Assembly: GCA_002722515.1 (NCBI GenBank)
Contig: PBMH01000040.1
Location: forward strand, 1 to 34,603
Length of the DNA stretch: 34,603 nucleotides
From: Alphaproteobacteria bacterium
GTDB taxonomy: Bacteria > Pseudomonadota > Alphaproteobacteria > UBA6615
Direction: 5' to 3'
The translations under genes were made by a program, and so were the position numbers. Numbering within the stretch: position 1 is the stretch's first letter; every line of letters starts with the position of its first letter. The notes under the pieces were generated by a model, which worked only from the letters and a program-made list of their open reading frames with translations, did no database searches and was not told the origin of the DNA. Shown piece by piece: positions 1 through 34,603 of the stretch.

Positions 1-560
1 GGCTCACCCATGCCCATCATGACGATGTTGGAGAGCTCGCGTTCATATATGGACGGGCGTTCGGGTGTTGGCCATTCACCCAGATGGTCACGTGCCAACA
101 TAATCTGGCCCACAATCTCGGCCGGACCGAGATTTCGGACGAGCCGCTGAGTCCCCGTGTGGCAAAAACGGCAGTTCAGCGTGCAGCCGACTTGGCTCGA
201 CACGCAGAGCGTTCCCCGTTCGGATTCCGGGATATGCACGCACTCAACCTCATTGGTATCATCGAGGCGTAGTAGCCATTTGTGGGTGCCGTCGCTCGAA
301 GTCATGTCGCGTGAAATTTCGGGCCGGGCGACTACGTATCTCTCGCTCAGCTTGACACGCAGCCCCTTCGATAGATTGGTCATTTCACCAAAATCGCTGA
401 CCCCGCGGCCATAAATCCATTGAAACAGCTGGTTAGCTCGGAACTTGGGCTCGTCGAGGGCTTCAACCGCTGCTGCAAGTTCGGAGCGGCCCATCCCGAT
501 TAGGTTGATAGGGCCTTCGCATGCGACCGGGGCAGCGAATTGTTCAGACGAAATCGGCAT
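1..560 (-). CDS. rlmN: 23S rRNA (adenine2503-C2)-methyltransferase RlmN, 3' end outside the window
   Basis: This radical-SAM enzyme methylates C2 of A2503 in 23S rRNA and, in several bacteria, A37 of some tRNAs. The ATG at 558-560 opens 186 codons that run off the left edge, so only the N-terminal half is present. Residues 1-110 form the N-terminal accessory domain, including a FRANQLFQWIYGRG segment near 40-53. The radical-SAM signature CTLNCRFC follows, with Cys126, Cys130 and Cys133 as the expected 4Fe-4S ligands, and then GMGEP at the window edge, part of the SAM site. Cys119 precedes the cluster. The gene lies 41 bp downstream of the IalB-family gene on the same strand. The family identification is firm; the catalytic C-terminal cysteine cannot be checked here. 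Confidence 0.95.
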   Translation of the reverse strand, partial: MPISSEQFAAPVACEGPINLIGMGRSELAAAVEALDEPKFRANQLFQWIYGRGVSDFGEMTNLSKGLRVKLSERYVVARPEISRDMTSSDGTHKWLLRLDDTNEVECVHIPESERGTLCVSSQVGCTLNCRFCHTGTQRLVRNLGPAEIVGQIMLARDHLGEWPTPERPSIYERELSNIVMMGMGE

Positions 561-601
561 GATGGTTCAAATAGGCCGGCAGCCCAGAGAACGCAACAGC
601 T

Positions 602-1126
602 CTAGCGCCCGCAGGCCTTGTTAATGGCTACATATGCCGCGGTCGTTCCCTTGAGAGAATAGCTATCGGTGGTAGGGTTGTTCCGACTCGACATACCCTT
701 GACGGTCATGCGTGAACCCTTTCGGATCGCGGCGGCGAGCGCCTTATCGTCTTTTTTATTGCGGGTCCAGGCGATCTCGCCCTCGGTAAATAGCGACCAA
801 GCCTGGCCGCCGATACGCACTTCGACTGCAGATTCCTCTTTAAATGGATATCCGATATCAACCTGAACTACGTCAAATTCCTCCATTCCCGGGCGGTGCC
901 ATACAAGGAAAAATATCTCGCCGCGCCGGGACTGAAGGCTCGCGGTCTTGGGCTTAGAGACCATGTAGCAAAACTGGCTGTTCCCAACCCCGCGGATATA
1001 GGCATCCCAGTCGCCAAACCGGCCAATGCGCTTAGCCTCCTGCGCTTGGGCGACCGACGGGATCAGCAGCAGGGGAACCAGAACGAGTGCAAGTGCACGC
1101 AACGAGTATCTAAAGAAAACAAACAT
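602..1126 (-). CDS. Invasion-associated locus B (IalB) family exported protein
   Basis: A 174-residue protein with a hydrophobic N-terminal signal sequence. Residues about 8-28 end in AQA, a typical signal peptidase I site. The mature part carries the family pattern: GDWDAY near the start, a conserved Cys in FCYMVS, a GYPFKEESAVEVRIGG strand region, an AWT segment, a KGSRMTVKG strand and a final cysteine in NKACGR, likely paired with the first Cys. IalB was named for erythrocyte invasion in Bartonella, but homologues are widespread in non-pathogenic alphaproteobacteria, where their role is not settled, so invasion should not be inferred. It sits between a TrmH-family gene and rlmN on the same strand. 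Confidence 0.85.
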   Translation of the reverse strand: MFVFFRYSLRALALVLVPLLLIPSVAQAQEAKRIGRFGDWDAYIRGVGNSQFCYMVSKPKTASLQSRRGEIFFLVWHRPGMEEFDVVQVDIGYPFKEESAVEVRIGGQAWSLFTEGEIAWTRNKKDDKALAAAIRKGSRMTVKGMSSRNNPTTDSYSLKGTTAAYVAINKACGR

Positions 1127-1186
1127 GATTTTACCATTACCAAGAGTTGTCGAGTCTTTCCAAGCATCAAACCAATCAACGCGTTG

Positions 1187-1753
1187 TTATTGTTCGACCT
1201 TTTGTCCACCCCGTGGGCGCCGCAACACAGGACCGCCATGCACATGGTCGGGCAATGACCCGGTGGGTCCGCCAGGAACCAGGGGTCGAGCGGGATAACG
1301 CCCAAGGGTCAGAAGGCGGTCATACATGACGATCGCTGCCGCCAGTCCAACATTCACGCAGAAGCGCGTCGGGACCTTCACCACATGGTCACAGCGCGCT
1401 ATGAGCGCCGGCGAGAGCGAGCCCCGCTCGGGCCCCAGCACATAGGCAGCCTGCCGCGGATGGCGAAAGCTCGGTAGGTCAATAGAATCCTCGATGAGCT
1501 CAATCCCCACCAGAGCGCAACCACGCGGTAGGCTAAAATCCTCGAGCAAGTCGTATTCATGAAGCGGCAAGTGCTCAGGTGCATTTGAGGTGTCCGACCG
1601 GCCGCCCTCACGTTTAGCGTAAGTCGCATCAATGGTGAACACAAAGCTCGCACCGAATGCATGCGCTGTACGCATGATCGCCCCGACATTCATCTGCTTC
1701 GAGATACCCTCAACGCCAATCCCAAAATAACCACGCAGCTTCGCTTCACTCAT
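1187..1753 (-). CDS. TrmH (SpoU) family RNA 2'-O-ribose methyltransferase
   Basis: A compact 188-residue SPOUT methyltransferase expected to transfer a methyl group from SAM to a ribose 2'-OH in tRNA or rRNA. All three SpoU motifs are visible: motif 1 MNVGAIMRTA (residues 21-30, with Asn22 and Arg28), motif 2 YVLGPERGSLS (104-114) and motif 3 RFCVNVGLAAAIVMYDR (130-146), which form the trefoil knot. There is no N-terminal RNA-binding extension. The C-terminal tail after residue 155 is rich in Pro, Gly and Arg. The target nucleotide cannot be deduced. The gene is divergent from the quinone-oxidoreductase-like gene starting at 1835, leaving an 81 bp shared promoter region. Confidence 0.88.
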   Translation of the reverse strand: MSEAKLRGYFGIGVEGISKQMNVGAIMRTAHAFGASFVFTIDATYAKREGGRSDTSNAPEHLPLHEYDLLEDFSLPRGCALVGIELIEDSIDLPSFRHPRQAAYVLGPERGSLSPALIARCDHVVKVPTRFCVNVGLAAAIVMYDRLLTLGRYPARPLVPGGPTGSLPDHVHGGPVLRRPRGGQKVEQ

Positions 1754-1834
1754 AGCACCTTACTTGCATGCTCATCGGGGCCAAGGCAAGTTGCCGCTCC
1801 ATGGGAAGTGTCATCAGGTGGGAGTTTTAAAAAT

Positions 1835-2815
1835 ATGCGCGCAATCATCTGCAGAGACTGGGGCGATCCAGAATCCCTTGAACTCGGCGAACTGCCCGAA
1901 CCAGAGCTAGGCGCCGGCCAAGTGCGCATCCGGATGCGCGCCGCCGGAGTCAACTTCGCGGACTCAATCCTCGTCCGCGGCAACTACCAAGAAAAGCCCG
2001 ATCTGCCGTTTGCGCCGGGCCTTGAGGGTTCAGGCGAAATCATTGAAGTCAGCGACGGGGTCACCGATCTCGTACCGGGAGATCGGGTGATGGCACTCCT
2101 CTCGACGGGTGCCTTCGCGGAACAGGCCGTATGCGACGCAACGACGGTGCTGCCCATTCCCGAGGGCATGGATGACCTTACCGCTGCAGCCTTCCCCGTT
2201 GCTTATGGTACCTCGCATCTGGCGCTCGCACATCGCGGCAATCTGAAAGCCGGTGATACTCTTTTGGTTCTCGGTGCCGGCGGCGGCGTCGGCCTGACTG
2301 CGATCGAGTGTGCCAAGGCGATGGGTGCAACTGTAATTGCGGCGGCCTCTTCGACCGAGAAACTCTTGCTGGCCCAAGAGCGTGGCGCAGATCATCTGGT
2401 CAACTACACCAATGTAGACCTTCGAAAGGCAGTACGAACCATCACCGACGGTAACGGCGTCGATGTCGTTTACGACCCGGTAGGGGGTGACCTAGCACAA
2501 TCCGCAATGCGCTCGATTGCATGGTCCGGCAGATTCCTTGTAATCGGCTTCGCCAGCGGCAACGTCCCGCAGTTTCCAGGAAACTATCTTCTAGTCAAAA
2601 ACATTGCCATCGTCGGCGTCTATTGGGGTGCCTACCGAACCCAGGAACCCGAGACCTTCCGAGCCGGTTTCACGGAACTGGCCGAATGGTGGAGTGCCGG
2701 AAAACTTAACCCTCATATATCGCAGGTCCTGCCGCTCGCCGACGTTCCCAGGGCGCTATCGATGCTTGAGGACCGAAAGGCCGCTGGACGACTCGTCATC
2801 GATATCGATAGCTGA
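1835..2815 (+). CDS. NADPH:quinone oxidoreductase family protein (zinc-independent MDR)
   Basis: A 326-residue medium-chain dehydrogenase/reductase of the quinone oxidoreductase type. It has an N-terminal GroES-like domain (residues 1-110, with PGLEGSGEI at 61-69) and a Rossmann domain with GAGGGVG at 147-153, followed by the AASSTEKL loop that often selects NADPH. No cysteine ligands of a structural or catalytic zinc are seen. I chose the ATG at 1835 because ggtggga lies just upstream and the protein then starts at the conserved MRAIICRDWG. A longer in-frame reading from 1661 would run back through the TrmH-family gene. The physiological acceptor is unknown. The SAM methyltransferase gene follows 32 bp downstream on the same strand. 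Confidence 0.88.
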   Translation: MRAIICRDWGDPESLELGELPEPELGAGQVRIRMRAAGVNFADSILVRGNYQEKPDLPFAPGLEGSGEIIEVSDGVTDLVPGDRVMALLSTGAFAEQAVCDATTVLPIPEGMDDLTAAAFPVAYGTSHLALAHRGNLKAGDTLLVLGAGGGVGLTAIECAKAMGATVIAAASSTEKLLLAQERGADHLVNYTNVDLRKAVRTITDGNGVDVVYDPVGGDLAQSAMRSIAWSGRFLVIGFASGNVPQFPGNYLLVKNIAIVGVYWGAYRTQEPETFRAGFTELAEWWSAGKLNPHISQVLPLADVPRALSMLEDRKAAGRLVIDIDS

Positions 2816-2847
2816 CGCAAGATCTTGACACAGGGGCAGGGCAAGTA

Positions 2848-4113
2848 ATGACAGATTCCGCGGCAGACGGGCGTGACCGGCGCGTTCAATCTCAATACGA
2901 GTCCTATCCCTATCCCGCACGCGACCCTGCCGACGAGAAAGAACGTTTGATCACGGGCTCTCCGAGCAACCTGCACGAATTAAATCACTATGTTTTTGGC
3001 GGCACTCGCGACTTGACGAAACCGCTGCGGGTGCTCGCGGCGGGAGGTGGTACCGGCGATGCCGCGATCATGCTTGCACAACAGATGAACGATAATGGCA
3101 TTCCCGGCGAGGTGGTCCATCTCGACCTGAGCGAACCAAGCCAGGCCATTGCCAAGGCTCGTGCCGACGCACGCGGTCTAGAGAACATGCATTTCGTGAA
3201 GGGCTCTCTTTTGGACGTCGCCAAAGTGGCGCCAGGACCTTGGGATTATATAGATTGCTGCGGCGTACTGCACCATCTCGAGGATCCGGAAACCGGGCTA
3301 AGGAAACTTGCGGGCCAACTCGCAGACGACGGGGGCATTGGTGTCATGGTGTATGGCGAGTATGGCCGCACTGGCGTCTACCACATGCAGAATATGCTGC
3401 AAAAAATCGCGCCCGGCGACGAGCTAGAGGATGACGAGCGTATCGACCTAGCAAGACGGCTAACAAACAGCCTGCCGGCAACGGCATGGCTGCTGCGTAA
3501 CGGACTGATCCAGGACCATGTCTCCGGCGGCGATGCAGGACTTTATGATTTGTTCCTACATTCGCGGGACAGAGCCTTCCTAGTGCCGGACGTTGACAAT
3601 TTCATCAAACAGGCCGGGTTGCGCCTTGCCGGTTTCATCGAACCCTTTCGTTATGATCCGGACTGGTTCTTGCGCGCCCCCCGCCTCGCTAAACGACTGC
3701 GCAACCTTGACCCCATGGCGCGTGCAGCCTTCGCCGAATTACTCACAGGCAATCTCCACAAACACATTTTCTATGCTGTCCAGGCAGGCAACCCGGTGTC
3801 GGTCCCGGGGACGGATGACCCGGGAACCGTCCCACACCTAGTCAATCTGCATCCACTAGACCTCGCCGGATCACTGCCAACAGGTGGAAAGATTAACATC
3901 ACGGCCGACGGCCTTAAGATAGAAATGACAGTTCCAGCCCTATCACGCGCGATCGCCGCGCTTTGCGACGGCACCCGTTCACTTGCCGACATACACGCGG
4001 CGATCCGCGAGAAGCGATCGGATCTCGACTATGGCTCCTTCATGCGCCAGTTTGAACAGTTCTACCAGGTGATGAATGCGATTAACCGTGTGGTGCTTAG
4101 GCGACCAGTCTGA
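2848..4113 (+). CDS. Class I SAM-dependent methyltransferase with C-terminal extension
   Basis: A 421-residue protein. The N-terminal motif QYESYPYPARDP (residues 16-27) is followed by a Rossmann-like methyltransferase core. The SAM-binding glycine-rich loop is LAAGGGTGD (63-71), the acidic residue ending beta2 is in HLDLSE (91-96), and motif IV/post-I is DYIDCCGVLHHLEDP (133-147). The last roughly 120 residues resemble a small helical, possibly winged-helix domain, with a regular pattern near IAALCDGTRSLADIHAAI. The substrate is unknown. It is in line with the preceding oxidoreductase gene (32 bp gap) and may be co-transcribed with it. It converges on the EamA gene ending at 4164. Confidence 0.82.
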   Translation: MTDSAADGRDRRVQSQYESYPYPARDPADEKERLITGSPSNLHELNHYVFGGTRDLTKPLRVLAAGGGTGDAAIMLAQQMNDNGIPGEVVHLDLSEPSQAIAKARADARGLENMHFVKGSLLDVAKVAPGPWDYIDCCGVLHHLEDPETGLRKLAGQLADDGGIGVMVYGEYGRTGVYHMQNMLQKIAPGDELEDDERIDLARRLTNSLPATAWLLRNGLIQDHVSGGDAGLYDLFLHSRDRAFLVPDVDNFIKQAGLRLAGFIEPFRYDPDWFLRAPRLAKRLRNLDPMARAAFAELLTGNLHKHIFYAVQAGNPVSVPGTDDPGTVPHLVNLHPLDLAGSLPTGGKINITADGLKIEMTVPALSRAIAALCDGTRSLADIHAAIREKRSDLDYGSFMRQFEQFYQVMNAINRVVLRRPV

Positions 4114-4163
4114 GCCGAATAATACCTGTCATGGGGCCCCCAATATACCTCAAATCCAAAGTG

Positions 4164-5075
4164 CTAGAGGAGCTCGCGTGGATTCGACCGGCGGCCAACT
4201 GCCAGTATCATACCCAGCGTTGTAACCACTAGGCCGAACCAGGCAAGCGGGCCGGGTAACTCGTCGAGTAGAATAATCCCGAACAGAACGCCTAGGCTCG
4301 GTGCACCCGTCAGAAAAACCGCCATGGTCGTGGCGGAAACTGAGCGGGTTGCCCGGGTTACAAGGATGACCACGATGAAGCTAGCGATGATACCTTGATA
4401 GACCGCCTGCAGCATAATCTCCGGCCAAGGTGGAAAATTGTCCAACGGTAGCAGGCCCGATGGCAAAAACAGGGCCCAGATAGGAATGTATATCGCGGCG
4501 CTGATTATTGGAACGGCAATCAATGCTTGAAGGATTGTCACATTCCAGCGCCGCAGTGCCGTCATATAAAGAGCGAAGCAACCCGCCGCACCGATCAGCA
4601 AAAGATCCCCAAGCCACTGACCCGGTGGCGCATCCAGGCTGAAACTGTCGCCGCCAACCATAGCACCGCCAGTAACAATCAAAACCATACCGACCATCTG
4701 CATACGTGCCGGCAACTCATGCAGCCAGTAATAGCCAATCACCGCAGCAAAAATTGGCATCGCACCGTTGGTAAGAACACCCGCATGCAATACCGGCGCC
4801 AGTGCCATTCCGCAAAATGATGTCAACGCGAAGGGAACGCCCACGCCAAAGGACAGAACCGCGCCTTTCCATAACGGCAACCCTGCAAATCCGCGGATGA
4901 AGAGCAGTGGCAGAACGAGAATCCCCGCGACGCCTACCCGAATGGCCGCAACATCAAACGGCGTAAGCGCGTGTAAAACTCCAAAACGCGACGCCACAAT
5001 CCAGCCGCCCCAAATGAACGGTACAATCAGCCCACATGTAAGGCCAACTGCAAAACTCGATGATCCGGATTTCAT
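4164..5075 (-). CDS. EamA/DMT family transporter (pair A, second gene)
   Basis: A 303-residue membrane protein with about ten hydrophobic segments arranged as two EamA repeats, typical of drug/metabolite exporters (RhaT/YdcZ superfamily). The first repeat has the characteristic glycine-rich FIWGGWIVASRFG opening. The second ends with GVLFGIILLDELPGPLAWFG, the usual LxxLxE/DE segment before the last helix. Its start overlaps the stop of the upstream transporter gene by one base (TAATG), so the two are almost certainly translationally coupled. Paired short or paralogous EamA proteins may work as heterodimers, but that is inference. The substrate is unknown; members of this family export amino acids, purines or other metabolites. 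Confidence 0.85.
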   Translation of the reverse strand: MKSGSSSFAVGLTCGLIVPFIWGGWIVASRFGVLHALTPFDVAAIRVGVAGILVLPLLFIRGFAGLPLWKGAVLSFGVGVPFALTSFCGMALAPVLHAGVLTNGAMPIFAAVIGYYWLHELPARMQMVGMVLIVTGGAMVGGDSFSLDAPPGQWLGDLLLIGAAGCFALYMTALRRWNVTILQALIAVPIISAAIYIPIWALFLPSGLLPLDNFPPWPEIMLQAVYQGIIASFIVVILVTRATRSVSATTMAVFLTGAPSLGVLFGIILLDELPGPLAWFGLVVTTLGMILAVGRRSNPRELL

Positions 5076-5980
5076 TATGCCCTAGCTGTTCGAGGGGACG
5101 CAGAGCCCGCCAGTAGCCCGGGGCCCAGCGCAACCAGGATCCCTACCGTGACGACGACCACGCCCACGACGCTGATCGCGGACGGAACCTCATCGAGTGC
5201 CGGGATCGCAATGAGTACAGCAACCGCCGGTGCACCGGACATGATTGCGGCTTGGCGCATGCCACCGAGCATACGGGCAGCATGGGCGATTAGAATCGAA
5301 GCGAAGAACGCCGCGACGATACCCTGATACGCACCTTGAAGCGCTATCTCGGGCCAAGGGGTAGCAGAAAGATTGCTCGGCAGAACAAGCAACCAGAGCG
5401 GAACATAGAGCGCGAGGTTTACGCCATTCACGATCACGAGGGACTGCAATGCCGTGATTCCCCAGCCGCGCACCATCGTCAGAAAGGTAGCGTTACAGGC
5501 CGCAGCCCCCAAGAAAAGAAGATGTCCTCGCCACTGTCCTGGTATGCCGTTCGCCAAAGCCTCCCAACCCGTCGCCAGAACGCCGCCCACAATCAAAATG
5601 ATTCCGACAACGCGCCAGCCACCGAGACGATTGCCAAAGACGAACCAGCCAATCCCGGCCGCGATGACCGGCATGGCACCGTTGGTGACGATACCCCCAT
5701 GAGCCACCGGCGCAAAGGACATACCCCCAAAAAGGAAGAGAGCAAAGGGTGCACCCGATGTCATGGCGATGACCAGCATCTTCCAGAGTTTGAGACGCGG
5801 CCAGCGCATTCGAAGTATGATAGGCAGAGTGCATAAGCCGGCAACGCCGAACCGGAGCCCAGCCATGTCATACACAGTAAGAGTTGAGGTCGCGCCAAAC
5901 CGCGAGACAACCAGCATCCCCGCGAATAGAAGCATAACGGCGAAGCCTGCGCCCACGCCGAGAGCCGCCTCACGATTCAT
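5075..5980 (-). CDS. EamA/DMT family transporter (pair A, first gene)
   Basis: A 301-residue protein with about ten transmembrane segments and two EamA repeats. It is paralogous in layout to the following gene: both contain a VVSRFGxxxTLTxYDxAxxRFGVAG-like region after helix 1 and a GAPFAL..FGGMxxAPVxHxGxxTNGAMPVxAA stretch, so recent duplication within this family is likely. I placed the start at the ATG at 5978-5980 because ggtggggg lies about 7-8 bases upstream; an in-frame ATG at 6013 is the longer alternative. It heads a minus-strand pair immediately downstream of the CoA-transferase genes, whose last stop is 83 bp upstream of this start. The substrate is unknown. Confidence 0.83.
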   Translation of the reverse strand: MNREAALGVGAGFAVMLLFAGMLVVSRFGATSTLTVYDMAGLRFGVAGLCTLPIILRMRWPRLKLWKMLVIAMTSGAPFALFLFGGMSFAPVAHGGIVTNGAMPVIAAGIGWFVFGNRLGGWRVVGIILIVGGVLATGWEALANGIPGQWRGHLLFLGAAACNATFLTMVRGWGITALQSLVIVNGVNLALYVPLWLLVLPSNLSATPWPEIALQGAYQGIVAAFFASILIAHAARMLGGMRQAAIMSGAPAVAVLIAIPALDEVPSAISVVGVVVVTVGILVALGPGLLAGSASPRTARA

Positions 5981-6063
5981 GGTCATTCCCCCACCCGGCT
6001 GATTATGCGGCATGGGGCTTCATCACTATCACCCAACTTCCAAACCTGTGGTGTAAGGCACTC

Positions 6064-6696
6064 CTACTGCGTCACGATAGTAGCCTCAGAGCGCTCGCGC
6101 ACCTCGTCAACACTCACATCCGGTGCCAGCTCCTGGATATGGACTCCGCCCTCACCGATCCGGAAAAGCCCCAGTTCGGTGATGATGTCATCCACCACTC
6201 CAGCACCCGTCAAGGGCAGGTTGCATTCCTTGAGAAGTTTAGCAGAACCGTCTTTTGCATTGTGATCCATGAGGATAACCACGCGTTTAACTCCGGCCAC
6301 AAGGTCCATCGCACCGCCCATGCCCTTGACCATCTTTCCGGGAATCATCCAGTTAGCGAGATCGCCATTTTCGGCAACCTGAAGCGCACCAAGGATAGAC
6401 ATGTTAATATGTCCGCCGCGTATCATCGCAAAGGATTGTGCACTATCGAAATAAACCGACTTCGGGGTCTCGGTTATCGTCTGCTTACCGGCATTGATCA
6501 GATCGGCATCGACTTCGTTGTCCGTAGGGAACGATCCCATTCCAAGCATGCCATTCTCCGACTGGAAGTTCACATCCATGCCGTCGGGTATAAAGTTAGC
6601 AACCTTTGTCGGCATCCCAATCCCGAGATTGACATAGAAACCGTCTTCTAGCTCTTGGGCCGCGCGGGCACACATTTCATCTCGTGTCCAAGCCAT
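6064..6696 (-). CDS. scoB: 3-oxoacid CoA-transferase, subunit B
   Basis: The 210-residue beta subunit of a family I CoA-transferase, which moves CoA between acyl-CoA (typically succinyl-CoA) and a 3-oxoacid such as acetoacetate. The catalytic glutamate lies in the SENGMLGMG motif (Glu47). GIGMPTKVANFIP (25-37) and the C-terminal GVVDDIITELGLFRI are family hallmarks. Length matches ScoB/AtoA/PcaJ proteins. It starts 33 bp after the A subunit stop and has a good ribosome site (gaagga). The call between acetoacetate (Sco/Ato) and 3-oxoadipate (PcaJ) specificity rests on overall resemblance only, and no other beta-ketoadipate pathway gene is in the window. The symbol is therefore provisional. Confidence 0.9.
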   Translation of the reverse strand: MAWTRDEMCARAAQELEDGFYVNLGIGMPTKVANFIPDGMDVNFQSENGMLGMGSFPTDNEVDADLINAGKQTITETPKSVYFDSAQSFAMIRGGHINMSILGALQVAENGDLANWMIPGKMVKGMGGAMDLVAGVKRVVILMDHNAKDGSAKLLKECNLPLTGAGVVDDIITELGLFRIGEGGVHIQELAPDVSVDEVRERSEATIVTQ

Positions 6697-6729
6697 TTTT
6701 CGTCTCCTTCACTTTCCTTCGTGTCCCAG

Positions 6730-7431
6730 TCAGGCTTCACTGACAGTCCGGAACTCGATGCGTTTCTCGAAATCCTGACCCTGAAATATCCGGTGAGTAT
6801 ATATGCTGGGCAGATGGATCCCATCGGGTTCCAGCTCTCCGGGTTCGACCAGCTCCTCAACCTCTACGACACAGACTTTACCGGCCGTCGCCATTGGGGC
6901 ATTGAAATTCCGGGCCGTCTTACGAAAGACAACATTGCCTGCTTTATCGCCCTTCCAGGCCTTGATAATTGCCAGGTCACCGGTTAGTCCGCGCTCCATG
7001 ACATAGGTCTGCCCGTCGAATTCCTTGGTCTCCTTCCCCTCGGCAATAATCGCGCCGACGCCGGTCTTTGTATAGAAGGCAGGAATTCCAGCACCGCCTG
7101 CGCGGCAGCGTTCGGCGAGAGTGCCCTGCGGATTGAACTCGAGTTCGAGTTCGCCCGCCAAGAACTGCGCCTCGAAGGTTTTGTTTTCTCCCACATAAGA
7201 GGAAATCATCTTCTTCACCTGCCGTGTCTGCAATAACAGGCCGAGGCCAAAATCATCAACACCAGCATTGTTAGATGCGATGGTGAGATCCTTCACGCCG
7301 GAATCCCGAACCGCGAGGATCATGTGTTCGGGAATGCCGCATAGCCCAAAACCACCTGCCAGGATTGTCATGCCATCGTGAAGAAGCCCATCGAGTGCCG
7401 ACTTCGCGTCCGCGTAAACCTTCTTGCTCAT
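6730..7431 (-). CDS. scoA: 3-oxoacid CoA-transferase, subunit A
   Basis: The 233-residue alpha subunit partnering the downstream B subunit. It shows the CoA-binding glycine-rich loop [10 protein letters not shown] (26-35), [15 protein letters not shown] (50-64) and [19 protein letters not shown] (103-121), all diagnostic of ScoA/AtoD-type subunits. I place the start at the ATG at 7429-7431, which follows ggtggagag directly and gives the usual MSKKVYxDAxxAL beginning; an upstream ATG at 7497 would add 22 residues with no family character. The gene is divergent from an EamA transporter pair. With subunit B it probably activates a ketoacid for thiolytic use. Confidence 0.92.
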
Positions 7432-7489
7432 CTCTCCACCCTGATTTGTTTTTGCGGATCCGGGCCTTTTGCCCGTTGCCAACAAATTA

Positions 7490-7505
7490 ATAATCAATCG
7501 ATTAT
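7490..7505. promoter_or_regulatory. Inverted repeat in the scoA/EamA divergent promoter region
   Basis: ATAATC, four bases, GATTAT: a perfect 6-bp inverted repeat about 60 bp upstream of the scoA start and about 115 bp upstream of the plus-strand transporter gene. Its position suits a regulator operator for either gene, but no regulator gene lies nearby and the match is short, so this is only a candidate. Confidence 0.3.
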
Positions 7506-7621
7506 GCCCAACGGGACGGCCTCTTCATAGTCCAACCGGTATTTCACAATGATGAATGCGCAGCCCTGCCCAGCGTCAGCCGACTATCGAGGTGGCCTGG
7601 GCATGTTCTAAGCTGTGCATC

Positions 7622-8524
7622 ATGCTAAGCCGCCATGACGCCTTTTCGCCGACCGTGATAGCGATCACCCTTATGATAGGCGCGATGGTTCTGTTCTCCG
7701 CCGGTCACGGCCTAGTTCGCTTTGCAAGTGACGAGCTACATTCATTCCAGATTGGTTTCCTACGCTCCGTCTTCGGACTTATTTTCCTGTTACCCATAAT
7801 CCTTCGGGGATGGGAGTTTTCCGATCTTCGTGTGAAACGCCCCAAGCTTCACATAATCCGCGGCGCTCTGTCAGCCGTGAATACCCTCGCTTGGTTTACC
7901 GCCCTCGCCATCATGCCGCTGGGCGAAGCAGTCGCGCTCAACTTCACATCGCCGCTGTTCGCTACTGTGCTGGCGGCCCTCTTCTTGGGTGAAGTCGTCC
8001 GAGCGCGGCGCTGGGTAGCCACCGTCATCGGATTCATCGGCGTGCTTATTGTTGTGCGCCCAGGAGGAGAAACAGTCCAGCTCGGTGCAATACTCGCGCT
8101 GGGTAGCGCGCTGTCGATTGCTGTAAATGTACTACTGATTCGGGTCATGTCCCAGGAAGACAGCACCCGTGCTATTGTTACAACCTTCAACCTTGCCATC
8201 ATCGTCTTTACTTTCATCCCTGCAATCATGGTCTGGGCATCGCCGAGCCCGGCAATGTGGGCCGTTACATTTGCGGTTGGTGTAAGCACCACCGTCGCTC
8301 ATCTGATGCTGACTAAGGCTATGAGCCTGGCAGAAGCCTCCGCAATTGTGCCGCTGGAGTTCATCCGACTCCCAATGGCGGTATTGATCGGCTTTGTCTG
8401 GTTCGCTGAGATACTAGATGGCTGGACAATACTCGGCGCGACGATAATAGGCTGTTCAGCTGTTTATATCGCGCGCCGCGAGGCAATCGCATCGAAACCC
8501 ACAACCGACATAACCGCGACATGA
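7622..8524 (+). CDS. EamA/DMT family transporter (pair B, first gene)
   Basis: A 300-residue, roughly ten-helix transporter with two EamA repeats. Helix 3 contains NTLAWFTALAIMPLGEAVALNFTSPLFATVLAALFLGE, in pieces recognisable from S-adenosylmethionine/riboflavin-type DMT carriers, and the second repeat ends ILDGWTILGATIIGCSAVYIARRE. The ATG at 7622 is chosen because it begins just before the first hydrophobic helix; the ribosome site is weak. An in-frame ATG at 7556 would add 22 polar residues. The stop overlaps the next start (ATGA at 8521-8524), so this gene and the next are translationally coupled. The substrate is unknown. Confidence 0.83.
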   Translation: MLSRHDAFSPTVIAITLMIGAMVLFSAGHGLVRFASDELHSFQIGFLRSVFGLIFLLPIILRGWEFSDLRVKRPKLHIIRGALSAVNTLAWFTALAIMPLGEAVALNFTSPLFATVLAALFLGEVVRARRWVATVIGFIGVLIVVRPGGETVQLGAILALGSALSIAVNVLLIRVMSQEDSTRAIVTTFNLAIIVFTFIPAIMVWASPSPAMWAVTFAVGVSTTVAHLMLTKAMSLAEASAIVPLEFIRLPMAVLIGFVWFAEILDGWTILGATIIGCSAVYIARREAIASKPTTDITAT

Positions 8525-9414
8525 CCGAAGCCCCGACCCATGTTTTTGGCCTGCCACGGCTGCCAGTCGCGATCATTGCGATGCTCACTGGAGCCGCTTG
8601 CTTAGCCGGCAATCATGCACTCGTTCGCTTCGTGGCCGACGAGGTGGGGGCAATCGAGACCTCCGCGTTACGATTCCTGTGGGCACTACCCATGATGTTG
8701 CCTTGGCTGATCCGCAGCAGGTTCCGTGTGCTACGCACGAGGCGTCACGGGCTGCACTTCTTAGCGGGCCTTACTACATTTGCATCAACCTTGTTTCTAT
8801 TCTCCGGCCTCGCACTCCTGCCTCTCGCCTTCGCTACCTCACTCAGCTTTGCTGCACCACTATTCGCCACGGTCATGGCCGTTTTGCTTCTTAAGGAACG
8901 AGTACACGCAGGGCGTTGGATCGCAATCATAATCGGTTTCGCCGGGGTGTTAATTATCCTGCGCCCCGGGATAATGCCGGTCACACCCGCAGCCATTCTG
9001 CCGCTCGGCTTCGCAATCGCTTACGGGTTCTGGTTCATTCTTATGAAGCGCTTGGGAAGCTCCGAGGACAAATCGACAACCACAATCTACCAGACCCTTT
9101 GGTCTGCGCTGCTGCTAACCCTGATTGCGCTTCCAGAATGGCAATGGCCGAGCTTGGATGCGACCTTGCGATCCGCCGCCATGGCCGGGCTCGGCACCGC
9201 TGCTATATTCCTTGTAGCCTGGGCATTTGATCTGGCTGAGGCGTCAATCGTCGCCCCATTCGATTACATCCGCCTACCGATGATAGCCTTTATCGCCTAC
9301 CTCGCCTTCGGCGAAATACCCGATATCTTCACTATCCTCGGCGCCTTGGTAATCGTCGGCGCGACGCTCGTCTCAACCCACCTAGCCACCTCGAGCCCGC
9401 CACCGCCTCAGTGA
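8521..9414 (+). CDS. EamA/DMT family transporter (pair B, second gene)
   Basis: A 297-residue membrane protein with about ten helices and two EamA repeats. It is clearly paralogous to the preceding gene: AxxxxGNHALVRFVADEVxxxxxxxLRFLWALP in repeat 1, and a FATVMAVLLLKERVHAGRWIAIIIGFAGVLIILRPG-like block seen in both. The ATG overlaps the upstream stop by four bases. Together they form the plus-strand mirror of the minus-strand pair at 4164-5980, with the CoA-transferase between the two pairs. The partner and substrate are unknown; a two-component exporter is possible but unproven. Confidence 0.83.
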   Translation: MTEAPTHVFGLPRLPVAIIAMLTGAACLAGNHALVRFVADEVGAIETSALRFLWALPMMLPWLIRSRFRVLRTRRHGLHFLAGLTTFASTLFLFSGLALLPLAFATSLSFAAPLFATVMAVLLLKERVHAGRWIAIIIGFAGVLIILRPGIMPVTPAAILPLGFAIAYGFWFILMKRLGSSEDKSTTTIYQTLWSALLLTLIALPEWQWPSLDATLRSAAMAGLGTAAIFLVAWAFDLAEASIVAPFDYIRLPMIAFIAYLAFGEIPDIFTILGALVIVGATLVSTHLATSSPPPPQ

Positions 9415-9474
9415 CTTGACTCCCGCCCGCCCGCAACAGGTTAATGTTGCGTAATCACATGGACGAAGAACGAA

Positions 9475-10560
9475 ATGAATTTCGGCATATTCAATCTGAT
9501 GAACCGACGCCACCGCAGCCAGACGGTGCCCCAGGTCATCGCCGAGACCTTGGAGCACATCCAAGCCGCCGAGGCCGCCGGCTTCGGTGTCTCCTGGTTC
9601 ACCGAACATCACTTCACCAACTATTCCATGGCACCATCACCCCTGATGATGGTCGGCCATGCCGCGCCGCAGACAACACACATCAAGCTTGGAACAGCCG
9701 TCGTACTGCCGGCCCTTTATCAGCCGGCACGGTTGCTCGGCGATATCGCATTTGCAGACAACCTCGCCGACGGCCGTTTAATTCTTGGTCTAGGGAGCGG
9801 ATATCAGGCTTATGAGCTGCGCCGCTTTGGAATAGATCTAGCCGAAACCAGCGCCATCACGGACGAATGGATCGAGTTCCTGTCGCAGGGGCTCGGACAG
9901 GAAAGCTTCGAGTTCCGGGGAAAGTATATAGACCTACCGCAGACCTGGTTCACCGTCGACACGGTGCAGAAGCCGCACCCACAAATTTGGATTGCTGGAA
10001 ACAGCCCGGGCTCTCAGCTTCGCGCCCTGAAGGGCAACCATCCACTGATTGCGACCGGCTTCGGGCGCGACGCAGACACACTGGCGGAAATTCGCGCCGG
10101 TGCGGATGATACCTGGCGGGCGGCGGGGCACGACCCCAACCTGATGCGCTTTGGTAGCTTGCGCTACTGCTTTGTCACGGACCATAAGGCCGAAGCATTC
10201 GCCTATGCCGAGAATGCCCGGTTCCAGGTTCGCCTTTCAGCCTTCCTAAGGCAGGGTCAAACTGAACTCGAAGCACCATGGCTTCCAGAGGTGGCGTTTG
10301 CGGACGAGATGACACCGGAAGATATTCTCCGGTGGAACCCCATCGGCGACCCAGAAACCGTGGCGGAGCGCTTGGTTGAAGAGATACAGAAGGTCGGCTC
10401 CGATCATATCGCGCTCTATATGAGCATCGGCGACTCAGACCATGGCGCCGTCATGCGGTCTATCCGCCGGTTCGGCGACGAAGTCATCCCGCTTATCGAG
10501 AAGAGCGTCGGCCCGCTGGCCGGCGCAGGTAGATTCGAATCAGCGATGGCAGCGAAGTAA
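9475..10560 (+). CDS. LLM class flavin-dependent oxidoreductase (bacterial-luciferase-like)
   Basis: A 361-residue luciferase-like monooxygenase/reductase with a TIM-barrel fold. The sequence has MNFGIFNLMN at the N terminus, the AEAAGFGVSWFTEHHF strand-helix (residues about 33-48), KLGTAVVLPALYQPARL (about 73-89) and RLILGLGSGYQAYEL (about 101-115), the usual flavin-pocket elements. Such enzymes use FMN or F420 supplied by a reductase; the substrate is not predictable. A flavin reductase gene lies far away at 22710, next to a different LLM enzyme. The start follows the EamA pair by 60 bp on the same strand. Confidence 0.85.
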   Translation: MNFGIFNLMNRRHRSQTVPQVIAETLEHIQAAEAAGFGVSWFTEHHFTNYSMAPSPLMMVGHAAPQTTHIKLGTAVVLPALYQPARLLGDIAFADNLADGRLILGLGSGYQAYELRRFGIDLAETSAITDEWIEFLSQGLGQESFEFRGKYIDLPQTWFTVDTVQKPHPQIWIAGNSPGSQLRALKGNHPLIATGFGRDADTLAEIRAGADDTWRAAGHDPNLMRFGSLRYCFVTDHKAEAFAYAENARFQVRLSAFLRQGQTELEAPWLPEVAFADEMTPEDILRWNPIGDPETVAERLVEEIQKVGSDHIALYMSIGDSDHGAVMRSIRRFGDEVIPLIEKSVGPLAGAGRFESAMAAK

Positions 10561-10830
10561 CCCCGCATGCAGATCGCGGCTAATTCGACCGCCGACGGCG
10601 AAGACCGATTCGACCCGACGGTAGGTCTATTTGGCATACTCAACGTGATTTTCGGTCACCGTCCACCCGGTGACGCCCAAGACCGAGTTTTACGCGATGT
10701 CGAGGGCTGTATCCTAGGCCTTGATCCAGCTCGGCTGCATCCGCGGACAGGCTGACGCCAACAATTTGATACCGAATGGGCCGCACGCTAAAACGAGCAA
10801 CAAGCTAAAACTAACCAACGGGGATGAGAG
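10561..10830. other. Intergenic stretch without a supported gene
   Basis: About 270 bp between the LLM oxidoreductase and the SDR gene. A 62-codon reading frame at 10567-10755 has neither a ribosome site nor a recognisable protein pattern. I see no convincing terminator. The only clear signal is gatgagag just before the SDR start. Confidence 0.5.
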
Positions 10831-11592
10831 ATGGACGTTAACGGACTAGCTGCGGTAATCACCGGCGGCGGATCGGGCATCGGCGCAGAGGTTGCCCGCC
10901 ACTGCGCCAAGGCGGGCATGAGGGTCGCCCTCCTCGACGTAAACATGAATGGCGCAAATGCAGTCGCCGAAGAGATTGGTGGCATCGCCATCGAATGCGA
11001 TGTCACCAGTGCCGAGAGTGGTGAAGCAGCAATCACCGCGGCGTGCGCCGCCAATGGAATCGGGCGCTTGCTGGTCAACTGTGCGGGGATAGGCACGCCG
11101 GGGCGAATCGTCGGCCGCAATGGACCCCTGCCACTGGATGCGTTCAACGCCGTTATCCAGGTTAACCTTGTCGGCTCGTTCAACATGATGCGTCTGTTCG
11201 CTGCCGAACTGGGCGAAGCCGATAGTTTCGAAGACGGCGAACGCGGCCTGATCGTCAGCACCGCTTCGGTCGCGGCCACGGAGGGACAGATCGGCCAAGC
11301 CGCCTATGCCTCGTCGAAGGGAGGAATCGTATCACTGAACCTAGTAGCCGCACGCGAATTCGCGTCGCGCGGTATCCGGGTTAACACGATCGCGCCGGGA
11401 CTGATCGACACACCGATGATGGCCGGTCTACCAGACGAGGCGCGGGCGAGCCTAGCCGAGCAGCCTGAGTTTCCTAAACGCCTAGGTTACCCCGCCGAGT
11501 ATGCGCAGCTGGTCATTCACATGTGCGAGAATGTGCTAATCAATGGTGCGGTCTTCCGTCTCGACGGCGCGTTACGCATGGCCGCACGCTAG
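10831..11592 (+). CDS. SDR family NAD(P)-dependent oxidoreductase, HSD17B10/3-hydroxyacyl-CoA dehydrogenase type II-like
   Basis: A 253-residue classical short-chain dehydrogenase. It shows the cofactor motif TGGGSGIG (11-18), Asp36 at the end of beta2 (favouring NAD), NCAG (83-86), Asn112, Ser146 and the catalytic YASSK (Tyr159, Lys163). The stretch [19 protein letters not shown] and the ending [10 protein letters not shown] match type II 3-hydroxyacyl-CoA dehydrogenases, which oxidise hydroxy-acyl-CoA in branched-chain or fatty acid breakdown. That substrate assignment is family inference. The ribosome site gatgagag is close to the ATG. Its stop overlaps the convergent phhB stop by four bases. 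Confidence 0.88.
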
Positions 11593-11879
11593 CCCGCGAT
11601 GGCATCCATAAAGGCCGCAAGTTTAATGTCGAGGTTGGTCAGCCCGCCAGCATCATGTGTCGATAAGGTCACCTCGACCCGGTTCCAGACGTTAAACCAT
11701 TCCGGGTGATGGTCCATCGCCTCGGCCAAGAGCGCCACCCGGCCCATAAAGCCAAAGGCGGCGTTGAAATTCTCGAACTGAAACGTTTTCGTGATCGCAT
11801 CCCTACTATCGACCAGGGCCCAATCTACCAGTGATGCCAGCGCAGATTCGCGGGCCGTGCCTTTGAGTTTCTCCGCCAA
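11589..11879 (-). CDS. phhB: 4a-hydroxytetrahydrobiopterin dehydratase (pterin-4a-carbinolamine dehydratase)
   Basis: A 96-residue PCD/DCoH protein that dehydrates 4a-hydroxytetrahydropterin formed by aromatic amino acid hydroxylases. The signature is complete: [29 protein letters not shown], then [22 protein letters not shown], with the HHPEW and STHDAGGLT elements holding the active-site histidines. Full length for the family. Many alphaproteobacteria keep phhB without a phenylalanine hydroxylase next door, as here. Its end overlaps the SDR end by four bases on the opposite strand, and its start is divergent from the zincin gene at 11956. Confidence 0.93.
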
Positions 11880-11955
11880 TCCTGCCTCCTATCTCTGCGA
11901 CGACTCTACTGACGGCGCTTAGCGTTACAATAAAGAACCTTTATAGGACAATGGT

Positions 11956-12363
11956 ATGGCCGCTGCGGGAAAATACTGGAACGCGCCATCCCTCGCTGAT
12001 TTGGAAGCTATCGCCAGCGAGGTCTTCTTGGCGATTCCCACAACGCTGTCGCGATATGTCGCGAACATCGCGATCCATGTAGAAGATTTTCCTGACGACG
12101 AGACCATGGCGACAATGGATTTGGAGAGCCCATTCGATATTTTGGGCCTGTATGTTGGGGTCAGCCTAGACCAGAAGTCCTTGTCTGAGACGCCGAGTGA
12201 TGTGGACCGTATTTACCTCTACCGGCGTCCGATCCTCGATTATTGGTGCGAGACAGAAGAAGACCTATACCATCTCGTCCACCATGTTCTAATCCACGAG
12301 ATAGGACACCATTTCGGGTTTACCGACGACGACATGAAGCAAATCGAGACCAGTTCACACTAA
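11956..12363 (+). CDS. Small zincin-like metallopeptidase family protein
   Basis: A 135-residue cytosolic protein with the zinc-protease motif HEIGHHFGFTDDDM near the C terminus (His114, Glu115, His118). This, together with the short length and the block DILGLYVGVSL followed by RIYLYRRPILD, matches the zincin_1 family (formerly DUF1025), whose substrates are unknown. The third zinc ligand is likely the Asp-rich stretch after the motif. The ATG at 11956 follows agga by a few bases; another ATG at 11951 is out of frame. The gene is divergent from phhB with 76 bp between them. Confidence 0.85.
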   Translation: MAAAGKYWNAPSLADLEAIASEVFLAIPTTLSRYVANIAIHVEDFPDDETMATMDLESPFDILGLYVGVSLDQKSLSETPSDVDRIYLYRRPILDYWCETEEDLYHLVHHVLIHEIGHHFGFTDDDMKQIETSSH

Positions 12364-12379
12364 AGGCCGAACACCTCGA

Positions 12380-12396
12380 GTCGCCTTCAAGGCGAC
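12380..12396. terminator. Short hairpin between convergent genes
   Basis: GTCGCC-TTCAA-GGCGAC forms a 6-bp GC-rich stem with a 5-base loop, placed exactly between the stops of the zincin gene (plus) and cobB (minus). There is no real T-tract on either side, so it is a weak bidirectional terminator candidate. Confidence 0.35.
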
Positions 12397-12399
12397 GCC

Positions 12400-13137
12400 T
12401 CAACTCTCCGCAATGATACGAAGTTCGTCAACGAATTCAGGCACGACCTCTGTCGCCGGACCATAGCGCCCCTCCTGAAAAATATTAGCGCCGAGAGATT
12501 CCTCAAGATTGAGCTCGACAGCATAGGCACCATTATTGCGTGCTTCCTGCACAAAGCCGGCCGCCGGATAGACATTTCCCGACGTGCCAATCGAAACGAA
12601 CAGGCCGCACCTGCCAAGAGCCGAGCCAATCGCGTCCATATCTAGCGGCATCTCACCGAACCAGACAACATGAGGCCGCAAGGCACCGGTCACTCCACAG
12701 AACAGGCAGACCATATCCGTCTCTACATCTCCGATTCCTTCGAACAGATGCCCACAATCGTTGCAGCGCGTCTTCGCCAGTTCGCCGTGCATATGGATGA
12801 GATTCCGGCTACCACCGCGCGCGTGAAGATTGTCGATGTTCTGGGTAACGAGCAACACGCCGCTGGGCCAGAAACCTTCCAGCCTGCCTAGCGCTGCATG
12901 AGCCGCATTGGGCTGAATATTACTGCCCTCCATCTGGGCACGTCGAACATTGTAGAATCCGAGCACCACCTCAGGATTACGTGCAAACGCCTGAGGCGTC
13001 GCCACGTCTTCGATGCGGTGTTTGGCCCAAATTCCGTCCGGATCCCGAAACGTCTGGAGACCAGATTCTTTAGAAATGCCGGCACCCGTCAAAATCACGA
13101 TCGAGTCGGCGGCAGAAACGAAGTCGCTGAGGCTCAT
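12400..13137 (-). CDS. cobB: NAD-dependent protein deacylase, CobB-type sirtuin
   Basis: A 245-residue SIR2 protein that removes acyl groups from lysines using NAD. It shows GAGIS (18-22), TQNIDNLH (98-105), HMHGE with catalytic His117, and a zinc ribbon of Cys125-Cys128 and Cys144-Cys147. HVVWFGEMP and the GTSGNVYPAAGF segment match Escherichia coli CobB closely. The Tyr62-x-x-Arg65 pair in FYNVRR is the pair that in class III sirtuins binds negatively charged acyl groups, so desuccinylase activity is plausible in addition to deacetylation. The ORF is intact and convergent with the zincin gene. Confidence 0.93.
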   Translation of the reverse strand: MSLSDFVSAADSIVILTGAGISKESGLQTFRDPDGIWAKHRIEDVATPQAFARNPEVVLGFYNVRRAQMEGSNIQPNAAHAALGRLEGFWPSGVLLVTQNIDNLHARGGSRNLIHMHGELAKTRCNDCGHLFEGIGDVETDMVCLFCGVTGALRPHVVWFGEMPLDMDAIGSALGRCGLFVSIGTSGNVYPAAGFVQEARNNGAYAVELNLEESLGANIFQEGRYGPATEVVPEFVDELRIIAES

Positions 13138-13411
13138 CTATGGCTCCCGGCTGGGTTTTACCGAGTTGACACTTTACCTCTCAAGTATAGCTTGCACCGG
13201 CGAAAAAGAGACGAGGAGTAAAAAGCAAATGCGTCCGCCCCCTATCGGCATATTGGGAAATGTTTGTAACTGGCGGTGGTCGTCAGCGTACCAGAAGACT
13301 GCTCCACCAGTATCGCGACTGCTCTTCTCTTCACATGAGATGCCGGCGGCCAGTCGGCAGCGCCATAACTGAAAAACAAATACCTTATCTCCCCAGACGA
13401 CAGGATCAGGC

Positions 13412-14191
13412 GTGAACAAAGAACCCAGCAAGTCAGACCCGGAACCCATCACCACACCCGAGGCGCCGTTTCAAAAGGGTACTACTGCCACGCTTCATCC
13501 ACCTAGGGTTCATACTATGCGTATGGGCCACCTGCCACTAACCATCTTTGTAACTGTCGCAATTTCCGGTTTGTTCGCGCTCGCCTTTGAGCTCGGTTCC
13601 GCGCCAGTAATAGTCGGTATCGCTCTCCTGGCACTGCTGATCGTCTTTGCGGCAATCACCCCCAGCACCTCTGATTCACCCCCCACTGCGGGCACGCGCT
13701 TTACCGTCGCCCGGGTTGCGATGACTTGCTTGATTGGCGGACTCGCGGTGGTGCCGGCCGGAAATCCACCCGAACCTCTTCTCTGGTCGTTAGCCCTAAT
13801 GGGCATCGTCGCGGCTGGGCTAGGAGCAATCGATGGATGGCTCGCGCGGATCACCTGTTCCAACAGCGGATTTAGCGAGAGGCTCGGCGGCCTAGCAGGC
13901 ACACTTCTGGTGTTGGCTCTGGCGCTTCTTGTTTGGCGCCTGGGCCTGGTTGGCCCCTGGATCATTGCAGCCGGGGCGCTTGGGTTCGCCGAAGCAGCCA
14001 TGCTCGCGGGTCAGAAAAATCAACAGCGCGAAACCTGGCAGATCGGGGCAACTCTTCTGGTCCGCCTTGCACTCGCCATCGCTATTATTCCCGACGTGCC
14101 TCAGCTCTCCGTCACGATGCTAGCCCTTCTCGCAACCTCGGTCGCGGTCGGTCTTTTGGGCTACACGCTAGTCGATCGACTCAACAACTGA
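13412..14191 (+). CDS. CDP-alcohol phosphatidyltransferase-like membrane protein with degenerate catalytic motif
   Basis: A 259-residue protein (GTG start; an ATG at codon 36 is an alternative) with six or so hydrophobic helices after a polar N terminus. The block DGWLARITCSNSGFSERLGGLAG (residues 141-163, as DGWLAR plus the following part) aligns with the family motif DxxDGxxARx8GxxxDxxxD. Asp141, Gly142, Ala145 and Arg146 are kept, but the first Asp is Gly138, the central Gly is Ser155 and the last two Asp are Gly159 and Gly163. The surrounding LLVLALALLVWRLG is intact. Active enzymes need these aspartates for metal binding, so this one is probably inactive for the usual phospholipid headgroup transfer. 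The family link is by motif and hydropathy only. Confidence 0.65.
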   Translation: MNKEPSKSDPEPITTPEAPFQKGTTATLHPPRVHTMRMGHLPLTIFVTVAISGLFALAFELGSAPVIVGIALLALLIVFAAITPSTSDSPPTAGTRFTVARVAMTCLIGGLAVVPAGNPPEPLLWSLALMGIVAAGLGAIDGWLARITCSNSGFSERLGGLAGTLLVLALALLVWRLGLVGPWIIAAGALGFAEAAMLAGQKNQQRETWQIGATLLVRLALAIAIIPDVPQLSVTMLALLATSVAVGLLGYTLVDRLNN

Positions 14192-14246
14192 CCATCGTAA
14201 TTGTTTTAGAACAACAGCTTATATGTACCGAGACCGCCGAGAACCT

Positions 14247-14261
14247 AACCGTTGAACGGTT
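14247..14261. promoter_or_regulatory. Inverted repeat upstream of the BI-1 family gene
   Basis: AACCGT-TGA-ACGGTT is a perfect 6-bp inverted repeat, 75 bp before the start of the BI-1 family gene and 55 bp after the preceding stop. It could be a regulator site; no T-tract follows, so it is not a terminator. Function unknown. Confidence 0.3.
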
Positions 14262-14336
14262 GAATTACTCCAACAAAACCCCCATATTCACTAAATACTT
14301 CGCATGATAGGGAACCCTTGGGAGGGTAACAGAACG

Positions 14337-15083
14337 ATGGCGAACCAATTCGAGAACGGGACGGTTATTAAGAGCCGTGCAGCAGACGCAACGCAGATCG
14401 ACGAGGGCCTCCGGTCCTACATGCTCCGCGTCTATAATTATATGACAACGGGTCTCGCGCTGACGGGCATCATCGCCTATCTGGTCGCAAACACCCCAGC
14501 CGTACTGAGCCTCTTCTATTCGGTCGGGCCCCAAGGACAGGTAGCATCGACGCCGCTAGCCTGGATTGCGATGCTTTCGCCGTTGGCCTTTGTGTTGGTG
14601 CTGTCTTTTGGCATCAATCGAATGCGAGCCTCAACCGCACAGCTTGTCTTCTGGCTCTTCGCCGCAGTGATGGGCCTGTCGCTCAGCCATATTTTTCTGC
14701 AATTTACCGGCGCAAGCATAGCGCGAGTTTTTTTCATCACAGCCGCGACCTTCGCTGCTATGAGCCTCTACGGATACACGACGAAGCGCGACCTATCAGG
14801 CCTAGGTAACTTTTTGTTCATGGGCCTGATCGGGATAATCCTCGCCAGCTTGGTCAACATCTTTATCGGTTCGACGATGATGCAGTTTGTCATTTCCATT
14901 CTCGGCGTCATCGTGTTTGTTGGCCTCACCGCCTACGACACCCAGAAAATCAAGGAGATGTACAACGAACTCGATAGTACCGAGATCGCCGGAAAAAAGG
15001 CAATCATGGGGGCGCTGCGGCTCTATCTCGACTTCATTAACCTGTTCATGATGCTGCTACACCTGTTCGGCCAGCGTGACTAA
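14337..15083 (+). CDS. Bax inhibitor-1/YccA family membrane protein
   Basis: A 248-residue protein with about seven transmembrane helices, placing it in the inner membrane. Family marks are an N-terminal RSYMLRVYNYMTTGLALTG, the GLTAYDTQKIKEMY motif with the conserved Asp, and LRLYLDFINLFMMLL at the C terminus. Eukaryotic and bacterial BI-1 proteins act as calcium leak channels or, for YccA, modulate FtsH proteolysis; which applies here is unknown. The ATG at 14337 follows ggagg by about ten bases and is preferred to the in-frame ATG at 14304. Two terminators follow the stop. Confidence 0.93.
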   Translation: MANQFENGTVIKSRAADATQIDEGLRSYMLRVYNYMTTGLALTGIIAYLVANTPAVLSLFYSVGPQGQVASTPLAWIAMLSPLAFVLVLSFGINRMRASTAQLVFWLFAAVMGLSLSHIFLQFTGASIARVFFITAATFAAMSLYGYTTKRDLSGLGNFLFMGLIGIILASLVNIFIGSTMMQFVISILGVIVFVGLTAYDTQKIKEMYNELDSTEIAGKKAIMGALRLYLDFINLFMMLLHLFGQRD

Positions 15084-15107
15084 AATACTGTTTTATAAGT
15101 GACAGAG

Positions 15108-15141
15108 AACGCCCGGGCCCAAGCCTGGGCGTTTTCTTTTT
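15108..15141 (+). terminator. Rho-independent terminator 1 of the BI-1 family gene
   Basis: Stem AACGCCCGGGC / GCCTGGGCGTT with a CCAA loop (one G-T pair), followed at once by ttttcttttt. It lies 24 bp after the stop codon of the BI-1 family gene. Confidence 0.9.
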
Positions 15142-15162
15142 CATAGGTAATAGAGAACACCT

Positions 15163-15188
15163 ACGCCCAAGTCTGGGCGTTTTCTTTT
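15163..15188 (+). terminator. Rho-independent terminator 2, tandem copy
   Basis: Stem ACGCCCA / TGGGCGT with loop AGTC, followed by tttctttt. It is the diverged second copy of terminator 1 and precedes the SDR start by about 50 bp, insulating that gene. Confidence 0.85.
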
Positions 15189-15240
15189 GTGCGCCCGCAG
15201 CTTAAGTTTCACCCAACGAATAAATAATGGGAAAAGAATT

Positions 15241-16005
15241 ATGGCCAACCTGAATGATAAGGTGATCGTTCTGACCGGCGCCAGCCGCGGCATCGGGGCG
15301 GCGGCAGCGCGGGAACTCGCAATCGACCGCGCGCATCTAGTGTTGTGCGCCCGGAGCGAGGAGGCTTGCGCAGAGACAAAGGCTGCTGTCGAGGTGCTAG
15401 GTGCGACCGTCGAGACCCATGGCTTTGAAGTCGCGGATTTCGATGCGGCAAAATCCTTCGTCAACGGCGTCCTCTCGGAACACGGCCGAATCGACATCCT
15501 AATCAACAACGCCGGCACTGGTCTTATGGGATCGGTTGCGGACGTTACCCCGGACGCCTATCTCGACGTCCTCAAGATCAACGTAATGGGGCCATACAAC
15601 TTGATTTCGGCAGTCCTCCCTTCAATGACCGAACGCAACGACGGGATCATCATCAACATCACCAGCGCGCGAGCGTTCATTCCCGACCGCTTCTACGCCG
15701 CCTACTGCTCATCAAAGGCGGCGCTACTATCGATGACCCAATGTCTGCACTACGACCTTCAGGACAGCAATGTGAAAATCTTCGCCCTCTCCCCCGGCTT
15801 CACCCAGACCGACATGGTCAATGATATCTACGCCAACCCGGTTTTCCGCGCCGCCGCACTGACCCCCGACCAGGGACAGCCGCCAGAGCGTCCGGCCAAG
15901 GTGTTGGCCTGGTTGGCACGCGAGGCGCCGGCAGACCTCGCCGGCGTACACAATCAAGTCCAGTTCAACGACTTGACCCGACGCGCTGGCATCGAGGCCA
16001 TCTAA
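15241..16005 (+). CDS. SDR family oxidoreductase
   Basis: A 254-residue classical short-chain dehydrogenase with TGASRGIG (12-19), CARS at the end of beta2 (favouring NADP because an Arg follows), NNAG (89-92), Ser142 and the YCSSK catalytic pair (Tyr155, Lys159). The ATG at 15241 follows gggaaaaga; an in-frame ATG at 15187 lies within the upstream terminator and is rejected. The closest type is generic 3-oxoacyl-ACP reductase-like, and the substrate is unknown. The gene stands alone: terminators precede it and it converges on the fusion gene ending at 16149. Confidence 0.87.
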   Translation: MANLNDKVIVLTGASRGIGAAAARELAIDRAHLVLCARSEEACAETKAAVEVLGATVETHGFEVADFDAAKSFVNGVLSEHGRIDILINNAGTGLMGSVADVTPDAYLDVLKINVMGPYNLISAVLPSMTERNDGIIINITSARAFIPDRFYAAYCSSKAALLSMTQCLHYDLQDSNVKIFALSPGFTQTDMVNDIYANPVFRAAALTPDQGQPPERPAKVLAWLAREAPADLAGVHNQVQFNDLTRRAGIEAI

Positions 16006-16148
16006 CCAGAACATCACGAACGACATGGCGTGGCCGCTCAAATCGATAGCCGGCGTTGTCATATTCGCCAAAAGCCCGGAGGCAAGCGGACCATTAAGTC
16101 GAGGTGACCGCCAGCATCGGCTCCCTATTCATCTCGACATGAGCCAGA

Positions 16149-17207
16149 TCAGCTATAGATCGGATCAGTCGGTGACATGATATTGTCCACTCGTGGTTTC
16201 ATCACATGCGGCTTGCGATAAATCGCCGAGCAGCGCAGCACTGGCAAACCATCTGCCCGGACGGTCCCTTCAACAAAGTTCATGGTCCGCGTGCTTTTAA
16301 CCAGCCGCGCATCGCATTCCACCCACTGGCCTGGGTAGATAGGTGCCAGGAAATCGGCCTCGAGATGAATCGTAGGCGTTAACCCAACCAACCCAAGTTC
16401 ATACATGGCCGACTGTGCCATCGCTACATCAACGAAGCTGGTCATCCAGCCACCATGGACGACATCACGCGGATTGAGATGCCGGTGGTCAGCGCGGAAC
16501 CCAAAGACAGCCTTAGTCTTACTAAACTTGACGAATAGCGGCCCGTTACGCGTCGTGAACGGGCTGGTAAACTCGAATATCTCGAACCCGCGGGGCGTCC
16601 TGATCGCCTTTTCGAGACGATACTCCAAATGGTCTAAACGGTCGGCGCCCCAGAAGGTCTCCCCGTCGAGCACCGTAAAAGGCGCACCAAACATTCCGTC
16701 CCTGAGGGCGCGCTTATAGGCGCTGCGGAGATCCTTAACCGCGCGCATATCATCCGATGCAGCCTGAATTTGCTTCAGTGAGATATCCACGTCGCGCACC
16801 TTGCAAGCCCGTGCCAGCTGCTGCGCCGTACGAACCTCCTTGCCGGTACCAAAATACTGATGATCTACGGCACGGGCGAACTGCTTAGCCAACTCGGGTG
16901 TCTTCCGGTTGAAACGCCAGAAAACCAGGCGGTGCAGATTTGCACCATAAGGCGGCACCTCGGGTGGGAAGGAAACCGGGAGTTCATTCATCTCACACAG
17001 ACGTGGAAAGTCGTTCGAGTTGTGGGCAAACTTGGCGGGCTGGTCCCGCGGCGACGTTGCCTCGTGATAGGCTAGTATTTCAGGAAGGGGTACGCAGTGC
17101 CACTCAACCTTCCGTCCCCAGCGCGCACCTAGTTCGTCGATGCGGTTCATGGCGACATAGGAGTAGGCCGATACGAAATCGAAGTAGAACTTGATAGGGG
17201 CTGGCAT
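16149..17207 (-). CDS. Fusion of 2-hydroxychromene-2-carboxylate isomerase-like (DsbA-fold) and PaaI-type hotdog thioesterase domains
   Basis: A 352-residue protein joining two normally separate enzymes. Residues 1-200 match the DsbA-fold HCCA isomerases (FYFDFVSAYSYVAM at 7-20 with Ser13 in the glutathione-interacting position, GAPFTVLDGETFWGADRLDHL at 174-194), which act on aromatic degradation intermediates with glutathione. After a short linker, residues 215-335 form a hotdog thioesterase with VVHGGWMTSFVDVAM (249-263; HGG at 251-253, Asp260). The reading frame is uninterrupted, and the ATG at 17205-17207 follows gagg. It is the last gene of the IclR operon, 34 bp after the regulator. Function on a CoA- or glutathione-linked aromatic is inferred from domains only. 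Confidence 0.85.
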   Translation of the reverse strand: MPAPIKFYFDFVSAYSYVAMNRIDELGARWGRKVEWHCVPLPEILAYHEATSPRDQPAKFAHNSNDFPRLCEMNELPVSFPPEVPPYGANLHRLVFWRFNRKTPELAKQFARAVDHQYFGTGKEVRTAQQLARACKVRDVDISLKQIQAASDDMRAVKDLRSAYKRALRDGMFGAPFTVLDGETFWGADRLDHLEYRLEKAIRTPRGFEIFEFTSPFTTRNGPLFVKFSKTKAVFGFRADHRHLNPRDVVHGGWMTSFVDVAMAQSAMYELGLVGLTPTIHLEADFLAPIYPGQWVECDARLVKSTRTMNFVEGTVRADGLPVLRCSAIYRKPHVMKPRVDNIMSPTDPIYS

Positions 17208-17241
17208 TTTTTCCTCTAAAGAATGACGAATCACGAATGCT

Positions 17242-18036
17242 TCAACTACCAAACGCGCCGTCTTGAGAATCACAATCGATAATATACTCTGAAATCTCTT
17301 TCGCGGTTTCGACGACGCGTCCAGTCAGGTGACTGAGCTGGTCCGCATCCAGACGGGACGCCAGACCAGATGCAGAGACGGCGATCGCGGCGCGACCAGA
17401 GGAGCTCATTACCGGCGCGGCGATACAGGTCAGACCAGAGACCATTTCGCCCTCATCAACGGCATACCCTTGCAATCGGATAGCCGCCAAGGCCTCCAGA
17501 AACACTTCGACATTAGTTATGGTGCGAGCCGTATGCGCATTGGGTGGATAGTGGCGATACAGTCGGCGCACCTCGTCCGGCTCAAGCCAGGCGAGTAAAG
17601 CTTTACCAACGCCCGTAGCGTGGGCATCAAACCGCATGCCTATCGCGGTGGCCACCGGACTCACCCCCGATGGCTCGACCTTGTCACAATAGACAACCTG
17701 TGGACCCTCAAGTGCAGCCAGGTGCACGGTCTCGCCGAGGTCCCAGGCGAGCTGGTGAATAAAAGGTGCCGCATGACGGGTGATAGTCTGGAGTTGTTTC
17801 TGCCGGCGACCGAGCGCAAATACCTTATAACCGAGCACGTAGGTGCTGTCGGTGGCGTCCTTGTGAATCCAGCCCATCCGCGTCAGGACGGCTAGTAGGC
17901 GGTATGCAGTTCCCCTGTTTATGCCGGTCTGACGGGCTATTGCGGCCAGAGGAATAGGATCCTCCGCGCTGTCGACGCATTCAAGGATCGCGAAGGTACG
18001 CTCTGCCGATTGGTTCTGGTAACGGGTTTCGGTCAT
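17242..18036 (-). CDS. IclR family transcriptional regulator
   Basis: A 264-residue regulator. The N-terminal winged helix-turn-helix (residues about 10-70; IARQTGINRGTAYRLLAVLTRMGWI) is followed by the IclR effector domain (about 80-255; the segments GMRFDAHATGVGKALLAW and YAVDEGEMVSGLTCIAAPV are typical). IclR proteins sense small metabolites and repress or activate nearby catabolic genes. It lies between the OYE gene (14 bp gap) and the fusion enzyme (34 bp gap) on the same strand, so it is expressed within the operon it probably controls. The effector is unknown. There is no strong ribosome site at the ATG. Confidence 0.93.
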   Translation of the reverse strand: MTETRYQNQSAERTFAILECVDSAEDPIPLAAIARQTGINRGTAYRLLAVLTRMGWIHKDATDSTYVLGYKVFALGRRQKQLQTITRHAAPFIHQLAWDLGETVHLAALEGPQVVYCDKVEPSGVSPVATAIGMRFDAHATGVGKALLAWLEPDEVRRLYRHYPPNAHTARTITNVEVFLEALAAIRLQGYAVDEGEMVSGLTCIAAPVMSSSGRAAIAVSASGLASRLDADQLSHLTGRVVETAKEISEYIIDCDSQDGAFGS

Positions 18037-18050
18037 ATGGTCGACGCTGC

Positions 18051-19211
18051 TCAGTCGTCGCTCGCTTCCTTAAACAACGGTTCACGGCGCACGAGCCACC
18101 AACCATATTGCTCGGGCCACTCCGCATAGTCCGCATCCACACCGAGGTCACGAGCCATATGGTGCGGCCAATTAGGATTATATAGGGCTTCCCGGCCAAC
18201 AGCCACGAGGTCGGCTGCACCAGACACGAGCAGGTCTTCGGCAACACGCGCGTCCAGGACCAAGCCAACAACCATTGTCGCAACGCCCGTCTCGCTCCGA
18301 ATGCGTGCTCCATAGGGACCTCGAAACCCCTGCTCACGCGGGCCTTGCGACGACGTCGCAAGGCCTGCAATGCCACCCGACGAGCAATCTACTACATCAA
18401 CACCCCGGGCCTTAAGTTCGCCCGCCAGTGCAACGGAGTCCGCCAGCCCCCAGCCCTCATCGGCGCCATCAACGTCGACCGATGAAATCCGGACGAACAA
18501 AGGCTTATCGTTAGGCCAGACCGCACGGACTTTCTCCGCTGTTTCCAGGGTGAAACGCATGCGACCGGCGAGGTCGCCACCATAAGCATCGTTACGGTGG
18601 TTAGACAGAGGCGAAAGGAAGGAGTGCGCAAGATAGCCATGCGCCGAGTGAATTTCGAGAACCTCAAACCCAGCGTCCGCTGCATGCCCGGCCGCTGACG
18701 CGAAATTTTTCTGGATGTCAGAGATCGCCGACACCGACAACTCAGCGGGCATGAGCCAACCAGACTTCACAGGCTCCGCACTGGCCGCGACAATGTCCCA
18801 TATATCCTCACCACGGGCCCTGTCAGTATCGTCAAGCGGACCATTACCCTGCCAAGGCCTTTGCATGCTCGCTTTGCGGCCGGCATGCGCGATCTGGATC
18901 GAAGGCAGCGCGCCATTGCGACGTATGAAGTTCGTGACGGGCTTCAGGGCTGCGGCGTGGTCCGATGACCAGATTCCTAGGTCGCCATGGGTAATCTTGC
19001 CACGGGGCTCAACCGCTGCCGCTTCGGTAAACACCGCTGCTGCCCCGCCCAGCGCGAACTTTCCTAGATGCACGAGGTGCCAGTCATTCGCTAGTCCATC
19101 TGTCGCCGAGTAAGTGCACATGGGCGAGATTACCGTCCGGTTACGGAACCGAACGCCGCGAATATCCAACGGCGAGAAGAGCAAAGCCGAAAAATCGTCA
19201 GATGGGGACAT
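18051..19211 (-). CDS. Old Yellow Enzyme family NADH:flavin oxidoreductase, YqjM-like
   Basis: A 386-residue FMN-dependent ene-reductase with the YqjM (thermophilic-like) features. It has Cys32 in PMCTYSATDG, the flavin-binding HAGRK at 109-113, the substrate-anion pair His188 and His191 in HSAHGYLAHSFLSP, and Tyr193 in the position of YqjM Tyr169. Such enzymes reduce the C=C bond of enones, maleimides or related compounds. A good ribosome site (taggag) precedes the ATG. It lies between the hydroxyacyl-CoA dehydrogenase-like gene (38 bp upstream) and iclR (14 bp downstream), so the operon likely handles an unsaturated acid or acyl-CoA. The natural substrate is unknown. Confidence 0.93.
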   Translation of the reverse strand: MSPSDDFSALLFSPLDIRGVRFRNRTVISPMCTYSATDGLANDWHLVHLGKFALGGAAAVFTEAAAVEPRGKITHGDLGIWSSDHAAALKPVTNFIRRNGALPSIQIAHAGRKASMQRPWQGNGPLDDTDRARGEDIWDIVAASAEPVKSGWLMPAELSVSAISDIQKNFASAAGHAADAGFEVLEIHSAHGYLAHSFLSPLSNHRNDAYGGDLAGRMRFTLETAEKVRAVWPNDKPLFVRISSVDVDGADEGWGLADSVALAGELKARGVDVVDCSSGGIAGLATSSQGPREQGFRGPYGARIRSETGVATMVVGLVLDARVAEDLLVSGAADLVAVGREALYNPNWPHHMARDLGVDADYAEWPEQYGWWLVRREPLFKEASDD

Positions 19212-19249
19212 GAAATTCTCCTAGGAACATCAATCACAGCGAATACAGG

Positions 19250-20188
19250 CTAACTACCAGATCTGCCCAGCACCTTTAGAAGATTCAGAAGAGTTACATC
19301 ACGCTCGCGGACCAACTCCCCCATTGAGCGGCCGCCAACCTCCGCCTCAACACCTTCGATAATTCTCGTCTTCGCGGCATCATCAAGTTCAGGGCTTCCG
19401 AGCGCAGCCCAGCGCCGTTCCTGGCTAGGGCCCAGAATATCGAGGTAGCGCCGAATGCCGCCATCGCCGCCGCCGAGATGATAGGTCATATGCGGCCCCA
19501 TAAAGGCCCAACGGAGCCCGGGACCGCCGCTAACGGCTTTATCAATATCCTCAACCGATGCATAGCCCTCCGCGACCAGATACACAGCCTCGCGATAAAG
19601 CGCCGCCTGCAGCCGGTTGACAAGATGGCCTGGGATTTCCGCGCGCAACCGGATGGGGGTCTTGCCGATCGCCTCGTAGAACGCCATCGCCCGGTCAACC
19701 GCGGAGCTCTCACTCTGCTTACCGCCGCCAACCTCCACAACCGGCATAAGGTGGGGTGGGTTGAACGGATGACCGAGGACGATCCGACCCGGATGCGCTG
19801 CCAGGTGCTGGAATTCCGAGACCGGCAACGCGGTTGAACTGGACGAAATTACTACATCCTCGGGGATATGATGTTCTATCTCCACCATCAGGCGCGCCTT
19901 GACATCTGGGTCCTCGGGTCCGCTCTCCTGAACGAACCCTACACCGTCGAGCGCTTCTCCTATGCTGCCAAAACAGGACAGCCTATCCTGCCGAGCATCC
20001 TCCACCAGGCCCAGCTCCTCCATGATCGGCCAAGCACGGGCAACAAACGCGACCACTTTTTCCGCATAGCCGTCCTGCGGGTCCCAGCAGCGGACATCGA
20101 GACCATGGGCAAGGAAGTAGACAGCCCAAGAGGATCCGATAGTTCCAGCGCCGATAATGGCGACCGTCGAGACGTTGGACTGGCTCAT
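19250..20188 (-). CDS. 3-hydroxyacyl-CoA dehydrogenase family protein (L-carnitine/3-hydroxybutyryl dehydrogenase-like)
   Basis: A 312-residue NAD-dependent dehydrogenase. It has the Rossmann GAGTIG (13-18), SSSSTALPVSEF (about 115-126), the catalytic HPFNPPH with His140 and Glu152, and Asn in GHLVNRLQAALYREA. The length and the lone N-terminal plus C-terminal helical domain match single-function 3-hydroxyacid dehydrogenases of the carnitine/lambda-crystallin type, rather than multifunctional FadB. Substrate choice between 3-hydroxybutyryl-CoA, carnitine and gulonate is not resolved. A strong ribosome site (ggagga) lies before the ATG. It heads the four-gene minus operon. Confidence 0.88.
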   Translation of the reverse strand: MSQSNVSTVAIIGAGTIGSSWAVYFLAHGLDVRCWDPQDGYAEKVVAFVARAWPIMEELGLVEDARQDRLSCFGSIGEALDGVGFVQESGPEDPDVKARLMVEIEHHIPEDVVISSSSTALPVSEFQHLAAHPGRIVLGHPFNPPHLMPVVEVGGGKQSESSAVDRAMAFYEAIGKTPIRLRAEIPGHLVNRLQAALYREAVYLVAEGYASVEDIDKAVSGGPGLRWAFMGPHMTYHLGGGDGGIRRYLDILGPSQERRWAALGSPELDDAAKTRIIEGVEAEVGGRSMGELVRERDVTLLNLLKVLGRSGS

Positions 20189-20573
20189 ATCTTCCTCCGA
20201 CCGGAACGACCTGCGTTGCGCCGAATACTAGCGCAGGTTTCATTGAGATAACGGGTTGACGACAAATACTATGCCGCAACACAAAGTTTCTGAGGCAGAG
20301 AAAACCATAACCAGCTATGTCACGGCAGCATTTATTATTGCTGCCCCGTCTAGGATCGAGGCCTGTCTATGGACTGGCTAGCCGCGGGTCGGGTGCAAGC
20401 TCATCCAAACACCAAATTATGCACCATGCAGGATTATCGTCCCAGTCGAGTTTACCGACCAAGGCACGTCTAGGCGTTTTACGTTGATCCTGACTAAAAG
20501 CACTAGCGCGAATTTCGCCACACCAGCTCCCACGGTCCGGTGCTAATGGTCGACGCACTGCCGAGCAGGCCTG
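20189..20573. other. 385 bp without a supported gene
   Basis: This gap follows the cupin gene and precedes the dehydrogenase operon on the minus strand. It holds a 7-bp hairpin GGCAGCA / TGCTGCC at 20324-20345 without T-tract on either strand. A GTG-started frame of 63 codons (20367-20558, minus) contains LDWDDNPAWC but matches nothing I recognise. The promoter of the operon is presumably here, but I see no convincing -35/-10 pair. Confidence 0.5.
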
Positions 20574-20975
20574 TCAACCGCTAACAGGCGTGCCAGCGAT
20601 GCCGCTGCGCAAATCCTTGCAGGTAAAGAAGTGGCAATCCTCATCTGGCGAGATTGTTACGGAATGCACGGTGTTCGCCGGAATGTAGATTAGCTGGCCG
20701 GGGCCTACGTCAGATTCTTGTCCATCTACGGTAGCGTGCAGGTTTCCTTTGAGGATGTATATCCACTGCTCGTTGGGATGGGTATGGGGCGCCGAGGTCT
20801 GGCCGCTGGGCAGGGTCATGATGCCAACTTGGGTTAATTCACCCTCGACCACCGGGCCGAAGGTCTCAGCATAGCCAGGGCCTGCCGCAAGGCCCTCCAG
20901 CTTATCAACATCAAATACATAGTCACCGTCACCCGCCTTATAGGCGCCGTCGGTCTTGGTTTCGGCATCCGACAT
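20574..20975 (-). CDS. Cupin domain protein
   Basis: A 133-residue single-domain cupin. The metal site is HTHPNEQ (His64, His66 and the following Gln70 in the common HxHxxxQ variant), with the second cupin motif PGQLIYIPANTVHS supplying a further His. Single cupins like this are oxygenases, isomerases or simple binding proteins; no substrate is inferable. A clear ribosome site (gggggagag) precedes the ATG at 20973-20975. It is transcribed alone, divergent from the membrane protein gene at 21118. Confidence 0.85.
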   Translation of the reverse strand: MSDAETKTDGAYKAGDGDYVFDVDKLEGLAAGPGYAETFGPVVEGELTQVGIMTLPSGQTSAPHTHPNEQWIYILKGNLHATVDGQESDVGPGQLIYIPANTVHSVTISPDEDCHFFTCKDLRSGIAGTPVSG

Positions 20976-21117
20976 TATTTCTCTCCCCCTAAAATATAGA
21001 ACCTGGTGTCATCGTACCAATTGTCCGCACCCGCGTGAACGCATGGATGTATCGAAGACCTCTGACTGGCCTTTTCTTTTCTCCGACCATCACTTCGGTT
21101 TGTGCTATGACGCGGAT

Positions 21118-21483
21118 ATGAACCGAGCAGCACTCCTAATCATCGCGTCCCTGACAGGGATAGGCGCCCTCTACACGATTTATTTGAGCGTAACCGGCGA
21201 TGTCGGCCTTACCGCATGGCGCGCCGCTCGCGCCACCGCGGCCGCGCTAGTGATCGGCGCCACAATTGTCACATGTCGACAACTTATTCGCCCGACTCCG
21301 CACCAAGTGCAGCAGTTGCGGCGTGCCGCACTGGCCGCACTCATCATCGGTGTGATCGGACTAGCGGCAAACGCGTTCGTCGGTGGCACCACGAACCTGC
21401 CGGACGGACCGGTTTTCATCCTGTCGCTACTACTGATTCTCCAGGCGTTCCTGACTATCGGTTACGCATCCCGTTCTAACTGA
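21118..21483 (+). CDS. Small four-helix membrane protein, unknown function
   Basis: A 121-residue hydrophobic protein with about four predicted helices (residues 5-24, 35-52, 69-88, 96-115) and short polar loops. No family recognised. The ATG at 21118 is preferred because the longer frame from 20956 would overlap the divergent cupin start and add non-hydrophobic, non-conserved-looking residues. It ends 8 bp before the EamA transporter on the same strand, so the two are probably co-transcribed; a role as accessory subunit is only a suggestion. Confidence 0.6.
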   Translation: MNRAALLIIASLTGIGALYTIYLSVTGDVGLTAWRAARATAAALVIGATIVTCRQLIRPTPHQVQQLRRAALAALIIGVIGLAANAFVGGTTNLPDGPVFILSLLLILQAFLTIGYASRSN

Positions 21484-21491
21484 CCCGTCCC

Positions 21492-22394
21492 ATGCGTTCC
21501 GGCGGTTCGGGTTCACGCATCAACGGGAATCTTCGTGGCATCTTCTGGATGGTGGTGACAGGCATTCTGTTCGTAGCCGTTACCGGGATCGTTCGCCACT
21601 TGGGTACGGATATGAGTGCTGTCCAAGCCGCCTTCATCCGCTATGTGTTCGGCCTCATTCTCCTGGCGCCGGTGTTTTTTAAAGTCGGGCGCTTCATTCG
21701 TGATCGCAAAATTATGGGTATGCACGCGGCACGCGGCCTCATTCACGGAATGGGTGTAATGCTCTGGTTTTTTGCAATGGCGAAAATACCTATTGCTGAG
21801 GTTACGGCCCTAGGCTTCACCGCACCAATCTTCACCACCTTAGGGGCAGCGCTTTTCTTGGGCGAAAAACTGCATCTGCACCGGGTCGGCGCCGTCCTTA
21901 TAGGGTTTGGCGGGGCGTTGATCGTCCTCCAGCCTGGCTTCCAGGTCATTAATATTGGTTCGGTCGCGCAACTGGTCGCTGCGCCCCTGTTCGCCTGTTC
22001 CTTCCTGATCGCCAAACGGCTGACCCGGACCGAATCTAGCCCGGCCATCGTTGCCTACCTCTCAATTTTTGTTACCCTCACACTTTTGCCACCAGCACTA
22101 ATGGTCTGGCGCACACCTACTCTGATTGAACTGGGTTGGCTGTTCGCAACCGCAGTCTGCGCTACCGCGGGACATGTCACACTAACTCAAGCCCTTCGGT
22201 CCGCCGACATCACGGTAACCCAGCCAATCCAATTCCTGCAGCTGTTGTGGGCCACCATGCTCGGACTGACCCTATTCGGGGAACAGCCGGAAATCTGGAC
22301 TTGGATAGGCGGTGGTATCATCGTTGCGAGTGCAACGTACATTGCCCGCCGCGAAAGCCTTACACAGCGGGGCATTTCAGACGGGCAGGACTAG
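21492..22394 (+). CDS. EamA/DMT family transporter (fifth in the window)
   Basis: A 300-residue protein with about ten helices and two EamA repeats. The pattern MLWFFAMAKIPIAEVTALGFTAP followed by LGAALFLGEKLHLHR resembles pair B (7622-9414) more than pair A. The second repeat ends TWIGGGIIVASATYIARRE, almost the same as the end of the transporter at 7622 (ATIIGCSAVYIARRE). It is likely a paralogue of pair B. It follows the small membrane gene by 8 bp. The substrate is unknown. Confidence 0.85.
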   Translation: MRSGGSGSRINGNLRGIFWMVVTGILFVAVTGIVRHLGTDMSAVQAAFIRYVFGLILLAPVFFKVGRFIRDRKIMGMHAARGLIHGMGVMLWFFAMAKIPIAEVTALGFTAPIFTTLGAALFLGEKLHLHRVGAVLIGFGGALIVLQPGFQVINIGSVAQLVAAPLFACSFLIAKRLTRTESSPAIVAYLSIFVTLTLLPPALMVWRTPTLIELGWLFATAVCATAGHVTLTQALRSADITVTQPIQFLQLLWATMLGLTLFGEQPEIWTWIGGGIIVASATYIARRESLTQRGISDGQD

Positions 22395-22709
22395 AAAACC
22401 ACGCCGGACACAAACGCCTGAGACCCAGCGTTACTCAATCTGAGGCCTCCTAACCACCAATCGCCTTGCCACCAAAAATTGTATGCAAAAGGCCGGAATC
22501 GAGCTCGGTTAAGCGCAGGCATATTGTATTCTTGCCCAACGCCTCAATAAAATCCTTGCGGTCCCTTTTTGAGTTTTCCTCCAAAATGGAATTCTACGTG
22601 CCGGTCCAAACCACTTGCCTAGTGGTCGATATCAATTCCAACTTAATTAACGACCAACTTAAACACCGCCATCACGTGGCATAACAATGCAATCTCGGGA
22701 GTACACACA
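22395..22709. other. 315 bp without a confirmed gene, possible short minus-strand frame
   Basis: On the minus strand, an open stretch from 22593 to the stop at 22450-22452 (47 codons, no ATG, TTG possible) reads EALGKNTICLRLTELDSG and ends FGGKAIGG. Its amino-acid composition looks protein-like, but it matches nothing I know and could be a decayed fragment. On the plus strand, cgggag at about 22696 is the ribosome site for the flavin reductase. Confidence 0.4.
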
Positions 22710-23219
22710 ATGGGTAGTGACGGAACCGGCGCCTGCAACGCCGACATTGACATTGGCGCCTTCTGGCAGGCCATCGGCAAACGTGCCGTCGCAGCGACGG
22801 TGGTCTCCGCCTGCGGGAGTGCCGGGCCCGCCGGCTTTCTCGGCCTGTCGGCAACACATGTCTGCGCCAACCCACCGACGATGCTCGTGTCCATCGACGC
22901 GCGCACCTCGGCCCTCCGGGCCATCCAAGAATCTGAACATTTTGCAATCAACTATTTACCGCTTGGCGCAAACGAGGTGGTTGATCTGTTTTCAGGCAAG
23001 GCCGACGTGAAGGGACCCGACCGATTCGAAACCGGGAAATGGGGCGTGCTAGCGACAGGAGCACCCGTATTCCAGGGCGCCGTAGGGGTTATGGACTGTA
23101 GACTCCAGGAAACCCTCGAACGCCATGACACAATTATCGCCCTTGGCACTGTCGCGGCGATCGGCGGAGACCCGGATGCCAAACCACTTGTATACTTTGG
23201 CGGCGGCTACCTAAATTAG
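22710..23219 (+). CDS. Flavin reductase family protein (reductase component of two-component monooxygenases)
   Basis: A 169-residue FMN-binding split-barrel protein. Family pattern: FWQAIGKRAVAATVVSA at the N terminus, LSATHVCANPPTMLVSI with the flavin loop, then HFAINYLPLG, and a C-terminal DCRLQETLERHDTIIALG...YFGGGYL. Such reductases supply reduced FMN or FAD to a partner oxygenase. The most likely partner is the NtaA/SnaA-type enzyme encoded just downstream on the opposite strand (ending at 23393). The ATG at 22710 follows cgggag. Conservation of the ending is good. Confidence 0.9.
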   Translation: MGSDGTGACNADIDIGAFWQAIGKRAVAATVVSACGSAGPAGFLGLSATHVCANPPTMLVSIDARTSALRAIQESEHFAINYLPLGANEVVDLFSGKADVKGPDRFETGKWGVLATGAPVFQGAVGVMDCRLQETLERHDTIIALGTVAAIGGDPDAKPLVYFGGGYLN

Positions 23220-23392
23220 AGTATGCGCAGGCCTTGGGATCGTTCGTGCCCTTATGGCTTTCGCCGAATATCGCGGCCGCATGGAAAAAGTCCCATAGGT
23301 CTTTCTTGTCTGGTCCGAGCCGGTTTCTGCACCATGCCAACGACAACGCATTGCCAATCGTATAGGAATGCGGCTTAGCTTGGGACGCACGC
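23220..23392. other. 173 bp between convergent flavin reductase and monooxygenase genes
   Basis: No terminator hairpin is evident. The minus strand carries an open frame, from upstream of 23375 to a point inside the flavin reductase gene, that reads IGNALSLAWCRNRLG and DLWDFFHAAAIFG. It resembles decayed coding sequence but has no recognisable family. Confidence 0.3.
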
Positions 23393-24742
23393 CTATTGTG
23401 CGGAAACCTCACCAGAACCTGCAAAAAACCGGTTCTCAGGCCGAGGAAGCCTCAGATTCTCGCGCAGCGTTTTTCCAGCATACTCTGCTCGGAACAGTTC
23501 ACGCCGCTGCAATTCAGGTACGACCCGGTCGACGAACAAGTTGAGGCCCTCGGGAAGGAAAGGGAACATGATTGTGAAACCGTCACTCGCGCTACTTTCT
23601 ATCCATTCCTCCATCTCATCCGCAATGCTCTCCGCCGTCCCTACAATAGCGAGGCCGGAATAGCCGCCTATCCGCAGGGCTAGCTGGCGCACCGTGAGAT
23701 TCTCCTGCGCTGCCATTAGAATCGCTCGTTCGCGACCGCTCTTGGAAGCATTACTCTCAGGAATATCGGGTAGGGGACCATCGAGATCAAATGTCGAGGC
23801 ATCGGTTCCGAGCTGGATCGAGAGGGACGCGATCGCACTATCGAGATGCACCTTCGAGTCAAGAACCTCGCGCTTCTCGTGGGCCTCCTCAACGCTATCG
23901 CCAACAATTACGAGGCAGGCCGGTAGAATCTTGAGATGGTCTGGTTTCCTCCCGATTTGGGTCATCCTGCCCTTCACATCGGCGTAGAATTCACGCCCGT
24001 CCGAAATAGTTCGCTGGGCCGCAAAGATGACTTCCGCCGTCTCCGCGGCAAGTTGCCGGCCCGCCTCGGACCCGCCGGCCTGGACGATGAGCGGCCAACC
24101 CTGTATCGGACGTGCCACATGCAAGGGACCATGCACCGAGAAGAACTCGCCCTTGTGATCGAGCGTGTGGAGTTTATTAGGGTCGAAGAACACACCGGAC
24201 TCTACGTCGCGAATGAAGGCATCGTCGGCCCAACTGTCCCATAGCCCAGTCACCACGTCATAGAACTCGCGCGCGCGACGATAACGCTCACCATGGTCAA
24301 GATGCTCCTCAAACCCGAAGTTTTTTGCCGCGTCGGGGTTCGAGGTAGTGACAATGTTCCAGCCCGCGCGGCCGCCGCTGATGTGATCAAGCGAGGCAAA
24401 GCGACGCGCTACGTGGAACGGCTGGTCGAAGGAAGTCGACCCCGTGGCGATCAGACCGAGATTCTCTGTCGCCATGGACAGAGCCGACAGCAGGGTGAAG
24501 GGCTCGAACGATGTCGCCGTAGCGCTGCGTTTCAACGCGTTCATGGGCATATTGAGCATCGCCAAGTGGTCAGCCATGAAGAAAGCGTCGAACTTGGCCT
24601 CTTCTAGGCGCTGGGCGAATTTCACGATCGCGGGAAAATTAAAATTGGCATCAGGTGTTCCGCCCGGATAGCGCCATGCACCGGTATGGATACTTATCGG
24701 GCGCATGAATGCCGCAAGATGCATTCGGCCTTTATCGGTCAT
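23393..24742 (-). CDS. NtaA/SnaA/DszA-type FMN-dependent monooxygenase
   Basis: A 449-residue LLM-class oxygenase that needs reduced flavin from a separate reductase. Family marks are HTGAWRYPGG near the N terminus, EEAKFDAFFMADHLA, FEPFTLLSALSMATENLGLIATGSTSF, HVARRFASLDHISGGRAGWNIVTT and VQAGGSEAGRQLAAETAEVIFAAQ. Members oxidise nitrilotriacetate, EDTA, dibenzothiophene sulfone, pristinamycin or related N- and S-compounds; the actual substrate is unknown. I start at the ATG at 24740-24742; a GTG three codons upstream is possible. It converges on a flavin reductase gene and lies downstream of the amidase on the same strand. Confidence 0.9.
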   Translation of the reverse strand: MTDKGRMHLAAFMRPISIHTGAWRYPGGTPDANFNFPAIVKFAQRLEEAKFDAFFMADHLAMLNMPMNALKRSATATSFEPFTLLSALSMATENLGLIATGSTSFDQPFHVARRFASLDHISGGRAGWNIVTTSNPDAAKNFGFEEHLDHGERYRRAREFYDVVTGLWDSWADDAFIRDVESGVFFDPNKLHTLDHKGEFFSVHGPLHVARPIQGWPLIVQAGGSEAGRQLAAETAEVIFAAQRTISDGREFYADVKGRMTQIGRKPDHLKILPACLVIVGDSVEEAHEKREVLDSKVHLDSAIASLSIQLGTDASTFDLDGPLPDIPESNASKSGRERAILMAAQENLTVRQLALRIGGYSGLAIVGTAESIADEMEEWIESSASDGFTIMFPFLPEGLNLFVDRVVPELQRRELFRAEYAGKTLRENLRLPRPENRFFAGSGEVSAQ

Positions 24743-24813
24743 GGCGGGCACATTCCAATCCGCTGCGGGGGAGGCACCAAAACAGTTACCCGCTGGAAAA
24801 GATCAAAACGATA

Positions 24814-27135
24814 TTATAAGGCGCCAAAGTCTGGTGGCGGCACGCGACGATTCGAAGCGGCCTCATAGGCCGAAGCGACCCGCAGTGATACGTCTTCCAT
24901 GCCCGGCTCGGCCCGGAAAACCAGCGAGAAGGGTAGCCCCGGTTCCGGCAGTTCTGTCGGGACATCGGAATGGTGGCTCTCGTAATAGGCCCCGTCCGCC
25001 GACAATCTAAATACTGGATCATAGACGGTCGTTACAAAGCCTGCCGGGATCAAAATCTCAGTAAGGCCAGCATTCGGGCCATAGAGCGATTCCAATGCCA
25101 GGTTGTTTGGCCCGCCCCCAGGCTGGTGAGCACCACCGATCACACCTGGCGCCCAAGGTGTGTGCAGGCGCACAAGGCAGTCCAGCTGGTTCTCAAGAAT
25201 CACCATCATATCAATCCGGCGCAGCAGCTCGCGCAGCATAATTCGCTCGTCGACGCCTTGGCGTTCGCCCAGAACATTTCGTGGGTCCGCCGTATCTTCC
25301 CAGTTTTTGAACCCAGCCCGATGGTCATCGCCCCAGAATTTTGAGCGCGCGTTCAGGTCCGACCAAGTGGCGAGCGTCTCCTCAAAGCCCATTGCCGCCC
25401 AGTCGGTGCTACGGCGCATAAGATACTGAGCAATATGGAACTGGAATGTGTGGGCCAGCGCCTGGGGCTGTATGCTTCGAATGTCGAGCGCTGCGGGCGG
25501 CTCAATCTGGCCCTCCGCCAACCCGACGAAATATTCCATGGGGGTCATGTCGCCCGACCCAAAAATCTTGTTAGGCGCGAATGCGGTGGGTTCAATCGCC
25601 GCTGCAAACTCGGGATAGAGTGGTTTGCCATCTGATGTCAGACGGAACATCAGGTTGGGCATAAAGATGCCAACCATACGGCACAGCGCAGTGCGGAAAT
25701 CCACCGTCATTTGTTCACAATCGGGATCGGGGTCCCAAAGGTCATGCCGAGATTCAACAAGGGTCGCTCCCAGCTTTTCTGCCAGCACCATCTTGAGTTC
25801 AGTAGCGGCCGCAGAGGTAATCGGACCCTCGGACTTCGATCCAGGCACAGCTATCATGGATTCTCGGATCACGCCAATTCGCATGCCAGACAGCGAGCCG
25901 GTGCCTCCATCGGATATGTGCTTGGTGTAGCCGTCCAGAACACTTGAACGCGGCACCGCTGTCCACGGGTCGCGCGGGTCGTAATAGCCGTCTTCCGAAT
26001 TCTTCAGCGCGTCGAGTACCTTGGCTGAATCCTCGACCCGACGACACAGGATGCCCGTGCGGTCACACTGGATGTCGGCGCCAATAGCATTGCCATGGAA
26101 CGAGATCATTGCCTTGTGGGGGAGGATCAGCGCGACGGAATTGTGATTTGCAGGACCGCGGGTCGAGGCCCGCGTCTCCTCGCCCAAGCTCGCCATGACG
26201 AGGTTAGCCGATACGGACACGCCAGAACCAGAGGACGAACCGAGCGATGCTGCCCGCGAAGTATCATACGGATTGGCCGGGTTACCAGCCCAGGTCGAAC
26301 GCTGGTATCCAAGAGTCGACGGCAGAACTTTCTCCGGTTTATAGACCCCTCCGGGATCACCGGCCCGTCCATTATATTCAGTCAGCACCGCCTTAGCGAA
26401 AATGATGGCACCCTTCTTGCGCAACTGCTCCACCAGCGTATGATCGCGCGCTGGGAAATCGATGTCATAGGCGGCATCTGCTCCGCCAGTCGAGCGCATA
26501 TCCTTGGTGTCGAACGGGTCCTTGAAAGAAAACACCACGCCATACATAGGCAGCGCCTCAAGGTCCGGATTTGCGCCATATTCGGCGTCGAGTTCCGCGG
26601 CCCTCTCCAGCGCGTCCGGCATCTGGCGAAACATTTCGCAAACCGGCGGAGCACCCGGAGGCAACGGGCCTTCCGAGGGGTGCCGATCAAAATCTCCCTT
26701 GCAAGTGACAGAGCGTTCGCCGCGGATGTTCAAGGTCTGCAGTGCGTTGACCTGGCCACTCTTTGGGATACCGCGCAGCATGCCAAACTGCTGTGCAACT
26801 TCGGAATCGGACGCCGTCGACTCCATTCGTCCGAATTCGAGAGGTGGGCCCTTATATTTATCGAGATCCGGCAGAACATCCGCCGCCTTGACTGTGTCCG
26901 TTGGGAAGGTAATCGGCGCGCCAGCGCGCACCACCCCATCGACCGCAGGCACAGGTTTCCCGTCCTTAGTAACGAGCATGCTCGCTGCACCATTATACGC
27001 TCTTGCGCGATCAATATATTGTTGCACCACCTCGACCAAGGTCGTGCGTTGCTCGCGAATAGCGGCGTGGAGATCGTCGATTGTAGCCTCGACCACGTCG
27101 AACGAGCCACGGAATGATTCTGGTACCTTGGCCAT
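24814..27135 (-). CDS. Amidase signature family protein, unusually long (773 aa)
   Basis: An amidase hydrolysing a carboxamide through a Ser-cisSer-Lys triad. Lys205 lies in VFSFKDPFD, the cis-Ser in the LGSSSGSG loop (300-302) and the nucleophile Ser324 in GEETRASTRGPAN. The usual GTDTGGSIR is thus replaced by a rarer variant. Typical amidases are about 450-550 residues with the lysine near residue 80. Here residues 50-195 form an extra N-terminal region, and a long C-terminal domain extends to 773. The ATG at 27133-27135 follows ttggaga; a frame from 27318 is rejected because its extra 61 residues look non-coding. It is divergent from the TRAP genes and upstream of the monooxygenase on its strand (71 bp). 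Confidence 0.88.
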   Translation of the reverse strand: MAKVPESFRGSFDVVEATIDDLHAAIREQRTTLVEVVQQYIDRARAYNGAASMLVTKDGKPVPAVDGVVRAGAPITFPTDTVKAADVLPDLDKYKGPPLEFGRMESTASDSEVAQQFGMLRGIPKSGQVNALQTLNIRGERSVTCKGDFDRHPSEGPLPPGAPPVCEMFRQMPDALERAAELDAEYGANPDLEALPMYGVVFSFKDPFDTKDMRSTGGADAAYDIDFPARDHTLVEQLRKKGAIIFAKAVLTEYNGRAGDPGGVYKPEKVLPSTLGYQRSTWAGNPANPYDTSRAASLGSSSGSGVSVSANLVMASLGEETRASTRGPANHNSVALILPHKAMISFHGNAIGADIQCDRTGILCRRVEDSAKVLDALKNSEDGYYDPRDPWTAVPRSSVLDGYTKHISDGGTGSLSGMRIGVIRESMIAVPGSKSEGPITSAAATELKMVLAEKLGATLVESRHDLWDPDPDCEQMTVDFRTALCRMVGIFMPNLMFRLTSDGKPLYPEFAAAIEPTAFAPNKIFGSGDMTPMEYFVGLAEGQIEPPAALDIRSIQPQALAHTFQFHIAQYLMRRSTDWAAMGFEETLATWSDLNARSKFWGDDHRAGFKNWEDTADPRNVLGERQGVDERIMLRELLRRIDMMVILENQLDCLVRLHTPWAPGVIGGAHQPGGGPNNLALESLYGPNAGLTEILIPAGFVTTVYDPVFRLSADGAYYESHHSDVPTELPEPGLPFSLVFRAEPGMEDVSLRVASAYEAASNRRVPPPDFGAL

Positions 27136-27402
27136 GCAATTTCTCCAACCAAATTTATCCAATAGTGGAATGGATACTGGCAAAAACCAGGGTCCGATAT
27201 GCCAACGATTGCAATATTGTAGCAGACTATTAACTGCAGTTGTTCCTAGACGGACAAGATATTGCGGGTGAAGTGATTCGCTCAGCAAGGCTGGTTGCGA
27301 TAGTCTTATATAAAGCAAAGACTAATGCAGCGCCAAAGCGTGATGGGCGTTGCAATAGAGTTATGCCCCTTCATGTGTTGTACAAACTTGGGAGATACTG
27401 CG
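27136..27402. promoter_or_regulatory. Divergent control region of amidase and TRAP operon
   Basis: 267 bp between the amidase start and dctP start. It is AT-rich relative to its surroundings, as expected of a promoter region. tacttg-type ribosome spacing is clear for dctP (ggagat) and the amidase (ggaga). I see no good sigma-70 pair or palindromic operator. Confidence 0.4.
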
Positions 27403-28488
27403 ATGAAATATCTGAAGAACATGAAAATGGCGCTCGCCGCTGGCACTATCGCTGGCTCGATGGTCGCTGCAAGCGCTCCGTCGGTTGCGGATACAATCAA
27501 CATACGTATTGCATCCGGCCACCCGCCGACCGTCGTCTATGCGGGCCTGATGAAGAATTTTTTCCAGCCTGAACTTAAGAAGGCCATCGAGGCCAAAACT
27601 GACCACAAAGTCAATTTCATTGAGGGCTACAGCGGCTCGATCGTTAAGGTGTTCGACACCTTCGAAGGTGTCCAGAATGGCGTTGTCGACATAGGCGGGT
27701 TTTGCTACTGCTTCGAGGCTTCCAAGCTGCCGATGCACGCGTTCCAGATCATGCTGCCATTTGGCACCATGGACCCGGTGAAGAGTGTCGCCGCAGCCGC
27801 CGAAATCTATGAGAAGTACCCGAGCCTATCAAAACGCTTCCAGGATTTTGACCAGACCCTGATCGCCATCATCGGCGATGGCGGCTATAACCTCGGCACG
27901 AACTTCCCTTGGAAGAAGCTTGAAGATCTCAAGGGCCACAAGATACTTGGCGCGGGCCTAAACCTGAATTGGATGGAACAGGCCGGCATTGGGATAATCC
28001 CGGTCACCGACGGCCTCCCGGGCTGGTACCAGAAGATCAAGACGGGCGTTGCCGAGGGTGGGATTATGTTCCCCAGCGCTTGGGGTCCGGTCTTCAAATT
28101 GCATGAGGTCGGCCAGTACTACACGACCATAGGCTTTGGTTCGATTACCTGGCATGGCCTTACGGTTAACAACCGTTTCTGGGACCGCCTCCCAGCCGAT
28201 GCCAAGCCGGTCATTCAAGAAGTGGCGGGGCGCTTCCAGGCTCTGACCGGAACGGGCAACAAGGCCGGCTACGAGAAGGACATGAAGTGGCTGCGCAAAA
28301 ACATCACCGTTACCGACCTTCCCGCCGATGTGCGTCAGGGATGGGCCGAGGGTTTGGCTCACTGGCCGCAGAAGCATGCCAACGAACTGGAAGGCAAGGG
28401 CTTCCCGGCCAAGGCTATTCTAAATGACTACCTCGCCGCTGCTGAAAAACAGGGCTACAAGTGGCCGGTGCGCTACGTCGTCAAGTAG
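27403..28488 (+). CDS. dctP: TRAP transporter substrate-binding protein, DctP family
   Basis: A 361-residue periplasmic binding protein with signal peptide (residues 1-28, ending SVA|D). Family marks are INIRIASGHPPTVVYAG, LEDLKGHKILGAG near 165-177 and ITWHGLTVNNRFWDRLP near 250. The DctP fold binds a carboxylate through a conserved Arg, but I do not assign one with certainty. The ATG at 27403 follows ggagat and starts the signal peptide; an in-frame ATG at 27325 is rejected. It is followed by dctQ and dctM to form a complete TRAP system. The ligand is unknown; the neighbouring amidase and amidohydrolase suggest an organic acid or amide-derived acid. Confidence 0.92.
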   Translation: MKYLKNMKMALAAGTIAGSMVAASAPSVADTINIRIASGHPPTVVYAGLMKNFFQPELKKAIEAKTDHKVNFIEGYSGSIVKVFDTFEGVQNGVVDIGGFCYCFEASKLPMHAFQIMLPFGTMDPVKSVAAAAEIYEKYPSLSKRFQDFDQTLIAIIGDGGYNLGTNFPWKKLEDLKGHKILGAGLNLNWMEQAGIGIIPVTDGLPGWYQKIKTGVAEGGIMFPSAWGPVFKLHEVGQYYTTIGFGSITWHGLTVNNRFWDRLPADAKPVIQEVAGRFQALTGTGNKAGYEKDMKWLRKNITVTDLPADVRQGWAEGLAHWPQKHANELEGKGFPAKAILNDYLAAAEKQGYKWPVRYVVK

Positions 28489-28530
28489 CAAATGCACCAA
28501 TGCCGGGTTAGCCCAGCAGGAATGAATAAT

Positions 28531-28560
28531 CGGCTGGCGTTTCCACGCGAACGCCAGCCG
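28531..28560 (+). terminator. Strong hairpin between dctP and dctQ (possible partial terminator/attenuator)
   Basis: CGGCTGGCGTT - eight bases - AACGCCAGCCG: an 11-bp perfect stem, 43 bp after the dctP stop, followed by gtctttc, a poor T-tract. Such hairpins after TRAP or ABC binding-protein genes usually stabilise the upstream mRNA or partially terminate, giving excess binding protein over permease. Confidence 0.7.
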
Positions 28561-28623
28561 GTCTTTCATCTGACACCCGCAGCTTCCGGATGATCGCGCG
28601 GCCGTGCAATTGAGGAAGACAAA

Positions 28624-29151
28624 ATGAATCTCATTACCTTCAGTGATCGCATCTCGAAGTTTCTGATGATCGTGGCCGCGCTGTGGGCTTTTGCACTGAC
28701 CTTCATGATTCTCGCAGACGTCACGGGACGTGGCGCTTTCGATGCACCCATCAACGGCACAACAGAACTTGTCACCGCATCAATCGTAATTATCGTTTTC
28801 CTGCAGGCTGGCTACGCCATCCGCAGCCGCTCAATGTTGCGCGCGGATTTCCTCGTCGTGCACATGTCGCCGAAGGTGCAACGCACCCTCGCCGCCGTCG
28901 GTTATCTTCTCGGCGCCGCTTTCTTCCTGATGATTATCACCGGCGGCTGGCAGGAGAGCATCGCCTCCTTCGTCGAGGGTGAATATGAGGGCGAAGGCGC
29001 TCTCCGTGTCCCATCCTGGCCGGCTCGCTGGACCGTCATTGGTGGCAGTGCGCTAGCCATGCTGAACTATCTCGTGATGGCATATATTGACATTTTCAAG
29101 CCCGAGCTGCTGGATTCCGAAGTGAATCCGGACACACCGCCGCAGCACTAG
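28624..29151 (+). CDS. dctQ: TRAP transporter small permease subunit, DctQ family
   Basis: A 175-residue protein with four transmembrane helices (about 12-33, 48-66, 88-106, 138-158), matching DctQ architecture. The first loop contains the family pattern VTGRGAFDAPINGTTELV. The C-terminal tail is polar and cytoplasmic. A ribosome site (gaggaag) precedes the ATG. It ends 27 bp before dctM and together they form the membrane complex that couples DctP delivery to a sodium gradient. Confidence 0.92.
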   Translation: MNLITFSDRISKFLMIVAALWAFALTFMILADVTGRGAFDAPINGTTELVTASIVIIVFLQAGYAIRSRSMLRADFLVVHMSPKVQRTLAAVGYLLGAAFFLMIITGGWQESIASFVEGEYEGEGALRVPSWPARWTVIGGSALAMLNYLVMAYIDIFKPELLDSEVNPDTPPQH

Positions 29152-29178
29152 CCGCGCGACGAAGAAGGAAACACCGCT

Positions 29179-30549
29179 GTGTTCGAAGCCAATACCGCCA
29201 TCCTGCTGATCGTATGTCTGATCGCATTAGTGGCCATCGGGGTGCACATCGCCATCGCCCTAGGTATGACCAGCGCGCTAGGCATTTTTCTCGTGACCGG
29301 CGCGGATGTTTACGCATTTGGTACCGTCCAACGCATGCTGGCAGCCACCGCCTACGAGGCCATTCGCGAGTTTGTGTTCGCGGTCATACCCCTGTTTCTA
29401 TTAATGGGCGAGTTCATAAGTAAATCGGGAACCGTTACCGACGTCTACCGCGGCGTAAACCGTATGTTGCACCGGCTACCCGGTCGGCTCGGCATCGCAA
29501 CGGTGATTGGTAACGCACTGTTTTCCTTCGTTACAGGCGTCAGCATCGCATCAGCCGCCACCTTCTCTCGGATTGCCTATCCGGAGATGAAGCGCTTCGG
29601 CTACCACCCAGGCTTCGCGCTCGGTACAGTCGCCGGCTCGAGTTGCCTAGGCATGCTGATTCCACCCAGCGTGCTTATGATCGTGTGGGGAATCCTGACA
29701 GAGCAGTCGATTGGTCAGCTCTTTGCGGGCGGCGTCCTTCCAGGCCTGATGCTGACTAGCATGTTCATTATGTATGTGTTCGCCATGGCGCTTGTAAAAC
29801 CATCCGTCGTCGGTGTCGGAGTCGTCCCGAATTCTAGCGCAGAGACTCCTGCGGAACCGGACGATGAAGAGGAAGAAGTCTCGACCACTCAGTTCCTCAT
29901 CAGCCTGTTCGGCATCGTAGCCGTAATTGTGGCCGTACTAGGTGGCATCTGGTTCGGTGTCTTCTCGCCGACCGAGGGCGCGGGCGCAGGTGCCTTCATT
30001 GGCCTAGTGCTGGCACTCGTCAAGGGCATGAGGTTCCGGGAATTTATCGACGCGGTCCTGTCGGTGGGCAAAACCTCGGCGCCGATCCTGTTGTTACTCG
30101 TCGCCGCCTCACTCTATTCGCGAACTCTGGCCATGACCGGCATGGCGAACGCCATCGAGAGCCTATTCATCGGCTCTGGGATGGAGCCCTGGATGATCAT
30201 CGCAGTAATGGTGCTGATCTGGTTCGCACTCGGCATGATCATCGATTCAATTTCGATCATGCTGCTAACCGCAGCAATCTTCTCGCCCATCGCTATCCAG
30301 TTGGGCTTCGACCCAATCGCCTTTGCCATCATCGCCATCATCGCGATCGAGGCCGGGCTGCTGACGCCGCCCTTTGGATTGCTAGTCTACACAGTTAAAT
30401 CGGCTATCCAGGACATCGATCCCGAGATGAACGTGATGACCATCTTCATGAGCTCAATTCCCTACTGGATCATTATGCTCGTCGCCATGGCTCTGATTGT
30501 TCGCTTTCCAGAGATCGCGACATTTCTGCCCAACGTGCTGTTCCCATAG
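29179..30549 (+). CDS. dctM: TRAP transporter large permease subunit, DctM family
   Basis: A 456-residue protein with around twelve helices. GTG start, preceded by gaagga. Features are VFAVIPLFLLMGEFI (67-80), SIASAATFSRIAYPEMKRFGY (122-142), GSSCLGMLIPPSVLMIVWGILTEQSIGQLFAGG (153-185, in pieces typical of DctM), and the second-half match LLTPPFGLLVYTVK. Residues 221-233 form an acidic cytoplasmic loop (PEPDDEEEE) between halves, longer and more acidic than in most DctM proteins. With DctPQ it completes the operon. A terminator follows. Confidence 0.92.
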   Translation: MFEANTAILLIVCLIALVAIGVHIAIALGMTSALGIFLVTGADVYAFGTVQRMLAATAYEAIREFVFAVIPLFLLMGEFISKSGTVTDVYRGVNRMLHRLPGRLGIATVIGNALFSFVTGVSIASAATFSRIAYPEMKRFGYHPGFALGTVAGSSCLGMLIPPSVLMIVWGILTEQSIGQLFAGGVLPGLMLTSMFIMYVFAMALVKPSVVGVGVVPNSSAETPAEPDDEEEEVSTTQFLISLFGIVAVIVAVLGGIWFGVFSPTEGAGAGAFIGLVLALVKGMRFREFIDAVLSVGKTSAPILLLLVAASLYSRTLAMTGMANAIESLFIGSGMEPWMIIAVMVLIWFALGMIIDSISIMLLTAAIFSPIAIQLGFDPIAFAIIAIIAIEAGLLTPPFGLLVYTVKSAIQDIDPEMNVMTIFMSSIPYWIIMLVAMALIVRFPEIATFLPNVLFP

Positions 30550-30578
30550 CAGGGTGGTAACGTAATTGTTTGCAGCTG

Positions 30579-30612
30579 AAGCTGCCGGAACCCTCGGCAG
30601 CTTCTATTTTTT
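30579..30612 (+). terminator. Rho-independent terminator of the dctPQM operon
   Basis: Perfect 9-bp stem AAGCTGCCG / CGGCAGCTT, 7-base loop, then ctatttttt. An overlapping alternative hairpin GCAGCT-GA-AGCTGC begins at 30572, sharing the left arm. Confidence 0.9.
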
Positions 30613-30638
30613 ATGTTCGATTATATGAAAACAGCGCA

Positions 30639-31751
30639 CTAGCTCCAGTTTTCTTGAGGCTTGGCGCGGGCGAAGTTATTGACGTCGATCTTGAGCAAAC
30701 CGGCGGAGTTGAGGCCGCACATGGATTCCTTATCGGCCGCCGAGTAACCATCGAGACCCATGATGTGTTCGGTTGGGTCGTAGTCGGCCATGTCGAACGG
30801 ATAGTCCGTTCCGAGAACGATCCGGTCTGTACCATATTGCCTAGCTAGGTAATCAAGCTGGTCAGTCGAAAATACCGTCGTGTCGAAATACAGATTCTTT
30901 AGATAGCTCGTCGGCGGCTGGTCGATATTTAGGCAGCAATCTTCACGCTGACCCCAAGCATGATCCATGCGCGCAGAATAGGCCGCGACGAAGGCGCCGC
31001 CATGGACAGCTACAATTTTCAGGCCTGGGTATCGCGCCAGCACGCCGTCGAAGATCAGATAGTGGATCGCCACCGTTGTATCGAGCGGATTGCCGATGAT
31101 GTTGGTCAAGTAATGCGCCCCAAAACGCTCACTGGCAAAGGACGTCGGGTGCAGCAGGATAGGAATATCCAACTCCTCGCACTTCGACCAAAAGGGCTCA
31201 AGGCGTTCTGCGGACAGCTCGTCTTGGCCGATCTGGGCGCCGATCTGGATGCCCTTGAATCCGAGCTCATTGATTAGCCGGCCAAGCTCCTCAAGCGCCA
31301 TGTTCGTATTCTGCAGCGGCACAGTACCGAGGCCAACCAGACGGTCGGGCGCTTCGGATACGGAGCGCGCGATGTTGTCGTTGACCTTCTGCGCAGTCTC
31401 CTGGCCCAGCGCGTCGGGCGCGTCATAGTGCATCTGCCCCGGCTGGGGCGAGATAGCCATCACGTCAACGCACATCTTGTCCATGTCCGCCAGGCGCTTG
31501 GTCACGCCAACTAGCTCCTCGTGGCGGTCCTCATTCTGCTTCTTGTTCAGTTCGCGAGTAAGCGGACTCGCATACTTCACCGCGTCGAGAGACATGGCGG
31601 GCACATGCTTGCGCACCTCCTCGTCTACCCCCTCGGTCATGATGTGGCCGTGAATATCGACGATGAGCGTATCGGGACGCTTGTAATGGCCCGGATGCTC
31701 CCGACCTGCGCTGGAACCATAGGGATCAATATTCGCAACATTGCCGGCCAT
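30639..31751 (-). CDS. Amidohydrolase family protein, ACMSD-like
   Basis: A 370-residue amidohydrolase-2 family enzyme. The metal ligands HxH are His34 and His36 in DIHGHIM. A further His lies in LLHPTSF, another in VHGGAF, and the Asp in LGTDYPFDM closes the active site. These proteins decarboxylate or hydrolyse acids such as 2-amino-3-carboxymuconate semialdehyde or related aromatic acids, using a divalent metal. The exact substrate is unknown. The ribosome site gaaggag is strong. The gene is convergent with the TRAP operon and starts 112 bp beyond the end of zur, on the same strand. Confidence 0.87.
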   Translation of the reverse strand: MAGNVANIDPYGSSAGREHPGHYKRPDTLIVDIHGHIMTEGVDEEVRKHVPAMSLDAVKYASPLTRELNKKQNEDRHEELVGVTKRLADMDKMCVDVMAISPQPGQMHYDAPDALGQETAQKVNDNIARSVSEAPDRLVGLGTVPLQNTNMALEELGRLINELGFKGIQIGAQIGQDELSAERLEPFWSKCEELDIPILLHPTSFASERFGAHYLTNIIGNPLDTTVAIHYLIFDGVLARYPGLKIVAVHGGAFVAAYSARMDHAWGQREDCCLNIDQPPTSYLKNLYFDTTVFSTDQLDYLARQYGTDRIVLGTDYPFDMADYDPTEHIMGLDGYSAADKESMCGLNSAGLLKIDVNNFARAKPQENWS

Positions 31752-31795
31752 AGCTGGCTCCTTCGATTTTTACTTTTGTGAAATTGGAAAATGGG

Positions 31796-31813
31796 GTGTC
31801 CCAAACGGGACAC
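31796..31813. terminator. Perfect palindrome between zur and the amidohydrolase gene
   Basis: GTGTCCC-AAAC-GGGACAC: 7-bp stem, 4-base loop. Read on the minus strand it lies 50 bp after the zur stop and is followed by cccatttt, so it may terminate the znuCB-zur operon. It is also 45 bp upstream of the amidohydrolase start, where it could equally be a regulator site. Confidence 0.5.
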
Positions 31814-31863
31814 GCGCCGTCAAGCCCTACTTGGTAAAACGTCTCCCGGCACGGAGGGTCAGG

Positions 31864-32292
31864 TTACGCCGTGCGGCAGGACTCACACAAACCGCGCAAC
31901 TCTATCACCGTACTATGGGGCTCAAACCCTTCGGCCTTAGCCCTGCTGCGCAACTGATCAGCCACATCCCGCTCAGTAAACTCGGCTACGCTGTCGCATC
32001 TCTCGCAGATCGCAAAAGCCGCTGCACCATGAGTATCACCAACATCCGCGCCAGTAGGATGGTTGCAGGCAACGAAAGCGTTCAAGCTCTCAACCCGATG
32101 CACCAGACCATACGCAACCAGCTTGTCAAGTGCCCGGTAGATCTGAAGCGGCGCCCGCAGACCGTCGTCGCGGAGCTGATCAAGAATCGTGTATGCGCTC
32201 AGCGGCCCATCTGCCCCCTCAAGAGCCGAGAATACCAGCGCCTGATTGCGCGTGAGGTCAGGGTTGCCGTGTGGTGCGGCGTCGGCATTCAT
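31864..32292 (-). CDS. zur: Fur-family zinc uptake regulator Zur
   Basis: A 142-residue Fur-family protein. The winged helix (residues about 10-75) has the recognition segment APLQIYRALDKLVAYGLVHRVES. The dimerisation domain has structural-zinc cysteines Cys96-x-x-Cys99 and Cys136-x-x-Cys139, a Zur-type arrangement. It lacks the HHHxH iron motif of Fur. It follows znuB by 4 bp on the same strand, supporting zinc as effector; in the presence of zinc it should repress this operon and znuA. Probable sites are in the znuC/znuA intergenic region. Confidence 0.93.
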   Translation of the reverse strand: MNADAAPHGNPDLTRNQALVFSALEGADGPLSAYTILDQLRDDGLRAPLQIYRALDKLVAYGLVHRVESLNAFVACNHPTGADVGDTHGAAAFAICERCDSVAEFTERDVADQLRSRAKAEGFEPHSTVIELRGLCESCRTA

Positions 32293-32296
32293 GATG

Positions 32297-33115
32297 TCAA
32301 ATTCCCTCGCTGGGCTTGCGTCTCCGGATTATGACTGCCACCGGCAACAACGCCAATAGGAACAATATCAGGGCCGCAACGACGATAGAGGGACCGGATG
32401 GCGTATCCCATTCCAAGGACCCAAACAAACCCGCCACCACGGCAATGATACCCAGCATAATCGCGGTAAGGGCCATGGCCTCCGGGCCCGAAGCCACCCG
32501 GCGGGCCGTGGCGGCCGGAATTATTAGCAACGCAGTAATCAGCAAGACCCCGACGACCTTCATGGAAATCGCAATGACAGTCGCCATGAGAAACATAAAG
32601 ACCATATTCGCGCGAGCGGGTTTCATACCCTCCGCTTCGGCAACCTCGTAGTTTACCGTCGCGGCGAAGAGTGACCGCCAGACGAACACCAGCACGAGCA
32701 AGACCGCCGCGCCGCCGATATAGATCACGACAATATCGATCAACGAGACCGCAAGAATGTCGCCGAACAGAAAACCCATAAGATCCACCCGCACCGTGGG
32801 CAGGAACGCCAGCGCGACGAGCCCAAGTGCGAGAGACGAATGCGCTAGCAGGCCAAGCAGGGAATCCGATGACAAGCTCGCCCGCTGCTGCAACAGGAGC
32901 AACGACAGAGCGACAAGGGCGGAGACAACAAACACGGCAGCGGTAATATTCACCTGGAGCAGCAGCGCCAACGCCACACCCAACAGCGCCGAGTGCGAGA
33001 GCGTGTCGCCGAAGTAAGCGAGCCGGCGCCACACAATCAAACAACCAAGCGGGCCCGCGACCACGGCCACACCGATACCGGCGACGAGCGCTCGAACGAA
33101 GAAATCATCGAGCAT
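32297..33115 (-). CDS. znuB: Zinc ABC transporter permease ZnuB
   Basis: A 272-residue membrane permease with about eight helices, partner of ZnuC and ZnuA. Family marks are GPLGCLIVWRRLAYFGDTLSHSALLGVAL near residues 20-48 and the coupling region with DxxxSxxxLLGLLAHSSLALGLV. The C terminus is short. I start at the ATG at 33113-33115 (MLDDFFVRAL), the common start of this family; ATGs at 33142 and 33130 lie in frame upstream but inside the znuC end. The overlap with znuC (33105-33115) implies translational coupling. Confidence 0.93.
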   Translation of the reverse strand: MLDDFFVRALVAGIGVAVVAGPLGCLIVWRRLAYFGDTLSHSALLGVALALLLQVNITAAVFVVSALVALSLLLLQQRASLSSDSLLGLLAHSSLALGLVALAFLPTVRVDLMGFLFGDILAVSLIDIVVIYIGGAAVLLVLVFVWRSLFAATVNYEVAEAEGMKPARANMVFMFLMATVIAISMKVVGVLLITALLIIPAATARRVASGPEAMALTAIMLGIIAVVAGLFGSLEWDTPSGPSIVVAALILFLLALLPVAVIIRRRKPSEGI

Positions 33116-33938
33116 GGCCAGCCAGGTCATTATTTTGATCATGACCGTGATGCCCGTTGTCCGTTCGGCAGGACTCGGTCAGGGTGCCCTCGGCAGGTCG
33201 TACCGTACCGTCTGGCAGATGGGTGTGATCATGGGCATGCTCGTAGACAGCGAGCGCCCCCGCTGCCCGGGCGCCAAACAACGCCAGATACTCAGGATTC
33301 TCGGCGACAATTCGCGGCGGCCCTTGACAGCAAACATGACCATTCATGCAAACCACGCAATCGGTGTCGGCCATCACCACGTGTAGGTCGTGGGATATCA
33401 TCAGGATACCACAACCGAGTGTCCGGCGAATCTCACCAATTAATTCATAGAGTGCAATCTCACCCGAAAAATCAACGCCCTGTACCGGCTCGTCGAGGAC
33501 CAGAACATCAGGATTACGGGCAATTGCTCGCGCAAGCAGGGCCCGTTGAAACTCGCCACCCGACAGATAGCGCACCTCGACATCGCATAATTCCCCGATA
33601 CCAACCATATTTAGCGCATCGCGCAAGTCCGCATCGCTCAACCGGTTGGTCAGGGACATAAAGCGCCGCACTGTCAACGGCAGGGTCCAATCGATAGAAA
33701 GTTCCTGCGGCACATAGCCGACCTTAAGCCCCGGCGCCTGCGCCGCTTGGCCCTCATCGGGGGCGAGAAGGCCGAGCGCAATCTTGGCTGTCGTGGACTT
33801 CCCGGCGCCGTTGGGGCCAATAAGGGTAACCGATTCACCCCGATGCACCGACAGGTCAACCCCACGCACTAACCAACGTCCGCCACGGTTTAAACCGACA
33901 TTTTTCAAGGTAAGCAACGATGTTGTGGGGTCGAACAT
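33105..33938 (-). CDS. znuC: Zinc ABC transporter ATP-binding protein ZnuC with a His-rich C-terminal tail
   Basis: A 277-residue ABC ATPase. Walker A GPNGAGKST (41-49), Q-loop Q78, signature LSGGEF (125-130), Walker B VLVLDEP (145-151), H-loop His183. After the core, a tail from about residue 230 holds HAHDHTH (234-240) and HHGHD (263-267), with further His near the end; a His-rich extension is often seen in znuC and may bind zinc. It is first in the minus-strand operon znuC-znuB-zur, with a good ribosome site (ggtaagg). The promoter is shared with znuA. Confidence 0.94.
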   Translation of the reverse strand: MFDPTTSLLTLKNVGLNRGGRWLVRGVDLSVHRGESVTLIGPNGAGKSTTAKIALGLLAPDEGQAAQAPGLKVGYVPQELSIDWTLPLTVRRFMSLTNRLSDADLRDALNMVGIGELCDVEVRYLSGGEFQRALLARAIARNPDVLVLDEPVQGVDFSGEIALYELIGEIRRTLGCGILMISHDLHVVMADTDCVVCMNGHVCCQGPPRIVAENPEYLALFGARAAGALAVYEHAHDHTHLPDGTVRPAEGTLTESCRTDNGHHGHDQNNDLAGHAR

Positions 33939-34006
33939 GCCTTACCGCAATTTGGAAAGTTTATTGAAAGCGGGTGATCGCACACGTTGTACAACCACGC
34001 AAGAAG

Positions 34007-34068
34007 GTTACGTTATAACAATTTTGATAATTCTATGACGCAGCAAACCTGAAATGTTATTACATTTC
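34007..34068. promoter_or_regulatory. znuA/znuC operator: Candidate Zur operators between znuC and znuA
   Basis: Site 2 (34051-34068) is GAAATGTTATTACATTTC, an 18-bp near-palindrome one base away from the perfect palindrome GAAATGTTATAACATTTC that I recall as the alphaproteobacterial Zur pattern. Site 1 (34007-34024), centred on a perfect GTTATAAC, matches that pattern at about 13 of 18 bases. The centres are 44 bp apart, about four helical turns, suiting repression of the two divergent operons. A third palindrome GTTGTACAAC lies at 33986-33995, of unknown role. The assignment to Zur rests on context plus remembered consensus. Confidence 0.75.
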
Positions 34069-34123
34069 GAAAATACGGAACCGTGTTTGGTAACCCAGTA
34101 AACATGTCCAAAGGACGAGATAA

Positions 34124-34603
34124 ATGAAACTGAATCGTACATACCTTTTTGCTGCCTCGCTGGCACTCCTGGGAACACCCGCTAATGCGGAGCCGCCGTC
34201 CGTTGTCACGTCTATAAAACCGATTCATTCGCTTGTCTCCAACATCATGCAAGGAGTAGGTGCACCATCGCTGATTATCAAAGGTGGAGGCTCACCTCAC
34301 ACTTATAGCCTCCGCCCGTCGGAGGCACGAACGCTTCAGGACGCGGACGTCATCTTCTGGGTTGGCCCAAAACTAGAGGCGTTCCTCACAAAGCCAATCG
34401 GTTCTTTAGGTAAGAACGCGCGTGTCATTGCTCTTATTGAAGCTCACGGCCTTTCTCACGTGATGTTCCGTGAAGGCGGTCCCTTCGAGGGACACGGCCA
34501 TGACCAGCATAGTGAAGATGAACACGCCAAACATGGCCACGATGAACATGAAAAAGATGAACACGCCAAACATGGCCACGATGAACATGAAAAAGATGAA
34601 CAC
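34124..34603 (+). CDS. znuA: Zinc ABC transporter substrate-binding protein ZnuA, 3' end outside the window
   Basis: The first 160 codons of a periplasmic zinc-binding lipocalin-unrelated cluster 9 (ZnuA) protein. A signal peptide spans residues 1-22 (ends ANA|E). The zinc ligands expected in mature ZnuA are visible as His35 in IKPIHS and His59 in SPHTYSLRPS. Between these and the window edge comes a histidine- and acid-rich loop with two 13-residue repeats. A ribosome site (aaggacgag) precedes the ATG at 34124. It is divergent from znuC-znuB-zur, with Zur boxes between. The second domain and other ligands are not in the window. Confidence 0.95.
   Translation, partial: MKLNRTYLFAASLALLGTPANAEPPSVVTSIKPIHSLVSNIMQGVGAPSLIIKGGGSPHTYSLRPSEARTLQDADVIFWVGPKLEAFLTKPIGSLGKNARVIALIEAHGLSHVMFREGGPFEGHGHDQHSEDEHAKHGHDEHEKDEHAKHGHDEHEKDEH
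34517..34603 (+). repeat. 39-bp tandem repeat encoding the His-rich loop of ZnuA
   Basis: Two perfect 39-bp units (34517-34555 and 34556-34594) plus 9 bases of a third, cut by the window edge. Each unit encodes DEHAKHGHDEHEK, four histidines per 13 residues. The identity at DNA level suggests recent expansion by slippage or recombination, so copy number may vary. Confidence 0.95.

Follow-up and report, generated by a model that had tools for sequence, protein, structure and literature searches.

CDP-alcohol phosphotransferases carry out the defining step of glycerophospholipid synthesis. The active members of this family share the signature D1xxD2G1xxAR...G2xxxD3xxxD4 (PMC6506517; PMC4634129), and its eight residues are termed absolutely conserved in the consulted part of PMC4634129. 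According to the consulted parts of both papers, the aspartates of the characterised enzymes bind metal and D4 is the likely base, the nucleotide cleft is lined by two glycines and one alanine, and contact with the pyrimidine comes from the first helix with its P(D/N)xx(T/S) motif. The second described system that matters here, YbbAP-TesA of E. coli, points to lipid turnover (PMC12646458, consulted in part). In the open-access literature we found neither a pseudoenzyme described in the CDP-alcohol phosphotransferase superfamily nor a paper linking a CDP-alcohol phosphatidyltransferase or phosphotransferase with YbbP or YceI.

The protein studied here is encoded in a stretch of alphaproteobacterial DNA of 34,603 nucleotides, which we call the window (Table 1). 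A preliminary description of the gene had stated that the motif DGWLAR is intact, that Gly138, Gly159 and Gly163 stand at the first, third and fourth aspartate positions and Ser155 at the motif glycine, and that the hydrophobic helix after the motif is well kept. The translation bears out these residues, and in the predicted model the helix spans residues 153–176. As the spacing of all eight signature positions is exact, D1, D3 and D4 can be read as Gly and G2 as Ser, with D2, G1, A and R retained. The window protein thus lacks the eight-residue signature of the active enzymes and falls under the definition of a pseudoenzyme, that is, conserved catalytic motifs absent by sequence analysis (definition as given in the consulted part of PMC10211241). 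The GTG start is supported by a conserved stretch which covers both the ribosome-binding site and the start codon and is identical to the same-genus locus L054 in 23 of 24 bases. A scan for promoters and terminators found none.

Table 1. Features of the pseudoenzyme locus (window coordinates)
Feature	Position	Strand	Remarks
Sir2-family protein	12400..13137	-	abuts the pseudoenzyme gene in the window genome
Relic of a ybbP-like gene (3' end)	13270..13380	+	111 bases, last 37 codons, two in-frame stops; shuffle test
Likely ribosome-binding site AGGA	13402..13405	+	also precedes the start in L052, L053 and L054
CDP-alcohol-phosphotransferase-like pseudoenzyme	13412..14191	+	259 aa, GTG start; two N-terminal helices and six-helix core predicted
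N-terminal conserved block, residues 28-44 (LHPPxVHTMxMGHxPLT)	13493..13543	+	11 invariant positions out of 17 (12 sequences, genera g1 and g6)
Start of core helix 1, residues 94-98 (GTRFT)	13691..13705	+	Asn of the cytidine-binding motif replaced by Thr95 in 18 of 18 pseudoenzyme rows
Degenerate signature motif, residues 138-163	13823..13900	+	G138 (D1), D141 (D2), G142, A145, R146, S155 (G2), G159 (D3), G163 (D4)
Bax inhibitor-1 family membrane protein	14304..15083	+	directly downstream at 18 of 18 testable pseudoenzyme loci
Short-chain dehydrogenase (SDR)	15187..16005	+	next downstream gene; same place in many relatives

The homologue search by HMM that had been proposed for this protein gave a divided answer. 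With Pfam PF01066 itself, the window protein scores 17.4 bits and stays below the gathering cut-off of 22; none of 17 pseudoenzyme members reaches the cut-off and only two match at an E-value of up to 1, the window protein being the best of them (E 0.0061). Proteins of this kind will therefore probably be overlooked or called hypothetical. On the other hand, when a profile of 17 of the 19 orthologues (A1; L009 and L017 omitted) was compared with a profile of ten full-signature relatives, which carry all eight residues, hhalign returned a probability of 99.2% and an E-value of 6e-20 over 187 columns. In addition, a tree joins the pseudoenzymes and their full-signature relatives against six PgsA-like rows with a support of 100/100. 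By these comparisons the pseudoenzymes are homologous to full-signature members. The pseudoenzyme profile had no match by sequence in the PDB, and NCBIfam held no family for the window protein.

The structural overlay that had also been suggested agrees with this assignment. AlphaFold2 was used to model the window protein and its orthologue at L056; both models are of middling quality (mean pLDDT 63.0 and 64.5, pTM 0.58 and 0.59) and consist of two N-terminal helices and a six-helix core. In VIA-align, CDP-alcohol phosphotransferases fill rows 1–7 for the window model (7drj_B, Z 12.4, 3.3 A, 165 residues aligned) and rows 1–11 for the L056 model (7drk_B, Z 11.1, 3.5 A, 162 aligned); for either model the highest Z of an unrelated row is 8.2. 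VIA-align warns that a Z below about 13 may reflect a common arrangement in helical models; we nevertheless accept the six-helix family fold because the top rows are uniformly family members. The best Foldseek matches are PgsA for both models, with weak E-values (0.21 and 0.05) and probabilities of 0.99 and 1.00. A mere coincidence of fold was rejected, since the profile comparison and the fold comparison both point to this family. Judged by the predicted models, the window protein is a relative of the CDP-alcohol phosphotransferases by descent.

The loss of the signature is not confined to the window. An orthologue without D1, D3 and D4 and with Ser at G2 is present in 19 of the 24 genomes of the window's family, seven of them in genus g1 (the window's included), six in g6, two in g7, one in g9 and three in g2. 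Two genomes of the family, G008 (g3) and G016 (g10), carry a full-signature relative; neither form was found in G009, G010 and G013, the weak match in G009 being another PF01066 protein. An order-level search returned only the same 24 genomes. At class level (385 genomes) the degenerate form was found in five genomes, none of them outside the window's family. We rejected a wider spread of this form: 25 further loci were fetched in the class, among which L095 and L107 are the same as L022 and L023, and eight new ones in the phylum (398 genomes), and every one of them matches the full-signature pattern; the class and phylum results refer to the fetched loci, the other matches there being weaker. 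The labels of ten relatives, all of them metagenome assemblies, are Alphaproteobacteria, Rhodospirillaceae or Proteobacteria.

Trees and residue counts are based on 18 of the 19 pseudoenzyme rows (G018, with locus L017 cut by the contig end, was left out) and on 22 full-signature rows, which exclude two repeats and the six PgsA-like rows, tallied apart. Among the pseudoenzymes, Asp is found in no row at D1 (Glu 7, Gly 5, Leu 3, and Trp, Ile and Ser), at D3 (Gly 9, Ser 5, Asn 2, Ala, Glu) or at D4 (Gly 11, Ala 2, Asn 2, Glu 2, His), and G2 is Ser in all 18. Whether relatives share the Asp-to-Gly pattern had been raised as a point to check: the loss of the three aspartates and the exchange of Gly for Ser are fixed, Gly itself at the aspartate positions is not. 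Of the remaining signature positions, G1 is Gly in six rows and R is Arg in 11 (Glu 3, Gln 2, Lys 2). D2 stays acidic throughout (Asp 15, Glu 3) and the seven rows with Glu at D1 are the six of g6 and that of G003, so that, as far as residues can tell, some members may have a single weak metal site. The losses extend beyond the signature. Besides the Asn of the first helix, the pseudoenzymes lack Arg at positions 191 and 211 (0 of 18 rows, compared with 21 of 22 full-signature rows for each); by their place in the fold these positions are likely the counterparts of the acceptor-phosphate arginines of PIP synthase. The C-terminal residues S248, F249 and D252, present in 22 of 22 full-signature rows each, are retained in 2, 0 and 2 of 18 pseudoenzyme rows. 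Having lost residues for metal, cytidine and acceptor, the pseudoenzyme could hardly bind or use CDP-lipids.

Could the protein nevertheless have stayed an enzyme, whose catalytic residues are others or lie elsewhere? An acidic residue at position 141 and the invariant S155, R96 and S126 would fit such a case, as would the glutamates at D1. Against this, D3, D4 as the likely base, the cytidine-binding Asn and the two likely acceptor arginines are gone and neither D3 nor D4 has a consistent replacement; in a mycobacterial relative already the change of D4 to Asn nearly abolished activity (PMC4634129, consulted in part). We therefore regard a retained enzymatic activity as quite unlikely.

P42, A58, F59, G62, G94, T95, R96, S126 and S155 are invariant in all 18 pseudoenzyme rows. 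R96 is also Arg in 13 and G62 also Gly in seven of the 22 full-signature rows, whereas Pro at position 42 is found in none of them. In the 12 sequences from g1 and g6, the conserved N-terminal block has 11 of 17 positions invariant, compared with 45 of 242 outside it. The 18 rows lie on one side of a single branch with a support of 98/92 in a tree whose bootstrap is unsettled; without the motif columns they still form one clade, and the support drops to 91/77. For 12 pairs of pseudoenzyme genes dN/dS (NG86) was 0.127–0.287. In a second run the values were 0.127–0.272 for the pseudoenzyme (ten pairs), 0.072–0.127 for ybbP (six pairs) and 0.038–0.317 for the Bax-inhibitor gene (ten pairs); as dS exceeds 1 in several pairs, the values are rough, and they indicate that the pseudoenzyme gene is constrained, less tightly than ybbP.

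These data bear on the simplest alternative, that the copy in the window is merely decaying. The preliminary description had named full-aspartate homologues in sister genomes as a sign of this, and such copies indeed exist in the sister genera of G008 and G016; moreover, the adjoining ybbP did decay in the window genome. Yet all 19 close orthologues share the loss. Their frames are open over five genera, with no internal stop in the sequenced part of the 19 (two are cut by contig ends) and none in the 13 copies read in the dN/dS runs, and the clade-specific invariant positions together with a dN/dS of 0.13–0.29 indicate constraint. The window copy is 55.5–71.8% identical to five other g1 copies, and the copy of the sister genome G001, which has kept ybbP, is 53.6–69.8% identical to them; in each of the five comparisons the window copy is the closer one, that is, it is not accelerated. 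Given the shared loss, the single clade (18 members in the tree), the absence of internal stops and the low dN/dS, decay in one genome was rejected and appears highly improbable. The earlier inference of a pseudoenzyme or a protein with a new function, with its fold under selection, is in line with the fold match, the 19 orthologues, their single clade and the low dN/dS. We regard the identity and the history of this protein as a pseudoenzyme as very likely. The reading that fits best is a pseudoenzyme of great age which selection has kept and which probably serves in the membrane, as a lipid-binding or a regulatory partner.

Which role such a protein might play can be approached from its neighbours. 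For the window, the earlier statement that there is no obvious partner gene is correct; for the family it does not hold, as a ybbP-like gene lies directly upstream of the pseudoenzyme gene at 14 of 18 testable loci (the window counted; in G023 the contig starts in the gene), in addition to the Bax inhibitor-1 gene downstream (the window also counted there; in G018 the contig ends in the pseudoenzyme gene). The names ybbA, ybbP and tesA stand for best NCBIfam matches below the equivalog cut-offs. In relatives such as L059 five genes separate Sir2 from the pseudoenzyme, the order being Sir2, LigT, FIST, tesA-like (divergent), ybbA-like, ybbP-like, pseudoenzyme, Bax inhibitor-1 and SDR. Three further observations concern the surroundings. 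A second YbbAP-like ABC system, of divergent sequence, is present in G011 (L091, 4801–8051); its permease is 27% identical and has its frame broken once by TAG. In the window, positions 16149–17273 encode a fusion of a DsbA-like with a 4HBT thioesterase domain, and ORFs of similar length in relatives cluster with this ORF. A pterin carbinolamine dehydratase gene lies beside a zincin-like metallopeptidase gene at 11589–12363, and this pair is also found in L059.

The adjacency to ybbP, with gaps of 8–63 bases in ten measured loci and 95 in G006, might be taken to mean that the protein is a dedicated membrane subunit of a YbbAP-TesA-like complex for lipid extraction and hydrolysis. The four testable loci without ybbP speak against this. 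In the window genome (82.9% complete) a YbbP search gave only a match of 17.8 bits, and TesA was not found; in G007 (genus g2) both searches gave nothing beyond weak matches (17.8 and 20.3 bits across the two genomes), and none of the three g2 loci has ybbP beside the pseudoenzyme, the genome-wide search having covered G007 of these. What is left of ybbP in the window is the relic, which matches the last 37 ybbP residues end to end with scores of 52 and 47 for two ybbP queries, values reached by 0 of 2000 and 1 of 2000 dinucleotide shuffles; other proteins tried against this region scored at most 34. Nevertheless, the pseudoenzyme frame is open in the window genome and in g2, and the window copy has not evolved faster. 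Conversely, ybbP occurs without the pseudoenzyme gene in g4, g5, g8 and four other families. The persistence of the pseudoenzyme without YbbAP implies that this complex is not the sole partner and that the main partner must be something else; we consider a dedicated subunit unlikely.

The Bax-inhibitor gene is a more constant neighbour. Yet it follows ybbP also in seven genomes without the pseudoenzyme (G013, G009, G032, G030, G024, G027 and G010, in the last with yceI between them), so that its place is older than or independent of the pseudoenzyme. In G005 and G017 the Bax-inhibitor copies are only 62% and 56% identical to that of the window (L053, 8899–9645; L058, 7838–8581), compared with 77–90% for the other ten g1 and g6 relatives. 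This looks like replacement in place by divergent copies while the pseudoenzyme was not replaced, which argues against tight co-evolution of the two.

A third neighbour distinguishes the full-signature form. The slot reads ybbP, full-signature gene, yceI and Bax-inhibitor gene in G008 and also in G206, a genome from another family. yceI adjoins 11 of the 22 full-signature loci (L069, L071, L072, L096–L098, L100, L104 and L110–L112), a number which overstates the independent cases as L110–L112 (f34) are near-copies, and is absent from the flanks of the other 11 (flanks of about 1.5 kb in 18 of the 22). In two of these yceI-linked loci an FkbM-type methyltransferase gene comes next. Only two genomes of the window's family, G008 and G010, were found to carry yceI, and neither is among the 19 pseudoenzyme genomes. 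The loss of the active site hence coincides with the absence of yceI, and the link is loose since yceI was also not found in the full-signature genome G016 (74% complete).

Alternatively, the pseudoenzyme might be a regulatory hetero-partner of the remaining CDP-alcohol phosphotransferase, which we label PgsA-like. The window genome (G000) and each of the three g2 genomes have one PF01066 protein above the cut-off. Solved family members have a homodimeric six-helix architecture (PMC4634129, consulted in part) and it is known that an inactive homologue can act as an activator (PMC10211241, consulted in part). However, the PgsA-like gene lies on another contig in G000, and other pseudoenzyme genomes have two or three PF01066 proteins. 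A partnership with this enzyme seems doubtful, about as much as that with YbbAP.

Taken together, a catalytic site that was lost across the group in a protein that was kept by selection probably means a non-catalytic role in the membrane, and a clade-wide pseudoenzyme with such a role is in our view the likely and best explanation. We suggest the following course. The ancestor would have been a full-signature and presumably active gene next to yceI, between the ybbP-like and the Bax-inhibitor-1 genes. In one branch of the alphaproteobacterial family yceI was then lost. As the sequences show, the protein of this branch has given up the dinuclear metal site (D1, D3 and D4), the likely acceptor-phosphate arginines and, by the changes of Asn to Thr95 and of Gly to Ser155, the cytidine pocket, while the fold, the hydrophobic helices and one acidic residue (D/E141) were retained under selection. 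The non-catalytic protein would keep the lipid groove and the dimer surface of the family and might bind a lipid or a partner protein, thereby regulating the handling of inner-membrane phospholipids, at first alongside the YbbAP-TesA-like system. In the window genome and g2, where the protein persists without this system, Bax inhibitor-1 or the remaining PgsA-like enzyme may be the main partner. Non-catalytic binding of a lipid or a partner is somewhat favoured as the function; any one named partner, be it Bax inhibitor-1 or the PgsA-like enzyme, is at best a tentative choice. More specifically, an inactivated phospholipid synthase could have become a membrane subunit or sensor which binds lipid and links the lipid pool of the inner membrane with YbbAP-TesA and Bax inhibitor-1, the new conserved N-terminal motif LHPPxVHTMxMGHxPLT being the contact site. 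This is an improbable reading; if true, it would give the superfamily its first pseudoenzyme with an independent role.

That a clade has dropped the signature and yet retained the protein suggests a use of this membrane fold which needs no catalysis. Moreover, the gene slot represents a natural experiment with a full-signature form, a dead form and the loss of the ABC neighbours, and these three states around one slot should make the roles separable by genetics.

How does this protein compare with the known systems? With the PF01066 enzymes (PgsA 7drj/7drk, M. tuberculosis PgsA1 6h53/6h5a and AF2299 4o6m) it shares the six-helix core, as seen in the two predicted models, the DGxxAR motif and the spacing of the signature; it differs by lacking D1, D3, D4, G2, the cytidine-binding Asn and two likely acceptor arginines and by lying under the Pfam cut-off. 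The full-signature subfamily (for example L069 and L096), which occurs in the Alphaproteobacteria and in other classes of the phylum, comprises the closest sequence relatives found. Both groups have an N-terminal extension, and the slot behind ybbP is common to the pseudoenzyme and to the full-signature members in G008 and G206. In contrast, the full-signature subfamily has all eight signature residues and the C-terminal SFxxD motif in 22 of 22 rows, and half of its loci are linked to yceI. Homologues of the type VII ABC lipid hydrolase complex YbbAP-TesA share the gene cluster at most pseudoenzyme loci, with names below the equivalog cut-offs; the pseudoenzyme is linked to this complex by gene adjacency and outlives the loss of ybbAP-tesA. 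With pseudoenzymes in general it has in common that a conserved protein is under selection while the catalytic motif is lost.
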